Part shown: piece after piece, positions 1-64,000 of the stretch | How positions within the stretch are numbered: the first letter of the stretch is position 1 | How the letters are laid out: each line of letters starts with the position of its first letter | Assembly (NCBI RefSeq): GCF_000421545.1 | Contig: NZ_ATXF01000005.1 | Coordinates: forward strand, 124,001 to 188,000 | Source of the DNA: Agromyces italicus DSM 16388 | GTDB lineage: Bacteria > Actinomycetota > Actinomycetes > Actinomycetales > Microbacteriaceae | DNA length: 64,000 nucleotides | Reading direction: 5' to 3' | The notes under the pieces: generated by a model | Seen by the model: only the letters and a program-made list of their open reading frames with translations | Told to the model about the DNA's origin: nothing | The model's database searches: none | Position numbers and translations under genes: made by a program

Positions 1-2
1 CT

Positions 3-1709
3 TGGCAGCTGAAGGCCCTGCTGCCCGCGCTCCTCCAGGTGTACGGCGGGGCCGCCCGCGTCTACCCGCCCGGGATCACCGCTTCGGGCGACGGCGCGGC
101 CGACGCGAGGCGGTCGCCGCTGCGGTTTCCCCACCAGCGCGAACGCCTGACCGATGCGATCATCGCCGACGCGCTCGGCCAGGCCCATGCGGCGGGCCTG
201 TTCAGCCAGGCGGGGGTGGCCAGCCGCGAAGCATCCGGTACCGTGCAGTTCATCACCGCGGGCCGTGCGATCGTGCACCTCGACGGCGACGGCATGGCGA
301 CGGTCGCGCAAGAGCTCACGTTCTCGCCGACTCCGCTCGACTGGGTTCTGGCGCCGGGCCAGCGGGTCTCGGGCCGGCTCGACCCGTCGACACGGCGACT
401 GCTGCTCGACGCCGCGACCACCTCGGTCACCGAGATCGCCGAACGTTTCGGGCACGGCGTCGTCACGCTCGCGCTCGTCACGGAGGTCACCGCGGAGCGG
501 GGCGAGCTGGCGCTGCACCCGGCGGTGCGGCTGCGGGTATCGCGCGAGGATGTCTCGCCGAATCCGCTCGACCGCGTCGACCTGCTGCTCAGCGTGGGTG
601 AGGTGGTGCGCGTGCGCGTCGTGCACCTCTCGACGGGCGGGCTGCACCTTCGCCTGCACGACGTCGATGACGACGAGCCCATCGCGCCGGCGGTGGCGCT
701 GCTCGACGGCGGCGACCCGTGGCTCATCGAGGGTCGGTCGTGCGAATCGGCCGGCGACGACGAGACCGACGAACGCTCCGCTGGGGCCGCGGTCGCACGG
801 CACGCACCGGCGGCGGTCGCACCCGAGGTGGCGGTCGCACCCGAGGTGGCGGTCGCACCCGAGGTGGCGGTCGCACCCGAGGTGGCGGTCGCACCCAGGC
901 CGGTGCCCGGCGCGGGCCCCAGCCCCGCACCGAAACCCGGGCCCGGAGCCCACCGGGTGGCAGGCGGCCCCGCTGAGGCTGCGCCGACGCCGGCAGCGGG
1001 CCACGGCGGCCGCAGCGCATTGCAGTCGGCGCAGCTCGCCCTCGCCGCAGAACGGGCCCGCGCGGCCGAGCTCGAGCGTCGACTGCACGAAAGCGCGTCG
1101 AGCGATTCCGATCTTGCGCGGTTGCGCGCGCAGGCTGAGTTCCACGAATTGCGCGCCCGTGAGGCCCTTGCGGAGCTCGGCTCGTTGCGCCACCGGGTCG
1201 CCGATCTCGAACGCGACCGGCGCGAATCGTCACGGCTGCTGCGCGCCCGGTCGAAGTCACCTCGAAGCGATGTGCAGACGACGTCGCCGCGCGACCGCGC
1301 CGCGCGATGGGCGAGTCGCACGGCATGGCTCGCGCACGAGATCTCCGCCGCGTGGGCGGCCCGTGTCGAGCCCTACGAGCAGACTGATCATCCGCTCCGC
1401 GAGCACCGCGTCGGCGATCGCTTCGCCGAGTCGTTGCTCGAGCTCGATGCCGCGCAGTTCGACAAGGCGATGAAGGCGATCGTCGACGTGCTGACCGATC
1501 GGGCGAAAGATCTGCCGGGCCGAGACCTGCACCCCTTGCGCGACGGATTGCCGGGTGCTCCGCAACGTCAGCGCAGCGATGGCGCGAAGGCCTGGCGCTG
1601 TGCGATCGAGCGTGAGGTTCCGGGGGCACGGCGCCTGCACTACTGGGTCTGCCCCGATGGTGCGATCGAACTTGCCCAGGTCGGTCTGCACGACGATCTG
1701 GCCGCGTAA
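3..1709 (+). CDS. Hypothetical protein with S1-like segment and VAPE repeat (5' end outside window)
   Basis: The frame is open to the window edge, so the true start lies upstream; the first internal ATG is at 39. Around residues 190-215 a segment (GEVVRVRVVHL...GLHLRL) resembles an S1/OB-type RNA-binding strand pattern, but this is weak. It is followed by a low-complexity Ala/Val/Pro/Glu stretch made by an 18-bp DNA repeat, then a charged helical region of about 80 residues (probable coiled coil rich in Arg, Glu and Leu). The C-terminal 100 residues look globular and end in a motif with HYWVCPDGAIELAQVGLHDD. I do not recognise the family. It lies 30 bp upstream of the next gene on the same strand, so the two may be co-transcribed. 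An antisense frame is also open here, but the coding look (domain-like ends, repeat in phase) favours this strand. Confidence 0.75.
   Translation, partial: WQLKALLPALLQVYGGAARVYPPGITASGDGAADARRSPLRFPHQRERLTDAIIADALGQAHAAGLFSQAGVASREASGTVQFITAGRAIVHLDGDGMATVAQELTFSPTPLDWVLAPGQRVSGRLDPSTRRLLLDAATTSVTEIAERFGHGVVTLALVTEVTAERGELALHPAVRLRVSREDVSPNPLDRVDLLLSVGEVVRVRVVHLSTGGLHLRLHDVDDDEPIAPAVALLDGGDPWLIEGRSCESAGDDETDERSAGAAVARHAPAAVAPEVAVAPEVAVAPEVAVAPEVAVAPRPVPGAGPSPAPKPGPGAHRVAGGPAEAAPTPAAGHGGRSALQSAQLALAAERARAAELERRLHESASSDSDLARLRAQAEFHELRAREALAELGSLRHRVADLERDRRESSRLLRARSKSPRSDVQTTSPRDRAARWASRTAWLAHEISAAWAARVEPYEQTDHPLREHRVGDRFAESLLELDAAQFDKAMKAIVDVLTDRAKDLPGRDLHPLRDGLPGAPQRQRSDGAKAWRCAIEREVPGARRLHYWVCPDGAIELAQVGLHDDLAA
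813..896. repeat. 18-bp tandem repeat inside coding sequence
   Basis: Four complete copies and one partial copy of the 18-bp unit gcggtcgcacccgaggtg run without interruption and in phase, encoding repeated AVAPEV. Copies are identical, so the array is young or actively homogenised. Because the unit is a multiple of three, gain or loss of copies would change linker length without breaking the frame. Confidence 0.95.
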
Positions 1710-1739
1710 GGGCGACGACAGATCAACGAGAATGGGTCG

Positions 1740-3266
1740 GTGACCGCAACCGAACGCTTCCGCCTGCGCATCTCGCTCGTCGAGAGCGAGCCCGAGATCT
1801 GGCGCACCCTCGACGTCGACGGGCGACTGACGCTCGACGAGTTGCACGACGCGATCCAGATCGCGTTCGGCTGGCACGACGTGCATCTGCACGAGTTCGG
1901 CGAGCGCGAGCCGTGGCCGACCGCACGGCGACTGCCGACGATCGGCCGCCCGCAGCGCCGCTGGCTGCCCGCCGAGCAGCTCGACGAGGCCGCGCACGGC
2001 GCCGAGCACCTCGACCACCACGAAGAACTGCTCGACGAGTCGGCCGCCGACGTGGCATCCGTCTTCGATCTCATGAACGCGCCCCTCTACTACTGGTACG
2101 ACTTCGGCGACGACTGGTGGCATCGCATCGACCTCATCGAACGCGAGCGCAGTGATGCGCCGGATGCCTCGCAGCCGCCGTGGCGACGGCGCGTCGAACT
2201 CGTTCGGGGCGAGCGTCGCGGGCCGCTCGAGGATTCGGGCGGGGTGCACGGCTACGCCGAGCTCTGCGAGCGCCTCGCCGACGAATCGGCGCCCGGCCAT
2301 CGCGACGCCCTGGAGTGGGTGCGCGAGACGGCATGGCCCGGCGACCCGGGCATCGACGCCGGCACCGACCGGTACGGTCTCGGCGACGGCTTCGACCCCG
2401 AGGCGTTCGACCACGGCGCCGTCGACCGCGCCCTCGCGGCGCGGTTCGAGGAGGGTGCCGCTGCGGGTGACGCGCGCCCGGTCTCGCCCGATGTCCCGCT
2501 GGCGACGCTTCTCCAACGGATGCCTCCCGCCTACCGGGCGCCGGTGCTGCGACGCCTGCGCACGGCCGGCGCCCTCGACGTCGTTGCGCCGCAGATGCTC
2601 GAGGCCGAGATCGAGCAGGAGGCGGCCCGCATGGTGCGGCCGTTCCTGTGGCTGGGCGAGCGCATCGGCGACCGCGGCTTGGCGCTCACCCAGGCCGGCT
2701 GGATGCCGCCGGCCGCCGTCACCGAGGGCATGACCGAGCTCGGCTGGATCGAGGACTGGGTCGGCAAGGCGAACCGTGAAGACATCACCACGCCGATTCG
2801 CGAACTGCGGGCGGCCGCACGCCGCTTCGGGCTCGTGCGCGTCGCGAAGGGCCGCCTGCTGCGCACCGCGCTCGGCACGAGACTGCAGCGCGACCCGGTC
2901 GCGCTCTGGCGGCACCTCGTTGGCGCCGTCGTCGACCGCGCCGGCTCGGCATCAGCGCACGACGCCGTGCTGCTGGCCGCGATCGAGGTGGCGTGCGGCA
3001 CTCCCGGAAATCTGTCCGCGTACGGCCGCGCGGTCGCGACCGGTCTCGACGCGCTCGGCTGGGGCCTGCGCAACGGGTTGCCGTTGGACAGCCGCGACGG
3101 CATCGAACTGGTGCGTGACACGTGGCGACTGTTCGGTGCACTCGGATGCTTCGACGACGACCCCGCACGCCCGCGGATCGGCGGGAACGGGGCGCCGAAC
3201 CGCGGCGGGCGGCTATTCGCGGAGGCGGTGCTCGGGGTGCGGGCTGAGCAGGTTGCGGCGTGTTGA
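1740..3266 (+). CDS. Plasmid pRiA4b ORF-3-like family protein
   Basis: GTG start, 508 residues. The N-terminal ~180 residues match the pRiA4b ORF-3 family (PF07929 type): FRLRISLVESEPEIWRTL, then LHDAIQIAFGWHDVHLHEF, then YYWYDFGDDWWHRIDL, which are the landmarks of that fold. The family is often found on plasmids and transposons, and its biochemical role is not established. The C-terminal ~320 residues are helical, start near residue 240, and are not recognised; they make this protein much longer than the minimal family member. It follows the preceding gene by 30 bp on the same strand. No catalytic motif is evident. Confidence 0.85.
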   Translation: MTATERFRLRISLVESEPEIWRTLDVDGRLTLDELHDAIQIAFGWHDVHLHEFGEREPWPTARRLPTIGRPQRRWLPAEQLDEAAHGAEHLDHHEELLDESAADVASVFDLMNAPLYYWYDFGDDWWHRIDLIERERSDAPDASQPPWRRRVELVRGERRGPLEDSGGVHGYAELCERLADESAPGHRDALEWVRETAWPGDPGIDAGTDRYGLGDGFDPEAFDHGAVDRALAARFEEGAAAGDARPVSPDVPLATLLQRMPPAYRAPVLRRLRTAGALDVVAPQMLEAEIEQEAARMVRPFLWLGERIGDRGLALTQAGWMPPAAVTEGMTELGWIEDWVGKANREDITTPIRELRAAARRFGLVRVAKGRLLRTALGTRLQRDPVALWRHLVGAVVDRAGSASAHDAVLLAAIEVACGTPGNLSAYGRAVATGLDALGWGLRNGLPLDSRDGIELVRDTWRLFGALGCFDDDPARPRIGGNGAPNRGGRLFAEAVLGVRAEQVAAC

Positions 3267-3293
3267 TCCGACTGGGCGAATACCGCACCGCCG

Positions 3294-3863
3294 TCAGCCG
3301 ATCGGCGCCTCGACCCGTTCGAGTTGCTGGAGCGGCCCGTTCTTCAATCGCTCCCAGCGGAGGTTCGCTGCGTCGCGGAATCGAAGCACCATCACCCGTC
3401 GGTCTTTGGACTTCGCAACGGGCCTGATCTCGGCGTCGAAGTTCGAGACTTCGGACGCGAACTCCCAGCCGTAGGAGCTGGCCGACTCCGCCAAGTAGTA
3501 CGAGCCCGGGGGCAGGACGGTCAGGGTGATCGTCGGCAACTCGGCACCGCCCGCCCCGAGCACCGCGACCTCGACGTCGTAGACGACGTTCGTCGACGCG
3601 TTCTTGATCACGACGCCATATGAGCCTGGTGCTCGGTCACCGATGCACGCGGCGATCCAGACGGAGACCGCCTCCGCCTGGGATTGCTCGCGCGAATTGC
3701 GGCTCACCGTGTCGCGGCCGGATTCGATTCCGAACAGCTTGCCGGCGTTGACTCCTGCCGCGACGGCGGCGACGAGCGCACCGATCGCTGCCACGGCGGC
3801 AATCCATTCCGCGACGCTTCCCCAGGTCTCCCCCATTCGAGCCACGGTAGTGGAACGCTGCAC
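3294..3863 (-). CDS. Hypothetical protein with one N-terminal membrane segment
   Basis: 189 codons from a GTG; an in-frame ATG nine codons later (3836) gives a protein starting MGETWGSVAEW and is an equally good start. Residues ~17-40 form one hydrophobic Ala/Val-rich helix (AEWIAAVAAIGALVAAVAAG), so the rest is probably anchored on one face of the membrane. The remaining ~145 residues contain beta-rich segments (YGVVIKNASTNVVYDVEVAVLG, LPTITLTVLPPGSYYL) suggestive of an immunoglobulin-like or Ig-fold extracytoplasmic domain. No family is recognised. It is convergent with the pRiA4b ORF-3-like gene (27-bp gap) and may belong to the accessory island that follows. Confidence 0.7.
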   Translation of the reverse strand: MQRSTTVARMGETWGSVAEWIAAVAAIGALVAAVAAGVNAGKLFGIESGRDTVSRNSREQSQAEAVSVWIAACIGDRAPGSYGVVIKNASTNVVYDVEVAVLGAGGAELPTITLTVLPPGSYYLAESASSYGWEFASEVSNFDAEIRPVAKSKDRRVMVLRFRDAANLRWERLKNGPLQQLERVEAPIG

Positions 3864-3900
3864 AGAGCGCCGACAGGCGGGCCGGCGGCCCCTGTTCGCG

Positions 3901-3928
3901 GGTCGAGGAGCGAAGCGTCTCGAGGCCC
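3901..3928. repeat. Dispersed palindromic repeat, copy 1 (short form)
   Basis: ggtcgaggagcgaagcg followed by tctcgaggccc matches the core of the family found at 5536, 10462, 11498, 34720, 44501, 47489, 54732 and 56679. This copy lies between two divergent genes, unlike most others, which lie at gene 3' ends. Confidence 0.75.
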
Positions 3929-4162
3929 GTCACCGTCTCCTCCATTCCGGCAACAGATGACGGCGGTGGGCCGCCCCCGTAGTTAGGTCCGGGCGATCTG
4001 TGAGTCGCGTTCGCGGTCGACCACGTCGCTCCCGACTGGAACGCGCAGGCCGCCGCGAAGGCCAAGTCGTACCCACGTTCTGTCGCCAGAGCCGAGTTCG
4101 TACTTGGCTCAGGCGCCGGAACTTGGTTCCAGCGCCAGGCTTGCTGGCGTGCGGCCGGGCTC

Positions 4163-4243
4163 CCTCGAAGATCGTCGATAGAGCGCCTCGAAAATCCTCA
4201 ATAGATGGCCTCGAAAATCGTCAATAGACAGCCTCGAAAATCT
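4163..4243. repeat. 23-bp tandem repeat upstream of DUF4143 ATPase gene
   Basis: Units begin at 4163, 4186, 4209 and 4232 (last one partial), each starting cctcgaaaatc (cctcgaagatc in the first) followed by gtcaatag. The exact 23-bp spacing places the units about two helical turns apart. The array ends about 24 bp before the ATPase ATG, so it overlaps the expected promoter or leader. It is more AT-rich than its surroundings. A likely role is binding of the gene's own product or another regulator; that is inference. Confidence 0.9.
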
Positions 4244-4266
4244 CCATTTGGCGTAGGCTTGCCGAC

Positions 4267-5526
4267 ATGCATCCCGTTGAACGGCGCGTTTCGGCACTCA
4301 TCGCCGAGCTCATGCTCGACGAGCCGGTTCTCCTGCTCGAGGGCCCACGCAGCGTCGGCAAGTCCACCCTCCTGCGTCACATCGCGGAAGCGACGGGCGC
4401 CTCCGTCTTCGATCTCGACGACCTCGCCACACGCGACGCCGTCGCCGCCGACCCCGCATTGTTCGTTTCGGGCGCACCCCCGATCTGCATCGACGAGTAC
4501 CAGAAGGTCCCGCTCGTACTCGATGCCATCAAGGCCGAGCTCAACCGATCGACGACTCCGGGCAGGTTCGTCATTGCCGGCTCGACGCGGTACGAAACGT
4601 TGCCGCAAGCTGCACAGTCCCTCACCGGCCGGCTCAGCCGCGTAGCAGTGCGCCCATTCACTCAGGCCGAGATCGATGGTGTGACGAACAACTTCCTCGA
4701 CCTCCTGCATCGTGATGCCCGGTCGCTCATCTCCACCGAGCGGTCGACGACGCCTCGCGATGAGTACATCCGTCGGATCATTCGGGGCGGCTTTCCCCTT
4801 GCGATCGAGCGTGAGACGGCGCGGGCGCGGGCGCGCTGGTTCGACGACTATCTTCGGCTTACGCTCGAGCGCGATGCGCGTGAACTCGCGAAGCTGCGAC
4901 AGGCGGCTGCCCTCCCGAAACTTCTCACCTTGCTCGCCGCGCGAACTGCTCAGCTGCTCAACCTCGCCGAGATCGGCGAATCGATCGATCTCGCCCCCGC
5001 GACGGTCGAGAGCTACACGCGCATCCTCGAGGCGGTGTTCCTGACGCAACGCCTCGAAGCCTGGGGCACCACGCTCACAGCCCGTTCCGGAAACAAGCCG
5101 AAGCTCCACATCGTCGACTCGGGCATCGCAGCGCATCTCCTGCGTCTGAGCGAAGAACGACTCGCTCGTCGCGACCCTGCGGCCCTGACCGAGTTCGGGC
5201 ACCTGCTCGAGACATTCGTCGTCGGAGAACTCGCTCGACAAGCGTCGTGGACCGAAGACGTGGCCGGAGTCGGCCACTGGCGCACCTACGACGGCGACGA
5301 AGTCGACTTCATCGCCGAGCGACGAAACGGCACCGTTGTCGCGATCGAGGTGAAAGCGAGTACCAGGGTGAGCGGCGGCGACTTCAGTGCGCTCCGCAGG
5401 CTCCGAGATCGACTCGGCGACACGTTCACCGCGGGGGTCACCCTCTATCTCGGCGAGCGCTCGTACACCTTCGAAGACCGGCTTCATGTCATGCCGGTCG
5501 ACAAACTCTGGCAGTCGACCGAGTAG
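4267..5526 (+). CDS. AAA ATPase with C-terminal DUF4143 domain
   Basis: 419 residues. Walker A is GPRSVGKST at residues 26-34 and Walker B is ICIDEYQK at about 73-80; a GSTR sensor-like motif follows and an SLTGRL segment ends the AAA_14-type ATPase core. A winged-helix region lies near 240-290. The C-terminal part carries GDEVDFI and, 15 residues later, IEVKAS, the D...ExK arrangement seen in the nuclease-like fold of DUF4143. The family is widespread in accessory DNA and its function is not established. It has no co-directional neighbour close by, so it is probably transcribed alone from a promoter within the 23-bp repeat region. All key ATPase residues are present, so it should be active. 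Confidence 0.93.
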   Translation: MHPVERRVSALIAELMLDEPVLLLEGPRSVGKSTLLRHIAEATGASVFDLDDLATRDAVAADPALFVSGAPPICIDEYQKVPLVLDAIKAELNRSTTPGRFVIAGSTRYETLPQAAQSLTGRLSRVAVRPFTQAEIDGVTNNFLDLLHRDARSLISTERSTTPRDEYIRRIIRGGFPLAIERETARARARWFDDYLRLTLERDARELAKLRQAAALPKLLTLLAARTAQLLNLAEIGESIDLAPATVESYTRILEAVFLTQRLEAWGTTLTARSGNKPKLHIVDSGIAAHLLRLSEERLARRDPAALTEFGHLLETFVVGELARQASWTEDVAGVGHWRTYDGDEVDFIAERRNGTVVAIEVKASTRVSGGDFSALRRLRDRLGDTFTAGVTLYLGERSYTFEDRLHVMPVDKLWQSTE

Positions 5527-5535
5527 TACGTGGGC

Positions 5536-5570
5536 GGGTTTCGAGACGTCGCTTCGCTCCTCCTCAACCC
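5536..5570. repeat. Dispersed palindromic repeat, copy 2
   Basis: gggtttcgagacgtcgcttc then gctcctcctcaaccc. It lies between two convergent genes, and the TGA stop of the FAD oxidoreductase (5564-5566, minus strand) is part of it. Confidence 0.9.
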
Positions 5571-6865
5571 ACTGAAGGCACGATGTTCTGGTTCAGGTGG
5601 AACACGTTCACCGGATCATACGCGCCCTTCACCGCGGTCAGCCGCGCGAGGTGCTCGGGCGCGTACGCGCGTCGCACGCCCACCGATCCTTCGTCGCTGA
5701 GCGCGTTCACGTACGCACCGCTTGCGAACGGCTCCATCGTCCCGGCGTACTGCCGAGCCTCCGCAACCCGCGCCTCATCGTCGGCAGGGTCAACCCACTT
5801 CGACGCGCACACGAACTCGAACGCCGTGTTGCGCCGCGAGAACGCCGTCTCACCCGGAGCGACGTCGGCGATCGCCCCGCCATACTGCTGCAGGCTCACG
5901 TTCGGCACGTCGTCGCCGTCACGGGCGAGCACCGTGTCGATGACGGCGTCGCCGAGCTCGCTGAAGTAGTGCCCCTTCCAGTACCGGCGCCACGCATGCG
6001 CCTCGATGTCGTCTTCGCGGGTCTGCAGCTCGAGGTACGTCATCGGCGCGATCACCCGTTCGAAGGCGGCGTCGACGTCGGCGAGACTCGTCGCGAGCGC
6101 GGCCGCCGCGGCCTCACCGTCGACCGGGTCGCCGACCCAGACGAAGCCGAGCGACAGCGTTCCGTCGGAGATGGTCGCGTTGTAGGTCGCGCGGCGGTCG
6201 GCTCGCGTGCTCTCGTCGCGCCAGCGACGCATCGCCGCGGCGCCGGATGCCACGGGGTAGAGGTACTCGACCGAGAGCACGTCGCCCGGCTCGGGGTGCA
6301 GCACGAGCTCGAACTCGGTCACGACGCCGAAGTTGCCCCCGCCTCCGCGCAGCGCCCAGAACAGCTCGGGGTGATGGTCGCGGTCGACCCGCAAGATCTC
6401 GCCTTCGGCGGTCACGATCTCGAACGAGACGACGTTGTCGCAGGTGAGTCCGTGCTGCCGGGCGAGCCAGCCCATGCCGCCGCCGAGCGCCAGCCCGCCG
6501 ACTCCGGTGTGCGACACGTTGCCCGCGGTCGTGGCGAGGCCGTGGGCCTGCGCCGCACGGTCGAGTGCGCCGAGCAGCGCACCGCCCTGCACACGAGCGC
6601 GGCGAGCCGAGGCATCCACCTCGACCGAACCCATCGGTCGCAGGTCGATCATCAGCCCGCCGTCGGGCACCGCGTGGCCGACGATGCTGTGCCCGCCGCA
6701 GCGCACGCCGATCTCGAGGTCGTTCGCCCGCGCGAAGCCGATCGCCTCGGCGACGTCCTCAGCACTCGAGCAGGCGGCGATGTACCGGGGTCTGCGGTCG
6801 ATCATCGCGTTCCAGACGCGCCGCGCGTCGTCGTAGCCGTCGTCACCTGGTTCGAGCGTCTTCAT
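5564..6865 (-). CDS. FAD-binding oxidoreductase, berberine-bridge-enzyme (BBE) type
   Basis: 433 residues from the ATG at 6865, preceded by GGGGGAGA at the right spacing; a longer open frame upstream lacks a better start. The N-terminal half is a PCMH-type FAD domain: RYIAACSSAEDV, then CGGHS with His59 as candidate 8-alpha-histidyl FAD ligand, then GVGGLALGGGMGWL. The Cys that makes a second FAD bond in bicovalent members is absent (GNVSHTGVGG instead). The C-terminus ends in the BBE signature YDPVNVFHLNQNI. Members oxidise sugars, alkaloids or phenolics using oxygen; the substrate here is unknown. A shortened copy of its N-terminal region lies at 10027-10205. The last residues (VG-stop) come from a dispersed repeat. 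Confidence 0.93.
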   Translation of the reverse strand: MKTLEPGDDGYDDARRVWNAMIDRRPRYIAACSSAEDVAEAIGFARANDLEIGVRCGGHSIVGHAVPDGGLMIDLRPMGSVEVDASARRARVQGGALLGALDRAAQAHGLATTAGNVSHTGVGGLALGGGMGWLARQHGLTCDNVVSFEIVTAEGEILRVDRDHHPELFWALRGGGGNFGVVTEFELVLHPEPGDVLSVEYLYPVASGAAAMRRWRDESTRADRRATYNATISDGTLSLGFVWVGDPVDGEAAAAALATSLADVDAAFERVIAPMTYLELQTREDDIEAHAWRRYWKGHYFSELGDAVIDTVLARDGDDVPNVSLQQYGGAIADVAPGETAFSRRNTAFEFVCASKWVDPADDEARVAEARQYAGTMEPFASGAYVNALSDEGSVGVRRAYAPEHLARLTAVKGAYDPVNVFHLNQNIVPSVG

Positions 6866-7006
6866 GCGATCTCCCCCGTTCGCTCCGCGCCTGAGGATGC
6901 CGCGGACGGGCGCTGGCGTCAAGAGCGAGCCCGACGACGAAGGGTGCAGTCAGCCCGTGCAGACAACCTCGTCAGTTCTGCGCAGCCTCCCCTATTTCCA
7001 GTACTT

Positions 7007-7035
7007 GTGTGTTTCTATTATTCCAAGAACCACAC
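7007..7035. promoter_or_regulatory. Inverted repeat upstream of AbiEi/AbiEii operon (candidate operator)
   Basis: Arms GTGTGTTTCT (7007-7016) and AGAACCACAC (7026-7035) match at 9 of 10 positions around a 9-bp AT-rich centre. The site is 22 bp before the GTG start of the antitoxin-like gene. Characterised AbiEi proteins repress their own promoter by binding inverted repeats; assignment here is inference from position and symmetry. Confidence 0.6.
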
Positions 7036-7057
7036 GACGACTGAAAAGAGGATCGTT

Positions 7058-8092
7058 GTGGACATCGACATCATCCGCAAGATCGTCGATCACGCGAACG
7101 ACTACGGAATCCGCGTTCAGGACTTCGAGCGACTCGTCGACGCTTTCGACAGTGCCGACGAAGTTGTTCCGAACGTCACTCTGAAAGTCGGCGACGCGCA
7201 TGCGACCTACGACGTGATCTACGCCGACAACGTTCGCACTTCGACGCTCCTCCTACACCACGTGCCGGGTGGCAAGCTCTTCATCGTGGCTCCGCGCGTG
7301 AGCACCCGAACAGCCGAACGACTCCGAGACCTCGGCATGAACTTCCTCGACGCCAACGGCAATGCCTACGTACGGTTCGACAGCGTGCTCATCGACGTCC
7401 GAGGCCGCACCGGCGAGATCGACTCCTCGAAGTATGCGCTGACGCCAACCGGCACGAACCTCTTCAGCACGAAACGCGCGCAGGTCATGTTCGCGCTGAT
7501 CTCGTGGCCGGACCTCGTCAACGCCGTGCTCAAGGACCTCGCGGCGGTATCGGGTGTCTCCATCGGAGCAGCACAAACCACGCTCCAACTCATGGAGCAG
7601 GCTTCGTTCATCGTGGCGACGGGCACCAAGAGAACAGACCGACGCCTTCAGCAGGTCGATGCCATGATCGACGCCTGGGTCGCGGCGTACCCGACCGGCC
7701 TGGGTGCGCCCGCGCGCACCAAGCTGGCCGAAGGCGAGCTCAGCCGAACCGCGCTCGAAACGAGTAGTGACGCCGTCGACCTCAGCGGCGAGGCGGCCGC
7801 ACGATGGATCCGTCAACCCGAAACGTTCACGATCTACACGGAGAACGGCACACTTCCCCGCGAAGCAGCCATGGCAGGTCGGTGGACCACTCGCACCAAC
7901 GAGCCGAACATCTTCGTACGCAAGCGCTTCTGGACCGATCCGGCTGAAGCGCTAGGCGAGGCACGAATCTCAGGCTTGCGTATCGCTCCGCCATTGTTGG
8001 TGTACGCCGATCTCATGGCCAGCGGAGATTCGCGGCAACGGGAAGCCGCTGCGCAATACCGGTCCGAACATGCTCGACTTCGCGCGAACTGA
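7058..8092 (+). CDS. Type IV toxin-antitoxin AbiEi-family antitoxin-like protein
   Basis: 344 residues from GTG at 7058, with aaaagagg a few bases upstream; the frame is open far upstream but that part is only the antisense of the FAD oxidoreductase. The N-terminus (VDIDIIRKIVDHANDYGI) and middle (SWPDLVNAVLKDLAAVSGVSIGAAQ) look like winged-helix DNA-binding segments. The C-terminal LLVYADLMASGDSRQREAA is the usual ending of AbiEi-like proteins. It overlaps the next gene by 23 bp, so the two are translationally linked. In known AbiE systems this protein binds DNA, represses the operon and counters the nucleotidyltransferase toxin without direct binding. That role is carried over by family. 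GC content and codon use look slightly lower than in neighbours, consistent with transfer. Confidence 0.85.
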   Translation: MDIDIIRKIVDHANDYGIRVQDFERLVDAFDSADEVVPNVTLKVGDAHATYDVIYADNVRTSTLLLHHVPGGKLFIVAPRVSTRTAERLRDLGMNFLDANGNAYVRFDSVLIDVRGRTGEIDSSKYALTPTGTNLFSTKRAQVMFALISWPDLVNAVLKDLAAVSGVSIGAAQTTLQLMEQASFIVATGTKRTDRRLQQVDAMIDAWVAAYPTGLGAPARTKLAEGELSRTALETSSDAVDLSGEAAARWIRQPETFTIYTENGTLPREAAMAGRWTTRTNEPNIFVRKRFWTDPAEALGEARISGLRIAPPLLVYADLMASGDSRQREAAAQYRSEHARLRAN

Positions 8093-8897
8093 CCCGCGAT
8101 TGCTCGACGATGTCGCCGACGTCGTCGACTCACTCGTGACGCACGCGGCGATCGACCCGGCCTCGGTCATGCTCGTGGGTGCCCGCTGCCGCGACGCGAT
8201 CCACTCGGCACTCGGTGCGCCCGAACCAACTCGAGCAACCGAGGACCTCGATATCGGACTGGCCCTCGACAGCTGGGAGGCCTTCGAGCGAATCGATCAC
8301 GCATTTCCACGGCTCGGGAACAATGGAATTCGATTTCGCATCGCTGGGCTTCCCGTCGATGTCATGCCCTTCGGCGCTGCGATCGAGCGCCCTGACGGGA
8401 TCACGAACCCTGCCTCTCGCGGCGAGAGCCTCGTCGTGTTCGGATTCGAGGACGTGTTCGCGCGAGCGATGAGAATCCGTCTGCCGGGCCAGGGACATGA
8501 GATCCGCATCCCCTCGCCTCCCGGATACGGCGTACTGAAGACGCGGGCTTGGGTTGATCGGTCGATCGACCACGAGTACAAAGACGCCGCGGACCCGGCA
8601 GTCGCGCTGCGCTGGTACGAGAGCTCGCCGAACATCACCGACCGCCTCTTCGATGACGCGCTCGACATGCACCTCACGGAGCAATACGAGTTCGACCAGC
8701 GCTTGTCGACCGCCCACCTGCTCGGTCGCGATATTCGACGTCAACTTTCATCAGGCAGAGGTGACGAGCTCGCTGAGGCATTCGATGCAAGCGATCTCTC
8801 GATGTTTGCTCGGCAGCTCGGCAGTCGCGTCGGGGGTCTCGCCGTGCGCGAGGAGCTGACGCGCGCGTTCGCCACCGGGCTCAGCGACGACAGCTGA
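8070..8897 (+). CDS. Nucleotidyltransferase, AbiEii-like toxin
   Basis: 275 residues. MLVGARCRDAIH followed by TEDLDIGLAL is the G-A/S...D-x-D pattern of the polymerase-beta nucleotidyltransferase fold, and a third acidic strand follows near GLPVDVMPFG. The region FGFEDVFARAMRIRLP then PSPPGYGVLKTRAWVDR resembles the strand and helix containing the Lys of AbiEii-type enzymes. It overlaps the 3' end of the AbiEi-like gene by 23 bp. Such toxins add nucleotides to tRNA or other targets and arrest growth during phage attack in characterised systems; the target here is unknown. The pair could also act in plasmid-like maintenance of the island. Confidence 0.85.
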   Translation: MLDFARTDPRLLDDVADVVDSLVTHAAIDPASVMLVGARCRDAIHSALGAPEPTRATEDLDIGLALDSWEAFERIDHAFPRLGNNGIRFRIAGLPVDVMPFGAAIERPDGITNPASRGESLVVFGFEDVFARAMRIRLPGQGHEIRIPSPPGYGVLKTRAWVDRSIDHEYKDAADPAVALRWYESSPNITDRLFDDALDMHLTEQYEFDQRLSTAHLLGRDIRRQLSSGRGDELAEAFDASDLSMFARQLGSRVGGLAVREELTRAFATGLSDDS

Positions 8898-8950
8898 CGC
8901 TGGCGTCAGCGCACTCTCATCGTGTCGGCGGCACGTGTTCTACTCGTCGA

Positions 8951-9967
8951 ATGCAAATGGGGGAAGCAGTGCTTTGGATCGTTGCCGGCGTGCTGCTCGC
9001 GAGTACGGTTGCGCTCGTGGTCGCGCACCGACGCTCGACGGCACGCTGGTCCGAACGGCTCGCAAGCGTCGAGGCAGCGCGCGCGGCGCGAGAGAGCGAG
9101 CTTCGTACGGCGCATGCCGCTTCCCTGCACGCCGCGAGCGACGCGCACGCCTTCGAGCTGCGCCGCAGCGAAGAAGATGCCGAGGAGTCGCGGGTTCGGG
9201 CTGAGCGCCTCCGGTCGTTTGCATCGCGCGGGATCCGTCACGAGGCGAGTTCCAGGGAGACGATCGTCCGCATGTGCGACGCGTCATCGATCGATGCGGT
9301 GCTCGCGACGAACGTCGTCTTCATGCCTGTCGATCTGGACGACGAGTTCTTCACCGCCCAGATCGACCACGTGCTCCTCACCGAATGGGGTTGCCTCATT
9401 ATCGAGAGCAAGAACTGGGACGGGGTCATCTTCGACGGCGTTCGCCCGCGCGAGATCCACCGCTCGTACGGACTCCTCGTTGATCGGTCGCGCGAAGATC
9501 ACGCGGACCAGCTCGAATCGCCGTTCGCGATTCAACTCGTCCCGTCGAGCACGGGACCGATCAAGGTGCGTGTCCACCAGAAGAGCAAAGCACCCGCCGG
9601 ACAGGTCCGTCTCCAGGCGAAGCGGCTTCGTGAACTGGTCGAGACCCGACTCGGGCTGCGCCCCTTCTTCAACACGTGCGTCTATTACTCGCACCCCCTC
9701 GCCCAGGTGCATGCAAAGCGACGTGACACCGCCGCTTCGACCTTCACGCACGTCGTCTCGAACGAGCGCGAACTCCAGACGGTGATCGCTGGCCTTCGCT
9801 CATCAAGCCGCTCCGGGCTGCCGCGCGATGACATGCGGCAGTTGGCGACGCTCTTTTCGTCGCTCGGCGCCGACGTGATTGGCACTGGAAGCTTCGACGC
9901 CGAATGGCAGAGCTTGTTTCCGATGAATCGCGCACGTCACGCACAACAACGACAACTCCAGCGCTGA
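8951..9967 (+). CDS. NERD-domain membrane-anchored protein (nuclease-related)
   Basis: 338 residues. Residues 5-25 form a single hydrophobic helix (AVLWIVAGVLLASTVALVV), followed by a charged, probably coiled-coil region to about 90. The NERD domain follows: a QIDHVLLT strand with its Asp and, 11 residues on, IIESKNWDG, giving the D...ExK signature of the PD-(D/E)xK nuclease-like fold. The start ATG at 8951 is chosen because it precedes the hydrophobic helix directly. It lies 53 bp after the AbiEii-like gene on the same strand and may be co-transcribed. NERD proteins are frequently found in defence-related or mobile regions; the substrate is unknown. No helicase domain is fused here. Confidence 0.88.
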   Translation: MQMGEAVLWIVAGVLLASTVALVVAHRRSTARWSERLASVEAARAARESELRTAHAASLHAASDAHAFELRRSEEDAEESRVRAERLRSFASRGIRHEASSRETIVRMCDASSIDAVLATNVVFMPVDLDDEFFTAQIDHVLLTEWGCLIIESKNWDGVIFDGVRPREIHRSYGLLVDRSREDHADQLESPFAIQLVPSSTGPIKVRVHQKSKAPAGQVRLQAKRLRELVETRLGLRPFFNTCVYYSHPLAQVHAKRRDTAASTFTHVVSNERELQTVIAGLRSSSRSGLPRDDMRQLATLFSSLGADVIGTGSFDAEWQSLFPMNRARHAQQRQLQR

Positions 9968-10026
9968 GGGCCCCCAACGCGCAGGTCGCGCCCATGGCGG
10001 AACAGCGCATTTCACCCGAGCTCGTC

Positions 10027-10205
10027 GACCCGAGGCATCCACCTCGACCGAACCCATCGGCCGCAGGTCCATCATCAGCCCGCCATCGGGCACGGCGTGG
10101 CCGACGATGCTGTGCCCGCCGCATCGCACACCGATCTCGAGGTCGTTCGCCCGCGCGAAACGCATCGCCTCGGCGATCGAACAGGCGACGATGTACCGGC
10201 GCTCG
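10027..10205 (-). pseudogene. Truncated copy of the FAD-binding oxidoreductase N-terminal region
   Basis: On the minus strand this reads RYIVACS...FARANDLEIGVRCGGHSIV and continues to GSVEVDAS, almost identical to residues 28-90 of the oxidoreductase at 5564-6865, with a few residues lost after ACS. No start, no C-terminal half and no BBE region are present. It is a relic of a partial duplication of the gene about 3.3 kb away. The 296 bp between the NERD gene and the small gene at 10264 hold nothing else I can support. Confidence 0.88.
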
Positions 10206-10263
10206 TGCAGAGGGCTGGTCGAGCGGCCGATCGACGGCTACGGTGGGCCGCAGGGAGGGCACC

Positions 10264-10446
10264 ATGTCATTCGATGAGCACGTCGACCCGGCGTCTGAGA
10301 CCGACCTCGCGATTCAGCGGGCGCTCGAGGCGGCAAGCCTGCGGGCCGGAGATTCGCTCGGCGGAACGACCGCCTCGGTGGTCGAGGATTGGGAACCGTC
10401 GGCGGTCGAGGCGGGCGACCTCGGTGATGGGGGCGACGGGGACTGA
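10264..10446 (+). CDS. Small acidic hypothetical protein (60 aa)
   Basis: ATG preceded by AGGGAGGGC at ideal distance, which is one of the best ribosome binding sites in this region, hence the call despite its small size. The product begins MSFDEHVDPASETDLAIQRA, is strongly acidic, has no hydrophobic segment and ends in DGGDGD. No family recognised. It sits between a pseudogene fragment and a dispersed repeat. Confidence 0.6.
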   Translation: MSFDEHVDPASETDLAIQRALEAASLRAGDSLGGTTASVVEDWEPSAVEAGDLGDGGDGD

Positions 10447-10461
10447 GCCGCCGGCTCGGGT

Positions 10462-10496
10462 GGGTATCGAGACGCTCCTTCGTCGCTCCTCAACCT
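10462..10496. repeat. Dispersed palindromic repeat, copy 3
   Basis: gggtatcgagacgctccttc then gtcgctcctcaacct; lies 15 bp after the stop codon of the 60-aa gene. Confidence 0.88.
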
Positions 10497-10620
10497 GCCA
10501 TGTCCGCACCCGGCGCGCCCTCGCGTCGATAGTTCGGTGCGGACCGAAATGGTTGGCCCGTATCGTCGTTCGGTGACTCCTTCGCTCCACACCTGCGCAG
10601 CAACCGATACCCGCGGGTTC

Positions 10621-11226
10621 ATGGCAATCGAGCCGAGCATCCTCTACTTCGGAACACCGGTCGTATTGATCACGACCATGAACTCGGACAGGACGCCCAA
10701 CCTCGCCCCGATCTCATCAGCGTGGGCGCTTGGCCACACGCTCGTGCTCGGACTCGGCTCCGACGGACAGACTGTTGCGAATCTCCGCGAGCGGCCCGAG
10801 CTCGTCGTGAACGTGCCTTCACCGGGGATGTGGGAGCAGGTCGAACGGCTCGCACCGCTGACCGGCCGTTCTCCGGTGCCGGCGTCCAAGCCCAAGGGGA
10901 TGCGATTCGAGGCAGACAAGTTCGCTGCTGCCGGCTTGACGTCGATGCCGTCAGCAACGGTCACTCCGCCACGGGTGGCGCAATGCCCGCTGCAGTTGGA
11001 AGGCACCGCTGTCAGCCTCACCCCGGGGGCCGCGGGCGGGTTCGTGATCATCGAAGTCGCCGTGAGCATGGTTCACGCCGCAGCCGAAATCGTGGCCCCC
11101 GGCACGAACCACATCGACCCGGTGACATGGAGCCCCCTGATCTACAACTTCCGCCACTACTTCGGGCTCAGCGGACAGTTGGGCCACTCCTACCGCTCCG
11201 ATACTCCTACCGCCATGCACAGGTGA
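10621..11226 (+). CDS. Flavin reductase-like (FMN-binding split barrel) family protein
   Basis: 201 residues from ATG 10621; the frame is open to 10537 but the family begins at about this residue. The core EPSILYFGTPVVLITTMN, then NLAPISSAWALGHTLVLGLG, is characteristic of flavin reductase-like split-barrel proteins, which bind FMN and reduce flavin with NAD(P)H or use it for small oxidations. ELVVNVPSP and the C-terminal NFRHYFGLSGQLGHS, a typical ending, are also seen. The predicted partner oxygenase is not adjacent. Ribosome binding site is not evident, so the exact start is uncertain. It is monocistronic, followed by relic DNA. Confidence 0.9.
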   Translation: MAIEPSILYFGTPVVLITTMNSDRTPNLAPISSAWALGHTLVLGLGSDGQTVANLRERPELVVNVPSPGMWEQVERLAPLTGRSPVPASKPKGMRFEADKFAAAGLTSMPSATVTPPRVAQCPLQLEGTAVSLTPGAAGGFVIIEVAVSMVHAAAEIVAPGTNHIDPVTWSPLIYNFRHYFGLSGQLGHSYRSDTPTAMHR

Positions 11227-11423
11227 GCGACACGTCGCTCGGCCACGCGCAGGCTGTGCTCCGCGAACGCGAGGAGTTGCTCGGCCTCTGCAGCGTCGGC
11301 CTCGACCGTGATGAGTGCCTCGCGCGCATAGCGGGCGGCGAGGCATCCGATCGAAGCCGGTTCAAGAGGAACGCGGTGCTCAGGTGGCCGCGCACGTCGG
11401 CGCCTGACCCGGAACCCGGCCAT
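11227..11423 (-). pseudogene. Truncated, internally deleted copy of the adjacent coiled-coil protein gene
   Basis: The minus-strand frame starts MAGFRVRRR, like the MAGFWGKRKR start of the neighbour at 11539-12906, then jumps to LAARYAREAL...AEAEQLLAFAEH...VAERR, matching its residues ~155-190. Everything between and after is missing. It is a deletion derivative of a tandem duplicate. The 11227-11538 interval otherwise contains only a dispersed repeat. Confidence 0.85.
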
Positions 11424-11497
11424 GCGGTGATCTTACGATCGGCGCGCAGACCCCGCTACGGCGCTGCCGGGTTCGTCACGGCGGGCCGCGAACCACG

Positions 11498-11529
11498 GTC
11501 TCGATACGCTCCTTCGTCGCTACTCGACC
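11498..11529. repeat. Dispersed palindromic repeat, copy 4
   Basis: ggtctcgatacgctccttcg then tcgctactcgacc; begins 10 bp past the stop codon (minus strand) of the coiled-coil gene at 11539. Confidence 0.85.
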
Positions 11530-11538
11530 GACGGCACG

Positions 11539-12906
11539 TCAGTCGAAGATGCCGTCGAGCACGCTGCCGATGACGAGGCCGCCGAGGATGCCGCCCATGA
11601 GGTCGCCGCCACCGCCGCGCCGGCCGCCGCCCCAGCCGGGGTCGCCCCACTGGCCCTGCCCACCCCACTGGCCCGGCCCGCCCTGCGGGCGTGAAGCATC
11701 GATGTCGCGCTGCGCGAGTTGCAGCGCCGCGGCCGCGAGCTGGGCGACGCGACGCGCCATGAGCATCGCCTGTTCGCGGTGATCGTCGCCGATGACGGTG
11801 ACGGCCGCGGCGGGCGCACCGAGGAATTGATCGAGGTCGACGCGGATGCGTTCGGACTCGACCAGCCGGGTGCGCGCGTCGGCGCCGATCCAGCCTCGGT
11901 GGCCGGCGATGACATCTCGGGCGATGGCGAGCTGCCGGTCGGCGTCGTCGATCGCGTTGTGCACGTGCTCGAGCGGGGGAATCGGGCGGGCCGCTCGTTC
12001 GCGCGCTGCCGCGATCGCGGCATCCAAACCGGCGTTCGCCTCGCGCAGGCGGTTCAGCTGACTGAACGGGTCGGTGTTGACGCCCGCCCCGGGCAGTGCG
12101 GCGAGCGCGCCCTGCAGGGTCGCGATCGCGGCGGTGACGCCGGTTGTCGCGGGCTCCTTCAGGGCGATCACGAGGTCGGCGCGCGAGTCTTCGACGATCG
12201 CCGCGAGGGTGGCTTCGGCGCGCAGCGCCTCGATCTCGAACGACTCCACCGCGTCGAGCAGGGCCGCCGCGCGGCGCGCCGACTCGGTCGCCGCCTCGAG
12301 CGCGAGGTTGGCCTGCTCGCGCTGGCCGGCCTCGCGGCGGCGTTCGGCCACGACGGCGCCGTGCTCGGCGAAGCCGAGCAGCTGCTCGGCCTCGGCCGGG
12401 TTGGCCTCGACCTGGGCGAGCGCCTCACGCGAGTAACGGGCGGCGAGCCGCCCGATGGTGTCGCGAGTGTGCGAGATGCGGTCACGAAGGCGCGCGGCAT
12501 CCGCTCGCACCCCGGCGATGATCTCGGGAGCCCGCCGCGCACGGGCGATCTTGTCGGCCAGCGCCGCGGTGCGCTCGTCGAGCAGATCTTCGGCCCACTC
12601 GCACAGCTGCACGATGCGGGCATTGCGCATGCGCAGTTCTTCGACGGAGTCGGGGATCTCGTCGTAGTTCAGCTGATTCAGCCGGAACGCCTCGCCGAGG
12701 TGCTCGCGCACCGCGGCGAGCGCCTGGCTCAGTTCGGCGGTCGCTTCGTGCCCGAGTTCGGCCTCGGCGAAGGCGAGCTCGTCTGCCGTGACGCGCAGGC
12801 GCTCGTCGGCGGCGACCAGGGCGGTGCCTGCGCGCTTCGCCAGATCGGCGTCTTGAGCTTGGAGCTCCTGCTCGTCGCGCTTTCGCTTGCCCCAGAATCC
12901 GGCCAT
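11539..12906 (-). CDS. Coiled-coil protein with Gly-rich C-terminus (TPM-protein C-terminal-like)
   Basis: 455 residues. The body (about 15-390) is almost entirely Ala/Glu/Arg-rich helix, consistent with long coiled coils. It ends in a Gln/Gly/Trp-rich linker (GGQGQWGDPGWGGG) and a small hydrophobic Gly-rich tail (GGILGGLVIGSVLDGIF). This architecture resembles the part of actinobacterial TPM-domain membrane proteins that follows the TPM and transmembrane domains; here the TPM domain itself is absent. Possible role: membrane-associated scaffold, unproven. A degenerate second copy lies immediately downstream. The ATG at 12906 starts MAGFWGKRKRDEQEL, a basic N-terminus shared with that copy, which supports the start. 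Confidence 0.85.
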   Translation of the reverse strand: MAGFWGKRKRDEQELQAQDADLAKRAGTALVAADERLRVTADELAFAEAELGHEATAELSQALAAVREHLGEAFRLNQLNYDEIPDSVEELRMRNARIVQLCEWAEDLLDERTAALADKIARARRAPEIIAGVRADAARLRDRISHTRDTIGRLAARYSREALAQVEANPAEAEQLLGFAEHGAVVAERRREAGQREQANLALEAATESARRAAALLDAVESFEIEALRAEATLAAIVEDSRADLVIALKEPATTGVTAAIATLQGALAALPGAGVNTDPFSQLNRLREANAGLDAAIAAARERAARPIPPLEHVHNAIDDADRQLAIARDVIAGHRGWIGADARTRLVESERIRVDLDQFLGAPAAAVTVIGDDHREQAMLMARRVAQLAAAALQLAQRDIDASRPQGGPGQWGGQGQWGDPGWGGGRRGGGGDLMGGILGGLVIGSVLDGIFD

Positions 12907-13038
12907 GCGTTGATCTTACGGGCGCGGCTTGGAGGCGGCTGTGCGGGCGGCGACCACACGACCACATGACCACACCTCTGTCGAGGGGATGCCTCGCCAG
13001 AGGGACGATCGTGACGGTGCCCTCATCCCGGGTGGAGA

Positions 13039-13179
13039 ATGGGACGAGTCGGTCGCGCCGCGTCTCGCGGCCGCCGCGGCCATGCGCTCTACGCGAAGCT
13101 CGGCTACGCCGAGGGGGCCCCGTTCAACGACGGCCCGTACGCCGACCACTGGTTCTCGAAGGACCTGACGGCGCGCTGA
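13039..13179 (+). pseudogene. C-terminal remnant of a GNAT acetyltransferase
   Basis: A short frame reads SRGRRGHALYAKLGYAEGAP and ends FSKDLTAR-stop, which is the acetyl-CoA-binding and last-strand pattern (R-G-x-G...LY-KLGF) of GNAT enzymes. Nothing of the first 100 or so residues of such an enzyme remains upstream. An in-frame ATG exists at 13039 but the product would be too small to fold. Therefore it is called a relic. Confidence 0.7.
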
Positions 13180-13227
13180 TCGCGCGGGCGGCAGTTCGGA
13201 ACTCCCGAACTCCCGCACCCCATGACG

Positions 13228-13286
13228 ACTACGTCACTGATCCGTCTCCGGTATCAGTGATACCGAGCGCGTATCAGTGACGTAGT
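13228..13286. promoter_or_regulatory. Nested inverted repeats with tetO-like core (candidate operator)
   Basis: Outer arms ACTACGTCACTGAT (13228-13241) and ATCAGTGACGTAGT (13273-13286) are exact inverse complements. Between them lies GGTATCAGTGATACC (13250-13264), itself symmetric about its central G. The 11-bp core TATCAGTGATA equals the centre of the classical tetO2 operator. The element ends 109 bp past the 3' end of the HD-domain gene, with only relic DNA on its other side, so its target gene is unclear. Confidence 0.6.
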
Positions 13287-13394
13287 GCCGTCCGTCCGTT
13301 CGATCCCTCGGGCCTCGCTCATGCGCAGAGAACTCCCGCCAGGTGCCGGTCGAAGCACGAACGAGCGTGACGGTCGAGGCTCAACGCGGAGCGA

Positions 13395-15062
13395 CTACCC
13401 GAGCGCCTCGCGGGCGTGGCGGTACTTGGCGGCAAGACGCTGTTGGGCGTCGTAGTCGAGCTTGCGCACCCGCCACGGCGACGAGTTGTCGGCGACGTCG
13501 GCGAGCTTCACGCGGCGAGCCAGCGGGTTGCTGCGGATCCGCGCGAAGTACTCGTCGTCGCTCATCTCGGGCGTTCGGGTGAGCAGCACCACGATCTCGA
13601 CGATGTCGGGTCGCACGCCCGCTTCGAGCAGCTCCTGCTCGGAGACCGCGCTTCGCTCGACCACATCGTGCAGCCACGCGGCCGCGGTCGCGACCGGCTC
13701 GCTCGTCGCATCGAAGGCCTCGGCCACACGGCCGGGGTGGTCGATGTAGTCGGCACCCACCTGGTCGACTTGGCCGCGGTGCGCCACGAAGGCGATGCCC
13801 TTCGCGAGCGCGACCTGCGCCGCCGCGTCGGCATCGACCACGGGGGCCGGCGCGGAATGCAACGCGGCGGGCGCCGCGATCGGGGTCACGGATGCCGCGG
13901 GCGCAAGCGCGTCCGTCGGGTTCGTCATCATCGCCACAGGGTTCGTCTCCTCGTTCGAGTCGGGGTCGGCGGCCGGTGCCGCATGCGCGGCGGGGGCGAC
14001 CTCGGGGATCGCCTCCGCGCCCGACCGGAAGGTCGGCGCGGGAGCAGGGTTGGTTGGTTCGGGCGGGGGCCCCGGCACGAGCGTCAGCCGCGGCGTCGAG
14101 GCCGCCGGCGTCACGGCGGGCGGCACGAGCGTGAGCTTCGGCGGCGACTCGGCGACGCGGTCGGTCTCAGTCTCGGGCTCAGGCTCGGGCTCGACCGCAG
14201 GGCTTGACGCGGGCTGCGCCTCACCCGCCGGTGCGGGCTCGGGCTGACGGTCGATCGTCTCCGCCCACTGCATGAGCACCGGTTCAGTCATCAGTGCTTC
14301 GGGGTGCTGGCTCGGGGTGGTATCGACCGCCGGCTCGGGATCGAGCTCATCGAGGTTCAGCTCGGGCGGCTCGAACCCGGCACGACGCAGCAGTTCGACC
14401 CACGCCTCGGCGTCGGTCTCGGGCGCCGCGGTCGACTCGGAGGCGACCGCGAGCGGCGCGGGCGTCTCGTCGACGGCTGCGGAGTCGACCTGCGCGTCGA
14501 GCGTCGTCGGCTCGGTGGCATCCGACGTCGCGGTCTCGGTGCCGGACGCCGCGCCCGCCGCCTCGGCGGCGAGCTCGGCGAGCGGATCCCGGCCGCGCAG
14601 CGGGCGGACGAAGTTCAGCTCGGCCTCGAGCTCGGCCATCTCGCGGGCGTCGAGCTCGAGCATCGATCGGGCGTCGCCGAGGCTGCGGCGCACGAAGTAG
14701 TACTCGTCGACCTCGGCGAGGCGGTCGCCGTCGCTGGTCGTGAAGTAGCGGCGACGACCGCCGTCGCTCACCGCGAGGATGACCTCGACGAAGTCGCCGC
14801 TCGGCACCTCGCAGCAGAGGTAGTAGCGCTCGACCTCGGCGGGCGCGGCGGGCGCCACCGGCGCCGGTACGGGCGTCGTGGCGGCGGGCGATGCGACTCC
14901 ACCCAGCCCGACCGGGGGCGGGGCCCACACACTCGGACGATCGGGCATGCGCCGCGGGCGCAGGGTTCCGCCGGCTTCGGCGCTGCGACGCGCCGCGCGC
15001 GACTCGGGTTCGGCCGCCCCAGGCGACCCGGGCGTGGACTGATCGTCTGCGGGGATCGTCAA
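13395..15062 (-). CDS. HD-domain protein with long Ala/Pro-rich linker
   Basis: 555 residues from TTG 15062, preceded by AGGAG at good spacing. After a disordered N-terminus, residues ~75-155 form a compact domain (RYYLCCEVPSGDFVEVILAVSDGGRRRYF...) of unknown type. Residues ~165-420 are Ala/Pro/Glu low complexity. The last ~130 residues are an HD-type domain like that of RelA/SpoT or MazG-adjacent hydrolases: AHRGQ, DYIDHPGRV, AAWLHDVVE, KLADVADN give the H...HD...D metal ligands. It probably hydrolyses a nucleotide or phosphate ester; no synthetase domain is present. The gene stands alone, with no operon partner within 130 bp. Confidence 0.85.
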   Translation of the reverse strand: MTIPADDQSTPGSPGAAEPESRAARRSAEAGGTLRPRRMPDRPSVWAPPPVGLGGVASPAATTPVPAPVAPAAPAEVERYYLCCEVPSGDFVEVILAVSDGGRRRYFTTSDGDRLAEVDEYYFVRRSLGDARSMLELDAREMAELEAELNFVRPLRGRDPLAELAAEAAGAASGTETATSDATEPTTLDAQVDSAAVDETPAPLAVASESTAAPETDAEAWVELLRRAGFEPPELNLDELDPEPAVDTTPSQHPEALMTEPVLMQWAETIDRQPEPAPAGEAQPASSPAVEPEPEPETETDRVAESPPKLTLVPPAVTPAASTPRLTLVPGPPPEPTNPAPAPTFRSGAEAIPEVAPAAHAAPAADPDSNEETNPVAMMTNPTDALAPAASVTPIAAPAALHSAPAPVVDADAAAQVALAKGIAFVAHRGQVDQVGADYIDHPGRVAEAFDATSEPVATAAAWLHDVVERSAVSEQELLEAGVRPDIVEIVVLLTRTPEMSDDEYFARIRSNPLARRVKLADVADNSSPWRVRKLDYDAQQRLAAKYRHAREALG

Positions 15063-15198
15063 TCTGGCTCCTGGGGGTGGGCGCCGGGGCGGGCGGGGGT
15101 CGGCGAGCGCTCGGGTGCGGCACGCCTCTCCGATGCTAAGCGGTTCGCCGCCGGGAAACGAGGAACCCGGCGAAGGATGTGCGAATCGGCCCGGCGCG

Positions 15199-15624
15199 TC
15201 AGCCCTCGGCGGGCTCCTGGAAGACCGTGAGCTGCAGCCCTGCCGGCCCCGCGAGCCGCGAGTTGATCGATCGCCACGGCGTCTCGCGCGGCGTGGCGAG
15301 CAGCTCCGCGCCCGCCTCGACGAGCTCGTCGGTCACCCCGGCCGTGTCGTCGACCTCGAACGCGACCCGCAGGTGCGGGCTCTGCACCCCGTCGGTCTCG
15401 ACCCGGTCGATCAGCCGCACCTGGGCCGGGTTCGAGAGTTCGAGCGTCGCCCGCCCCGCGTCGAGGATCATCACCCGGGCGCCGTCGTCGCCGTCGTACG
15501 CCTCCTCCTCGGTGAGGCCGAGCGCATCGCGGTAGAACGCGACCGCCGCCTCCCAGTCCTCGGCCTCGACGACGAGACGGAGCTGACGGACCCGGCGCTG
15601 CGCGCCCTCTGCTGCACTGCTCAT
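15199..15624 (-). CDS. VOC (glyoxalase/bleomycin-resistance-like) family protein
   Basis: 141 residues. The two beta-alpha-beta-beta-beta halves are visible: RQLRLVVEAEDWEAAVAFYRDALGL and then HLRVAFEVDDTAGVTDELVEAGAEL...PWRSINSRLAGPAGLQLTVFQ. The first metal-ligand His common in glyoxalase I is replaced by Val, while the C-terminal half keeps a family-typical layout. It may therefore be a binding protein and not an enzyme. It is divergent from the SnoaL-like gene at 15659 (34-bp gap), sharing a very short promoter region. Confidence 0.88.
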   Translation of the reverse strand: MSSAAEGAQRRVRQLRLVVEAEDWEAAVAFYRDALGLTEEEAYDGDDGARVMILDAGRATLELSNPAQVRLIDRVETDGVQSPHLRVAFEVDDTAGVTDELVEAGAELLATPRETPWRSINSRLAGPAGLQLTVFQEPAEG

Positions 15625-15658
15625 GTCTGCACGATACGCGGCCCACTAGCCTCGGGGG

Positions 15659-16132
15659 ATGACTGAACCAGGCACCGAGGAGTCGACCCGAGCCGAGGTC
15701 GAGGAGATCCTCGACGCGATCTACGGCGGCTACCTCGCGGGAGCGACGAACTCGATCGATGTGCACCTGAGTGAGCGGGTCACCATGTTCGACTCCGCTG
15801 CGCCCGACCTCGTCGACGGGCTCGCCGACCTGGCCCGGCTCCGCGCCGCCCGGGCCGAGCACGCCGATGCCGACAGCGGCAACGTCGAGACCGCGCTGAC
15901 CGTCCACCAACTCGCGACACGGCGCTTGAGCGACCTCGTCGTCGCGACGTGGTGGCTCCGCGTCGACGGCACGGATGCCTCAGGCGAGCCCGTCCTCCCC
16001 GAACTCTCGCGCAACAGCGCGGTCTTCGAACCGTCGCCAGGCGGGCTCGTCATCGCACACCTGCACGAGGACGTCTGGCAGCCGCTGGGCGGCCCCCTCG
16101 CGGATCGCGCGCCCGGTCTGAGCGGCGCATAG
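15659..16132 (+). CDS. SnoaL/AtzH-like (NTF2-fold) protein
   Basis: 157 residues. An N-terminal helix (TRAEVEEILDAIYGGYLAG) precedes the cone-shaped NTF2 fold, with a MFDSAAPDLVDGLADLARLRAARA segment recalling the AtzH-like or DUF3225 family. Strands VVATWWLRVDG and RNSAVFEPSPGGLVIAHLHEDV complete the fold. Proteins of this group bind small molecules or assist hydrolases; no catalytic residues can be assigned with confidence. It lies 120 bp upstream of the hydantoinase genes on the same strand. It could be co-transcribed with them, but the intervening gap contains a strong new Shine-Dalgarno for hyuA. Confidence 0.72.
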   Translation: MTEPGTEESTRAEVEEILDAIYGGYLAGATNSIDVHLSERVTMFDSAAPDLVDGLADLARLRAARAEHADADSGNVETALTVHQLATRRLSDLVVATWWLRVDGTDASGEPVLPELSRNSAVFEPSPGGLVIAHLHEDVWQPLGGPLADRAPGLSGA

Positions 16133-16252
16133 CGGGCGCTCTTCGACGCCGCGCACACCTCACCTCCTGCGCCTGTGCAGCTCGCACATCGGGCCCGGTC
16201 CGGGCCCGCGTACGCTGCTGCCCAGCACCCCCCAGACGCAAGGAGGCATCGC

Positions 16253-18286
16253 ATGCGATACCGGGTATCCATGGACATCGGCGGCACGTTCACCGACATC
16301 GTCGTGCACGACACCGAGACCGGCGTGCTGCGCGCGTCGAAGGCCGACACGACGCCCGGCGACCTCACCGAGGGGGTCCTCGCGGCGATCGCGCAGCTCG
16401 ACGTGCCTGCTGCCGAGATCGCGTCGTTCGTCCACGGCACCACGCAGGGACTGAACGCCCTCCTCGAACGCCGCGGCGCCCGTGTGCTCCTGGTGACGAC
16501 CGAGGGCATGCGCGACGTCTACACGATCGCCCGCGGCAACCGCACCCGGATGTTCGATCTCCACTACCGCAAGCCCACGCCGCTCGTCGCCGCAGACGAC
16601 ACGCTCGAGGTCGGCGGGCGGATGCGACACGACGGCATCGAGCTCCGGCCGCTCGACGAGGCCTCGGTGCGCGCGGCCGCTCGTAACGCGCGCGACGGAG
16701 GGTACGACTCCATCGCGGTCTGCCTGCTGTTCGCCTACGCGAACGAGGCCCACGAGCTCGCCGTCGAGCGGATCCTGCGCGAGGAGCTCGGCGACGACGT
16801 CGTGATCGTGCTGTCGCACCGGGTGGCTCGCGAATGGCGCGAGTACGAGCGCACCTCCTCGACGGTGCTCGAGGCGTACACCGGGCCGGTCGTGCGCCGC
16901 TACCTCGAGCGGATCGAGGACCGCTTCGTGCGCGAGGGCATCACGAGCGGCGTACAGGTGATGCAGTCCTCCGGGGGCATCGTCGGCGCCGGCTACGCAG
17001 CGGAGCATCCGTTGCAGACGCTCCTGTCGGGCCCGGTCGGCGGCACGGCCGGCGGCGCCGCGCTCATGAGCATGCTCGGCCGTGACGACGCGATCTGCAT
17101 CGACATGGGCGGAACCTCCTTCGACGCGTCGCTGGTGCTCGACGGCAGGCCCGACATCTCGAGCGACGGCACAGCCGACGGCTTCCCGGTGCTCATGCCC
17201 CTCGTGAACCTGCACACCATCGGCGCCGGCGGCGGCTCGGTCGCCTACGCCGAGGCCGGCGCGCTCCGCGTCGGCCCGCGTTCGGCAGGGGCCCAGCCCG
17301 GACCGGCCTGCTACGGACGCGGCGGCACCGAGCCGACGGTGACCGACGCGAACGCCGTGCTGGGGCGAGTCGACCCGGACTGGTTCGCCGGTGGACGGAT
17401 GAGCCTGGACGTCTCGGCCGCCCATGATGCGGTCGGCCTGCTGGCCGCCGGGTTCGGCATGGAGGCGGAGGCGATGGCCGAGGGCATCCTCGACATCGCG
17501 AACGCCAAGATGGCCCAGGCGATCCGCACCCTGACGGTCGAGCACGGACGCGAACCCGCCGACTTCGCGCTCGTCGCGTTCGGCGGGGCCGGGCCGATGC
17601 ACGCCGAGGCGATCGCTCGCGAGCTCGGGGTGACCGAGGTGCTCATCCCCGAGTTCCCCGGCGCCTTCTCGGCCTGGGGCATGCTCGGATCGGATGTGCG
17701 CCGCGACCTCAGCGCCCAGCACTACGTGCACCAGAACGAGCTCGACCGACGTGAACTCGCCGCCTCGGTGCAGCGTCTCATCGAGAGCGCCGGCGACGAG
17801 CTCGGCGCCCAGCGGGTGCCCGCCGAGCGGCGCCGGTTCGAGCAGGCCGTCGACATGCGGTACGAGGGCCAGGACTACACGCTGACCGTGCTCCTCGACG
17901 ACGCCGCCGAGCCCGCGCGCGACGACTTCATCGAACGCGTCGCCGAGCGCTTCGGCCGACAGCACAATGCCCGCTACGGGCATTCGACCCCCGAGGCGCC
18001 CGTCGAGTTCGTCAGCGTGCGCGTTACCGGCTTCGGCGTGAACCCGTTCGGGCATCTGACCGGCGAACGGCACGAGGCCGCGGCATCCGTCGCACGCTCG
18101 GCGCCGATCGTCTTCGACGGTCGCAGCCATCCGACCCCGGTGCTGCGCCGCGATGCGCTGCCGATCGGCCAGACGATCGCCGGCCCGGTGCTCGTCGTCG
18201 AAGAGACCACCACGACCGTCGTCTCGCCGCGCGCCTCGATCCGCCGCGAAGCCGCCGGCCACCTCGTCCTGGAGTTGAACGCATGA
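16253..18286 (+). CDS. hyuA: Hydantoinase/oxoprolinase A subunit
   Basis: 677 residues from ATG 16253, preceded by AAGGAGG; the longer frame from 16175 is noise. The N-terminus MDIGGTFTDIVVHD is the phosphate-1 ATP motif of the hydantoinase A/oxoprolinase actin-like fold. FVHGTTQGLNALLERRGA, MQSSGGIVGA and GGTSFDASLV are further family landmarks, and GAGGGSVAY with PGPACYGRGG follow. The complex uses ATP to open N-substituted hydantoins or 5-oxoproline. It overlaps hyuB by 4 bases (ATGA), so the subunits are made together. The substrate cannot be told from sequence. Length agrees with the family (about 680-700). Confidence 0.95.
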   Translation: MRYRVSMDIGGTFTDIVVHDTETGVLRASKADTTPGDLTEGVLAAIAQLDVPAAEIASFVHGTTQGLNALLERRGARVLLVTTEGMRDVYTIARGNRTRMFDLHYRKPTPLVAADDTLEVGGRMRHDGIELRPLDEASVRAAARNARDGGYDSIAVCLLFAYANEAHELAVERILREELGDDVVIVLSHRVAREWREYERTSSTVLEAYTGPVVRRYLERIEDRFVREGITSGVQVMQSSGGIVGAGYAAEHPLQTLLSGPVGGTAGGAALMSMLGRDDAICIDMGGTSFDASLVLDGRPDISSDGTADGFPVLMPLVNLHTIGAGGGSVAYAEAGALRVGPRSAGAQPGPACYGRGGTEPTVTDANAVLGRVDPDWFAGGRMSLDVSAAHDAVGLLAAGFGMEAEAMAEGILDIANAKMAQAIRTLTVEHGREPADFALVAFGGAGPMHAEAIARELGVTEVLIPEFPGAFSAWGMLGSDVRRDLSAQHYVHQNELDRRELAASVQRLIESAGDELGAQRVPAERRRFEQAVDMRYEGQDYTLTVLLDDAAEPARDDFIERVAERFGRQHNARYGHSTPEAPVEFVSVRVTGFGVNPFGHLTGERHEAAASVARSAPIVFDGRSHPTPVLRRDALPIGQTIAGPVLVVEETTTTVVSPRASIRREAAGHLVLELNA

Positions 18287-19875
18287 CCACCATCGACCCC
18301 GTCCGCACCGAGATCATCCGCTGCGCCCTGTTGCAGGCTGCCGAGGACATGAACACCACCCTCATCAGGTCGGCGTACACGCCGACCATCTACGAGGCGA
18401 AGGACTGCGCGGTGGCGATCCTCGATCGCAACCACGACGTGCTCGGCCAGTCGAGCGGCCTCCCGATCTTCCTCGGCAACCTCGAGGAGTGCACCCGCCA
18501 CACGGAGCGCCGTTTCGGCGCCGAGGTCTGGCAGCCGGGCGATGTCTGGGTGCTGAACGACGCCTACGTCGCGGGTGCCCACCTGAACGACGTCACCGTG
18601 TACGCGCCGATCTTCGAACGCGAGGACGGCGGCGAGCTGATCGGGTTCGCCGCCAGCCGTGCGCACTGGATCGACCTCGGGTCGAAGGATCCGGGCGGAT
18701 CCATGGACTCGACCTCGATCCATCAGGAGGGCCTGCGCCTCGGGGCGACCCGCATCGTCGCCGGCGGAGTGCCCGTGCAGCCGGTGATCGACCTGATCGC
18801 GGACAACTCCCGGTTCCCCGAACCGCTCGTCGGCGACCTCCGCGCGCAGGTCGCCTGCGTGAGCACCGGAGCCCAGCGTGCTCGCGAGGTGTTCGCGCGC
18901 TGGGGCGTCGAGACGGTCCACGCGGCCCGCGACGCGTACTTCGCCCAGACGACCGAGCTCGAGGCGTCCGCGCTCGCCGAACTGCCCGACGGCGAGTACT
19001 CGGCCGAGGGCTACCTCGACAACGACGGCATCGACCTCACGACGCCCATCCCGATCCGCGTGAGCGTGCGCGTCTCCGGGGGCCGGATCCGGATCGACCT
19101 CACCGACTCGGCCGACCAGGCCCTCGGCCCCGTCAACTGCGGGGCCGCACAGGCCGTCGCCGCGTGCCGCGTGGCGTACAAGGCACTGCTCAGTCCCGAC
19201 GTGCCGTTGAACGGCGGCTCGTTCCGTCACCTCGATGTGGACGTGCGTCCCGGCTCCGTGCTCGGCGCCGTCGAGCCCGCCGCGGTGCAGTACTACTACT
19301 CGCACCTGGGGCTGCTGATCGACCTCGTCACCAAGGCGCTGTCCGAGGCGATGCCCCGCGCCGTCGCCGCGGCCAGCTACGGCGACTCGCTCATCGTGCA
19401 GATGATGGGCACCGATCACCGGACCGGTCGACCGTTCCTCTCGCAGGAGGCCACGGTCGGCGGCTGGGGCGCGTGGAGCGACGGCGACGGCGAGAGCTGC
19501 CTGATCAACAACGTCAACGGGTCGCTGCGCGACATGCCCGTCGAGGTGCTCGAGACACTGTTCCCCGTGCGGGTCGAACGCTACGAGGTGCGATGCGGCT
19601 CGGGCGGGGCCGGCGCGCACCGCGGCGGCGACGGCGTCGTGCGCGAGTACGTCTTCGAGGCCGACCAGGAGCTCTCGCTGTGGTGGGAGCGCTCCGAGAC
19701 CCCGGCATGGGGCCTGTTCGGCGGTGAAGCGGGCGCGACGCCGCGGGTCACGCTGAACCCGGGCAGGGACGACGAGCAGTCGCTGCTCAAGGCCAATGCG
19801 ATGCGAGTGCGGCGCGGCGACGTGCTGCGCTGCGAGTCGGGCGGCGGCGGCGGTTACGGGCTGCCGGCGGCCTGA
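18283..19875 (+). CDS. hyuB: Hydantoinase/oxoprolinase B subunit
   Basis: 530 residues, in translational overlap with hyuA. Family landmarks: DPVRTEIIRCALLQAAEDMNTTLIRSAYT, DVWVLNDAYVAGAHLNDVTVYAPIF, SRAHWIDLG, and the Gly-rich end VRCGSGGAGAHRGGDG...GGGGYG. The second subunit forms the hydantoin- or oxoproline-binding part with HyuA. Its 3' end overlaps the 3' end of the convergent PucR-type gene by 22 bp. Transcripts of the two operons will therefore be complementary at their ends unless both stop within the coding DNA. No further gene follows on this strand. Confidence 0.95.
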   Translation: MTTIDPVRTEIIRCALLQAAEDMNTTLIRSAYTPTIYEAKDCAVAILDRNHDVLGQSSGLPIFLGNLEECTRHTERRFGAEVWQPGDVWVLNDAYVAGAHLNDVTVYAPIFEREDGGELIGFAASRAHWIDLGSKDPGGSMDSTSIHQEGLRLGATRIVAGGVPVQPVIDLIADNSRFPEPLVGDLRAQVACVSTGAQRAREVFARWGVETVHAARDAYFAQTTELEASALAELPDGEYSAEGYLDNDGIDLTTPIPIRVSVRVSGGRIRIDLTDSADQALGPVNCGAAQAVAACRVAYKALLSPDVPLNGGSFRHLDVDVRPGSVLGAVEPAAVQYYYSHLGLLIDLVTKALSEAMPRAVAAASYGDSLIVQMMGTDHRTGRPFLSQEATVGGWGAWSDGDGESCLINNVNGSLRDMPVEVLETLFPVRVERYEVRCGSGGAGAHRGGDGVVREYVFEADQELSLWWERSETPAWGLFGGEAGATPRVTLNPGRDDEQSLLKANAMRVRRGDVLRCESGGGGGYGLPAA

Positions 19876-21314
19876 CCGCGCGCGTCGAGCAGGCGGCGCG
19901 CGGCAATGTGGATCGCGAGCCGCTGCTGCGGGTCGCCGGGGTCGATCCCGAGCGACCGTACGCGTTCGAGACGGGCCGCGACCGTGTTGCGGTGCACGCC
20001 GAGCACGGATGCCACGACCGCCGGCCGGTCGCTGTGGTCAAGCGCGACCGTCAGGGTCAGCAGCAGCGTGCCGTCGCGATCGGCCTCGAGGAGCGGGCCG
20101 AGCGCCGCCCGCGCCGCGTCGAGCGCGCCGTCGGGCAGCAGCGCGGGCAACGCGGCCGCCGGTCCGATCCGATCCCCGAACAGCACCCGGTCGGTGCCCG
20201 CACGGGCGACCTTCGCCGCGGCGAGGGCGGCGTCGAGGGCGTTGACCAGCGGTTCTCCCTCGGCGACGACCGCCGACACGCCGGCCGTCGCGTGCGCGAG
20301 CTGCTCCTCGCCCGTGACGAGCGCGTCGACGAGTGCCGCGAGTTGCCCCTCCGACCGGGCACGACTCTCCGGAAGCACGAGCACCCAGGCGTCGCGGAAC
20401 GGTGCCGCGCCGGCGACGGCCCGGTGCGACGAGCCGGCGCGGAGCACCGCCGAGCCGAACGACTCGGCGTCCGCGCCGGGCGCGGGCAGGAGTGCGAGGA
20501 ACCGCCACGGTCCCGCGATCGGCCAGCCCTGCGCGGCGAGCGCCGCACGCAACCTGCCGCCGGGCGCTCCGTCAGCGGCGATCAGCTCGCGCATCACCTC
20601 AGCGGATGCCGCGGTGGATCGCAGGTCGTCGAGTCGACGCAGCGCCGCCCATGCGGTGAGCGGCGGCACCGCGAGGCGCATCACCTGCTCGGCCACGACG
20701 CCGGCCTGTCCGGCGCGCTCGGCGTAGGCGAACAGCCGCGCGGCGCCGGCGCGATACGGGAACGGCACCGCGACCTCGAGCAGCGGTGCAGCGCCCTGCG
20801 TGCCGGCGATCGTCGTGCCCCGTGCGTCGACGAGGGCGAATCGCAGGGCCGGAAGGGTCTTCTGCAGCGTCGCGATCGCACGCTTCGGCGTGATCGCGGC
20901 CGTGCCGAACGCCCGCGCCGCAGCCGAGAGCGTGCCCGCGGCCGAGGCCTCGTCGGCCGCGACGATCGTGGCGACCCGCACCGCGGCATCGAGCGGCGCC
21001 GCATCGACCGACAGCACGGCAATCGAGAGTCGCACGGCGAGCGCGCCCGTCGCCTCGGTGTGCGCGTCGGCCGAGGTCACGACGACGCAGGATGCTGCAC
21101 GCTCCCAGGCGATGCGCACCGCCAGGTCGACCGACCAGGGCTCTGCGGCGACCGCGCCGGTGAGCACCACGGCCGTCGCGGGCTCGACCAGGTGCAGCGC
21201 GTCGAGCCCGTCGACGATCCGAACGCCGGCGACCTGCGCGTCGGTCGGGCCGGTGAGCACCACCGGCAGATCGAGTCGGTCGACCAGGTCGGCGACGGTG
21301 AGCGATCGCGCCAT
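19854..21314 (-). CDS. PucR-family transcriptional regulator
   Basis: 486 residues. The N-terminal ~130 residues match the purine catabolism PucR-like domain (LTVADLVDRLDLPVVLTG...). The C-terminal helix-turn-helix is RPAVVASVLGVHRNTVAARLERVRSLGID followed by a DPQQRLAIHIAARRL helix, the standard ending of PucR/CdaR-type activators. It is the last gene of the minus-strand operon MFS - HyuA-like - DUF917 - PucR. It starts one base after the DUF917 gene ends. In other bacteria PucR-type proteins activate purine, allantoin or hydantoin catabolism, so it likely controls one or both of the operons here. The candidate operator is the palindrome at 25005-25019. Confidence 0.9.
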   Translation of the reverse strand: MARSLTVADLVDRLDLPVVLTGPTDAQVAGVRIVDGLDALHLVEPATAVVLTGAVAAEPWSVDLAVRIAWERAASCVVVTSADAHTEATGALAVRLSIAVLSVDAAPLDAAVRVATIVAADEASAAGTLSAAARAFGTAAITPKRAIATLQKTLPALRFALVDARGTTIAGTQGAAPLLEVAVPFPYRAGAARLFAYAERAGQAGVVAEQVMRLAVPPLTAWAALRRLDDLRSTAASAEVMRELIAADGAPGGRLRAALAAQGWPIAGPWRFLALLPAPGADAESFGSAVLRAGSSHRAVAGAAPFRDAWVLVLPESRARSEGQLAALVDALVTGEEQLAHATAGVSAVVAEGEPLVNALDAALAAAKVARAGTDRVLFGDRIGPAAALPALLPDGALDAARAALGPLLEADRDGTLLLTLTVALDHSDRPAVVASVLGVHRNTVAARLERVRSLGIDPGDPQQRLAIHIAARRLLDARGQAAGSP

Positions 21315-21315
21315 C

Positions 21316-22281
21316 TCAGATGCCTCTCTCGTGCCAGGCGGCGGGGACCGCGACGACGACGACGTCGACGCGCATCCCGACCGCGCACCGGTCGGGGTCG
21401 ATCACCTCGCCGTCCTCGCTGACGAGGAGGATCTCGTCGGGCTCGGTCGCGAGCGGCGCGCCATCGCCGGTCACGCGGAAGAACTCGTCGTGGGCGTCGG
21501 CACGGAGGATCCGTTCCGACGCGTTCGCCTCTCGCAGCATCACGCTGATCCGCGCACCCGAGGCCCCGTTCGGCACCCCGATCGAGGTGATGGCCGCGCG
21601 CGCGAGCACGCGATGCGGAACCGTCGCCAGCGGGCGATCGGGTTTCGCGTCGAGGAATCGCGAGATCGTTCCCGGGTTCGCCGTCGCCGTCAGCCGACGC
21701 CCGGTCATCGGGTACCCGGCGAAGAAGATCCAGCCGCCGCTCGCCGCGACGAGCCTCGGAAGCAGCGCCGCAGCCCGGTGCGCGGGAGCGTCGAGGACGG
21801 TGGTCTCACCGAACGGCGACACCGCGACGGCCGGCGAGAGCGGGATGCCCGCGAGCCCGAACAGCGACTGCTCCACGCGAGGGAGCACTCGCCCGCAGCC
21901 ATCGGCATCCACGAGGTCGACACCGGTCGACGCAGCCGCCGCCAGCGCGATCACGGCGTTCTCGCCGGCTGTGTTCAACGGCAGGATCCCGCTCACCGCC
22001 CGCCCGGTGTGCGTTTCGAGCGCGGCGAGGGCGCGCGCCGGTTCCGAGCCGGTGGGAAGGTTCTCGCCGACCGCGGTGGGAGTCCCGAGGATGCTGACGA
22101 CCACGAAGCCGCCGTCCGGCTCGCATTCGCCGAGTTCGCGCAGCTCGACCGCTCCCGCACCGACCGCCTGCGAGGCCCAGTCCTGCAGCACGTGCAGGGC
22201 CGAGCTGTCGATCCCGGTCGAGAACGGGCGGGCCCCGTCGACGAGTGCTCCGACGTCGCGGGAGCTGATGGCGCGGCTCAT
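21316..22281 (-). CDS. DUF917-family protein
   Basis: 321 residues. SALHVLQDWASQAVGAGAVELREL, the ENLPTGSEPARALAALE segment and the repeated Gly turns (VPNGASGARISVMLREAN) fit the DUF917 family, which is usually encoded next to hydantoinase/oxoprolinase genes. Function is not established. A Cys in DADGCGRVLPRVEQSLF and the DADG acids are possible ligands. It overlaps the HyuA-like gene by 4 bases and ends one base before the PucR gene. It therefore belongs firmly to this operon and is probably part of the same catabolic function. Confidence 0.82.
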   Translation of the reverse strand: MSRAISSRDVGALVDGARPFSTGIDSSALHVLQDWASQAVGAGAVELRELGECEPDGGFVVVSILGTPTAVGENLPTGSEPARALAALETHTGRAVSGILPLNTAGENAVIALAAAASTGVDLVDADGCGRVLPRVEQSLFGLAGIPLSPAVAVSPFGETTVLDAPAHRAAALLPRLVAASGGWIFFAGYPMTGRRLTATANPGTISRFLDAKPDRPLATVPHRVLARAAITSIGVPNGASGARISVMLREANASERILRADAHDEFFRVTGDGAPLATEPDEILLVSEDGEVIDPDRCAVGMRVDVVVVAVPAAWHERGI

Positions 22282-23543
22282 GCGCCCTCCCCGGAGATCG
22301 AGACGCGCACGAATCGCGAGCCGTCGGGAACGTACGAGATCGGCACTGCGTCGACGGCGACCCGACCCGGCGCACGCGGATCGGCACCGGCGACGATCGC
22401 CCTCGAGCGGGTCTCCTCGACGATCGTCGCGACGGCGCCCGCCATCTGCTGCGGCGCTGCGGTCACGATGCGCTCGGTCTCGACCACGACCTCACTGCGT
22501 GCGGCGCCGAGCGCCACCGCGAACGCCCCCTGCAACAGGGCCCGCTCGTCGTCGGAATCGCCGACGACGACGACCTCGTGCCGCGGTCGGCGCTGCACCG
22601 CCGCGTCGATGTCGTCGACCGGCAATGGTCCCGCGGGATCGGATCGGGCTCGGACGCTCATCTCGAGCGGCTGGTGGTTGTGCGGAACCCCCCATGCCTC
22701 GGCGACGTCCCGCCGGCCGACCCGCCCACCGGACACGCCGATGGTGCACACCTCGTCGTGGTCGGCGAAGACCACGATCAGGTCGTCGGATGCCGCGAGC
22801 ACGAGTGCACCGGCCGCCGCGGCCCGGCGGCGCCCGTCGACCACCCCGAACGGATGCGTCGCGAAGTACTCGAGCCGGACGTGTCCACCGACACCGCGGG
22901 CGACCGAGACCGGAACCGCTCCGAACGCGGCGACGAGCTCCGACGAGAGCGTGGCCGCCCAGGGTCTCAGCGCCGCGCCGAGGAGCGCACTGTTCTCGCG
23001 CTCGCGCAGGCCCATGCCGCCGAACACGTGCGTCGAGGTGACCGCGAGCTCGGGATGGTTCCTCCGGATGAGCCGTTCGACCCGTCGCTCCACGCCGGGG
23101 TCGGCGAGACATCCGGCGGCGGCGATCACGAGGTGCTCGACGCCGTCGGCGACGAGCGCCCGGGTCACATCGAGCACGGCCTGCTCGTCGGGATGGACCG
23201 ACGTCGTGCCGAGGAAGTCGGAACCGCCCTCGACGGTCGCGACGCGGCTCCCCAGCTCGGCGCGGCGCTCGTCGGGCCAACCGCTCAGGGGCCCGAGGAC
23301 CGCCGCCGGCGAGACGCGCAGGAGGCCGATGCGCCCGAGGCGCAGGTCGGCCGGGGACGGCGTCAGCGCGAGGGTCGCACCGGTCAGCTCGCGGCGGACT
23401 CCCGCTTCGACTCGGCGCAGCAGTTCGCGGCATCCGCTTGCGATCGTGCGCGGCCGATCGACCTGCCCCGTCCAGACGACCGAATCGGCATCGACGACCA
23501 CCGCGCGCAGTCGTGCGGCGGTGACGTCGATGCCGATCCTCAT
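22278..23543 (-). CDS. Hydantoinase/oxoprolinase-like protein, divergent and shortened
   Basis: 421 residues from ATG 23543; the ATG three codons upstream has its Shine-Dalgarno too close, while GGAG lies 10 bases before this one. The start MRIGIDVTAARLRAVVVDAD is a degenerate phosphate-1 motif of the hydantoinase A fold (GIDVTA instead of DIGGTFTD). TSTHVFGGMGLRERENSALLGAAL and FGVVDGRRRAAAAGALV continue that fold. It is about 250 residues shorter than true HyuA. It may bind but not hydrolyse ATP, and pairs with the DUF917 protein next to it. The operon is MFS, this gene, DUF917, PucR. Confidence 0.75.
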   Translation of the reverse strand: MRIGIDVTAARLRAVVVDADSVVWTGQVDRPRTIASGCRELLRRVEAGVRRELTGATLALTPSPADLRLGRIGLLRVSPAAVLGPLSGWPDERRAELGSRVATVEGGSDFLGTTSVHPDEQAVLDVTRALVADGVEHLVIAAAGCLADPGVERRVERLIRRNHPELAVTSTHVFGGMGLRERENSALLGAALRPWAATLSSELVAAFGAVPVSVARGVGGHVRLEYFATHPFGVVDGRRRAAAAGALVLAASDDLIVVFADHDEVCTIGVSGGRVGRRDVAEAWGVPHNHQPLEMSVRARSDPAGPLPVDDIDAAVQRRPRHEVVVVGDSDDERALLQGAFAVALGAARSEVVVETERIVTAAPQQMAGAVATIVEETRSRAIVAGADPRAPGRVAVDAVPISYVPDGSRFVRVSISGEGA

Positions 23544-23576
23544 GGAGTTCATTCTCCGTGGCCGATGACGGCCGTC

Positions 23577-24908
23577 CTAGTCGAGCGGTTTGCCCTCGGT
23601 CTCGGGCAGCGGCAGCGCCGCGACGAAGGTCACGACGAGGAACGCCGTAATGAAGAGCACGGTGACCGTGAAGGCCACCGAGCCGGCGAGCAGCGCGCCG
23701 ACCACCGACGGTGCGATCGCGTTGGCGAGCAGCTGCGCCGACGTCGCCCACGAGTAGCCGGCCGCGCGGACACGGGTGGGGTAGAACTCGCCGTTCCAGG
23801 TGTTCCAGACTCCCCACCCGCCGAGGATGAAGAACGAGAGCAGGAAGTTCGCGGTGTAGAGCGACCCGAGGTCCCACGAGTAGGCGAAGAGGATGCCGCC
23901 GGCGATGGCGCCGAGGACGAACGCGAGGAAGACCTTCTTGCGGCCGTAGCGCTTCGTCAGCCATGCGGCCACGAGGTACCCGGGGATCATGATGATCGCG
24001 CTGATGGCAACGAAGCCGAGCGACGCGTCGAGCGAGAGCCCGCGCTCCTGGAGGAGGGTGGGCAGCCAGACCTGCAGCCCCCAGTAGCCCCAGTTGAACG
24101 CGAAGTTGATGACGAGCATGAGGAGCGTGCGGGCGAGCAGGGGCTTCTTGACGAGTTCGAGCGGCGAACCCGACTTCGGATCGTGGTCGACGACGATCTC
24201 GGCACCGGCCTCGGTCTCGGCGCCGAGCCTGGCGAGCACCGCGCGCGCGTCGTCCGCTCGCCCGCGCCGCACGAGGTAGTACGGGGATTCGGGCACCCAG
24301 GCGATAAGCACGAAGACCCAGATGCAGGCGAGTGCGCTGGCCAGGGCGACGACGTGCCAGCCGAGATCGCCGAAGGCGACCGTGGCGCCGAGCGCGGCGA
24401 GGGTTCCGATCGGCCAGCCGATCGAGAGCAGCACGGTGGCCCGCCCGCGAACGCTCGTCGGCATCAGCTCGAGGAAGTACGGGAAGGTGACGGTGTAGGC
24501 ACCGGCGAGCGCGAAGCCCGAGATCACGCGCAGCGCGAAGAGCGTCTCGTAGTTCGGGGCGAACGCGACGAGGGCGGCGACGATGCCGTAGGCGATGAGG
24601 CTCGCCACCGAGATCGGCTTACGTCCGAACCGGTCGGCGAGCGGGCCCCAGATCAGGGCGCCGGGGATCATGCCGATCGCCACGGCGGAGAGCACCCAGC
24701 CGACCTGCACGGGGTCGATGTCGAAGCTCTCGGCGATGTCGCCCGAGACGTAGACGAGCGCGAGCTGCTCCCACGACTCGATCACGAAGACGACGAACAG
24801 GGCGATCGCGATCTTGACGTGCGCGCCGCCGAATCTCATACGGTCGTAGAGGGATGCCAGGGTCGCTGGCGCGACGCTGCGCTCAGCTGGTTCCACGGTG
24901 CTGCTCAC
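23577..24908 (-). CDS. MFS transporter (sugar/organic-acid type), first gene of the operon
   Basis: 443 residues from GTG 24908, preceded by GAGGAG; the frame extends to 25004 but without a better start. About 12 membrane segments are visible. MFS signatures: GPLADRFGRKPISV between helices 2 and 3, and PESPYYLVRRGRADDA after helix 6, typical of the sugar-porter and AAHS-like group. It heads the minus-strand operon, with 34 bp to the HyuA-like gene. The likely substrate is the hydantoin, amide or ring compound handled by the neighbouring enzymes; this is inference. A palindrome lies about 100 bp before its start codon. Confidence 0.9.
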   Translation of the reverse strand: MSSTVEPAERSVAPATLASLYDRMRFGGAHVKIAIALFVVFVIESWEQLALVYVSGDIAESFDIDPVQVGWVLSAVAIGMIPGALIWGPLADRFGRKPISVASLIAYGIVAALVAFAPNYETLFALRVISGFALAGAYTVTFPYFLELMPTSVRGRATVLLSIGWPIGTLAALGATVAFGDLGWHVVALASALACIWVFVLIAWVPESPYYLVRRGRADDARAVLARLGAETEAGAEIVVDHDPKSGSPLELVKKPLLARTLLMLVINFAFNWGYWGLQVWLPTLLQERGLSLDASLGFVAISAIIMIPGYLVAAWLTKRYGRKKVFLAFVLGAIAGGILFAYSWDLGSLYTANFLLSFFILGGWGVWNTWNGEFYPTRVRAAGYSWATSAQLLANAIAPSVVGALLAGSVAFTVTVLFITAFLVVTFVAALPLPETEGKPLD

Positions 24909-25004
24909 GGGGACTCCTCGGTCTGCGGTTGGGGGTGTGGTGGCACAGTAGGGCATCCGCAACCGAAGCGATCGGGCGTCGAGCACTGCTCGCTCGCCTC
25001 CCAT

Positions 25005-25019
25005 TGTGCGCTACGCACA
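25005..25019. promoter_or_regulatory. Palindrome in divergent promoter region (candidate operator)
   Basis: TGTGCG, three bases, CGCACA: a perfect 6-bp-arm inverted repeat in the 216-bp gap between the MFS operon and the DUF4442 gene. Position suits a repressor or activator site for the MFS operon, possibly for the PucR-type protein. Confidence 0.4.
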
Positions 25020-25124
25020 CTGATCTCGCCCGCACGCACGGCGTCGGCTTGCACCGTGTGACTGGACCTGAGGATTCCGACAAGTGATTCGCCCGAAGCA
25101 TCCTGAATCGCACACAATCGGGGC

Positions 25125-25601
25125 ATGCGCATGACTCCCCGACGACTCGCCATCGGTATGAGCCTGTGGGCTCCGAACCTGTGGAGCGGCATCCGCGTCA
25201 AGCGCTTCGCCGACGACTGGACGAGCGCGACCGTCGAGCTGCACGTGAACCCGATCACCCGCAACTACGTGGGCACCGCCTTCGGCGGCTCGATGTCGGC
25301 GATGACCGACCCCTACTACTTCATGCTGATCATGCATCAGCTCGGACGCGACTACGTCGTGTGGGACACCCGCGGCGAGATCGAGCTCGTGAAGCCCGGC
25401 CGGCGCGTGCTCACCGCGCACTTCGAGGTGCCGAAGACGAAGGCCGACGAGCTGCGCGAGCGCGCCCGCGGCGGCGCGAAAGTGCTCGAGTGGTTCGAGA
25501 CCGAGATCACCGACCGCGACGGCGACGTCGTCGCCCGCGTGCGCCGCGAGGTGTACGTGCGCGAGAAGCCGCGCGTGACCCGGGCGTCGGCCGCCGAGTA
25601 A
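25125..25601 (+). CDS. DUF4442 hotdog-fold (thioesterase-like) protein
   Basis: 158 residues. RFADDWTSATVELHVNPITRNYVGTAFGGSMSAMTDPYYFM is the DUF4442 core: a hot-dog fold with the helix starting at the FGGSM turn. The following strand DYVVWDTRGEIELVKPGRRVLTA carries the beta-sheet edge. Such proteins resemble PaaI/YiiD thioesterases that cleave acyl-CoA, but no specific substrate is known. Start at ATG 25125; a second ATG follows two codons later. It appears to be a single gene between the MFS operon (divergent) and the DUF305 gene. Confidence 0.85.
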   Translation: MRMTPRRLAIGMSLWAPNLWSGIRVKRFADDWTSATVELHVNPITRNYVGTAFGGSMSAMTDPYYFMLIMHQLGRDYVVWDTRGEIELVKPGRRVLTAHFEVPKTKADELRERARGGAKVLEWFETEITDRDGDVVARVRREVYVREKPRVTRASAAE

Positions 25602-25691
25602 CAGCAGCTCGCTGAATCTCGACCGTCGACATCGGCGAGGCACCTGATTAGATGGATGCCACGTGCCCTTCAACGAAGACGAGGTCGATAC

Positions 25692-26354
25692 ATGACGGCG
25701 ATGCGGCGAACCCTCGGAGTCGGAACGGCGCTCGCGCTCGCGCTCGGGATGGCCGCGTGCACGACGACGCCCGACTCCCCCGCACCGACGAGCCCCGTCG
25801 TGCAGCTCGGCGCGCCGGGCGAGCCGAACCACACCCTCGCGCCTGACGAGGCCGGCTCGATCGCCGCGCCCGAGCACACCGAGCTCGACGCGGACTTCAT
25901 GCTCGACATGATCCACCACCACGACCAGGCGATCGAGATGACCGCCCTCGTCGAGCAGCGCACCGACGACCGGGACATCCAACTGCTCGCCGAACGCATG
26001 TCGGCGAGCCAGCAGGACGAACGCACGCTGATGGTGAGCTGGCTGCAGGACCGCGGCGTGCCGGTCAACGACCAGGGGCACGACGCGCACGCGAGCGGCG
26101 AGGGCGCGATGCCGGGCATGCTCAGCGACGAGCAGATGGCCGAACTCGAGGGTGCCGACGGTGACGCGTTCGACCAGTTGTTCCTCGTGTACATGATCCA
26201 GCACCACGAGGGCGCGGTGCAGATGGTGGACGAGCTCTACGCCGCGGGCGGCGGGCAGGAGTCGGCGACCGACCAGTTCGCCCGCCACGTCGAATCCGAC
26301 CAGGGCATCGAGATCGCCCGCATGCAGCAGATGCTCGCCGAGCGGGCGGGCTGA
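25692..26354 (+). CDS. DUF305 lipoprotein
   Basis: 220 residues from ATG 25692. The N-terminus MTAMRRTLGVGTALALALGMAAC is a lipoprotein signal with lipobox ending at Cys23, so the protein is anchored outside the membrane. Two DUF305 motifs with paired His follow: FMLDMIHHHDQAIEM and LFLVYMIQHHEGAVQM, separated by a helical region. The family is four-helical and ferritin-like; the His/Met-rich repeats suggest copper or other metal binding, as seen for relatives next to copper genes. Here no copper gene is adjacent. Followed by a strong two-hairpin terminator. Confidence 0.92.
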   Translation: MTAMRRTLGVGTALALALGMAACTTTPDSPAPTSPVVQLGAPGEPNHTLAPDEAGSIAAPEHTELDADFMLDMIHHHDQAIEMTALVEQRTDDRDIQLLAERMSASQQDERTLMVSWLQDRGVPVNDQGHDAHASGEGAMPGMLSDEQMAELEGADGDAFDQLFLVYMIQHHEGAVQMVDELYAAGGGQESATDQFARHVESDQGIEIARMQQMLAERAG

Positions 26355-26370
26355 CGCGATCCTGACGCGA

Positions 26371-26403
26371 TGAGGCCCGGCGGTCGTCGACCGCCGGGCC
26401 TCA
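26371..26403 (+). terminator. Perfect 15-bp-stem terminator hairpin
   Basis: TGAGGCCCGGCGGTC, loop GTC, exact inverse complement; begins 16 bp past the DUF305 stop codon. No long U-run, as usual in high-GC actinobacteria. Confidence 0.85.
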
Positions 26404-26408
26404 TTCGG

Positions 26409-26439
26409 GGTGAGGGGGCCGTCACCCGGCCCCCTCACC
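26409..26439 (-). terminator. 13-bp-stem terminator hairpin facing the LVIVD gene
   Basis: GGTGAGGGGGCCG, a five-base loop and its exact inverse complement, ending three bases before the 3' end of the convergent LVIVD-repeat gene. With the hairpin at 26371 it forms a back-to-back pair that separates two convergent genes. Confidence 0.8.
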
Positions 26440-26442
26440 GGT

Positions 26443-28221
26443 TCATCCGAAGGTCGCCGCGAGCGCGGTCAGCCCCTGCACGACGTTCGAGTCGGCCGGA
26501 GCGCCCGACTTGCGGGCCGCGTTGTCGAGCTGGGCCGCGACCGCACGGCCGGCGGCCGGGCCGTCGGCGAGCTTCTCGGCCTTGTCGATGTGCTTGCGCA
26601 CCTCGGCGAGGGCCGCGCCGCTCAGCGTGCCGGCGCGCTCGGCCTGGTCGACGTACGACCGTGCCACGGCGAAGCTCGGCTCGTGCACGATCGCGGTCTG
26701 CGCCTGGGCGTTGAACTCACCGAGCTGCACCTCACCGGCGGCCGCGATCTCGTTCTCGCTCATCATGTCGCTCGCGGTGAGCGCCATGGTGTCGAAGCCG
26801 CGCGCGATCTCGCTGCCGAGCACGTTGCCGTTGTACCAATAGGTCGACCAGTAGCCGCCGAGCACCAGCGACGACCCGTTGATGGGGCCGCGGTCGAGGT
26901 AGGCGATCTCGGTCGGGTTCGCCGTGTCGGTGAAGTCGATGATCGACAGACCGCCCTGGTACCACGCCTGCACCATGATGTCGCGACCCGGCACCGGGAT
27001 GAGCGAGCCGTTGTGCGCGACGCAGTTCTCCTGCACCGTCTGCGGCACCGGCAGCTTGTAGTAGCTCGCGAACTCCAGCTTGCCGTCGACGATGTCGAAC
27101 AGCGCGTTCGCGCCCCACTCGGGCTGGTCGGTCGCACGGCAGCGAGCGCCGGACCCGCCGCCCCACTCATCGGTGAAGATGACCTTCGTGCCATCGTTGT
27201 TGAATGTCGCCGAGTGCCAGTACGAGAAGTTCGGGTCGGCGACCGCGTCGATGCGGACCGGGTTCACCGGGTCGCTGATGTCGAGCAGGATGCCGTTGCC
27301 CTGGCACGCGCCAGCCGCGAGCCCGATCTCGGGGTACGCGGTGATGTCGTGGCAGGTGTTGGTGTTCGGCGTCGGGCTGTAGACCGTGCCGCTCGGGTGC
27401 ATCTGCCCGCCGAGGGTGTTCTGCAGACCGTTGTACGCGCCCGTGTCGGGGTTGGTGAAGATCCTCGGCTGGCTGACGACCGCGGCCGTCTCGGGGGCGT
27501 CGAGCGGCACCTTGATGACGTCGATGCGCCACTGCGTCGGGTCACCCGTGGTCACCGGGTCGGCCGTCAGCGTTGCGTTCTGGCAGCCCGGGAGCTCGAG
27601 CGGCGAGCGGACGCCGGACGTGCCCGAGTTGTAGATGTAGACGTTCTCGGCGTCGTCGGGATCGGCCACCACGGTGTGCGTGTGCGATCCGCGGCAGGTC
27701 TGCACACCCGGCAGCTGCACCGGGTTGTCGATGTCGCTGATGTCGAAGATGCGCACCCCGCGGAATCGCTCGGGGTTCACCGAGCCCGCGGCGCCCTGGG
27801 TGCCGCAGTCGATGCGCCCGAGGGTCTGCTCGACCGACATGAACAGCAGGTCGCCGTACACCGAGACGTCGCCCTGGCCGCCCGGGCAGAGGAACGACTT
27901 CTGCAGCACGGGCGCCGCCGGCTCGGAGACGTCGTACACCTGGAATCCGTTGTAGCTGCCGACGATCGCGTGGTCGCCGGTGAATGCGAGGTCGGAGTTG
28001 ATGGAGCCCGAGGCGAACGGGCCGGTGCCCGGCGAGCTCGACAGCAGGTCGATGCCGCTCGTCGCGAGCCCGGCGTCGAAGAGACCCGCAGGCAGGTCGA
28101 CACGGGGGTCGTCGTCGGCGACCGCCGCGGTGGCGGTCATCAGTGATGCGCCGAGCAGCAGCGCTCCGGCGGCGGCGAGCGCGCGTGTTCGCCCTCGCGG
28201 GGGTCGGTGGTGGAATCTCAT
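26443..28221 (-). CDS. Secreted LVIVD-repeat (beta-propeller) protein
   Basis: 592 residues. A long Sec signal peptide (basic n-region with many Arg, then ALAAAGALLLGASLMTATAAVA) is followed by DDDPRVD, so cleavage is expected after AVA. The mature protein has repeated FTGDHAIVGSYNGFQVYDVSEPAAPVL, GVRIFDISDIDNPVQL, GILLDISDPVNPVRI and GLSIIDFTDTANPTEI units, i.e. LVIVD repeats that form a beta-propeller. Paired Cys residues suggest disulfides outside the cell. The C-terminal ~90 residues are helical. Ligand or partner is not known. Ends at the back-to-back terminators. Confidence 0.9.
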   Translation of the reverse strand: MRFHHRPPRGRTRALAAAGALLLGASLMTATAAVADDDPRVDLPAGLFDAGLATSGIDLLSSSPGTGPFASGSINSDLAFTGDHAIVGSYNGFQVYDVSEPAAPVLQKSFLCPGGQGDVSVYGDLLFMSVEQTLGRIDCGTQGAAGSVNPERFRGVRIFDISDIDNPVQLPGVQTCRGSHTHTVVADPDDAENVYIYNSGTSGVRSPLELPGCQNATLTADPVTTGDPTQWRIDVIKVPLDAPETAAVVSQPRIFTNPDTGAYNGLQNTLGGQMHPSGTVYSPTPNTNTCHDITAYPEIGLAAGACQGNGILLDISDPVNPVRIDAVADPNFSYWHSATFNNDGTKVIFTDEWGGGSGARCRATDQPEWGANALFDIVDGKLEFASYYKLPVPQTVQENCVAHNGSLIPVPGRDIMVQAWYQGGLSIIDFTDTANPTEIAYLDRGPINGSSLVLGGYWSTYWYNGNVLGSEIARGFDTMALTASDMMSENEIAAAGEVQLGEFNAQAQTAIVHEPSFAVARSYVDQAERAGTLSGAALAEVRKHIDKAEKLADGPAAGRAVAAQLDNAARKSGAPADSNVVQGLTALAATFG

Positions 28222-28386
28222 CGCTGGCCCTCATCTCGTCTGGAACTACGTCGTTGCAACAGAACGATCGAGCCCTCCGATGGACGCGCGGCCGCAACCC
28301 GTGCTCGCGCGCGGCCCCGGAAGGCCGACCAATTCCCCCAACGTAGCGAGAAGAGGGGGGTCGCCGCAGCAGAAATCTCGAAACCG

Positions 28387-28424
28387 ACGCGAGGGCCGGG
28401 CGGGATGCACCGTCCGGCCCTCGC
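28387..28424 (-). terminator. 12-bp-stem hairpin downstream of DHFR-like gene
   Basis: CGCGAGGGCCGG and its exact inverse complement around a 14-base loop, 22 bp beyond the stop codon of the minus-strand reductase gene at 28447. The 225-bp interval to the LVIVD gene has no other feature I can support. Confidence 0.75.
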
Positions 28425-28446
28425 GCCTCGGGGCGCTCCGACCTCG

Positions 28447-29028
28447 CTAGGAGACCGGCCGCGCCACGTCGTAGACGGCCTTCACGATGCCGTTCGAGTA
28501 GGCCTCGTGCTCGACGAGGTCGAGCTTGGTGGTGAGCCCCGGGTCGTCGCCGAAGAGCCGCTTGCCGCTGCCGAGCAGCACGGGGAAGACGAGCAGGTGG
28601 TAGCGGTCGACGAGCCCCGCCGCGGCGAGCCCCTGCGCGAGCGTCGCGCTGCCGTGCACGATGATCGGGCCGCCGTCGCCCGCCTTGAGCTCGGCGACGT
28701 CGTCGAGGGTGCGCAGCACGTGGCAGTTCTGCCACTCGGGCACGAGCGCCTCCTCGGTGAGGGTCGACGAGACCACGTACTTGGGCATCGCGTTGTACTC
28801 GGCGAAGTCGTCGACCATGGTCGGCCAGACCGGGGCGAACTCGTCGTAGCTGACCCGGCCGAGCAGCATCGCCGTGGCCTCGAGCTGCTCCGAGCCCTTG
28901 ATCGCGTACGCCTCCTCGACGAACGGGACCTCCTTGAAGGTCCAGCCCGCACGCGGGTGCGAACCGCCTCCGGGAGAGTCGACGACGCCGTCGAGGCTGA
29001 TGAACTCGCTGACGATGAGGGTGCGCAT
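28447..29028 (-). CDS. Dihydrofolate reductase-like (RibD C-terminal domain) protein
   Basis: 193 residues. MRTLIVSEFISLDGVVDSPGG is the first strand and loop of the RibD C-terminal/DHFR-like fold; AMLLGRVSYDEFAPVWP, KYVVSSTLTEE, GGPIIVHGSATLAQGL and DRYHLLVFPVLLGSGKRLF are its standard later motifs with the NADPH-binding GSATL turn. It is a stand-alone member, usually of unknown substrate, not a true folate enzyme. Divergent from the thiamine operon with 110 bp between starts and riboswitch. Confidence 0.9.
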   Translation of the reverse strand: MRTLIVSEFISLDGVVDSPGGGSHPRAGWTFKEVPFVEEAYAIKGSEQLEATAMLLGRVSYDEFAPVWPTMVDDFAEYNAMPKYVVSSTLTEEALVPEWQNCHVLRTLDDVAELKAGDGGPIIVHGSATLAQGLAAAGLVDRYHLLVFPVLLGSGKRLFGDDPGLTTKLDLVEHEAYSNGIVKAVYDVARPVS

Positions 29029-29137
29029 GACGTGTCCTTTCGTGGCGACGGGATTTCCGTCTCATTCTGACGTCGAACGGGAACGGCCGCGATCGACATC
29101 CACGCCGAAACATCCTCGGGCTGCACTAGGCTCGCTC

Positions 29138-29218
29138 GCAGTGACACGGGGTGCCGCACTCGCGCGGCTGAGATCACACCCGTCGAACCTGATCTAGTTC
29201 GGACTAGCGAAGGGATGT
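29138..29218 (+). promoter_or_regulatory. TPP riboswitch (THI element)
   Basis: The conserved blocks are all there in order: ACGGGGTGCC, then GCGGCTGAGAT, then ACCCGTCGAACCTGATCTAG, then GACTAGCGAAGGGATG. The last conserved stretch ends five bases before the thiM ATG, and the gene's Shine-Dalgarno (AAGGGA) is part of the aptamer's closing strand. So thiamine pyrophosphate binding should hide the ribosome binding site and switch off translation of the operon. No terminator hairpin is needed or seen. Confidence 0.96.
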
Positions 29219-29222
29219 CGCC

Positions 29223-30122
29223 ATGAGCGCGCGCCTGCACGACCCTGCCCACACGAGCGCACTGCTGCTCGATCGACTGCGCACGAGCCCGCCGCTCGTG
29301 CAGTGCATCACGAACACGGTGGTGACGAACTTCACGGCGAACGCGCTGCTCGCCACGGGCGCCGCCCCCGCGATGGTCGACATCGTCGGCGAGGCGGGCG
29401 CGTTCGCGCGTATCGCGGGCGCACTGCTCGTGAACCTCGGCACGCCGAATCCAGGGCAGCGGGATGCCTCCCGCGAAGCGGTCTCCGCCGCACGCGAGGC
29501 GGGCACGCCGTGGGTGCTCGACCCCGTCGCGATCGGCGCGCTGCCGATCCGCACGGCCCTCGCGCACGAGCTCACCGAGTTCGGGCCGACGGCGATCCGC
29601 GGCAACGCGAGCGAGATCATCGCGCTCGCGGGCGGCGGGGCCGGCGGTCGCGGGGTCGACGCCGCCGACTCGACGGAGGCCGCGGCCGGCGCCGCGGCCG
29701 TGCTCGCCGAGCGCTTCGGCGCGATCGTCGCCGTGTCGGGCCCGGTCGACCTCATCACCGACGGCGCGCGCACCGTGCGCATCGCGAACGGCGACGCCCT
29801 GCTCACCCGGGTCACGGGCGGCGGCTGCGCGCTCGGCGCGGTGACCGCAGCGTTCCTCGCGACGAGCGACGACCCGTTCACGGCGACCGTCGCGGCGAAC
29901 CTCGTCTACACGGTCGCTGCGGAGCTCGCCGCCGAGGGTGCGCACGGCCCCGGCAGTTTCGCGCCGCGCTTCCTCGACGCGCTCGCGGCGGTCGACGCCG
30001 CGGCGCTCGTCGAGCGGGCGCGGGTCACCGGATCGGTCGAAGATCCGACGGATGCCGCGGCACCGACACCGTCCGCCCCGACCGACGCCCTGCCCGCCGC
30101 CAGCGCCGGAGCCCGCGCATGA
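29223..30122 (+). CDS. thiM: Hydroxyethylthiazole kinase
   Basis: 299 residues. Phosphorylates the thiazole alcohol (4-methyl-5-hydroxyethylthiazole) for thiamine salvage. Family motifs: [18 protein letters not shown] at the N-terminus, [24 protein letters not shown], and the ATP-site [10 protein letters not shown]. The C-terminal ~35 residues are an Ala/Pro-rich tail beyond the normal family end. First gene of the riboswitch operon and overlaps thiE by four bases (ATGA). All expected catalytic residues are present. Confidence 0.96.
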
Positions 30123-30853
30123 CCGCCCGCACCGCGCTCGACCTCTCGCTCTACCTCGTCACCGACCCCGTGCTCTGCGGCGAGCGCGGCGTCGTCGACG
30201 TCGTCGCCCGGGCCGTCGACGGCGGCGTGCGGGTCGTGCAGCTGCGCGACAAGCGCGCCGAGGCATCCGCCCTGTTCGACCTGATCTCGGCGGTCGCCGA
30301 GGCGATCGACGGGCGCGCGACCCTGCTCGTGAACGATCGGCTCGATGTCGCCCTCGCGGTGCGCGCCGCGGGCGTCCGCCTCGACGGCGTGCACCTCGGC
30401 CAGGGCGACGCGGCCGCCGTCGTCGCGCGTGGACGGCTGGGCGCCGACGCGGTCGTCGGGCTCACGGCGAACAGCCAGGCCCACCTCGACGCCGTCGCCC
30501 GGCTGCCGCGCGGCACCGTCGACTACCTCGGCGTCGGCGTGATCAGGCCCACCGCGACGAAGCCCGACCACCCGGCGGCGATCGGCGTCGACGGCTTCGC
30601 CCGGTTCGCCGCCGCGAGCGAGCTGCCGTGCGTCGCGATCGGCGGCATCGGGCTCGGTGACGTGGCACCGCTCCGCGACGCGGGCGCGGCGGGCGTCGCC
30701 GTGGTGTCGGCCATCTGCGCGGCCGACTCGCCGGAGACGGCCGCACGCGCCTTCGCCGAGGAGTTCGGCGCCGAGTCCGGCACCGACCTCACCGACCTCA
30801 CCGACCTCACCGACCTCACCGACCTCATCACCGAGCAGGAGAACGCACGATGA
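30119..30853 (+). CDS. thiE: Thiamine-phosphate synthase
   Basis: 244 residues from ATG 30119. Joins HMP pyrophosphate and thiazole phosphate to thiamine phosphate. TIM-barrel motifs: YLVTDP, VVQLRDK (pyrophosphate-binding Arg/Lys), [35 protein letters not shown] (phosphate-binding loop, more often GPIFPTxTK) and VAIGGI. The C-terminus carries five TDL triplets encoded by a 9-bp tandem repeat, which is not part of the enzyme fold. Overlaps both neighbours by four bases. Confidence 0.95.
30782..30826. repeat. 9-bp tandem repeat at the 3' end of thiE
   Basis: Five identical copies of accgacctc encode five Thr-Asp-Leu units at the very C-terminus of ThiE. In phase, so copy-number change alters only tail length. 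Confidence 0.95.
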
Positions 30854-32454
30854 CCGCACGAGTCCTCAGCATCGCCGGCAGCGACCCGTCGGGCGGAGCC
30901 GGAATCCAGGCCGACCTCAAGGCGATCGCGGCCGTCGGCGGCTACGGCATGGCCGCGATCACGGCGCTCACCGCCCAGAACACGCGCGGCGTGCGCGGCG
31001 TGCACGTGCCGCCCGCGACCTTCCTCGCGGCCCAGCTCGACGCGGTCTCCGACGACATCGTGATCGACGGCGTGAAGATCGGCATGCTCGCGAACGCCGA
31101 GCTCATCCAGACCGTCGCCGAGTGGCTCACCCGCACCCGGCCGCCGGTCGTCGTACTCGACCCGGTGATGATCGCCACGAGCGGCGATCGCCTGCTCGAC
31201 GCCGACGCCGAACAGGCGATGCTCGAGCTCCTGCCGCTCGCCGACCTCGTGACGCCGAACCTCGCCGAACTCGCGGTGCTCGCCGGGCAGCCGGTCGCGA
31301 CGAGCTGGGCCGAGGCGATCGCCCAGGCCGAGACGGTCTCGGCGCGCTTCGGCCTTCGCGTGCTCGCGAAGGGCGGGCACCTCGGCGGCGACACCGCGCC
31401 CGATGCGCTCATCGACGCCGCGACCGCGACGCTCGTCGAGTTCGGCGGCGATCGCATCGACACGACGGCGACGCACGGCACAGGATGCTCCCTCTCCTCC
31501 GCGATCGCGACGCTCGCAGGCGGGGCAGCTGCAACGACCGGCGTGAGCCGCGCCGTCGCCGGCGCCGTCGACCCGTGGCCCGCGGCCGTCGCCGAGGCCC
31601 GCCGCTGGCTGCGCGAGTCGCTGCGGCACGGCGAGGCCCTCGAGGTCGGCGGCGGGCACGGCCCGATCAACCACTTCGCGGGGCTCTGGTCGCGCGGCGG
31701 CACCCGCACCGCACCCACCCCCGCCGAGGTCGAAGGCGAGTGGTGGGCGTCGATCCGCGGCATCCGCGACGGCATCGACGCACTGCCGTTCATCAGCGGC
31801 CTCGCCGACGGCACGCTGCCGCGCGCCCCGTTCCTGTACTACCTCGCGCAGGATGCGCTCTACCTGCACGACTACGCCCGGGTGCTGGCCGCGGCGGCGA
31901 GCCTCGCACCGGATGCCTCGGCGCAGGCCTTCTGGGCGAACTCGGCGCACGGCTCGATCGTCGGCGAGTTGCAGTTGCACGAGAGCTGGCTCGACGGCGC
32001 GCGCGTCTCCCCGGGGCCCGCGACGACCGCGTACCTCGACCACCTGCTCGCGACCGCCGCGCGCGGCGACTACGCCGTGCTGGCCGCCGCACTCCTGCCG
32101 TGCTTCTGGCTCTACACCGATCTCGGGGTGAGGCTCGCCGCAGGCGAGTTCGGCGAGCAGGCGCTCGCGCCGGAGCATCCATACGCCTCATGGCTCGCCA
32201 CCTATGGCGACCCCGCCTTCGCGACCGCCACGCGGGAGGCGATCGCGATCGTGACCGACGCGGCGTCACGCGCGACGCCCGAGGTGCGCGCCCTCATGCT
32301 GCGCGCCTTCCGCATCTCGTCGGAGCACGAGTTGGCGTTCTTCGCGGCGCCGCTCATCACCGACGGGGTCGCGCACCCGGTCGAGCACGAGGGCGAGACC
32401 GAGGTCGCGACCGCACCCGCCGCCGGTTCGGCCGCACAGGAGGTGACCGCATGA
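30850..32454 (+). CDS. thiD: Bifunctional HMP(-P) kinase ThiD fused to TenA-type thiaminase II domain
   Basis: 534 residues. Residues 1-260 are Thi[48 protein letters not shown] and the ATP-loop THGTGCSLSSAIA. It phosphorylates hydroxymethylpyrimidine twice. Residues ~300-510 are TenA: PFLYYLAQDALYLHDYARVLA, HESWLDG and LLPCFWLYTDLG, with Cys as candidate nucleophile. TenA releases HMP from breakdown products such as amino-HMP. Such fusions recycle pyrimidine straight to the kinase. Four-base overlaps on both sides show tight coupling within the operon. Confidence 0.95.
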   Translation: MTARVLSIAGSDPSGGAGIQADLKAIAAVGGYGMAAITALTAQNTRGVRGVHVPPATFLAAQLDAVSDDIVIDGVKIGMLANAELIQTVAEWLTRTRPPVVVLDPVMIATSGDRLLDADAEQAMLELLPLADLVTPNLAELAVLAGQPVATSWAEAIAQAETVSARFGLRVLAKGGHLGGDTAPDALIDAATATLVEFGGDRIDTTATHGTGCSLSSAIATLAGGAAATTGVSRAVAGAVDPWPAAVAEARRWLRESLRHGEALEVGGGHGPINHFAGLWSRGGTRTAPTPAEVEGEWWASIRGIRDGIDALPFISGLADGTLPRAPFLYYLAQDALYLHDYARVLAAAASLAPDASAQAFWANSAHGSIVGELQLHESWLDGARVSPGPATTAYLDHLLATAARGDYAVLAAALLPCFWLYTDLGVRLAAGEFGEQALAPEHPYASWLATYGDPAFATATREAIAIVTDAASRATPEVRALMLRAFRISSEHELAFFAAPLITDGVAHPVEHEGETEVATAPAAGSAAQEVTA

Positions 32455-33767
32455 GCACCGCCTCGGCCGAGCGGGCCGCCGCCGACGTCGCTCCGCCCGC
32501 CGACCCGCGCCGTGCGCGCCGCGCGCTCGGCGCCGCCGCCTTCGGCACCGTGCTCGAGTGGTACGACTTCTTCCTCTACGGCACTGCGGCGGCCCTCGTC
32601 TTCCCGACGCTGTTCTTCCCCGGCGACGACGCGCTCACGAGCCTGCTGCTCTCCTTCGCCGTGTTCGCGACCGGGTTCGTCGCCCGCCCCCTCGGCGGAC
32701 TCGTCTCTGGATACCTCGGTGATCGCTTCGGCCGACGCCGGGTGCTCGTCGCGACGCTGCTCACGATGGGCGTCGCCACCGCCCTCATCGGGGTGCTGCC
32801 GACGCACGCGCAGATCGGAGCGGTCGCGCCGGTGCTGCTCGTCGCGCTGCGGCTCGTGCAGGGCCTCGCGACCGGCGGCGAGTGGAGCGGCGCCGTGCTG
32901 CTCGCCCTCGAGCAGTCGCCGCTGCGCCGCGGGTTCCGCGGAGCGTTCATCTCGAGCGCGGTCTACGTCGGGCTCATCCTCGGCAACCTCGCCTTCGTCG
33001 TGCTCGTGGCCGTGCTCGACGAGCAGGCGCTCCTCGACTGGGGCTGGCGGGTGCCCTTCGTCGCGAGCCTCGTGCTCGTCGCGATCGGCTGGTGGCTGCG
33101 ACGCGGGGTCGACGAGTCGCCCGAGTTCGCCGCGGTGCTCGAGGCTCGCCGGCAGGCCCGGAGACCCGTCGCCGAAGTGCTGCGGCGACCACGCGGCATC
33201 CTCGCCGTGTTCCTCGTGCGCGTCGGGGTGAACACGACCTTCTACGTCGTCTCGGTGTTCTGCCTGAGCTACGCGTCGACGGTCGTCGGGATGCCTCGCG
33301 AGGTCACCCTCACCGCGCTGCTCGCCGGGGCCGCGGTCGCCGCGGTGCTGTGCCCGTTCTGGGGAGCGCTCGGCGACCGCATCGGCCCGCGCCGGCTCGT
33401 CGTCGGCTCGCTCGTCGCGTTCGCCGTGCTCGCCGCCCCGCTCTTCCTCGTGCTCGACACCGGGTCGGCGGCGCTCATCATCGGCGTCGTGGTCGCCGCG
33501 ATCGGCATCGTGAACTCGGCGAGCGACGGCGTGCAGCCGGCGTACTTCACCGCCATGTTCGACACCCGCGTGCGCTACTCGGGCATCTCGATCGGGCGCG
33601 AGGCGGGCGCGATCGTCGGCGGCGGGCTGGCGCCGCTCGCGGCGACCGCGCTGCTCGCCTGGTCGGGGCACTGGTGGCCGATCGCCGTGATGATGATCGT
33701 TGCGGCGGTGCTCGGCCTCATCGGCACGGCGATCGCGCCGCGCGACGAGCAGGCGACCACGGGGTGA
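32451..33767 (+). CDS. MHS-family MFS transporter in the thiamine operon
   Basis: 438 residues from ATG 32451. FGTVLEWYDFFLYGTAAALVFPTLFFP is the hallmark first helix of the metabolite:H+ symporter (MHS) family, followed by GYLGDRFGRRRVLV (MFS signature), LRLVQGLATGGEWSGAVLLALE, and a second GALGDRIGPRRLVV. Twelve membrane segments are expected. It overlaps thiD/tenA by four bases, so it is under the TPP riboswitch. That implies import of a thiamine precursor such as HMP, aminopyrimidine or the thiazole alcohol, or possibly thiamine. The assignment is by context; MHS members usually carry organic acids or osmolytes. Confidence 0.92.
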   Translation: MSTASAERAAADVAPPADPRRARRALGAAAFGTVLEWYDFFLYGTAAALVFPTLFFPGDDALTSLLLSFAVFATGFVARPLGGLVSGYLGDRFGRRRVLVATLLTMGVATALIGVLPTHAQIGAVAPVLLVALRLVQGLATGGEWSGAVLLALEQSPLRRGFRGAFISSAVYVGLILGNLAFVVLVAVLDEQALLDWGWRVPFVASLVLVAIGWWLRRGVDESPEFAAVLEARRQARRPVAEVLRRPRGILAVFLVRVGVNTTFYVVSVFCLSYASTVVGMPREVTLTALLAGAAVAAVLCPFWGALGDRIGPRRLVVGSLVAFAVLAAPLFLVLDTGSAALIIGVVVAAIGIVNSASDGVQPAYFTAMFDTRVRYSGISIGREAGAIVGGGLAPLAATALLAWSGHWWPIAVMMIVAAVLGLIGTAIAPRDEQATTG

Positions 33768-33780
33768 GCGGGCGACGGCC

Positions 33781-33803
33781 CGCCGGCAGAGCCCCTGCCG
33801 GCG
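33781..33803 (+). terminator. Hairpin after the thiamine operon
   Basis: CGCCGGCAG, loop AGCCC, exact inverse complement (9-bp stem), starting 13 bp after the transporter stop codon. Probable terminator of the thi operon. Confidence 0.7.
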
Positions 33804-33899
33804 GCACCCTCAGCCGGCGGGCCTGTGCCGGCTGCACCTCCCGGCGGCGCGCTGCCGGCGGCGCGCTGCCGGCTGCACCCTCAGCCGGCGGGCCTGTGC
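33804..33899. repeat. GC-rich direct repeat block downstream of thi operon
   Basis: A 25-bp sequence starting gcaccctcagccggcggg occurs at 33804-33828 and again at 33875-33899, with repeated gcggcgcgctgccg units between. All parts can form CCGGC-based hairpins. No gene is supportable between 33768 and 34017. Confidence 0.85.
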
Positions 33900-34017
33900 G
33901 GTGCCGATGGTCACCGGGCCCTGCTCTCCACTGATGTGTCGTACGACAACACCGCTTCCGCACTGCACCCGCAGACGGGCGTGAGGGCCCGGCGGCGGGG
34001 TCGGCCCGACCCCTTCG

Positions 34018-34237
34018 ATGCTCACGACGTGGAGAATCCTCGCGGTGCTCGTGCTGCCCGAGCTCGTCTTCGCGATCATCGGCTTCACGAACGGGGCAGG
34101 TCGTCGACGGGTGGGTCTCACTCGCGCTCGGCGTCGTGCTCGGAACAGTGCTGCTCGTCATCGGTGTGCGCGACGGCGGCGAGACCCTCGACCGGCGAGG
34201 GCCCGAGCTCCTGGCGCAGTTGCGGCGTCAGCAGTAG
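34018..34237 (+). pseudogene. Small two-TM membrane protein gene with a frameshift
   Basis: The first frame reads MLTTWRILAVLVLPELVFAIIGFTNG and then turns into Arg-rich nonsense. One base later the next frame reads VVDGWVSLALGVVLGTVLLV and ends RRQQ-stop at 34235-34237. Skipping one G in the run of four G near 34098 joins them into one ~73-residue protein with two hydrophobic helices. The stop lies 12 bp before the 3' end of panD. It is either a disrupted gene or a sequencing error. Confidence 0.7.
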
Positions 34238-34249
34238 CGGCCGCCGAGC

Positions 34250-34654
34250 TCAGCCGACGATGGCGTTCGGGGGCGAGAGGACGTCGCCGACGAGAGCCTC
34301 CGCCGGGTCGACGCCGGTTTCGACGATGCGGTTGCGGCCGTCGACGTGCACGATGCTCGGCACGAGGTCGGCCGCCTTCGAACTCTTCACCGACGCCCAC
34401 GAGATCACGATCACGAGGTCACCCGCGGCGGCCAGCCGGGCGGCGGCACCGTTCACCCCGATGACGCCCGAGCCGCGCCGGCCCGCGATCGTGTAGGTCT
34501 CGAAGCGGTCGCCCGTATTGACGTTCACGACCGTGACGAGCTCGCCGGGCAGCAGGTCGGCCGCGTCGAGCAGATCGAGGTCGACCGTCAATGAGCCGAC
34601 GTAGTGCAGATCGGCGTGCGTCACCGTCGCGCGGTGGATCTTGGACTTGAGCAT
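34250..34654 (-). CDS. panD: Aspartate 1-decarboxylase
   Basis: 134 residues from ATG 34654. Makes beta-alanine for pantothenate. [25 protein letters not shown] is the standard N-terminus; autocatalytic cleavage at Gly-Ser (residues 24-25 in YVGSLTVD) creates the pyruvoyl cofactor. GERFETY-like ([11 protein letters not shown]) and [21 protein letters not shown] complete the family. The frame is open to 34693, but no good start is present there. No other pantothenate gene is nearby. The convergent neighbour is the frameshifted small gene. Confidence 0.96.
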
Positions 34655-34719
34655 CGTTCTGCGGAAGGAGTGCACCACTCGATCCTGCCGCATGCCGGGT
34701 CCGTGAGACGCACCGCGGC

Positions 34720-34756
34720 GTTTCGAGACGCTCGCTGCGCTCGCTCCTCAACCAGC
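34720..34756. repeat. Dispersed palindromic repeat, copy 5
   Basis: gtttcgagacgctcgctgcg then ctcgctcctcaaccagc. It includes the TGA stop of the HxlR gene (34748-34750, minus strand). Confidence 0.93.
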
Positions 34757-35122
34757 CGTGCGGGTTCCGATCATGCCGTTCGCCTCCCGGGCGACCCATC
34801 CGACGAGCGGCAGCATGTGCTTCATGAGGTCGCGACCGAGCGCCGTCAGCGCGTAGTCGACCCGCGGCGGAACCTCGGGATGCGCCGTGCGCACCACGAG
34901 CCCGTCGGACTCGAGGGTGCGCAGCGTCGACGCGAGCATCTTCTCGCTGATGCCCTCGACCTCGCGCCGCAGTTCGCCCCAGCGGTGGGTACCGTCGGTC
35001 AGCGCGAGCAGCACGAGCACGCCCCACTTGCTCATGATGTGGTCGAGCACGACGCGAGTCGGGCAGCCGTCGGAGAAGACCTCACCCGACTGCTCCCGGA
35101 TCTCCGCAAGACTTACCGTCAT
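34748..35122 (-). CDS. HxlR-family transcriptional regulator
   Basis: 124 residues. CPTRVVLDHIMSKWGVLVLLALTDGTHRWGELRREVEGISEKMLASTLRTLESDGLVVR is the winged-helix core of HxlR proteins, with the N-terminal Cys (GCPTR) that in related QorR/HypR-type members senses thiol stress. It is divergent from the NAD(P)H-quinone oxidoreductase gene and very likely represses it; a GGTACC inverted repeat lies between. The final residues (TAG-stop) are contributed by a dispersed repeat. Confidence 0.94.
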   Translation of the reverse strand: MTVSLAEIREQSGEVFSDGCPTRVVLDHIMSKWGVLVLLALTDGTHRWGELRREVEGISEKMLASTLRTLESDGLVVRTAHPEVPPRVDYALTALGRDLMKHMLPLVGWVAREANGMIGTRTAG

Positions 35123-35125
35123 GTT

Positions 35126-35150
35126 GGTACCTTACTCGAAAGTGGGTACC
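35126..35150. promoter_or_regulatory. HxlR-type operator candidate
   Basis: GGTACC at 35126-35131 and GGTACC at 35145-35150, separated by 13 bp, in the 94-bp divergent gap only three bases upstream of the HxlR start codon. The spacing places the half-sites two helical turns apart, as expected for a winged-helix dimer controlling both genes. Confidence 0.6.
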
Positions 35151-35216
35151 TCTTCGAGGGAAGGTGCGGTCGCAGCATCCCGTTACCCCTCGGTGAACCC
35201 AACGGAAGGAACACCC

Positions 35217-36071
35217 ATGACCATCCTCGTCACCGCCGCCTCGGGCCAGCTCGGCCGCCTCGTCATCGACGCACTGCTCGAACGCGGCGTCGCCCCCGCC
35301 GAGCTCGTCGCGACCGCGCGCGACACGGCGAAGCTCGCGGATGCCTCGGCGCGGGGCGTGCGCACCGCCGAACTCGACTACGACCGCCCCGAGACCATCG
35401 CAGCGGCGCTCGACGGCGTCGACACGGTGCTGCTCATCTCGGGCAGCGCCCCCGGCTCGCGCGTGCAGGGCCACCGCAACGTCATCGACGCGGCGGCCGC
35501 GGCGGGTGTCGCGAAGCTCGTCTACACGAGCGTGCCACAGGCGACGACGGCCGAGTTCGTGCTCGCGCCCGACCACAAGGCCACCGAGGAGGCGATCGCC
35601 GCCGCGGGCGTTCCCGCGGTCATCGCCCGGCACAACTGGTACACCGAGAACTACACGACCGATGTGGCGCGTGCCGCCGAGACGGGCGTGATCACGGCGA
35701 GCGCGGGCGACGGCCTGGTGGCGAGCGCCACCCGCGCCGACCTCGCCGCGGGTCTCGCCGCGCTCCTCACCGACGACGGACACCTCGGCGAGACCTACGA
35801 CCTCACCGGCGACACCGCGTGGTCGTACGAGCAGCTCGCGGCCGCGGCATCCGAGATCACCGGGCGCGAGGTCGTGTACACGGCGCTCACCCCCGAGGCG
35901 CACGTCGCGGCGCTCGAGTCGGCGGGCCTCGACGCCGGCACCGCCGCCTTCGTCGCGGGCATCGACGACGGCATCCGTCGCGGCGTGCTCGCGAACTCCG
36001 ACGACACGCTCGCCCGCCTCATCGGCCGGCCGACGACCCCGCTCGTCGACGGGCTCCGCGCGGCCGTCTGA
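35217..36071 (+). CDS. NmrA-like NAD(P)H:quinone oxidoreductase (QOR2 type)
   Basis: 284 residues from ATG 35217 with GGAAGG upstream. MTILVTAASGQLGRLVIDALLERG is the Rossmann NAD(P)-binding motif of NmrA/SDR-a5 proteins. VDTVLLISGSAPGSRVQGHRNVIDAAAAAGV and PAVIARHNWYTENY match the QorB/YtfG group, which reduces quinones and helps against oxidative or electrophile stress. The HxlR gene is divergent with a shared operator candidate. Length is normal for the family. Confidence 0.93.
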   Translation: MTILVTAASGQLGRLVIDALLERGVAPAELVATARDTAKLADASARGVRTAELDYDRPETIAAALDGVDTVLLISGSAPGSRVQGHRNVIDAAAAAGVAKLVYTSVPQATTAEFVLAPDHKATEEAIAAAGVPAVIARHNWYTENYTTDVARAAETGVITASAGDGLVASATRADLAAGLAALLTDDGHLGETYDLTGDTAWSYEQLAAAASEITGREVVYTALTPEAHVAALESAGLDAGTAAFVAGIDDGIRRGVLANSDDTLARLIGRPTTPLVDGLRAAV

Positions 36072-36095
36072 GCGGCGGGCGGCACGCGCACGAAA

Positions 36096-36135
36096 CCGGG
36101 TGTCGGCACCTCCCCGGTGGGGTGCCGGCGCCCGG
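36096..36135 (+). terminator. Hairpin downstream of quinone oxidoreductase gene
   Basis: CCGGGTGTCGGCACC pairs with GGTGCCGGCGCCCGG (two G-U pairs) around a 10-base loop; it begins 24 bp after the stop codon. Confidence 0.75.
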
Positions 36136-36203
36136 TCGCGTCGGTGCCCGGGATCACCCCGTTGCGGCTCTACGCTCTCATGAGCAACGAGAAGGAGCCG
36201 CAG

Positions 36204-37283
36204 ATGGCCGAGCCCGTGTATCCCCCGCCGCCGTCCGACGCGCTGAACACGATCGAGCACATGCGCGACGCGGTCTTCTTCGACGATCCGGGCCGCGCGC
36301 GTCGTCTGCAGCGATTCTGGATCCTGCTCGTGCTCTCGTCGGCGATCGCCGCGAGCGGCGTCATCGGCGACTCGACCGCGACCGTCATCGGCGCCATGAT
36401 CGTCGCCCCGATGATGCTGCCGATCCAGGGCACGATGCTCGCGACGGTGCTCGGCGAACGGGTCAACTTCGTGCGGTCGCTGATCACGATGATCGCCGGG
36501 GCCACCGCGGCGATCGTCATCGGCTACGCCTGCGCGCTGCTCGCGCTCGTCCCCGAAACCGCGGCCACGAATTCGCAGATCGCCGCACGAGCGACGCCCG
36601 ATCTCATCGACCTGTTCGGCGCGCTCGCGACCGGGGCCGTCGCCTCGATCGCGCTCGTGCGGAAAGACATCTCCGACACCCTGCCGGGCGTCGCGATCGC
36701 GATCTCGCTCGTGCCGCCCCTCGTCGTCGTCGGCGTCGCGGCCGAGTCGGCCGACTACGCCGCGTCGATCGGCGCCCTGCTGCTCTTCGTCGCCAACGTC
36801 GCGGCGATCCTCGGCACGGGCGTCGTCGTGATGGCGTTCTACCGCGTGCAGCGCTGGGGCTCGTTCGCCGGCGGTGCCGGCGGTGCGGGCGGTACCGCCG
36901 CAGGCGGGCCTCGAGCGGCCGGTCCCGTGGCGGCGGGCGCCGCCACCACGACACGGGTGGTGAACCGTCGCCGCTCGCACATCACCATCGCGGTCATGCT
37001 CGTGCTCATCGCGATCCCGCTCACGATCTCGACGTACCGCAGCGTCACCACAACCACTCAGGGGTCGGACGTCGACGGCGCCGCGCGAGCGTGGGCCGAA
37101 GACCTCGGCCTGGAGGTCATCGGCATCGCGACCGCTTCACCCGGGTACGTCGTGCGCGTGACCGGCGGCGACGCGGTGCCCGACATCGACGCGCTCCGTT
37201 CCTCGCTCGAGGCCGAGGGCATCGACCCCGCGACCGTCGCGGTCGAGTGGGTGCCGACGACGCGCATCGTCGTCGGCGACTGA
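36204..37283 (+). CDS. DUF389 membrane protein
   Basis: 359 residues from ATG 36204, which has AAGGAG eight bases upstream; the ATG at 36180 is less well placed. ATVIGAMIVAPMMLPIQGTMLATVLG and ALATGAVASIALVRKDISDTLPGVAIAISLVPPLVVVG are the signature helices of DUF389. About six membrane segments are followed by a Gly/Ala-rich linker (residues ~220-250), another helix and a soluble C-terminal domain of about 90 residues. Function is unknown in all members. Single gene; no obvious regulator. Confidence 0.9.
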   Translation: MAEPVYPPPPSDALNTIEHMRDAVFFDDPGRARRLQRFWILLVLSSAIAASGVIGDSTATVIGAMIVAPMMLPIQGTMLATVLGERVNFVRSLITMIAGATAAIVIGYACALLALVPETAATNSQIAARATPDLIDLFGALATGAVASIALVRKDISDTLPGVAIAISLVPPLVVVGVAAESADYAASIGALLLFVANVAAILGTGVVVMAFYRVQRWGSFAGGAGGAGGTAAGGPRAAGPVAAGAATTTRVVNRRRSHITIAVMLVLIAIPLTISTYRSVTTTTQGSDVDGAARAWAEDLGLEVIGIATASPGYVVRVTGGDAVPDIDALRSSLEAEGIDPATVAVEWVPTTRIVVGD

Positions 37284-37301
37284 GCGCTCGGGCGACGCTG
37301 C

Positions 37302-37391
37302 CGTGACGAGTCGTCAGCACTCCGCGGCGACCCGCCGAGGCCGCGCCGGTCCTCGCGGCGTGTCGCACCGGCGTGCAGACGACTCGTCACG
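37302..37391. repeat. 90-bp element bounded by 14-bp inverted repeats
   Basis: CGTGACGAGTCGTC (37302-37315) and its exact inverse complement (37378-37391) bound 62 bp of very GC-rich DNA. It lies 19 bp after the DUF389 stop codon. It could be a large bidirectional terminator or a small MITE-like relic; no target-site duplication is clear. Together with the hairpin at 37503 it accounts for the 330 bp without a gene here. Confidence 0.65.
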
Positions 37392-37502
37392 CGGCGCCGG
37401 CAGACGCGAGAGGCGTGCTCCACTCGAGCGGCCGGGTCGACGCCGAAGCGACGCCCACCGTCGGGGCGCCGCATGCGCCGCAGGACGCCGGCGACGCGAA
37501 CA

Positions 37503-37537
37503 GGCCCGCCTCCTCCGACAAGGAGAAGAGGCGGGCC
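37503..37537 (-). terminator. Terminator hairpin for gap
   Basis: GGCCCGCCTC...GAGGCGGGCC with inner CTCC/GGAG pairing; outer flanks gaac/gttc extend the stem. Located 77-111 bp past the gap stop codon on the minus strand. Confidence 0.8.
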
Positions 37538-37613
37538 CGTTCTGCTGCGGCGCGGGGCAGGGGTGCGCCGCAGTTCCGCGCACCGTGCGGCGGCGGGGTC
37601 TGCGCCGCTGCGA

Positions 37614-38615
37614 CTAGCGCGCGAGCAGGCCGAGCGAGTCGATCACGCGGTTCGAGAAGCCCCACTCGTTGTCGTACCAGGCGACGACCTTGATGTGGCG
37701 GCCGTCGACGCGGGTCAGCTCGGCGTCGAAGATCGACGAGTGCGGGTTGCCGACGATGTCGCTCGAGACGAGCGCCTCCTCGGAGTATTCGAGCACACCG
37801 ACGAGCGGACCCTCGGAGGCTGCGGCCTTGTACGCGGCGAGCACCTCGTCGAGGGTGACGTCCTTCGAGACGGTCGCGTTGAGCTCGACGATCGAACCGA
37901 CCGGCACGGGCACCCGCATCGAGTCGCCGTTGAGCTTGCCGTCGAGGTTCGGCAGCACGAGGCCGATCGCCTTCGCGGCGCCGGTCGACGACGGCACGAT
38001 GTTGACGGCGGCGGCGCGGGCGCGGCGGGCGTCGGAGTGCGGGGCGTCCTGCAGGTTCTGGTCCTGCGTGTACGCGTGGATGGTCGTCATGAAGCCGTGC
38101 TCGATGCCGGCGAGGTCGTCGAGCACCTTGGCGAGCGGCGCGAGGGCGTTCGTGGTGCACGACGCGTTCGAGACGATCGTGTGCAGCTCGGCGTCGTACG
38201 CATCGGTGTTGACGCCGTAGACGAGCGTGACGTCGGCGCCCGAGGCCGGCGCGCTCACGAGCACCTTCTTGGCGCCCGCGGCGAGGTGCGCCGAGGCCGC
38301 CTCCTTGGAGGTGAAGCGACCGGTCGACTCGAGCACGATCTCGACGTCGAGCTCGCCCCAGGGCAGCTTCGCGGGGTCGCGCTCGGCGAGCACCTTCACG
38401 CGGCGGCCGTCGATGACGAGCACATCGCCCTCGACCTCGACGGGGTAGCCGAAGCGGCCGGCGGTGCTGTCGAACTTCAGGAGGCGCGCGAGGCCCGCGG
38501 GGTCGGTGAGGTCGTTGACGGCGACGAGTTCGAAGTCGGCGCCGCGCTCGACGAGTGCGCGCACGACGTTGCGTCCGATGCGGCCGAATCCGTTGATGGC
38601 GATGCGGGTGGTCAT
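37614..38615 (-). CDS. gap: Glyceraldehyde-3-phosphate dehydrogenase, type I
   Basis: 333 residues from ATG 38615. GFGRIGRNVVRALV (NAD-binding) at residues 8-21, STAGRFGYPVEV, the active-site SNASCTTNALAPL with its Cys, the following HAYTQDQ and RRARAAAVNIVPSSTGAAKAIG phosphate site, and C-terminal WYDNEWGFSNRV are all intact. It converts glyceraldehyde-3-phosphate to 1,3-bisphosphoglycerate in glycolysis. The usual pgk-tpiA neighbours are absent, so this may be a second, separately regulated copy. Lone gene with its own terminator. Confidence 0.97.
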   Translation of the reverse strand: MTTRIAINGFGRIGRNVVRALVERGADFELVAVNDLTDPAGLARLLKFDSTAGRFGYPVEVEGDVLVIDGRRVKVLAERDPAKLPWGELDVEIVLESTGRFTSKEAASAHLAAGAKKVLVSAPASGADVTLVYGVNTDAYDAELHTIVSNASCTTNALAPLAKVLDDLAGIEHGFMTTIHAYTQDQNLQDAPHSDARRARAAAVNIVPSSTGAAKAIGLVLPNLDGKLNGDSMRVPVPVGSIVELNATVSKDVTLDEVLAAYKAAASEGPLVGVLEYSEEALVSSDIVGNPHSSIFDAELTRVDGRHIKVVAWYDNEWGFSNRVIDSLGLLAR

Positions 38616-38747
38616 GGCGGGGGTGGGTCCTTTCAGTCCGCGATGGTTCCACTCTCGCGATCGGATGCCTCGCGCGCGAGTGGCACGTAAGCCAGTACCC
38701 GAAAGGATCTCGCCAAGATCAGTCCGTGCTGCCGATAGCGTGATCGC

Positions 38748-39293
38748 ATGCCCCATGCGCCACTGCCCTTCGCCCTCGAGACCGAGCGCCTCACCCTGCA
38801 GCTCTGGGAGGAGGCCGACGCCGAGGGCTACCGGCGGCTCGTCGTCGAGCGCCTGCGCGATCACGCCGAGCGCACGGGTGGGCTCGAGCAGCACGTCGAC
38901 GAGCCGATGAGCCTCGATGAGGCGCTCGCCGACATCCGGGGCGCACGTGAGAGCGCACCGGCGCGCGGTATCCACCTGCTGACATTGCACCCGCGCGGCA
39001 GCGACGAGTTCCTCGGCTACTGCGGACTCGTCATCGGGCGCTCGACGATCGACGAACCCGAGCTCGCCTACGAGCTGCTGCGCAGTGCGCACGGACGCGG
39101 CTACGCGACCGAGGCGGCGGCGGCCGTCGTCGAGGCGGCGCGGGCGACCGGTCGGCAGCGCCTCTGGGCGACGGTCGGCAGCTGGAATGCTCCGTCGTTC
39201 CGGGTGCTCGACAAGCTCGGGTTCCGGCGCGATCGCACGGCGATCGAGAAGGAGGCCGGCGAGATCGTCTGGACCGTGCTCGACCTGGCGTGA
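38748..39293 (+). CDS. GNAT N-acetyltransferase (RimJ/RimL type)
   Basis: 181 residues. LETERLTLQLWEEADAEGYRRLV is the usual RimJ-like start. ELAYELLRSAHGRGYATEAAAAVVEAA holds the acetyl-CoA pyrophosphate loop (R-G-x-G/A), and WATVGSWNAPSFRVLDKLGFRR the last conserved strand and helix. Acetylates an amine of a protein or small molecule; target unknown. Divergent from gap and convergent with the GlxA-like regulator (16-bp gap). Confidence 0.93.
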   Translation: MPHAPLPFALETERLTLQLWEEADAEGYRRLVVERLRDHAERTGGLEQHVDEPMSLDEALADIRGARESAPARGIHLLTLHPRGSDEFLGYCGLVIGRSTIDEPELAYELLRSAHGRGYATEAAAAVVEAARATGRQRLWATVGSWNAPSFRVLDKLGFRRDRTAIEKEAGEIVWTVLDLA

Positions 39294-39309
39294 CCGGGCC
39301 GCGCGGGCG

Positions 39310-40263
39310 CTACTCGCCCCGCGCGAAGGTCTCGCGGTAGTCGCTCGGCGAGGTGCCGAGGATGCGTTTGAAGTGCAGCCGCAGGTTGGCCCCCGTGCCG
39401 AGTCCTGCCCGGGCCGCGATCTGATCGATGCCGAGCTCGCTGCGCTCGAGCAGCTCGCGCGCCATGTCGACCCGGGCGCGAAGCACCCACTGCATGGGCG
39501 TGTACCCGGTGTCGTCGACGAAGCGGCGTGAGAAGGTACGGGCCGAGACGTTCGCGTGACGGGCGAGCACATCGAGCGTGAGCGGTTCGTCGAGCCGGCG
39601 CAACGCCCACTCGCGGGTGTCGGCGAACACCGCGCCGAGCTCGGGCGGCAGACTCCGCGGCACGAACTGCGCCTGCCCGCCCGAGCGGTACGGCGCGGCG
39701 ACGAGGCGCCGGGCGGCGTGGTTCGCGACGGCGACGCCGTGGTCGCGGCGCACGAGGTGCAGGCAGAGGTCGAGGCCCGAGGCCGCGCCGGCGCTCGTCA
39801 GCACGGAGCCCTCGTCGACGAAGAGCACGTTGGCGTCGACGTTCACGAGCGGATGCCTCGTGGCGAGCGCCCGCGTGTAGTGCCAGTGCGTCGTGGCGCG
39901 GCGGCCGTCGAGGAGCCCCGTCGCCGCGAGCGCGAACGCGCCCGTCGAGATGGCGGCGAGCCGGGCCCCACGCGCATGCGCGGCGCGCAGCGCCTCGACC
40001 ACCGCGGCGGGCGGGTCGTCGAGGTCGGGGCGGCGGTAGCCCGGAATGAAGATCGTCTCAGCCCACGCGAGCGCGTCGAGGCCGTCGGCCACGTGGTACG
40101 AGAGTCCGTCGCCGCCCGTGACGAGCCCGGGGGCGGCGCCGCAGACGCGCACCTCGTAGGGCATGCTCGCGCGAGTGGAGAACACCTGTGCGGGAATGCC
40201 GACGTCGAGCGGTTTCGCCCCCGGCAGCACGAGCACGGCGACGCGATGATGGCGACGAGTCAT
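39310..40263 (-). CDS. GlxA-family AraC-type regulator with DJ-1/PfpI domain
   Basis: 317 residues from ATG 40263; the longer frame to 40374 adds an unlikely leader. Residues 5-175 are DJ-1/PfpI-like (VAVLVLPGAKPLDVGIPAQVF ... LAAISTGAFALAATGLLDGRRATTHW). The nucleophile-elbow Cys common in DJ-1 is Ser here, so this domain probably senses a ligand instead of catalysing. Residues ~215-315 form the AraC HTH pair (LDVLARHANVSARTFSRRFVDDTGYTPMQWVLRARVDMARELLE, then IDQIAARAGLGTGANLRLHFKRILGTSPSDYR). Target genes are unknown. Confidence 0.94.
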   Translation of the reverse strand: MTRRHHRVAVLVLPGAKPLDVGIPAQVFSTRASMPYEVRVCGAAPGLVTGGDGLSYHVADGLDALAWAETIFIPGYRRPDLDDPPAAVVEALRAAHARGARLAAISTGAFALAATGLLDGRRATTHWHYTRALATRHPLVNVDANVLFVDEGSVLTSAGAASGLDLCLHLVRRDHGVAVANHAARRLVAAPYRSGGQAQFVPRSLPPELGAVFADTREWALRRLDEPLTLDVLARHANVSARTFSRRFVDDTGYTPMQWVLRARVDMARELLERSELGIDQIAARAGLGTGANLRLHFKRILGTSPSDYRETFARGE

Positions 40264-40324
40264 CCGGCCAGAATGCCACGCTTCGCAAGTGAAGCGCCAT
40301 TCGGGCGCTGGCTTGCTGGGCTGA

Positions 40325-40837
40325 TCAGTCGGGGAACAGATCGTCCGCGTCCACCACACAGATCGACTCGCCATCGAGCGTGACCTGCCCCGGAATCACC
40401 GATACCCGAATGTTCTGTACCGGACCGCCCCGCCCCGTGAAGAACAGGTACGGCTCGTCACCGGGGTTTCCCTCGCGCACATCAAGGCTGGTGGTGAGTC
40501 CTTGGGCTTCCCAGTGCTCACGGACCCGTTCGAGGAGTGCGTCGGTGTCCGCTTCAGTGCCGGTGTCGCCGGTCCACGTGCGGAGGTCGACGTAGTCCAC
40601 CCCGAGGTCCCCGTTCGACAGGATGCACGGGTCCGGCACGAGCGGGTAACCCTGGTCCCAGCCTTCAGACGGCAGCGCCAGTACTTCCCGTGACGAGGTC
40701 ATCAGCTCAGAGAGAGCATGTTCCGATTCGGTCTGTGTCATGGACTCTTCCTGTTCGGTAGGGCCGGCGCAGCCGGTCAGTAGGAGTGTCAGGGTGGCGG
40801 CCGCAGCGGTCAGGGTGCAGGGGCGGGGAGTGCTCAT
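40325..40837 (-). CDS. Lipoprotein, unknown function
   Basis: 170 residues. The signal MSTPRPCTLTAAAATLTLLLTGC ends in a lipobox (LLTGC), so it is lipid-anchored at the outer face of the membrane. The remainder is a small acidic domain with LVPDPCILSNGDLGVDYVDLRTWTG and RGGPVQNIRVSVIPGQVTLDGESICVVD; two Cys may form a disulfide. Its start overlaps the end of the DUF1023 hydrolase gene by four bases, so the two are made together. No family recognised. Confidence 0.82.
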   Translation of the reverse strand: MSTPRPCTLTAAAATLTLLLTGCAGPTEQEESMTQTESEHALSELMTSSREVLALPSEGWDQGYPLVPDPCILSNGDLGVDYVDLRTWTGDTGTEADTDALLERVREHWEAQGLTTSLDVREGNPGDEPYLFFTGRGGPVQNIRVSVIPGQVTLDGESICVVDADDLFPD

Positions 40838-42630
40838 CTGGTGCCTTCCGTGGGGGAGCCGAAACTCGGGGGCCCGTAGATCAGGCCTTCCTGCACCTGA
40901 GTCAACCCCGGCCAGGCATACCCGGTGAGTCGTTCGGGTTGCCCGGTCGAGGTCAATGCGGTGTTCTGGAGGGATTCGGTGTCTTTGTCGAGGTATCCCC
41001 AGCCGTTCTCGGCACCGTAGGGCATGAGGGGATCATGCGCGGTGACTTGATGCAGGTCTTTGTCTGGTTCGCCGTCGACCCCGAACGATGTGGCCCCGAA
41101 CCCGGGCTCCATCGGGTTGTCCCTGCCGCTGACCCTTCGCCCCACGTGCGCCCATTCATCACCCTTCCCGGCCTCGATCACGGGAAACACGTTCTGCGCT
41201 TGACCAGCAAACACCTGCCCGGCATGCAGCCCGTCGGCTCCGCCGATGCTCGGCTCGATCCCGGCTGAGCCGAGCATCGTGAACGACGCCACCCCAAGGT
41301 CTTTGGCCGAAAGCGCGTTCGCGGCAGTCGTGGTCCCGTACGAGTGCCCGACCACATGCAACTCAACGTCCCGGCCGTTTCGGGTGGCGTTGAACCCTTC
41401 GAGCTCGTCGACCAACCGGTCACCGCCCGCCCGCGCCAGATCCCCGGACCCGACCGTGACCTCGGTCGGGGTCTCGTACCCGATCCACGCCACCACCGCC
41501 CGGGCCGAAGGCCCACCGACCAGGCCTTGCTCGTCGTACAGGTTCTGTGCGCCGCGCGCCCACAACTGCATATCCGCACCCCGGGTATTCATCCCCGGCA
41601 CGCTGTACGTCACGTTCACCGCCTGGTCCAAGTCCCCCACCGACACGGCAGCCAGGGGTCGGTCCCCGTTCTCGAAAACCGTCAACTGACGCACCACCCC
41701 GCGACGAGGTTTCAGGGCGTCGCGGATTTCTTCCAACGCCGTCAGCCTGCCGACCTGCTCCGGAGCCGTGCGTGCATCTGTGATCGCCCGGTCCAACAAG
41801 ATCCGGTTCGCCCGGTCCCGCGCCCAGTACGACACCCCGCCCAGGCCGCCGATCACGTTGGGAACCCCCAACGCCAACGCATGCTGCGCCGACCGGTCGA
41901 GGCCCGACCACCACTCATGCACCGCGTCAGGATTCTCAGCCCGTAACCGCTCCACGAGGCCTGGACGCGCCTCCAGCACCGCGAGCAGCTCCGAGGCGCT
42001 CAACCCCGACAGCATCCCCAGCACCGACCCGGTACTTGGAACCGCAGTGGCCAGCACCCGACCCACGTCCCCGCCCTGCGCCGGGTCGCTCAGCCCGGCC
42101 ACGCACCGCCGGTCCGCCGCTTCTCGACGCTCGACGAGCACATCGCGCTCGCGCTCCAGCACCGCGGCCTCTGCCTCGACCTCCGCCAGCCGCTCCCGTG
42201 CCAGAGCCTGCTCAAGTTCGCTGCCCGGCACGATGCTCGCAGTCGGGAACACCTCGGCCCACGCCCCGCTCGCGTCGGCCCAATCGGCCCGGGCACCACG
42301 CAACCGCGACTCGACCTCCTCCGCGCGCGTCGCGAGCAGCCGATCCGATTCCTGGATGTCAGCCACCTCAGCCGCGTACCGACCCAACACGTCCGCGTCC
42401 GACGCCGACGCACGGCCCAACGCCACTGCATCCGGTCGAACGCCCGCGAGCAACCCGACGAACACGTCTGCGGTCTGCCCCTCCCATACCGTCGGGGTCT
42501 CGGCGATCACGCGGTCGATCCCGGCAACCGTGTGTGCCCACAAGTCCTCGGCCAGCCGCCCTCGCACCCGACCGGCCAGCATAATCTGTTCCAGGTCACC
42601 AGCACCCGGAGCCTCACGCGACCATGGCAT
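40834..42630 (-). CDS. DUF1023-type alpha/beta hydrolase with WXG100-like helical N-terminus
   Basis: 598 residues from ATG 42630. Residues 1-250 are helical, with DLWAHTVAGIDRVIAETPTVWEGQTADVF resembling the W-x-G hairpin of ESX-type proteins, then coiled coil (LARERLAEVEAEAAVLERER). Residues ~330-560 are the DUF1023 hydrolase: YSVPGMNTRGADMQLWA, VAWIGYETP, and HVVGHSYGTTTAANAL with Ser nucleophile in GHSYG; DPLMPYG and GYLDKDTESLQN near the end. Substrate is unknown. The start codon overlaps (TGATG) the end of a frame from the preceding small gene. The operon is small gene, this gene, lipoprotein, and may relate to type VII-like export. Confidence 0.88.
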   Translation of the reverse strand: MPWSREAPGAGDLEQIMLAGRVRGRLAEDLWAHTVAGIDRVIAETPTVWEGQTADVFVGLLAGVRPDAVALGRASASDADVLGRYAAEVADIQESDRLLATRAEEVESRLRGARADWADASGAWAEVFPTASIVPGSELEQALARERLAEVEAEAAVLERERDVLVERREAADRRCVAGLSDPAQGGDVGRVLATAVPSTGSVLGMLSGLSASELLAVLEARPGLVERLRAENPDAVHEWWSGLDRSAQHALALGVPNVIGGLGGVSYWARDRANRILLDRAITDARTAPEQVGRLTALEEIRDALKPRRGVVRQLTVFENGDRPLAAVSVGDLDQAVNVTYSVPGMNTRGADMQLWARGAQNLYDEQGLVGGPSARAVVAWIGYETPTEVTVGSGDLARAGGDRLVDELEGFNATRNGRDVELHVVGHSYGTTTAANALSAKDLGVASFTMLGSAGIEPSIGGADGLHAGQVFAGQAQNVFPVIEAGKGDEWAHVGRRVSGRDNPMEPGFGATSFGVDGEPDKDLHQVTAHDPLMPYGAENGWGYLDKDTESLQNTALTSTGQPERLTGYAWPGLTQVQEGLIYGPPSFGSPTEGTR

Positions 42631-42688
42631 CAGCCCACCCCGGCAGCCAACGCAGCATCCAGATCCTGCAACGAAGCATCCAGCCCCG

Positions 42689-42943
42689 TCAACGACGCCC
42701 GGCCACCCCGAGCACGCCCGAAACACCCTCAGCGGCCGCCTCCCGGCCACGCGAGACCGAGCGAAGCATCTCGTCCACTTCGACCGAACCCGACGCTGCG
42801 AAGGGCAGGTGCAGGTCACGCACCGGCCCCGACGCCGCCAGCAGCCCGATCCGCAACACCAGACCGCCATCGACCAGACGCAACCCCGACAAGCCCAGAC
42901 CCACCCCTCCGAACAGCCGGCGAATCATCGAGCCGGAATCCAT
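42689..42943 (-). CDS. Small protein preceding the DUF1023 hydrolase, probably frameshifted at its 3' end
   Basis: 84 codons to a TGA at 42689. The product is MDSGSMIRRLFGGVGLGLSGLRL... with VEVDEMLRSVSRGREAAAEGVSG near the end. Just past this stop, a shifted frame reads SLTGLDASLQDLDAALAAGVG and stops in TGATG overlap with the next gene. That is a much more natural C-terminus for a small helical partner of a DUF1023 protein. A single-base change near 42690 would join the two into about 103 residues. Either a disrupted gene, a sequencing error, or recoding. Confidence 0.6.
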   Translation of the reverse strand: MDSGSMIRRLFGGVGLGLSGLRLVDGGLVLRIGLLAASGPVRDLHLPFAASGSVEVDEMLRSVSRGREAAAEGVSGVLGVAGRR

Positions 42944-43044
42944 ATCTTAGGTGCACCGCGACCCATGAGGCGCTGTCGGAGGCCGGGCGTAGGGTGGGCG
43001 AATCGGCCGGCGTCGGCCGACCCGATCGATCGACGAGGTGGCCA

Positions 43045-44040
43045 ATGCAACCGTCCACGACGACGCCCGCAACGCCCGACCCCGTACCCGACGGCCCCCA
43101 CGGCGCCGACGGCCACGAGGCATCCACCCCGCCGCCGTCGGCGACCCTGCCCCGCTGGCCGTTCATCCTCATCGGCGTCGCCGCGGCCGCGATCGGTCTG
43201 CTGCCATGGCTCATCACCGGCATGCGGCTGCCGCTGCAGAACCTGTGGGCGAGCGAGACCATGCCCGACGACATGCCGCTCGTGCTGCTGCCGTTCAGCC
43301 AGTACCGGCTGTCGATGATCGCCTCCCTGCTCGTCGTCGGCGCGGCGGCCGCGGGCATCACCGCACGCTCGCTGCGCGATCGCAGCCCCCGCGGCGGCTT
43401 CGCCCTGCTGCTCTCGGGGGTGCTCCTCGTCGACGTGGTCGCGATCGTGCAGACCGCAACGGTCGTCGCGGCAGGACTCCGCGACGACACGTGGTCGCAG
43501 TTCTACCTCGCGGCCGTGCTCGCCGTGGCCGTCCTCGCGCTCGGCGTCGCCGTGCTCGTGCTCTGGCTCATCGCGCGGGCACCGCGCGCGGGCGCGATGA
43601 TGGGCCTCGCGGTCGCGGCCGTGCTCATCTCGGGGTGGTTGCACCCGCTGCTCGCTCCCGACCCCGTCTTCACGGGCGAGCCCGCCTGGCTGTGGGCGGC
43701 GGTGCGCTGGGTCCCCTCGGTGCTCGTCGGGGCGGCGATCGCGTGGGGCGGAGTCGGCACGGTCGGCCGGGTGGCCGCCGCGCTCGCGAGCCTCGTGATC
43801 CTCTGGGTCGGGCCCGCCCTGATCACGGCCGTGTCGGCCGCCGCGGGCACGCGGGTGCTCGCCCGCGAACCAGCCGAGATGCTCGACTACGCCCGGCGCG
43901 TCTTCGGGATGGCGCTCACCGACCCCGCCCTGGTCGTGCCGCCGCTCGTGGTCGCCGTCTGCGTCGCGGGGGTCGGGCTGGTCGGCCGCGCGCTGCTCGG
44001 TCGTTCGCCACGGGTGCGCGGCGAGGCATCCGAGGGCTGA
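43045..44040 (+). CDS. Multi-pass membrane protein, unknown function
   Basis: 331 residues. A Pro/Thr-rich N-terminus (about 35 residues) precedes about seven to eight hydrophobic helices, e.g. PFILIGVAAAAIGLLPWLITG, MIASLLVVGAAAAGITA, GFALLLSGVLLVDVVAIV and VVPPLVVAVCVAGVGLVGRALL. No transporter signature or catalytic motif is recognised. Start at ATG 43045 with a GAGG upstream. Separated by 55 bp from a second membrane protein on the same strand, so probably co-transcribed. Confidence 0.82.
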   Translation: MQPSTTTPATPDPVPDGPHGADGHEASTPPPSATLPRWPFILIGVAAAAIGLLPWLITGMRLPLQNLWASETMPDDMPLVLLPFSQYRLSMIASLLVVGAAAAGITARSLRDRSPRGGFALLLSGVLLVDVVAIVQTATVVAAGLRDDTWSQFYLAAVLAVAVLALGVAVLVLWLIARAPRAGAMMGLAVAAVLISGWLHPLLAPDPVFTGEPAWLWAAVRWVPSVLVGAAIAWGGVGTVGRVAAALASLVILWVGPALITAVSAAAGTRVLAREPAEMLDYARRVFGMALTDPALVVPPLVVAVCVAGVGLVGRALLGRSPRVRGEASEG

Positions 44041-44095
44041 GGCTCAGGAGAGCCCGAGCCCGCGAGACCGAGGCGGGTGGCCATACGATCGGAGC

Positions 44096-44491
44096 ATGAG
44101 CGAGCCGACGCAGCCGTGGTGGAACAGCGACGACGACCTCGGCGGCCTCGGCTTCGCGCGCATGTTCGCGTACACCGGGCTGCTGCTCGGCGCCGGCGCG
44201 CTCGTCATCGCCGTGTTCGCACCGCTCGAGGGCGACGCACTGCGCACCGTATGGATCGCAGGCTTCGGCTGCGCGGCGATCTGGGTCGCCGCCATGGCGG
44301 TGCCGCGGTATCGGGCAGCGGGCGTCAAGACCTCATGGGCGGTACGCACTGCGTGGGTGCTCGGCGGGCTCGCCGTGCTCACCGCCGCCTACGCGTTCGT
44401 CGCCATCTGGCTCGCATCGGGCGGCGTCGAACTGCCGGCCCCCGTGCATTGGTTCACGCCCGAACGGGTGCCGTTCGGGGTGACCGCGTGA
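44096..44491 (+). CDS. Small membrane protein (three to four TM)
   Basis: 131 residues. Short acidic N-terminus MSEPTQPWWNSDDDLGG, then hydrophobic helices MFAYTGLLLGAGALVIAVF, VWIAGFGCAAIWVAAMAV, AWVLGGLAVLTAAYAFVAIWLA. No known family. Follows the larger membrane gene and ends 9 bp before the repeat array at 44501. Confidence 0.75.
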   Translation: MSEPTQPWWNSDDDLGGLGFARMFAYTGLLLGAGALVIAVFAPLEGDALRTVWIAGFGCAAIWVAAMAVPRYRAAGVKTSWAVRTAWVLGGLAVLTAAYAFVAIWLASGGVELPAPVHWFTPERVPFGVTA

Positions 44492-44500
44492 GCCGCACCG

Positions 44501-44646
44501 CTGGTTGAGGAGCGCCCGGTACGGTTTCGAGACGCTCGCCGCGCTCGCTCCTCAACCAGCGGTACGGTTTCGAGACGCTCGCTGCGCTCGCTCCTCAACC
44601 AGCAGCACGGTTTCGAGACGCTCGCCGCGCTCGCTCCTCAACCAGC
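44501..44646. repeat. Tandem array of dispersed palindromic repeats (three direct copies plus a partial inverted one)
   Basis: Near-identical 38-bp copies (ggtttcgagacgctcgccgc... ending tcctcaaccagc) start at 44523, 44566 and 44609, a constant 43-bp period with 5-bp spacers. A short copy in the opposite direction (ctggttgaggagcgcccgg) starts at 44501. The last copy supplies the stop codon of the exonuclease gene. Confidence 0.95.
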
Positions 44647-45591
44647 AGTGGGCGCGGTCGCGTCGAGCGCCGTGAGCACGCGCGCGACCGAGCCGCCGAG
44701 GTTCCAGTCGTCGACGAGCGCCTCGAGCGCGGCGCGCCGCTCACCCGTGACCGGGCGCAGCCGCGCATCGACCTCGGGCAGCTCGAGGTCGCGCACGACC
44801 TCGACGACCCGCGGCGCCACCGCGAGGTAGTCGGCGGCCGCCGCGAGCTTGGCGCGCACGCCGGCCGACATCGGCGCCGAGGCATCCGCGGCCGCCTCGA
44901 TGATGCCGTCGAGGTCGACGAACTGCTGGATCAAACCGGCCGCCGTCTTCTCACCGACGCCCGCGACTCCCGGCAACCCGTCGGAGGAGTCGCCGCGCAG
45001 CGCCGCGAAGTCGGCGTACTGCTGCGGCAGCACGCCGTATTTGCCGACGACGACGGCGTCGGTCACGAGTTCGAGCTTCGACATGCCGCGGGCGGTGTAG
45101 ATCACGCGAACGGATGCCTCGTCGTCGACGAGCTGGAAGAGGTCGCGGTCGCCCGTGACGACGTCGACGGGCCGGCGCGCACCGGTCGCGAGGGTGCCGA
45201 TGACGTCGTCGGCCTCGTGCTCGGCGGCTCCCACGACCGGCACGCCGATGAGGCCGAGCACCTCGCGGATGAGCGGAATCTGGCGCACCAGTCCGGGCGG
45301 GGTCTCTTCGACGTCGACGCCGCCGGGCACCGCCCGTTCGACCCGGTGGCCCTTGTAGCTCGGGATGAGGGCCACCCGCCAGCCGGGCCGCCAGTCGTCG
45401 TCCCAGCAGGCCACGAGCTCGGTGGGTTCGAAGTCGGTCGTGAGCCGCGCGATCATGTCGAGGAGCCCCCGAACTGCGTTCACCGGCGTGCCGTCGGCAC
45501 GTTTCAACGAGTCGGGCACGCCGTAAAAGGCGCGAAAGTAGAGCGAGGCGGTGTCGAGGAGCATCAGTCGGTCGGCCACACCGCCGATCAT
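44638..45591 (-). CDS. 5'-3' exonuclease (PolI N-terminal/FEN-like)
   Basis: 317 residues. LLDTASLYFRAFYGVPDSL is the N-terminal metal-binding strand; ACWDDDWRPGWRVALIPSYKGHR carries the conserved Arg/Lys; EHEADDVIGTLA and VVTGDRDLFQLVDD hold the acidic cluster; YADFAALRGDSSDGLPGVAGVGEKTA is the helix-hairpin-helix region. All catalytic acids appear present. It is a free-standing flap/5' nuclease, useful in RNA-primer removal and repair. Start taken at 45591 (MIGGVADRLMLLD); the ATG at 45564 is possible. Divergent from the BCCT gene, only 34 bp between starts. Last three residues TAG-stop come from a repeat. Confidence 0.94.
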   Translation of the reverse strand: MIGGVADRLMLLDTASLYFRAFYGVPDSLKRADGTPVNAVRGLLDMIARLTTDFEPTELVACWDDDWRPGWRVALIPSYKGHRVERAVPGGVDVEETPPGLVRQIPLIREVLGLIGVPVVGAAEHEADDVIGTLATGARRPVDVVTGDRDLFQLVDDEASVRVIYTARGMSKLELVTDAVVVGKYGVLPQQYADFAALRGDSSDGLPGVAGVGEKTAAGLIQQFVDLDGIIEAAADASAPMSAGVRAKLAAAADYLAVAPRVVEVVRDLELPEVDARLRPVTGERRAALEALVDDWNLGGSVARVLTALDATAPTAG

Positions 45592-45625
45592 GGCAGACCA
45601 CCGGCATCCCCGGTACCGTGGGCAG

Positions 45626-47488
45626 ATGAGCGGCGCATCGAACGAACGACCGACCCTCGACCGCAAGACCCTTCCACCCGTGCAGCGATGGGTCTTCTGG
45701 CCCGCCGCGATCGTCATCGCCCTGTTCGTCGCCTTCGCGCTCATCGCGCCGCAGGCCGCCGAGACCATGTTCGGCGCGATCCAGTCGAGCATCGTCGACG
45801 CCTTCAACTGGTACTACGTGCTCATCGCCGCGTTCTTCGTCGCGTTCAGCCTCTTCGTCGGCTTCAGCCGTTTCGGTGACATCCGCCTCGGCCGCGACGA
45901 CGACCAGCCCGAGTTCTCGCTGCTCTCGTGGTTCGCGCTGCTGTTCGCCGCCGGCATGGGCATCGGTCTCGTCTTCTACGGGGTCAGCGAGCCGCTCAGC
46001 CACTACGTGTCGCCGCGCCCCGGCGTCGAGGGCACGCCGTCCGAACTGGCGCAGGCGGCCCTCAGCCAGACCTACCTGCACTGGGGCGTGCACGCCTGGT
46101 CGATCTACGTCGTGATCGGGCTCGCGCTCGCGTACGCGATCCACCGGCGTCGGCGGCCGATCTCGATCCGCTGGACCCTCGAGCCGATCCTCGGCAAGCG
46201 GGTCGAGGGCGGCTGGGGTCACGTGATCGACGTCATCGCCCTCGTCGGCACGCTCTTCGGCGTCGCGACCTCACTCGGCCTCGGCGTGCTGCAGATCAGC
46301 GCCGGGCTCGACTCGGCGGGCATCCTCGAGCCGAACGAGACCACCGAGGTCGTGCTCATCCTCGTCATCTCGGTGTTCGTGCTGATGTCGGTGCTCTCGG
46401 GCGTCACGAAGGGCATGAAGTGGCTCTCGACGGCGAACCTCGTACTCGCGGGCCTGCTCGTGCTGTACCTGCTCGTGTTCGGCTCGACCGAGTTCCTGCT
46501 GCGCGAGTTCGTGCAGTCCATCGGCAACTACGTGCAGGACTTCATCGGGCTGTCGTTCAACGTCAGCGCATTCCAGGGCGAGGCGGGCGAGGCGTGGCAG
46601 GCGAGCTGGACCTCTTTCTACTGGGGCTGGTGGATCTCGTGGGCGCCGTTCGTCGGCATCTTCATCGCGCGCATCTCGAAGGGACGCACGGTACGCCAGT
46701 TCGTGATGGGCGTGATCCTCGTGCCGACCCTCCTCGGCATCCTCTGGTTCGCGGTGCTCGGCGGTTCGGCGCTCGCGCTCGAGTTGGCCGAACCGGGCAC
46801 GCTCACCCAGGCAGACGGCTCGGTGAACGTCGAGGGAGCGCTGTTCGAGATGCTCCAGCACATCCCCGGCACGCAGGTGCTCACGGTGGGCGTGATCCTG
46901 CTGATCGGCATCTTCTTCATCACCTCGGCCGACTCGGGCGCTCTCGTCATGGGCATGATCGCCACCGGCGGCAAGCTCAATCCGCACCGCTGGATCCGCA
47001 CCTTCTTCACCGCGATCACCGCCGCGCTCGCGATCGCGTTGCTGCTCTCGGGCGGGCTGAAGGCGCTGCAGACGGCGGCGATCATCATCGCCCTGCCGTT
47101 CAGCGTCGTGATGCTCCTCATCTGCTGGTCGACGATCATCGCGTTCACGCGCGAGCGCCGCGCCTACGCGAAGGCCGAGCGGGCGCAGTTCATCGACCAC
47201 ATCGGCGAGTACTACGGGCTCGAGGTCGAGGAGCCGCTCGAGCGCGGCATCGTCGCCGCGCCGCCCGCTTGGGTGCGCGGGCTGCGGCGACGGCTGGGGC
47301 TGCACGCGGATGCCTCGGGCCGCGGGCCGCACGCGTCAGCCGGAGCCCTGTCCGTCGAGAACGCCAGGCCCGACAACGTGCCGACCGACGACGTCGATGC
47401 GGTCGTCGACCACGACCCCCTGTCGGGCGGCGACGACCATGACATCCCCGAGCACGGCGAAGACGACCCGCGGACGCTTCCGCAGTAA
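45626..47488 (+). CDS. BCCT-family transporter (betaine/carnitine/choline)
   Basis: 620 residues, twelve predicted helices. ALLFAAGMGIGLVFYGVSEPLSHY is the Gly-rich helix with the choline-binding GMGIG motif; the next helix has HWGVHAWSIYVVIGLALAYA. WGWWISWAPFVGIFIARISKGRTVRQF is the Trp-rich signature of helix 8. SADSGALVMGMI follows in helix 10. A charged C-terminal tail of about 100 residues (many Asp/His) could sense osmotic conditions, as in BetP. Uptake of compatible solutes driven by Na+ is expected. A pair of dispersed repeats follows directly. Confidence 0.96.
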   Translation: MSGASNERPTLDRKTLPPVQRWVFWPAAIVIALFVAFALIAPQAAETMFGAIQSSIVDAFNWYYVLIAAFFVAFSLFVGFSRFGDIRLGRDDDQPEFSLLSWFALLFAAGMGIGLVFYGVSEPLSHYVSPRPGVEGTPSELAQAALSQTYLHWGVHAWSIYVVIGLALAYAIHRRRRPISIRWTLEPILGKRVEGGWGHVIDVIALVGTLFGVATSLGLGVLQISAGLDSAGILEPNETTEVVLILVISVFVLMSVLSGVTKGMKWLSTANLVLAGLLVLYLLVFGSTEFLLREFVQSIGNYVQDFIGLSFNVSAFQGEAGEAWQASWTSFYWGWWISWAPFVGIFIARISKGRTVRQFVMGVILVPTLLGILWFAVLGGSALALELAEPGTLTQADGSVNVEGALFEMLQHIPGTQVLTVGVILLIGIFFITSADSGALVMGMIATGGKLNPHRWIRTFFTAITAALAIALLLSGGLKALQTAAIIIALPFSVVMLLICWSTIIAFTRERRAYAKAERAQFIDHIGEYYGLEVEEPLERGIVAAPPAWVRGLRRRLGLHADASGRGPHASAGALSVENARPDNVPTDDVDAVVDHDPLSGGDDHDIPEHGEDDPRTLPQ

Positions 47489-47566
47489 GCGGGTCGAGGA
47501 GCGAAGCGACGTCTCGAAACCCCAGGGGGAGGGCTTCGAGACGCTCCTCCGTCGCTCCTCAACCCA
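47489..47566. repeat. Inverted pair of dispersed palindromic repeats
   Basis: Copy a (47489-47522) runs gcgggtcgaggagcgaagcg to ctcgaaaccc; copy b (47531-47566) runs the other way, gggcttcgagacgctcctcc to tcctcaaccca. The pair could fold into a long hairpin starting one base after the BCCT stop codon and may act as its terminator. Confidence 0.9.
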
Positions 47567-47588
47567 CGGTGTGAGAAGAATGGGACGC

Positions 47589-48626
47589 ATGGCGATCACC
47601 TCGACCTTCAGGGCGACGAAACGCGTGCCCATCCTTCAGGTCGCGAAGGCCGCCGTCGCGACGATCACCGCGTGGCTCGTCGCGGGCTGGCTGATTCCCG
47701 GGCAGCTGCCGGTGTTCGCGGCGATCGCCGCCCTGCTCGTCGTGCAGCCGAGCGTGAACCAGTCGTTCGGCAAGGCGATCGAGCGGTCGATCGGCGTCAT
47801 CCTGGGCGTCCTCATCGCCACGGGCATCTCGCTCGCGTTCGGCCAGAACAGCGCCGTCATCCTCGTGGTGATCGTCGTCGCGATGCTCGTCGCCTGGACC
47901 CTCAAGATGACGCCCGGCACCTCGAACCAGGTGGCGATCAGCGCGATGCTCGTGCTCGCGCTCGGCGCCACGTCACCCGAGTACGCGATCGACCGGGTGC
48001 TCGAGACGCTCATCGGCGCGCTGATCGGCATCGTCGTGAACGCACTCATCGTGCCGCCGGTCGCGGTCGGGCCCGCACGGCGCGACCTCGCCCTCCTCGG
48101 CGGCGAGCTCGCGGCATCCCTCGACCGCCTCGCGAGCGCCCTCGAGACGCCGCAATCGCCCGCCGAGCTTCAGCAGCTCATGCTCGAGGCGCGCCTCATG
48201 CGGCCGATGCGGGATACCGCGGATGCGGCGATCTCCGCCGGCGAGGAGTCGCTCACGTTGAACCCCAGACGCTCGGCGCACCGCACCGACCTCGCCGAGA
48301 TGCGCGCGCTCGTCGAACGGTTGAGCCCGATCGTGACGCAGGTCATCGGCATGACCCGCGCCTTCTTCGACCATTACGACGACGCCCTCTCCGACGAGCC
48401 GACGGTACGGGCGATCGCCGAGCAGCTGCGTCGCTCCGCCCACGACGTGCGTCTCGCCGTGCATCTGGCCGACATCGAGCCCGAGCCCGAACCGATGACC
48501 TCCGCGGTGCCCGCGCTCACCGCCCCGCTCGTCATCGCCCCGCCGCGCTCGGGGCATTGGATCCTCGTCGGATCGCTCATGGAGGACCTCCGCCGCATCC
48601 GCGGCGAACTGCTCGACGAGCAGTAG
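47589..48626 (+). CDS. FUSC-family (aromatic acid exporter-like) membrane protein
   Basis: 345 residues from ATG 47589; an ATG at 47580 is too close to its GAGAAG. Five or six hydrophobic helices fill the first half (AVATITAWLVAGWLIPGQLPVFAAIAALLVVQPSVNQSFGKAIERSIGVILGVLIA...), with the QPSVxxSxxxAxxRxxGxxxG motif of FUSC/ArAE proteins. The second half is cytoplasmic and helical. Members export aromatic acids or are of unknown role. No partner is adjacent. Confidence 0.88.
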   Translation: MAITSTFRATKRVPILQVAKAAVATITAWLVAGWLIPGQLPVFAAIAALLVVQPSVNQSFGKAIERSIGVILGVLIATGISLAFGQNSAVILVVIVVAMLVAWTLKMTPGTSNQVAISAMLVLALGATSPEYAIDRVLETLIGALIGIVVNALIVPPVAVGPARRDLALLGGELAASLDRLASALETPQSPAELQQLMLEARLMRPMRDTADAAISAGEESLTLNPRRSAHRTDLAEMRALVERLSPIVTQVIGMTRAFFDHYDDALSDEPTVRAIAEQLRRSAHDVRLAVHLADIEPEPEPMTSAVPALTAPLVIAPPRSGHWILVGSLMEDLRRIRGELLDEQ

Positions 48627-48680
48627 CCGGGGCCGAGGCCGGGGCCGGCAGGCGGACCGCCGTCGGCCGCTCCCCCCGGA

Positions 48681-49100
48681 TTGGGGCTCACCGCCGCGCT
48701 CGAGCGGGTGCAGACTGACCCCGAGCACCGTGACAGGCCGGCTCCCCGTACCCCGTCGCCCCGACGGCAGTGCCTTGTCCCGGAACGCCGCGTGCATGAG
48801 GAGGCGAAATTGCGGCTGCTTCTCCAACCCCAGCCCCAGCCCCAGCCCCAGCGAACCGAATTCGATTGGATCGACGCCCGAGTCCCCGACCTCGCCGCAC
48901 TCAGCGCCGGTGAGACGACCGTGCTCCGCACACTCGCGACGGGCGCGTCGAACACGGCGATCGCGACGGCCCTGTGCGTGTCGGAGCGCACCGTCGAGTC
49001 GCACATCCGATCGATCTTCGTGAAGCTCGGTCTCCTGCAGTGCGCCGACGAGAATCGTCGCGTCATCGCCGCCGTCGTCTGGACGCGGTCGGCGACGTAG
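48681..49100 (+). CDS. LuxR-type HTH protein (orphan, start uncertain)
   Basis: The frame gives 139 codons from a TTG at 48681; a GTG at 48792 is an alternative start. The last ~65 residues are a clear LuxR HTH: LSAGETTVLRTLATGASNTAIATALCVSERTVESHIRSIFVKLGL. The HTH turn and recognition helix are intact. The front part has a Gln-Pro repeat from a 6-bp DNA repeat and no receiver or sensor domain. It may be a short DNA-binding regulator or what is left of a larger response regulator. Confidence 0.6.
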   Translation: MGLTAALERVQTDPEHRDRPAPRTPSPRRQCLVPERRVHEEAKLRLLLQPQPQPQPQRTEFDWIDARVPDLAALSAGETTVLRTLATGASNTAIATALCVSERTVESHIRSIFVKLGLLQCADENRRVIAAVVWTRSAT

Positions 49101-49146
49101 TGCGGTTCATCAGTCTCCTCGGCTCTTCGCTTCCGCGGCGAACCAG

Positions 49147-49377
49147 TTGACCAGTTGCTCGATCGTGACCTCGGCCGTGCGAGGCCCGACCCCGGATGCG
49201 CTGTCCGCCATCCGGCTGCTCATGGCCGTCGGAACCGGAATCTGCCTCATCCCCGGGATCCTGTTCGCCACGCGCATTCGCCTCACGCGTGAACGACACG
49301 ACGCCATCCGGAATGCGCTCGACAGCGACGGCCCGGTCTCACCCGCTGATCGAGATGCCCTGCTTCGGGATCTCTGA
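49147..49377 (+). pseudogene. C-terminal remnant of a GPH/MFS-type transporter
   Basis: From 49147 the frame reads ...DALSAIRLLMAVGTGICLIPGILFATRIRLTRERHDAIRNALDS and stops at 49377. One last membrane helix followed by LTRERHDAI is the typical end of MelB/GPH-type sugar carriers. None of the preceding eleven helices remains. It overlaps the 3' end of the convergent leuA by 39 bp. Confidence 0.65.
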
Positions 49378-51138
49378 CGGTGCGTGTGCGGCGCCGAGGA
49401 CGGCGTTCACGGTTGCGGTGAGGACGGAGCGGTCCCGGCCCGCCACCCACCCCGTGCCGGTGCGATCTCGGAATTCGATGAGGGTGAGGGCTTCGCTGCT
49501 GTTTCCGGCAGACAGCGAAGTCTGGTGCAGCGAGAGGATGTCGACAGGGATGCCGCGCTCTGCGAGAAGACGGGTGACGGCTTCCACCGGACCGATGCCG
49601 TCGTAGCTGCCGCCGTGTTCGGCTCCGTCGACCCGGATGCGGACACTCGTGATCGTGGACGTCTCGTGACTCTCGGATCGCAGATCGAGCAGTTCGACGC
49701 CCCCGCCCGCACGGCTCAGGTAGCTGCGTTCGAACAGGCCCAGCAGCTCCGGCGCGTCGACTTCGACGCCGGTCGCGTCGGCATGCTCTTGGACGCGACG
49801 GGCGAAGTCGATCTGCAGGCGGCGGGGGAGTTCGATGCCGTACTCGGTTTCCAGGAGGTAGGCGATGCCGCCCTTGCCGGATTGCGAATTGACGCGGATG
49901 ACGGCGTCGTAGCTGCGGCCGAGATCCGCGGGGTCGATCGGCAGGGACGGCACCCGCCACTCGATCTCGCGCTCCGGTCGGCCTTCGGAAGTCGCGCGGG
50001 CACGGTGCTCGGCGAAGCCCTTCCTGATGGCGTCCTGATGAGTGCCGCTGAACGCGGTGTGCACGAGGTCGCCGACGTAGGGGTGGCGGGGGTGGATTTC
50101 GAGACGGTTGCTGTGCTCGACGGTGCGGCGGATCTCGTCGATATCGGAGAAGTCGATCATCGGGTCGATGCCCTGCGCGTGCAGGTTGAGCGCCAGGGTG
50201 GCGATGTCGACGTTGCCGGTGCGTTCGCCGTTGCCGAAGATGCAGCCTTCGACGCGTTGCGCACCGGCGAGCACGGCCAGCTCGGCGCAGGCGATGCCGG
50301 TGCCCCGATCGTTGTGGGGATGCACCGAGAGGACGACGGCGTCACGGCGGGCCAGGTTCTTGTGCATGTACTCGATCTGGTCGGCGTACACGTTCGGCGT
50401 CGCGATCTCCACGGTCGCCGGGAAGTTCAGGATGACCGGGCGTTGCGGGGTCGCATCCCACAGCTCGGTCATTGCGTCGCAGATTTCGAGGACGTAGTCG
50501 GGTTCAGTGAGGTTGAAGACCTCGGGCGAGAATTCGAAGCGCACCGTCGGGAGGTCCCCCGCGAAGTCGAGCACGTCGCGGCCGCCGGCGAGGATCAGGT
50601 CAGCGAGCGTGCTGCGGTCGTGCCCGAGCACGACGCTGCGCCAGGTCGGCGCGGTGGCGGTATACAGGTGGATGACGACGTCGTTGCGGATCCCGCGGAT
50701 CGATGCGACGGTGCGTTCGATGAGGTCACGGCGGGCGGGCGTGAACACGACGATCGTCACGTCCTCGGGAGCGAGGTCGGTCTCGGCGATCAGCCGTACG
50801 AAGTCGTAATCGGTCTGCGACGCCGACGGATACCCGACCTCGATCTCCTTGTAGCCCATCCGCACCATCAGCTCGAAGAAGCGGCGCTTCCGCGCCGGGT
50901 CCATCGGCTCGGCGAGCGCTTGGTTGCCGTCGCGCAGATCCACCGGCACCCACAGGGGCGCTGCGAGCAGGCGGCGTTGCGGCCACTCCCGCTCGACGAG
51001 CGGCACTTCGACGCGGGAGTACGCGTCGCGGTAGCGGCGGGACGGCATCTGCGAGTGTCGCTGCCGGTTCCAGGAAGCCGCATCGGCGGGTACCGGACCG
51101 ACCGGCGTGGAGATGTTGGAGAAAGCTGTCGAACTCAT
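49339..51138 (-). CDS. leuA: 2-isopropylmalate synthase
   Basis: 599 residues from ATG 51138. First committed step of leucine synthesis: acetyl-CoA plus 2-oxoisovalerate. VDLRDGNQALAEPMD starts the TIM barrel; GYKEIEVGYPSASQTDYDFVR, VHPHNDRGTGIACAELAVLAGA (His metal ligands) and FGNGERTGNVDIATLALNL are signature regions. The C-terminal ~130 residues are the LeuA allosteric domain with GPVEAVTRLLAERG and ALTLIEFRDRTG. Long-form (type with ~600 residues), common in actinobacteria. Divergent from a GntR-type regulator, which could control it. No leucine-rich leader peptide is evident in the 199-bp gap. Confidence 0.96.
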   Translation of the reverse strand: MSSTAFSNISTPVGPVPADAASWNRQRHSQMPSRRYRDAYSRVEVPLVEREWPQRRLLAAPLWVPVDLRDGNQALAEPMDPARKRRFFELMVRMGYKEIEVGYPSASQTDYDFVRLIAETDLAPEDVTIVVFTPARRDLIERTVASIRGIRNDVVIHLYTATAPTWRSVVLGHDRSTLADLILAGGRDVLDFAGDLPTVRFEFSPEVFNLTEPDYVLEICDAMTELWDATPQRPVILNFPATVEIATPNVYADQIEYMHKNLARRDAVVLSVHPHNDRGTGIACAELAVLAGAQRVEGCIFGNGERTGNVDIATLALNLHAQGIDPMIDFSDIDEIRRTVEHSNRLEIHPRHPYVGDLVHTAFSGTHQDAIRKGFAEHRARATSEGRPEREIEWRVPSLPIDPADLGRSYDAVIRVNSQSGKGGIAYLLETEYGIELPRRLQIDFARRVQEHADATGVEVDAPELLGLFERSYLSRAGGGVELLDLRSESHETSTITSVRIRVDGAEHGGSYDGIGPVEAVTRLLAERGIPVDILSLHQTSLSAGNSSEALTLIEFRDRTGTGWVAGRDRSVLTATVNAVLGAAHAPSEIPKQGISISG

Positions 51139-51322
51139 GAGCGGTGTCCTTCTTCGGTCGTGCGGGGAGACGACCGGCGCGCGATTCCGCTCCACGTCGG
51201 GGAGCCGGTCAGGCTAGGCCCCGCCGTGGCGGCGAAGAAGGAGGAGTCCGAGAAGCACACCGACAACCTAGCACGACTCCTCAGACAAGTAGAGAACTGG
51301 CTCGAAGTCTGCGCGATTGGAA

Positions 51323-51337
51323 TCACTAGGATGGTGA
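51323..51337. promoter_or_regulatory. TCAC-N7-GTGA inverted repeat at GntR start
   Basis: TCAC (51323-51326) and GTGA (51334-51337) directly precede the GntR start codon and overlap its Shine-Dalgarno. It lies in the leuA-gntR divergent region and could be an autoregulatory site, though short arms can arise by chance. Confidence 0.3.
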
Positions 51338-52045
51338 ATGATCCATCAGACGAGCAGCGAGATGACGGAGACGCGATTGGCCCAGGTGCGACGAGCGTCG
51401 CTGGCGGAGCAGGCGGCCGAACTGCTGCTCACCCGCATCCGCGCAGGAGAGTGGGTACTCGGCGAGCGTCTGCCCGGAGAGACGACGCTGGGACCTCAGC
51501 TCGGGGTCGGCCGCTCGACCGTTCGCGAGGCGATCCGGCACCTCGCCGGCCGCGGCATCCTGCAATCGCGGCAAGGCGCCGGCGTCTTCGTCACTGCCCT
51601 CGACGCTCCGGAGGACTGGGACGCCGTGCTGCGCCGAACCGACATCATCTCGGTGATCGAAGCACGCATCGCGATCGAGTCCGCTGCGGCCGAGCTCGCC
51701 GCTGAGCGGCGGACGCCGGCGGAGCTGCGCTTGCTGCGCCGCTCCCTCGACGCACGCTCCGCGCCCTACGCCAGCATCGAGGCGCATGTCGATGCCGACA
51801 CCGCTTTCCACCGGCAGGTCGTCGCGGCCGCGCACAACGAGATCCTCACGGAGCTCTTCGACGGGTTCGTGCCGCGGTTGCGTCACGCCATGGTCGACAT
51901 GCTCCGACTCCGGCCGGTGACCGACGAGGGCGCCGACCAGGTGGCCCACCGGCACATCGTCGACGCCATCGCCGACCGCGAACCGATCGAGGCCGCGCAA
52001 CTCAGCCGCACCCATCTGGAATCCCTGAAGGCGAGGCTCGTCTGA
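51338..52045 (+). CDS. GntR-family regulator, FadR/FCD type
   Basis: 235 residues from ATG 51338, preceded by AGGA; an ATG at 51362 is also possible. Residues ~20-90 are the winged helix: SLAEQAAELLLTRIRAGEWVLGERLPGETTLGPQLGVGRSTVREAIRHLAGRGILQSRQGAGVFV. The C-terminal FCD domain follows: IEARIAIESAAAELAAERR, DTAFHRQVVAAAHNEILTELFDGF and the late His of HRHIVDAIADREPIEAAQ, giving Asp/His metal ligands. It senses a small carboxylate in relatives. Position opposite leuA suggests a link to branched-chain metabolism, unproven. Confidence 0.93.
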   Translation: MIHQTSSEMTETRLAQVRRASLAEQAAELLLTRIRAGEWVLGERLPGETTLGPQLGVGRSTVREAIRHLAGRGILQSRQGAGVFVTALDAPEDWDAVLRRTDIISVIEARIAIESAAAELAAERRTPAELRLLRRSLDARSAPYASIEAHVDADTAFHRQVVAAAHNEILTELFDGFVPRLRHAMVDMLRLRPVTDEGADQVAHRHIVDAIADREPIEAAQLSRTHLESLKARLV

Positions 52046-52115
52046 GCGAGACGGTGCACGATCCTCGGAATCGGTGATGCGACGGGGACGCGAGTCCCGC
52101 GACCTGATCGCCGTC

Positions 52116-52334
52116 TCAACCGAGCAGCTCGCGGACCGCGAGCCCCCATTCGAACCCGCACTCGCGGCAGTCGAAGATCGGGGAGTCGTCGGAGAGGAGC
52201 AGGTCGACCGACTCGGCCTCGACCGCGAGGTCGAGCGGGCCGTAGACGATCACGCGCACCGACCCCGACCCGCACCGCGGGCAGGGCTCGTCGAGCACGG
52301 CGATCGAGCTTTCGGTCTGGGCCAGGTTCGTCAT
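52116..52334 (-). CDS. Small zinc-ribbon protein (72 aa)
   Basis: 72 residues: MTNLAQTESSIAVLDEPCPRCGSG ... IFDCRECGFEWGLAVRELLG. Two CxxC knuckles (CPRC and CREC) 36 residues apart make a zinc ribbon. No Shine-Dalgarno is obvious, so it could be translated from a leaderless or short-leader mRNA. Function unknown; such proteins often accompany nucleic-acid-binding machinery. Divergent from the DUF2207-like gene. The gap to it (90 bp) is ordinary. Confidence 0.8.
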   Translation of the reverse strand: MTNLAQTESSIAVLDEPCPRCGSGSVRVIVYGPLDLAVEAESVDLLLSDDSPIFDCRECGFEWGLAVRELLG

Positions 52335-52424
52335 GGCAGTCAAGTTACGCCGCCCCTGCGACATCGGGCGCCGAAGCTCCGGCGAGTCCGGCGCGGTGCC
52401 CCGCAGCATCCCTAGACTGGGCGC

Positions 52425-53507
52425 GTGCTCACCGCCGTCGTCCTCCTCGCCGTCGTGCCCGCCGGCGTCATCCTGGTGCTCGGGATCGTCGCGCGCGTGA
52501 TCGCGGCGCAGCGGGTGAACGCCCCGGTCGTGCAGTACACGCCCCCGCGCGGGTCGACCGTCTTCCGCGACGCCCTCCTCGTCGACGCCGACCGCCGTGC
52601 GCCTTCGGCTGCACTCATCGATCTCGCCGTGAAGCGCAAGGTGCGCCTCATCGCCGGCGCGCAGGGCACGCGCGAGCCGATCGGCGTCGAACTCGCCGAC
52701 GGCGCCGTGCTCACCGCCGACGAGACGGCGCTGCTCGAGGCCCTGTTCGGCCCCGAGCACACCGCCACGCGCCTGCGCCGATTCTCGGCCGACCGCCGGG
52801 CATTGGCCGGCCGGCTGAAGACCCTTCTCCTGAACGCCGAGCACGGTCTCGCCCGCGACAGGCTCATCGCCGAGCGCCGGGTCAGCTGGCCCGGCACGAC
52901 GCTCACCGTGCTCGCGTACCTCGGCATGCTCGTCGAGGCGCTGTTCATCGTCTTCGCGCTGATCGGCGGCGAGCTGCCCGCACTCGTCGCGACGCTCATC
53001 GCCCTCGCCGCGACGATCGCCACGATCTTCATCACCCCGGCCTGGTGGCGGAGGTTCCTTCCCGCGGCGACCCCGGTCCGCGAGCACCTCGTCGGGCTGC
53101 ACCGCTATCTCGAGGTCGCCGAAGCCGATCGGCTGCGCGCGCTGCAATCGCCGAGCGGCGCCGAATTGCGATCGGATGCCACGGTGCCGCCGCCGCTCGC
53201 CCACGCCGGCGACGAGGCATCCGCACCGCTCGCGCGGTTCCACCTCAACGAACGCCTGCTGCCGTACGCGGTGCTCTTCGGACTCGAGCGCGAGTGGATC
53301 GCGAAGCTCGAGCTCGAGGCCGAGACGCTCGCGCACACGAACCGCGAGACGCTCGGCGACCTCGTCGAGGTGACCGCCGACATCGCGCTGGCGATCGATG
53401 CGGTCGGCGGCGTGGTCCAGCTGACCGCGGCCGTGGGCGACCTCGTCGACGGCGCAGGCTCGGTCGTCGACGGCGTCGGCGGCATCTTCGAGGTGTTCGG
53501 AGCATGA
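52425..53507 (+). CDS. DUF2207-like membrane protein
   Basis: 360 residues. An N-terminal helix (MLTAVVLLAVVPAGVILVLGIVARVIA) is followed by YTPPRGSTVFRDALLVDADRRAPSAALIDLAVKRKVRLI, then ALLEALFGPEH, which match the cytoplasmic part of DUF2207 proteins. Two helices lie near 165-210 (TLTVLAYLGMLVEALFIVFALIG and VATLIALAATIATIFI). Then a soluble region LVGLHRYLEVAEADRL and the typical LPYAVLFGLEREWIAKLE. The large extracytoplasmic N-terminal part of full DUF2207 proteins is missing. Overlaps the following hydrolase by four bases. Confidence 0.85.
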   Translation: MLTAVVLLAVVPAGVILVLGIVARVIAAQRVNAPVVQYTPPRGSTVFRDALLVDADRRAPSAALIDLAVKRKVRLIAGAQGTREPIGVELADGAVLTADETALLEALFGPEHTATRLRRFSADRRALAGRLKTLLLNAEHGLARDRLIAERRVSWPGTTLTVLAYLGMLVEALFIVFALIGGELPALVATLIALAATIATIFITPAWWRRFLPAATPVREHLVGLHRYLEVAEADRLRALQSPSGAELRSDATVPPPLAHAGDEASAPLARFHLNERLLPYAVLFGLEREWIAKLELEAETLAHTNRETLGDLVEVTADIALAIDAVGGVVQLTAAVGDLVDGAGSVVDGVGGIFEVFGA

Positions 53508-54208
53508 GCGACATGCCGACCGAGTCGGAGGAGCGCCTCACCGTCGAACTCGACGGCGGCCCCGTCTCTGCGATCGCCGGGCGCGCGGCGGGCGCGACGC
53601 CGTCTGCGGCCACGATCGTCGTCGCCCACGGCGCCGGGGCGGGCATGGAGCATCCCTTCATGTCGGGCTACACGCGCGCGCTCAACGATGCCGGCTTCGC
53701 GACCCTGCGCTTCAACTTCGCCTACCGGGAGGCCGGGCGGAGGTTCCCCGACCGACCGCCGGCCGCGATCGCCGCATGGCGTGAGGTCGTCGCGGTCGCG
53801 ACGGCGCGCGCGACGGAAGCAGGCCGTGCCGGCGCGCCGATCTGGGCGGCGGGCAAGTCGTTCGGCGGGCGCATGGCGTCGATGGCCGTCGCCGAGGGCC
53901 TGGATGTCGCGGGGCTCGTCTTCCTCGGGTACCCCCTGCACGCGCCGGGCAGGCCCGAGAAGCCGCGCGACGAGCACCTGCCCGGGATCACGGTGCCGAT
54001 GCTGTTCCTGCAGGGGCGCAACGACCCGTTCGCGATTCCCAACGAACAGCTCGACCAGGTGGCCGAACGCGTCGGCCCGAACGCCGTCGTGGAGTGGATC
54101 GAGGGCGGCAACCACTCCTTCGAGGTGAAGGGCGCGAAGCGCCCCGCGGCCGAGATCGGGGCAGGCCTCGCGGCGCCGACCGCTGAGTTCGTTCGCGCGC
54201 ACGGCTGA
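53504..54208 (+). CDS. Alpha/beta hydrolase (dienelactone-hydrolase/KANL3-Tex30-like)
   Basis: 234 residues from ATG 53504. [16 protein letters not shown] provides the oxyanion loop; [10 protein letters not shown] has the Ser nucleophile; [10 protein letters not shown] the Asp; and [12 protein letters not shown] the His, so the triad is complete. The layout matches the KANL3/Tex30 group of small hydrolases, whose substrates are unknown. ATGA overlap with the membrane gene upstream indicates a two-gene operon, but no functional link is evident. Confidence 0.92.
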
Positions 54209-54281
54209 CCGGATCTTACGGTTCACGAACGCCGTTCCGGTGCGACCTCGTCGGGATCGATTCGCGGCGTACGCTGGCGGC

Positions 54282-55883
54282 ATGAACGAGACCCCCGATG
54301 CCGGCCGCACGTGGCTGCCGCCCGCTGCGGCGGGGGTCGCCGCGGCCGCCTTCGGCGTTGGGCTCGGCGAACTGACCGCGGCGATCATCGCGCCCGAGTC
54401 GGGTCCGTTCGTCGTGGTCGGCGCGGCCCTCATCGACTTCGCACCGCCGTGGGCGAAGGACGCCGCGATCGCACTCTTCGGCACCGGCGACAAGCCGGCA
54501 CTGCTCATCGGCATCGGCGTGGTGCTGCTCGTCGTCTCGGGCGCCGCCGGGGTGCTCGAGGTGCGACGGCCGCCGTGGGGGCAGGTGGTGCTCGGGCTGT
54601 TCGGCGTGGTCGGCGCCGTGGCCGCCGCGACGCGCGCGAATGCGCCGCTCCTCGCCGTGGTGCCCTCGCTCGTCGCCGGGCTCGCGGCGGTGCTGGCGTT
54701 GCGGGTGCTGCTCGGGCGGTTGCGGGGCTCGCTGGTCGAGGAGGGGGCGCCTGCGAACGTCTCGAAACCCGGCGATCCGACCCAACCAGGTCTCGAGACG
54801 TCGCTTCGCTCCTCCTCGACCCGCCGCGGGTTTCTCGTGTGGGCCGGCGGCGCGACGGCGATCGGCGTGCTCGCTGCGGTCTCGGGTGCGGCGCTGCGCG
54901 CCGGCGGGAGGGCGCTCTCGGCCGTGCGCGACGCGATCAGGCTGCCCGCTCCGGCGACGACCGTGTCGGTGCCGGCCGGCGCGGAGCTCGGCATCGACGG
55001 ACTCGCCCCGGTCATCACTCCGAATGGGGAGTTCTACCGCATCGACACCGCCCTCGCCGTCCCGCTCGTCGATCCGGCCGAGTGGCGCCTCCGCATCCAC
55101 GGGATGGTCGAGCGCGAGGTCGAGCTCACCTGGGACGAACTGCTCGCCCTCCCCCTCGACGAGAGCGTCACCACGCTCGCCTGCGTCTCGAACGAGGTGG
55201 GCGGCAGCCTCATCGACAACGCGGTGTGGCTGGGGCATCCGATTCGCGAACTGCTCGCGCGGGCCCGCCCGCTCGCCGAGGCCGACATGGTGCTCTCGCG
55301 CAGCATCGACGGATTCACCGCCTCGACGCCGCTCGAGGTGCTGCAGGACGACCGGGCCGCGATCCTCGCGGTCGGCATGAACGGCGAGCCGCTGCCGCTC
55401 GAGCACGGGTTCCCGGTGCGCATGGTCGTGCCGGGTCTCTACGGCTACGTCTCGGCGACGAAGTGGCTGGTCGAGCTCGAGGTGACCCGCTTCGACGCCG
55501 TCGACGCCTACTGGACCGACCGCGGCTGGAGCGCCCGTGGCCCGATCAAGCTGCAATCCCGCATCGACGTTCCGCGCCACGGTCAGTCGGTCGCCGTCGG
55601 CACCGCCGTACTCGCGGGCGTCGCCTGGCACCAGCACGTCGGCATCGACGCCGTCGAGGTGCAGCTCGACGAGGGCGAGTGGCGCCCGACGATGCTCGCG
55701 ACCGCGATCTCGGCCGACACGTGGGTGCAGTGGCGCTACGAATGGCCGGATGCCTCGCCCGGAACCCACACCGCCCGCGTACGCGCGATCGGGGCCGACG
55801 GCGAAGTGCAGACGGCGGAGGAGCAGGGCGTCGTGCCCGATGGTGCGACCGGCCTCCACGAGATCTCGTTCGACGTGCGCTGA
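54282..55883 (+). CDS. Membrane-bound molybdopterin oxidoreductase (sulfite-oxidase-like) carrying an in-frame repeat
   Basis: 533 residues. Residues 1-150 hold four hydrophobic helices. Residues ~151-181 are encoded by an inverted pair of dispersed repeats. TRRGFLVWAGGATAIGVL is a twin-arginine-like signal anchor in the middle of the protein, as is usual in this family. From ~250 the oxidoreductase domain follows: WRLRIHGMVEREVELTWDEL, TTLACVSNEVGGSLIDNAVW with Cys as candidate molybdenum ligand, GFPVRMVVPGLYGYVSATKWL, and a C-terminal Mo-co dimerisation domain (RIDVPRHGQSV..., VAWHQHVGIDAVEVQLDEGEW). It likely oxidises or reduces an S- or N-oxide outside the membrane. The partner cytochrome is not adjacent. 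Confidence 0.92.
   Translation: MNETPDAGRTWLPPAAAGVAAAAFGVGLGELTAAIIAPESGPFVVVGAALIDFAPPWAKDAAIALFGTGDKPALLIGIGVVLLVVSGAAGVLEVRRPPWGQVVLGLFGVVGAVAAATRANAPLLAVVPSLVAGLAAVLALRVLLGRLRGSLVEEGAPANVSKPGDPTQPGLETSLRSSSTRRGFLVWAGGATAIGVLAAVSGAALRAGGRALSAVRDAIRLPAPATTVSVPAGAELGIDGLAPVITPNGEFYRIDTALAVPLVDPAEWRLRIHGMVEREVELTWDELLALPLDESVTTLACVSNEVGGSLIDNAVWLGHPIRELLARARPLAEADMVLSRSIDGFTASTPLEVLQDDRAAILAVGMNGEPLPLEHGFPVRMVVPGLYGYVSATKWLVELEVTRFDAVDAYWTDRGWSARGPIKLQSRIDVPRHGQSVAVGTAVLAGVAWHQHVGIDAVEVQLDEGEWRPTMLATAISADTWVQWRYEWPDASPGTHTARVRAIGADGEVQTAEEQGVVPDGATGLHEISFDVR
54732..54822. repeat. Inverted pair of dispersed repeats inside a coding sequence
   Basis: Copy a (54732-54772, ctggtcgaggagggggcgcc to tctcgaaacccgg) and copy b (54788-54822, ccaggtctcgagacgtcgc to tcctcctcgaccc) lie head to head in the molybdopterin oxidoreductase gene. 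They keep its frame open and encode the linker VEEGAPANVSKPGD...LETSLRSSST just before the twin-Arg motif. Confidence 0.9.
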
Positions 55884-56011
55884 TCGCCTCCACGAGTCGG
55901 TCGCGGCACCGGTCCTCGACATCCTGGATGGTCCCCCGAAACTCCACAGGATCCTGTTCGGCGTGGCGCGGCGACGTGTCCGGAGGGAGTATCGCTCCAT
56001 GGAGGAGATCG

Positions 56012-56073
56012 ACAGTTCCACAACTCCACACCCGAGACGTCCACAGTTCCACAACGCCACACCCCGGTCGTCC
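56012..56073. repeat. 31-bp tandem repeat upstream of ribbon-helix-helix gene
   Basis: Two units start at 56012 and 56043 (acagttccacaac(t/g)ccacaccc, then gtcc); a third, degenerate unit may start at 56074. The repeat lies 83-144 bp before the RHH gene's ATG, where an operator for it would be expected. Units contain ccacaa/ccacac words but no exact DnaA box. The region 55884-56155 holds no gene. Confidence 0.88.
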
Positions 56074-56155
56074 ACAAGGCCACTTGTGCACGCCGTCCGC
56101 CAGCGGAACACCCCCGCACGGCTGACGGCCTCGACCCACGCAATCGAGGATCAGC

Positions 56156-56686
56156 ATGCCGACGCGAACCATCCGAGTCCATGACCAGACGCACCGAGCG
56201 ATCACCGACCTGGCGTATCTTCTCGATACGACCAAGTCGTACGTCGTCGCCGACGCGATCGCAGAGTACGCCGAGCGTCGAGGCTCGATCGTGAGGATCG
56301 ACGGTCGGGTGACGTTCGACGAGCTTCCGATCGCCGACCGACTCATGATTCGTCGCGACGAGCTGATCCGGGTGTTCGCGAAGCGCGAGGCGAGCGACAT
56401 CAGGGTTCTCCACCTCGGCGACGAGGGAAGCGATGGTGTCGCGGGCGGCGACGACGAGATCGACGACGAGACGCCGTGGATGCCGCCGCGCCCGGTCGAA
56501 CTCCTCGTGACGACCGCACTGCACCGCGGTGGCGGGGAGGCCGACGAACTCGAGCGCATCGCCACGAAGCTGCTGCGCACGCGGGTGCACGTCGAATCGG
56601 CGACACGACTCGAACTCTTCGACCGGCCCGCCCTCGAGCGCGCCCGCGCGAGCTCGACGCCCCTTTCCGAGTGGACCGCGGGTTGA
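56156..56686 (+). CDS. Ribbon-helix-helix protein with C-terminal MNT-like domain
   Basis: 176 residues. MPTRTIRVHDQTHRAITDLAYLLDTTKSYVVADAIAEYAERRG is an RHH/CopG-type DNA-binding unit. Residues ~60-170 follow the layout of a MNT-type nucleotidyltransferase (IRRDELIRVFAKREASDIRVLHLGDEG, acidic loop GGDDEIDDE, later PVELLVTTALH and LLRTRVHVESATRLELFDRPALE). The catalytic G-S motif is not conserved, so it is probably inactive or only a fold relative; this reading is tentative. No toxin gene is adjacent. It may bind the 31-bp repeats upstream. The stop codon is supplied by a dispersed repeat. Confidence 0.72.
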   Translation: MPTRTIRVHDQTHRAITDLAYLLDTTKSYVVADAIAEYAERRGSIVRIDGRVTFDELPIADRLMIRRDELIRVFAKREASDIRVLHLGDEGSDGVAGGDDEIDDETPWMPPRPVELLVTTALHRGGGEADELERIATKLLRTRVHVESATRLELFDRPALERARASSTPLSEWTAG

Positions 56687-56726
56687 GGAGGAGCGCCCGA
56701 CGAAGGAGGACGCGTCTCGAAACCCA
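56679..56726. repeat. Dispersed palindromic repeat, copy with internal expansion
   Basis: gcgggttgaggaggagcgcc then cgacgaaggaggacg and tctcgaaaccca; contains the TGA stop (56684-56686) of the RHH gene and ends 13 bp before the convergent amidase stop. Confidence 0.9.
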
Positions 56727-56738
56727 CCGCCTGCAAGT

Positions 56739-58463
56739 TCAGAGGCGCGGCGTGCGCGGCGGCTCGCTGCGGCGGGCGCCGGTCGCCTCGAAGGCCGCGG
56801 CGAGTGTCAGCAGCGCGGAGTCGTCGTAGGCGCGCCCCGCGAAGGTGAGCCCGACCGGCATGCCGATGTCGGCCATCGTGCCCATCGGCACCGTCACCGT
56901 CGGGATGCCGAGGTGGCGGGGCACCAGATTGCCGTTGGAGACCCACACGCCGTTGCGCCAGCCCAGGTCGGCCGAGGCCTCGTTCACGTCCATGTCGGCA
57001 GGGCCGACGTCGGCCGCGGCCGGGAACACCACGGCGTCGAGGCTGAGCTCCTCCATCCACTGCTCGAGGTCGATGCGGCGCGTCTCCTCGAGTCCGCGGA
57101 GGCCGGCCTCGAGTTCGGGGATCTCGGTGAAGGAAGTGACGGGGTGCTCGCGCACCTGCGCCGGGTACGTCGCGATGTCGTCGTCGAACCCGTCGTAGCG
57201 GTCGGGCATTGCGCCCTCGGGGTGGGGGAAGATCGTCGCTCCCTCGACGTCGGCGAGGCGGTCGAGCGCCGGGTCGCCGTTCGCGCGCAGAAAGTCGTCC
57301 CACGCCCACGCCGACAGGTCGATGATCTCGCGGCGCAGGTACTCGGGCGAGACGAGCCCGCGCGTCGCGATCGTCGGCGTGCCCGGCCGGTCGCCCTCGT
57401 AGTTCGAGACCACGGGGAAGTCGACCTCGACGACCTCGGCTCCGGCTGCCTCGAGGTCGCGGCGCGCGGCCTCCCACAGGGCGATGACCGAAGCGCGGGT
57501 CTCGATGCGCCGACCCGTCGGGCCGCCGATGCCGACGTGGTCGCCGGTGCCGGCGACCGGGTCGGCATTGACGTACATCGCGGGGACCCCGAACCGCTTG
57601 CCCGCGAGCGCCGCGCGCGCGGCCGAGACATCCGCGCCCTCGAGCGCCGGGTACGAGGCGGGCCGCACCTTCGAGGTCGCCGGCAGCGCCACCCACGGCT
57701 GCGCACGCCAGAAGTCGCCGCGCGTCTCGGCGTCGTCGGCGACGATGACGTCGAGCACCTCGAGCAGGTCGGCCATGGTGCGGGTATGCGGCACGACGAC
57801 GTCCATCGTCGGCACGAGCGGCCAGTTGCCGCGGGTCGAGATGACGCCGCGCGACGGCGTGTACGCGCAGAGCGCGTTGTTCGACGCCGGCGCGCGTCCG
57901 CTCGACCAGGTCTCCTCGCCGAGCCCGAACGCCGCGAACGACGCCGCCGTCGCGGTGCCCGAGCCGTTCGACGAACCCGAGCCGAACGCGGCCGTCAGGT
58001 ATTCGGCGTTGTACGGGCTCTCGGCGCGGCCGTAGACGCCGCGCTGCATGCCGCCGTTCGCCATCGGGGGCATGTTCGTGAGCCCGATGAGCACGGCGCC
58101 CGCCGCACGCAGCCGCTCGATCGTGAAGGCGTCGCGCTGCGCGACGAGGTGCTCGAACGCGGGCGAACCCGACGCCGCCGTGAGTCCCTTCGCGAGGTAA
58201 CTGTCCTTCGCGGTGTACGGGATTCCGTCGAGCGGCCCCCGTACGTCACCGCGGGCGCGCCGGGCGTCGGAGGCCGCAGCGTCGGCCCGGGCCTCGGGGT
58301 TCATGACGACGAGCGCGCCCAGCGCGGTCGCCGTTCCGGGTGCGTCGTACGCCGCGATGCGGGCGAGGTACGCGTCGAGCAGATCGACCGCCGACACGCG
58401 ACTCGACTCGAGCGCCTCCCGCAGCTCGGCGATCGACGCCTCGACGACGTCGAACCCGCTCAT
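56739..58463 (-). CDS. Amidase-signature family protein
   Basis: 574 residues from ATG 58463. FDVVEASIAELREALESSRVSAVDLLDAYLARI is the usual helical start; LDGIPYTAKDSY has the catalytic Lys; the Ser-rich loop is FGSGSSNGSGTATAASFAAFGLGEETWSSG, with the cis-Ser and nucleophile Ser. The Gly-Gly pair of the typical GSSGGSA loop is replaced by Asn-Gly, but the geometry can be kept. MPPMANGG precedes it. The partner enzyme upstream, agmatine deiminase, overlaps by four bases and produces N-carbamoylputrescine, an amide-like substrate. So this enzyme may process that product; this is inference. Confidence 0.9.
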   Translation of the reverse strand: MSGFDVVEASIAELREALESSRVSAVDLLDAYLARIAAYDAPGTATALGALVVMNPEARADAAASDARRARGDVRGPLDGIPYTAKDSYLAKGLTAASGSPAFEHLVAQRDAFTIERLRAAGAVLIGLTNMPPMANGGMQRGVYGRAESPYNAEYLTAAFGSGSSNGSGTATAASFAAFGLGEETWSSGRAPASNNALCAYTPSRGVISTRGNWPLVPTMDVVVPHTRTMADLLEVLDVIVADDAETRGDFWRAQPWVALPATSKVRPASYPALEGADVSAARAALAGKRFGVPAMYVNADPVAGTGDHVGIGGPTGRRIETRASVIALWEAARRDLEAAGAEVVEVDFPVVSNYEGDRPGTPTIATRGLVSPEYLRREIIDLSAWAWDDFLRANGDPALDRLADVEGATIFPHPEGAMPDRYDGFDDDIATYPAQVREHPVTSFTEIPELEAGLRGLEETRRIDLEQWMEELSLDAVVFPAAADVGPADMDVNEASADLGWRNGVWVSNGNLVPRHLGIPTVTVPMGTMADIGMPVGLTFAGRAYDDSALLTLAAAFEATGARRSEPPRTPRL

Positions 58464-59494
58464 CGGCCGACCGCCGGCTGCTGCTGGGTGATGCAGTGGA
58501 TGCCGCCGCCACGGGCGAAGATCGGGCGCGAATCGACGGTCACGGCACGACGGCCGGGGTAGGCCGCCTCGAGGATCTCGCGCGCCGTGGCATCCGCCGC
58601 CGCTTCGCCGAAGCCGCAGGCGATGATGCCCTCGTTCACGACCAGGTGGTTCACGTAGCTGTAGTCGACGAAGCCCTCCTCGTCGCGGAGCGCCTCGGGC
58701 GCGGGCAGGTCGACGATGTCGAAACGCCGCCCCGCGGCATCCGTCTGCTCGGAGAGCAGGGCGCGCAGCTCGCGCGTGACCTCGAAGTCGGGGTGCTCGG
58801 GGTTCTGCTGCGAGTGCAGCAGCAGCGTCCCGGGCGAGGTGATGGTGGCGACGATGTCGACGTGGCCGTTCGTGCCGAACTCGTCGTAGTCGCGGGTGAG
58901 GCCGCGGGGCAGCCAGACGACCTTGGTCGCACCGATCGTGCGGGCGAGCTCGGCCTCGACGCGGGCCTTGTCGGCGTAGGGGTTGCGGCGCGGGTCGAGC
59001 TGCACGGTCTCGGTGACGAGCACGGTGCCCTCGCCGTCGACGTGGATGCCGCCGCCCTCGTTCACGAGCACGCTCGACACGAGTTCGGCGCCGACGAGCG
59101 GGGCGATGACGCGGGCGATCTCGGCCGATTTCCGCCACTCGGCCCACTCGGGGGCGCCCCAGCCGTTGAAGGTCCAGTCGACCGCGCCGAGCACACCGGG
59201 GTGCTCGTCGTCGATGACGAAGGTGGGGCCGAAGTCGCGCATCCAGAACTCGTCGAGCGGCGCCTCGACGAGCTCGATGTCGCCGCTCAGCATGCGACGG
59301 GCACGCGCGAGCTCGCTCGGGTCGACGACCATCGTGACGGGCTCGAACTCGGCGACCGCGTGGGCCACGGCCGTCCACGCGGCGTAGCCCTCCTCGCGCT
59401 CGGCGGTCTCCTCGCCGAGGGTGATGCCCTCGCGCGGGAACGCCATCCACGTGCGCTCGTGGGGTGCGGTCTCGCTCGGCATGCGCCAGCTCAT
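58460..59494 (-). CDS. aguA: Agmatine deiminase
   Basis: 344 residues. Hydrolyses agmatine to N-carbamoylputrescine and ammonia. ERTWMAFP, DEFWMRDFGPTFVID, VNEGGGIHVDGEGT, TNGHVDIVATI (His) and C-terminal GGGIHCITQQQPA with the nucleophilic Cys are the guanidino-group-modifying-enzyme motifs of AguA. Length matches the family. It leads the operon with the amidase. A palindromic AT-rich operator candidate lies upstream, shared with the divergent TetR gene. Confidence 0.95.
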   Translation of the reverse strand: MSWRMPSETAPHERTWMAFPREGITLGEETAEREEGYAAWTAVAHAVAEFEPVTMVVDPSELARARRMLSGDIELVEAPLDEFWMRDFGPTFVIDDEHPGVLGAVDWTFNGWGAPEWAEWRKSAEIARVIAPLVGAELVSSVLVNEGGGIHVDGEGTVLVTETVQLDPRRNPYADKARVEAELARTIGATKVVWLPRGLTRDYDEFGTNGHVDIVATITSPGTLLLHSQQNPEHPDFEVTRELRALLSEQTDAAGRRFDIVDLPAPEALRDEEGFVDYSYVNHLVVNEGIIACGFGEAAADATAREILEAAYPGRRAVTVDSRPIFARGGGIHCITQQQPAVGR

Positions 59495-59520
59495 ACGAGG
59501 TTCTCCACTTCGACGGGGGA

Positions 59521-59544
59521 ATTATTGACCGTTTGATCAATAAT
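59521..59544. promoter_or_regulatory. TetR operator candidate in divergent promoter
   Basis: ATTATTGA (59521-59528), 8-bp spacer, TCAATAAT (59537-59544): a perfect 8-bp-arm inverted repeat in an unusually AT-rich 78-bp gap between aguA and the TetR gene. It is 29 bp before the TetR start codon and 26 bp before that of aguA, well placed to repress both. Confidence 0.7.
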
Positions 59545-59572
59545 GTGGTGAGACTACATACAATGAGGAATC

Positions 59573-60193
59573 ATGTCAACGCCGACCCGTGTGCGCGCCG
59601 CCCGCAAGTCGCCCGCCGAGCGCGCCGACGACATCGCCCGCGCCGCGCGCGACCTCGCACTCGAACAGGGCCTGGCGGCCGTGACGCTCCGCGCCGTCGC
59701 CGCCTCCGCCGGTGTCGCCCCCGCACTCGTCGCGCACTACGTGCCGAGCATGGAGACGCTCATCGCCCGCACCTTCCAGGCTGTCGTCTCGGCCGAGATC
59801 ATCGAGATCGAGGCGCTGCTCGCGACCGTCGAGGGGCCGCGCGTGCAGCTCGGCGCGCTCATCCGCACCGTGCTCGACGGCACCCGCGACGACGTGACCG
59901 TCGTGTGGGTCGAGGCCTGGGCGCTCGGCCGACGCAACGAAACGCTCGCGCGCGCGGTGCGCGAGGAGATGGACGCCTGGCAGGCCGTGCTGCGGGGCGT
60001 CATCGCCGCCGGCGTGCGCACCGGTGACTTCGAGACCGACGATGCGGCGGGGGTGGCCTGGCAGCTGCTCGGCATGGTCGACGGGCTCAACGCGCAGGCG
60101 CTCGTGCGCTGGGGCGACACCGGCGGGCGCGCCGCGCTGACGCTGCACGCCGTCGAGGGCATGCTCGGCCTCTCCCGAGGCGCGCTCGGGTGA
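59573..60193 (+). CDS. TetR-family regulator
   Basis: 206 residues. SPAERADDIARAARDLALEQGLAAVTLRAVAASAGVAPALVAHYVPSMETLIARTFQ is the TetR N-terminal HTH. The C-terminal two-thirds are helical ligand-binding region, with VWVEAWALGRRNETLARAVREEMDAW. It is divergent from the agmatine deiminase/amidase operon and likely responds to a polyamine or related compound. The ATG at 59573 follows the AT-rich promoter closely, so the mRNA may be leaderless. Confidence 0.94.
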   Translation: MSTPTRVRAARKSPAERADDIARAARDLALEQGLAAVTLRAVAASAGVAPALVAHYVPSMETLIARTFQAVVSAEIIEIEALLATVEGPRVQLGALIRTVLDGTRDDVTVVWVEAWALGRRNETLARAVREEMDAWQAVLRGVIAAGVRTGDFETDDAAGVAWQLLGMVDGLNAQALVRWGDTGGRAALTLHAVEGMLGLSRGALG

Positions 60194-60322
60194 TGCGCGA
60201 AGCGCGCAGCCCCGGTGATCGAGTGGCGAGCGCAGCGGAGCATCGAGGCCCCGACCCCCGCGCCCCTCGGCGCGATGTCGGTGCCCGCGGGTACCGTTGA
60301 GGCATCCGAACGAAGGAGCCCG

Positions 60323-63300
60323 ATGTACCTCTCGAACGGCTCCGTGGTCACGAGCGCGAGCGATCTGAAGAAGGCGAGCGACTGCGAGTTCGCCTTCCTC
60401 CGCGAGCTCGACGTGAAGCTCGGGCGCGACACCCTGTTCGCCCCCCTCGACGACCCCATGCTGCGCCGCGCCGGCGAGCTCGGCGACGCGCACGAGATCC
60501 GCCTGCTCGAGGGCTATCGTGCCGAGTTCGGCGACGCCGTCGTCGAGATCGAGCGGCCCGACGTGCGCGACCCTGCAGCGGTCGCCGCCGCGGTCGAGGC
60601 GACGATCGCCGCGTTCCGGGCGGGAGCACCCGTGGTGTTCCAGGCGACCTTCAGCGACGAGCCGGTTCCGCGCCAGGGGTTCATCGGCTTCGCCGACTTC
60701 ATCGTGCGCCAGCCCGACGGGCGCTACCGCGTGCAAGACGCGAAGCTCGCCCGGCGAGCGCGGGTGACGGCGCTCCTCCAGCTCGCCTCCTACGCCGAGC
60801 AGCTCCGCCGCCTCGAGGTCCCGATCGACGACACCGTCGAACTCCTCCTCGGCGACGGCACGGTGAGCGTGCACCGGCTCGACGACATCCTGCCCGTGTA
60901 CCGCGAACGGGTCGTCCGCCTTCAGCGCATCGTCGCCGACCGCGTCGCCGACACCGAACCGGTCGCGTGGGGCGACCCGCGGTACGACCACGACGGCCGG
61001 TGCCCGAGCTGCGAGCTCGAGGTGCAGGCGCGACGCGATGTGCTGATGGTCGGCGGCATGCGGGTGACCCAGCGCGAGCCGCTCGCCGCGGCGGGCATCA
61101 CGACGATCGACGAGCTCGCGGCGTCGCAGGGGCCCGTGCCCCACCTGATGGAGGCGACGCTCGAGAACCTGCGCGAGCAGGCACGGCTGCAACTGCGCGC
61201 CGAGGCCGAGGCGAGCGAGGCGGCCGCCTCGGGCGCGTGGCACGAGGGCGACCCGCCGCTGCCCCCGCCCGTCGCAGTGCGCGACTCCCGCGCCATCGCG
61301 GCGATTCCCGAGCCGAATCCGGGCGACCTGTTCTTCGACTTCGAAGGCGACCCGCTCTATACCGAGGGCGACGGCACCAGCTGGAACCTCGACTACTTGT
61401 GGGGCATGGTCGACCAGGCCGAGACCTTCACCGCGTTCTGGGCGCATTCATTCGCCGAAGAGCGCGAGGCACTGCTGGGGTTTCTCGAGCTCGTGAAGCT
61501 GCGCCGGCAGGTGCACCCCGGGCTGCACATCTTCCACTACGCGAGCTACGAGCGCACCCACCTCACCGCCATCGCCGCGCGGCACGGCGTCGGTGAGGCC
61601 GAGGTCGACCAGTTGCTCGCCGACGGCGTACTCGTCGACCTCTACCCGATCGTGAAGCGCGCGGTTCGAGTCGGCAGTCGTTCGTACTCCATCAAGAAGC
61701 TCGAACCCCTCTACATGGGCTCCGAGCTGCGCGAGGCCGAGGTGAAATCGGGCGCCGACTCGATCACCGAGTACGTGCGGGCGAGCGAACTGCGCACCGC
61801 CGCGCGCGCGACGGGCGACGCCACGGCCGCCGAGGAGGCGACCCGCATCCTCGCCGACCTCGCCGACTACAACCGCTACGACTGCGTGTCGACCCTGCGC
61901 CTGCGCGACTGGCTGCTGGCGGTCGGCGCCCGCGAGGGCATCCGCCCGGTCGCCGCGTCGATGCTCGCCGACCGTGCCGAGGGCAAGATCTACGAGGCCT
62001 CGCCGCTCGCGCTTCAGCTGAGGGCGATCGTGCGCGAACGCGACGAACGCGCGGCCACGCACCGGCACCTCGTCGGAGGCTCGCTCCGCGACGCCGATAC
62101 CGAGGCCCTCGCCCTCGCCTCCGCGGCGATCGACTACCACGCCCGCGAGGCGAAGAGCTTCTGGTGGTCGCACTACCTCCGCAGCGACCAGCCGCTCGAG
62201 AGCTGGGAGGAGCACCGCGACGTCCTCGTCGTCGACCCGGCCCGTTCGCAGGCGGTCGGCAAGTGGTACGAGGAGCCCCGGTGGCAGAGCGCACGGCGCG
62301 AACTGCGACTCGACGGCCGCGTCGCCCCCGGCTCACGGTTCAGCGTCGGCGGCGAAGTGTTCCTGCTCTACGACTGGCCGGCGCCGTTCCCCTCGCAGTC
62401 GACCCGGCCGGGCCAGCGTGCGTGGTCGAACGCCACCGTCATCGAGATCACCGACGACGGGGTCCGGGTGGAGGAGCGCGGTCAGCCCGGCATCACGTGG
62501 ACCGAGCTCCCGCTCGCGATCGCGCCCGGCGCTCCGCCCCGGGCCGACGCGCTGCGCGACGCGATCGCCGAGTGGGCGGCGCCGATCCCCGGGCGCGTGG
62601 CCGAGCTGCCGCCCGGCGCGGCGATGGACGTGCTGCGGCGCAGGCCGCCGCGCGCCGCGGGCGGGCTCGTCCCCCTCGGCGACGACCACGACTACGTGCC
62701 TGCGGTCGTCGAGTCCGTTCGCCGGCTCGATCGTTCGTACCTCGCGGTGCAGGGGCCTCCCGGCACGGGCAAGACCTACCTCGCCGCGCACGTGATCGCC
62801 GCGCTCGTGCGCGACCACGGCTGGCGCATCGGCGTCGTGGCCCAGTCGCACTCGGTCGTCGAGAACGTGCTCGATGCGGTCGTGAACGCCGCCGGGCTCG
62901 ATCGCGAACTCGTCGCGAAGCATCTGAAAGACGCAGGCCAGGCCGGCGCTCACGGCTTCACGGCGCTGAGCACCAAAGACGGCGTCGCCGCGTTCACCGG
63001 CGACCGCCCCGGCGGCTACGTCATCGGCGGCACCGCCTGGGACTTCTGCAACGTCCGACGGGTGCCCCGCGGTTCGCTCGACCTGCTCGTCATCGACGAG
63101 GCCGGGCAGTTCTCGCTCGCCTCGACGATCGCGGTCTCCGTCTCGGCCGAGCGGCTGCTGCTGCTCGGCGACCCGCAGCAGCTGCCGCAGGTGAGCCAGG
63201 CCCTGCATCCCGAACCGGTCGACGCCTCGGCACTCGGCTGGGTCGCCGACGGCCACGACGTGCTGCCCGCCGAGTACGGCTACTTCCTCGCCGAGAGCCG

Positions 63301-63991
63301 CCGCATGCACCCGGCGGTCGCGGGCCCGGTGTCGCGCCTCTCGTACGAGGGCGAGTTGCGCTCGCACCCGGTCGCCGAGCATCGTTCGCTCGACGGCGTC
63401 GCGCCCGGCGTCACCGCCGTCCCCGTCTTGCACGACGGCAATTCGACGTACTCGCCCGAAGAGGCCGAGTCGGTCGTGCACCTCGTGCGCTCCCTCGTCG
63501 GCCGAACCTGGAGGGACGCCGCGGACTCATCGACCGTGCCGATCGCCGCCGCGCCGCGCCCGCTCGAACAGCGCGACCTGATCGTCGTGACGCCCTACAA
63601 CGCGCAACTCGCCACCGTCCGCGAGGCACTCGACACCGCCGGGTTCACCGAGGTCCCGGTCGGCACGGTCGACAAGTTCCAAGGTCAAGAGGCGGTCGTC
63701 GCGATCGTCTCGCTCGCGGCGTCCTCGGCGCACTCCGCACCACGCGGTCTCGAGTTCCTGCTGCTGAAGAACCGACTGAACGTGGCCATCTCGCGGGCCA
63801 AGTGGGCGGCGTACCTCGTCTACTCGCCGGGGCTCCTCGACGGACTCCCCCACCGCGCCGAGGGGGTCGCGCAACTCAGCGCGTTCATGCGACTCGTCGG
63901 AGCGGCGGCCCCACGACCCACCGGCCCGCGCGAGTCGCGCATCGTCGACTCCGGCGAGTCGCAGCCCGCCGCGGCGAGCGCGGCGAGCTGA
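60323..63991 (+). CDS. TM0106-family RecB-like nuclease fused to SF1 helicase
   Basis: 1222 residues from ATG 60323 with GAAGGAG upstream. Residues 1-~330 are a RecB-like nuclease: KKASDCEFAFLRELD, GFADFIVRQPDGRYRVQDAKLARR (D...QxxK core) and a C-terminal Cys pair RCPSCELE, which may bind an Fe-S cluster. Residues ~335-530 are a DnaQ/RNase-H-like domain (FFDFEGDPLY, then DYNRYDCVSTLRLRDWL). From ~780 an SF1 helicase follows: GPPGTGKTYLAAHV (Walker A, ~811), DLLVIDEAGQFSL (Walker B, ~920), LGDPQQLPQVSQALHPEP, and FQGQEAVVAIVSLAAS near the end. It should unwind and cut nucleic acid. Its cellular role is not established. It ends nine bases before the window edge. Confidence 0.95.
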   Translation: MYLSNGSVVTSASDLKKASDCEFAFLRELDVKLGRDTLFAPLDDPMLRRAGELGDAHEIRLLEGYRAEFGDAVVEIERPDVRDPAAVAAAVEATIAAFRAGAPVVFQATFSDEPVPRQGFIGFADFIVRQPDGRYRVQDAKLARRARVTALLQLASYAEQLRRLEVPIDDTVELLLGDGTVSVHRLDDILPVYRERVVRLQRIVADRVADTEPVAWGDPRYDHDGRCPSCELEVQARRDVLMVGGMRVTQREPLAAAGITTIDELAASQGPVPHLMEATLENLREQARLQLRAEAEASEAAASGAWHEGDPPLPPPVAVRDSRAIAAIPEPNPGDLFFDFEGDPLYTEGDGTSWNLDYLWGMVDQAETFTAFWAHSFAEEREALLGFLELVKLRRQVHPGLHIFHYASYERTHLTAIAARHGVGEAEVDQLLADGVLVDLYPIVKRAVRVGSRSYSIKKLEPLYMGSELREAEVKSGADSITEYVRASELRTAARATGDATAAEEATRILADLADYNRYDCVSTLRLRDWLLAVGAREGIRPVAASMLADRAEGKIYEASPLALQLRAIVRERDERAATHRHLVGGSLRDADTEALALASAAIDYHAREAKSFWWSHYLRSDQPLESWEEHRDVLVVDPARSQAVGKWYEEPRWQSARRELRLDGRVAPGSRFSVGGEVFLLYDWPAPFPSQSTRPGQRAWSNATVIEITDDGVRVEERGQPGITWTELPLAIAPGAPPRADALRDAIAEWAAPIPGRVAELPPGAAMDVLRRRPPRAAGGLVPLGDDHDYVPAVVESVRRLDRSYLAVQGPPGTGKTYLAAHVIAALVRDHGWRIGVVAQSHSVVENVLDAVVNAAGLDRELVAKHLKDAGQAGAHGFTALSTKDGVAAFTGDRPGGYVIGGTAWDFCNVRRVPRGSLDLLVIDEAGQFSLASTIAVSVSAERLLLLGDPQQLPQVSQALHPEPVDASALGWVADGHDVLPAEYGYFLAESRRMHPAVAGPVSRLSYEGELRSHPVAEHRSLDGVAPGVTAVPVLHDGNSTYSPEEAESVVHLVRSLVGRTWRDAADSSTVPIAAAPRPLEQRDLIVVTPYNAQLATVREALDTAGFTEVPVGTVDKFQGQEAVVAIVSLAASSAHSAPRGLEFLLLKNRLNVAISRAKWAAYLVYSPGLLDGLPHRAEGVAQLSAFMRLVGAAAPRPTGPRESRIVDSGESQPAAASAAS

Positions 63992-64000
63992 GTGGCCTTG

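Follow-up and report, generated by a model that had tools for sequence, protein, structure and literature searches.

How does a stretch of palindromic DNA come to be read as protein inside an enzyme gene, and what, if anything, is it kept for? The question is raised by a locus of Agromyces italicus DSM 16388, where a head-to-head pair of repeat copies lies within a gene coding for a polytopic molybdopterin oxidoreductase (54282–55883, plus strand; the MoCo gene in what follows). All coordinates refer to the window, i.e., the whole stretch of 64,000 nucleotides that was analysed, unless another locus is named. The encoded protein has 533 residues and a PF00174 match in its C-terminal part (residues 258–409, E 4.9e-44). 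Ahead of this domain there is a membrane part with a number of helices on which hydropathy and a weak AF2 model are both ambiguous (the protein may have five TMDs in all or another total), a loop that we call the linker, the twin arginines R181 and R182 (codons at 54822–54827, plus strand) and a hydrophobic helix. Both arginines are found without exception in the 24 proteins aligned, and a helix follows them. Homologues of the 533-residue protein were found in 56 of 60 Agromyces genomes, own included.

The repeat pair and the gene that carries it

The first copy, GGTCGAGGAG...TCTCGAAACC, extends over 54734–54769 on the plus strand and is read in phase as ..LVEEGAPANVSKP. It is followed by a spacer of 19 nt (54770–54788, plus strand) and by the second copy, inverted (54789–54821, minus strand), which reads ..GLETSLRSSST and whose final ACC is the codon preceding R181. 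Residues 151–180 are encoded by this pair, which makes up nearly the whole linker, with the last repeat codon abutting R181–R182. An earlier note on this DNA had described two inverted copies at residues ~151–181 with the frame staying open across them, and both points were borne out. The consensus of the repeat is the palindrome GGTYGAGGAG...TCTCGARACC. In the AF2 model, residues 152–179 have pLDDT values below 50 and the flanking stretches 76–88; since the model is weak as a whole (mean pLDDT 60.3, with 198 of 533 residues below 50, including much of the enzyme domain), the low values of the linker lend little support to a flexible loop.

One explanation would be that the likeness to a repeat is due to chance or to ordinary GC-rich coding sequence. 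That all six frames are open across the pair would fit, and is ordinary: the same was seen in 401 of 2000 shuffles and in 691 of 5000 92-mers drawn at random from the window, so that composition accounts for it and we discarded it as a special property. However, the strict motif GGTCGAGGAG-N-TCTCGA has four matches in the window vs. a mean of 0.00 in 100 shuffles and 42 in the whole genome vs. 0 for the reversed control, and the layout of the pair is the one found genome-wide (see below). The window shuffles and the genome control rule out chance similarity, and the probability of this explanation is negligible.

Proteins of comparable build have been described in PMC5449189. In Sco3746 and in the Rieske protein Sco2149 the first helices are inserted without the Tat pathway and the last helix by Tat; ~8 loop residues suffice for Tat in Sco2149, and mutating conserved features of the Rieske loop had little effect, with the exception of the arginines and the minimum length (PMC5449189). 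Among Sco3746 homologues the TMD4–TMD5 loop is non-conserved and of variable length, and TMDs 2–4 contain conserved heme histidines (PMC5449189). The window protein resembles them in its C-terminal MoCo domain, in the twin arginines before the last helix and in the loop before the arginines, likewise non-conserved and variable in length. It differs in having no His in residues 1–147, and the likeness is judged on the described features. Because its membrane part has no His, we have not placed the window protein among the heme-bearing Sco3746 proteins; each of the 30 aligned proteins has 0 or 1 His in its first 145 residues. The loop would lie on the cytoplasmic side, and use of Tat is predicted.

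A palindrome family lying mostly outside genes

Besides the 42 strict matches, a looser pattern gave 124 partly overlapping matches in the genome of A. italicus, also with 0 in the control. The stretches around the strict matches and around the first 100 of the 124 looser ones form a sample of 301,458 nt. This sample contains 126 matches, of which 83 are intergenic, 9 lie at gene ends and 34 in genes as predicted by a home-made codon model (coding fraction ~0.88). The intergenic matches are found between tandem (56), convergent (20) and divergent genes (7). Examples in the window are the copies at 47492–47517 (plus strand), with an inverted GGTT variant at 47536–47564, and at 3901–3923 (plus strand). 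The view that a repeat lying mostly outside genes has been turned into protein sequence is supported. The head-to-head pair is also real, but it is no special arrangement. Among the 99 copies of the sampled part with both ends intact, neighbours less than 60 nt apart are head-to-head in 15 cases, tandem in 14 and tail-to-tail in none, and the copies of the 15 head-to-head pairs (window pair included) are separated by 5–19 nt, i.e., this is the usual layout genome-wide.

At the fourth base and its partner the same 99 copies have C:G (24), T:A (58), C:A (14) or T:G (3). The 82 copies with C:G or T:A are no more than suggestive, as the Fisher p of 2.6e-10 refers to copies related by descent and not independent. 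Among the strict copies the C variant is commoner in genes (16 of 38 copies vs. 9 of 61 for the T variant, p 0.004, or 0.007 without the chance match L062); this fits the T placing a TGA in one frame, although the two variants were sampled by different patterns. Six predicted genes receive their TGA stop codon from the GGTTGAGGAG (T) variant, of which there are 61 copies. One of these donors is the copy at 56681–56724 (plus strand), with the stop of the predicted gene 56156–56686; two others are located in the window at 5537–5569 and 44609–44643, and three elsewhere in the sample, in L066 (1505–1534), L214 (6493–6526) and L222 (1985–2025). Half repeats also stand three in a row, in short tandem arrays with periods of 43 and 45 nt (window 44527–44643; G000:C4:195770–195896).

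Strict matches number between 0 and 280 in each Agromyces genome, and 56 of the 60 genomes have one or more. The reversed control finds 0 or 1 in each, so that genomes with just one or two matches may be devoid of the repeat. Of 120 genomes in the wider family, 48 have matches, mostly few and maybe due to chance, and more than 100 were counted in each of three genomes that belong to two further genera (g9, g30). At gathering score, no Rfam family was detected over 54000–57600 of the window.

The closest parallels come from known palindromic repeats. In the GTAG/CGTC REPs, oppositely oriented units lie near one another and occur between tandem as well as convergent genes; some are located inside ORFs and some donate stop codons (PMC3733652, Di Nocera 2013). 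The Agromyces repeat is likewise a short high-copy palindrome, mainly outside genes, that forms inverted pairs and supplies stop codons like the GTAG REPs of that account. It may differ in its ends, where no GTAG tag was seen by eye in the 42 copies inspected with their flanks (CGTC is present in most of them, but internal, ahead of TCGARACC), and it differs in that no associated Y1 tyrosine transposase was found. The corresponding family, PF01797, was found in 0 of 60 Agromyces genomes (own included) and in 5 of 14 control genomes. Mobilisation of the repeat by a RAYT was consequently rejected for these 60 genomes. Intragenic palindromes are already known in Rickettsia and some other bacteria, and Rickettsia palindromic elements (RPEs) are described in the same paper as short palindromes in frame within genes likely encoding functional proteins (PMC3733652). 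Measured against that description, and not by sequence, the Agromyces repeat is similar in being found in frame inside genes with Pfam domains and different in belonging to another phylum and in having most copies outside genes. The main text of PMC3733652 names none of Actinobacteria, Microbacterium, Clavibacter, Streptomyces, Mycobacteri-, Frankia, Kineococcus or Arthrobacter, and a literature search of partial coverage found no account of the Agromyces repeat or of intragenic REPs in Actinobacteria.

A different short motif, GGATGCC, is over-represented in the window, with 65 occurrences vs. 13.4 expected (0 of 100 shuffles reach 65); it is found in genes, on either strand, as well as between genes.

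The linker in relatives and the loops of other proteins

We took 70 homologue loci (own included), dropped L087, L089, L091 and L094, where the contig ends before the linker, and read the linker in the remaining 66; those of L090 and L108 are unsure, since the frame in which the upstream part was aligned differs from that of the enzyme part. Sequence and length of the linker vary strongly among the 66, and in an aligned set of 30 the linkers are unrelated. Close relatives have linkers in common (e.g., L076–L078). By eye, none of the others resembles that of the window, in agreement with the lack of family similarity that the earlier note had pointed out. The note would have taken the same linker in relatives without the repeat family as evidence against its reading; this was looked for among the linkers read, and none was found. 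Nor are orthologues merely shorter by the ~30 residues whose absence the note had proposed to look for: the 30 aligned proteins measure 514–556 residues (533 for the own one, included). No clean gain of ~30 residues was seen either. The nearest relative, A. lapidis JCM 14321 (G026), is 91.5% identical in the C part and holds at the same place an unrelated linker of 38 residues. There is therefore no clean empty site, and the pair may have come in by insertion or by replacement of an older linker, two courses that are indistinguishable here.

The repeat family is present in frame at the same loop in two other loci, L017 (G013) and L084 (G020), the latter with the first arm four times. In both the repeat is read as AGRGAPDE.., in a different phase from the LVEEGAP.. 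of the window. A fourth carrier, L013 (G057, A. subbeticus DSM 16689), has the outer repeat arms only, a remnant. On a tree of the 66 rows, with 50 on the side of the window protein and 16 on the paralogue side, the four carrier rows take three changes (bootstrap range 3–3), the starred branches force at least two, and the clustering of the carrier label is not far from chance, 26 of 500 shuffles needing as few changes. Since G013 and G020 are sister genomes, theirs counts as one event, and leaving out the remnant L013 makes two events in all. Isolated arm matches (one mismatch at most) were not counted as copies; they were seen in L011, L034, L073, L082 and L102 and, in a further scan that covered 70 of 80 named loci, in L114, L132, L139, L142, L149, L154, L155, L182, L185, L190 and L191. 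L114, by its coordinates the same locus as L034, is built as a tandem array; its units contain CTCCTCGACC and might descend from the repeat. The match of L142 looks like a different short repeat. A homologue 55% identical was found in L166, on a contig titled Vibrio cholerae strain 35D, perhaps a contaminated assembly.

The empty-site comparison that the MoCo loop does not offer is provided by a loop of HemE, which has 18 nt in A. lapidis vs. 60 nt in A. italicus, a net difference of 42 nt (comparison of 30 loci from 40 genomes with a match). In the HemE of G010 the same repeat is found in the same loop and in the same phase. In L231 and L235 the HemE loop contains another palindrome, GGTTTCGACARGCTCAACC-like, also read as protein; no such palindrome was found in the window at up to three mismatches. 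For MenD, repeat-like stretches were recognised by eye in a first loop in G016, G049, G010 and G047 and in a second one in G016 and G049. The MenD loops of A. lapidis have other sequence (60 vs. 93 nt and 126 vs. 120 nt), and hence give no clean empty site. By eye, a repeat-encoded MenD loop of A. italicus is apparently shared with G016, where it has diverged yet is open.

Over the 301-kb sample, 30 half copies lie in 19 predicted genes, that of the MoCo protein included, with the frame open through them; another four of the 34 in-gene matches had been set aside by eye as chance coding (L049, L061, L062 and L197). Ten proteins of the 18 other genes were scanned and all ten gave Pfam matches. 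From these matches we take them to be an alpha-mannosidase, an ABC permease, a HrpA-like helicase, a MenD-like TPP enzyme, a PPOX-like oxidase, HemE, a ClpC-like ATPase, an ABC transporter, NadA and a FAD-binding protein. The repeat sites are outside the domain ranges in seven of the ten, and within one domain, or between stretches of it, in three (HrpA-like, PPOX-like and HemE). Four copies at 30 codons or less from the predicted start (L043, L044 and two in L199) may precede the real start.

Hairpin, peptide or filler

The earlier note had also proposed that the mRNA could form a long hairpin at the pair, pausing translation right before the export signal. A selected hairpin of this kind would slow ribosomes once the first membrane helices had been made, thereby aiding Sec insertion or the hand-over to Tat. 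The folding itself stands: the strand at the repeat pair is predicted to fold strongly (-56.8 kcal/mol, z -5.6 over 99 nt). When the 99 nt upstream of the twin arginines were folded in all 66 linkers, six had z below -2, two of them repeat carriers, namely L013, the strongest (z -4.2), and the window, the third (z -3.4). These 99 nt cut the longer arrays short (L017 z -1.6 and L084 z +0.2); with the whole repeats refolded (window z -3.8, L017 -2.4, L084 -1.5, L013 -2.9 to -3.0), all four carriers beat most shuffles. However, 60 of the 66 linkers have z above -2 and the other 62 are mostly without a strong fold. A strong fold is thus not conserved among the linkers, and every palindrome is bound to fold; the absence of the hairpin from most other linkers argues against a conserved pausing role, for which there is no comparative support beyond the carriers. 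The same palindrome is moreover held by HemE and MenD, which we take to be soluble proteins. The Tat pathway acts after translation, and a pause ahead of a Tat signal would be without evident use. We consider a selected pause very unlikely, although, the hairpin of the window pair being unusually strong, some RNA role in this species or in the other carriers may exist.

A benefit could instead reside in the peptide, its charge or length being adjusted to Tat or to the release from Sec, so that the repeat would have been selected as protein. The MenD loop shared with G016 indicates that such inserts can persist. Against this, carriers that read the repeat in different phases have unlike peptides in this MoCo loop, and mutations of conserved features in the Rieske loop had little effect, its arginines and minimum length excepted (PMC5449189). 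We regard a useful peptide as unlikely. At the other extreme, the MoCo gene might have been damaged by the repeat and be heading for loss, as a repeat inside a gene is generally expected to be harmful; yet its frame is intact, the PF00174 domain is present and the gene has been under purifying selection along the branch to A. lapidis. The dN/dS is ~0.16 for the C part (dN 0.044, dS 0.271) and ~0.26 for the N part, values that span the whole branch and not just the time since the capture of the repeat. We regard damage on the way to loss as extremely unlikely.

Very probably, a head-to-head REP-like pair entered the MoCo linker in open phase and has been kept as neutral filler. The palindrome pair would have come into the loop ahead of the twin arginines and the last helix. 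A minimum length, but no specific sequence, appears to be all that this loop requires, and a repeat landing there in open phase should cost little; with no demand on its sequence, neutrality is the most likely reason for its retention. The same repeat family entered the MoCo loop in other Agromyces too, and in other proteins it is found in loops, in tails and between domains. More tentatively, and with the odds somewhat against it, the Agromyces palindromes may continually give rise to new protein segments. The MoCo linker, the HemE loop and two MenD loops would have been refilled repeatedly, the first in different phases and HemE by more than one palindrome family, some inserts being inherited across species and diverging as protein, and the spread would depend on a machinery other than RAYTs.

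With Agromyces, translated palindromic repeats are now also seen in a free-living actinobacterial genus. Dozens of its species have been sequenced, so that the capture, phase and fate of inserts can be traced on trees, loop by loop. The genus also offers naturally occurring variants, in length and in sequence, of a loop preceding an internal twin-arginine signal.

The linkers of L034, L022, L075 and L082 are built of short in-frame tandem repeats, suggesting that the loop may also grow by slippage.
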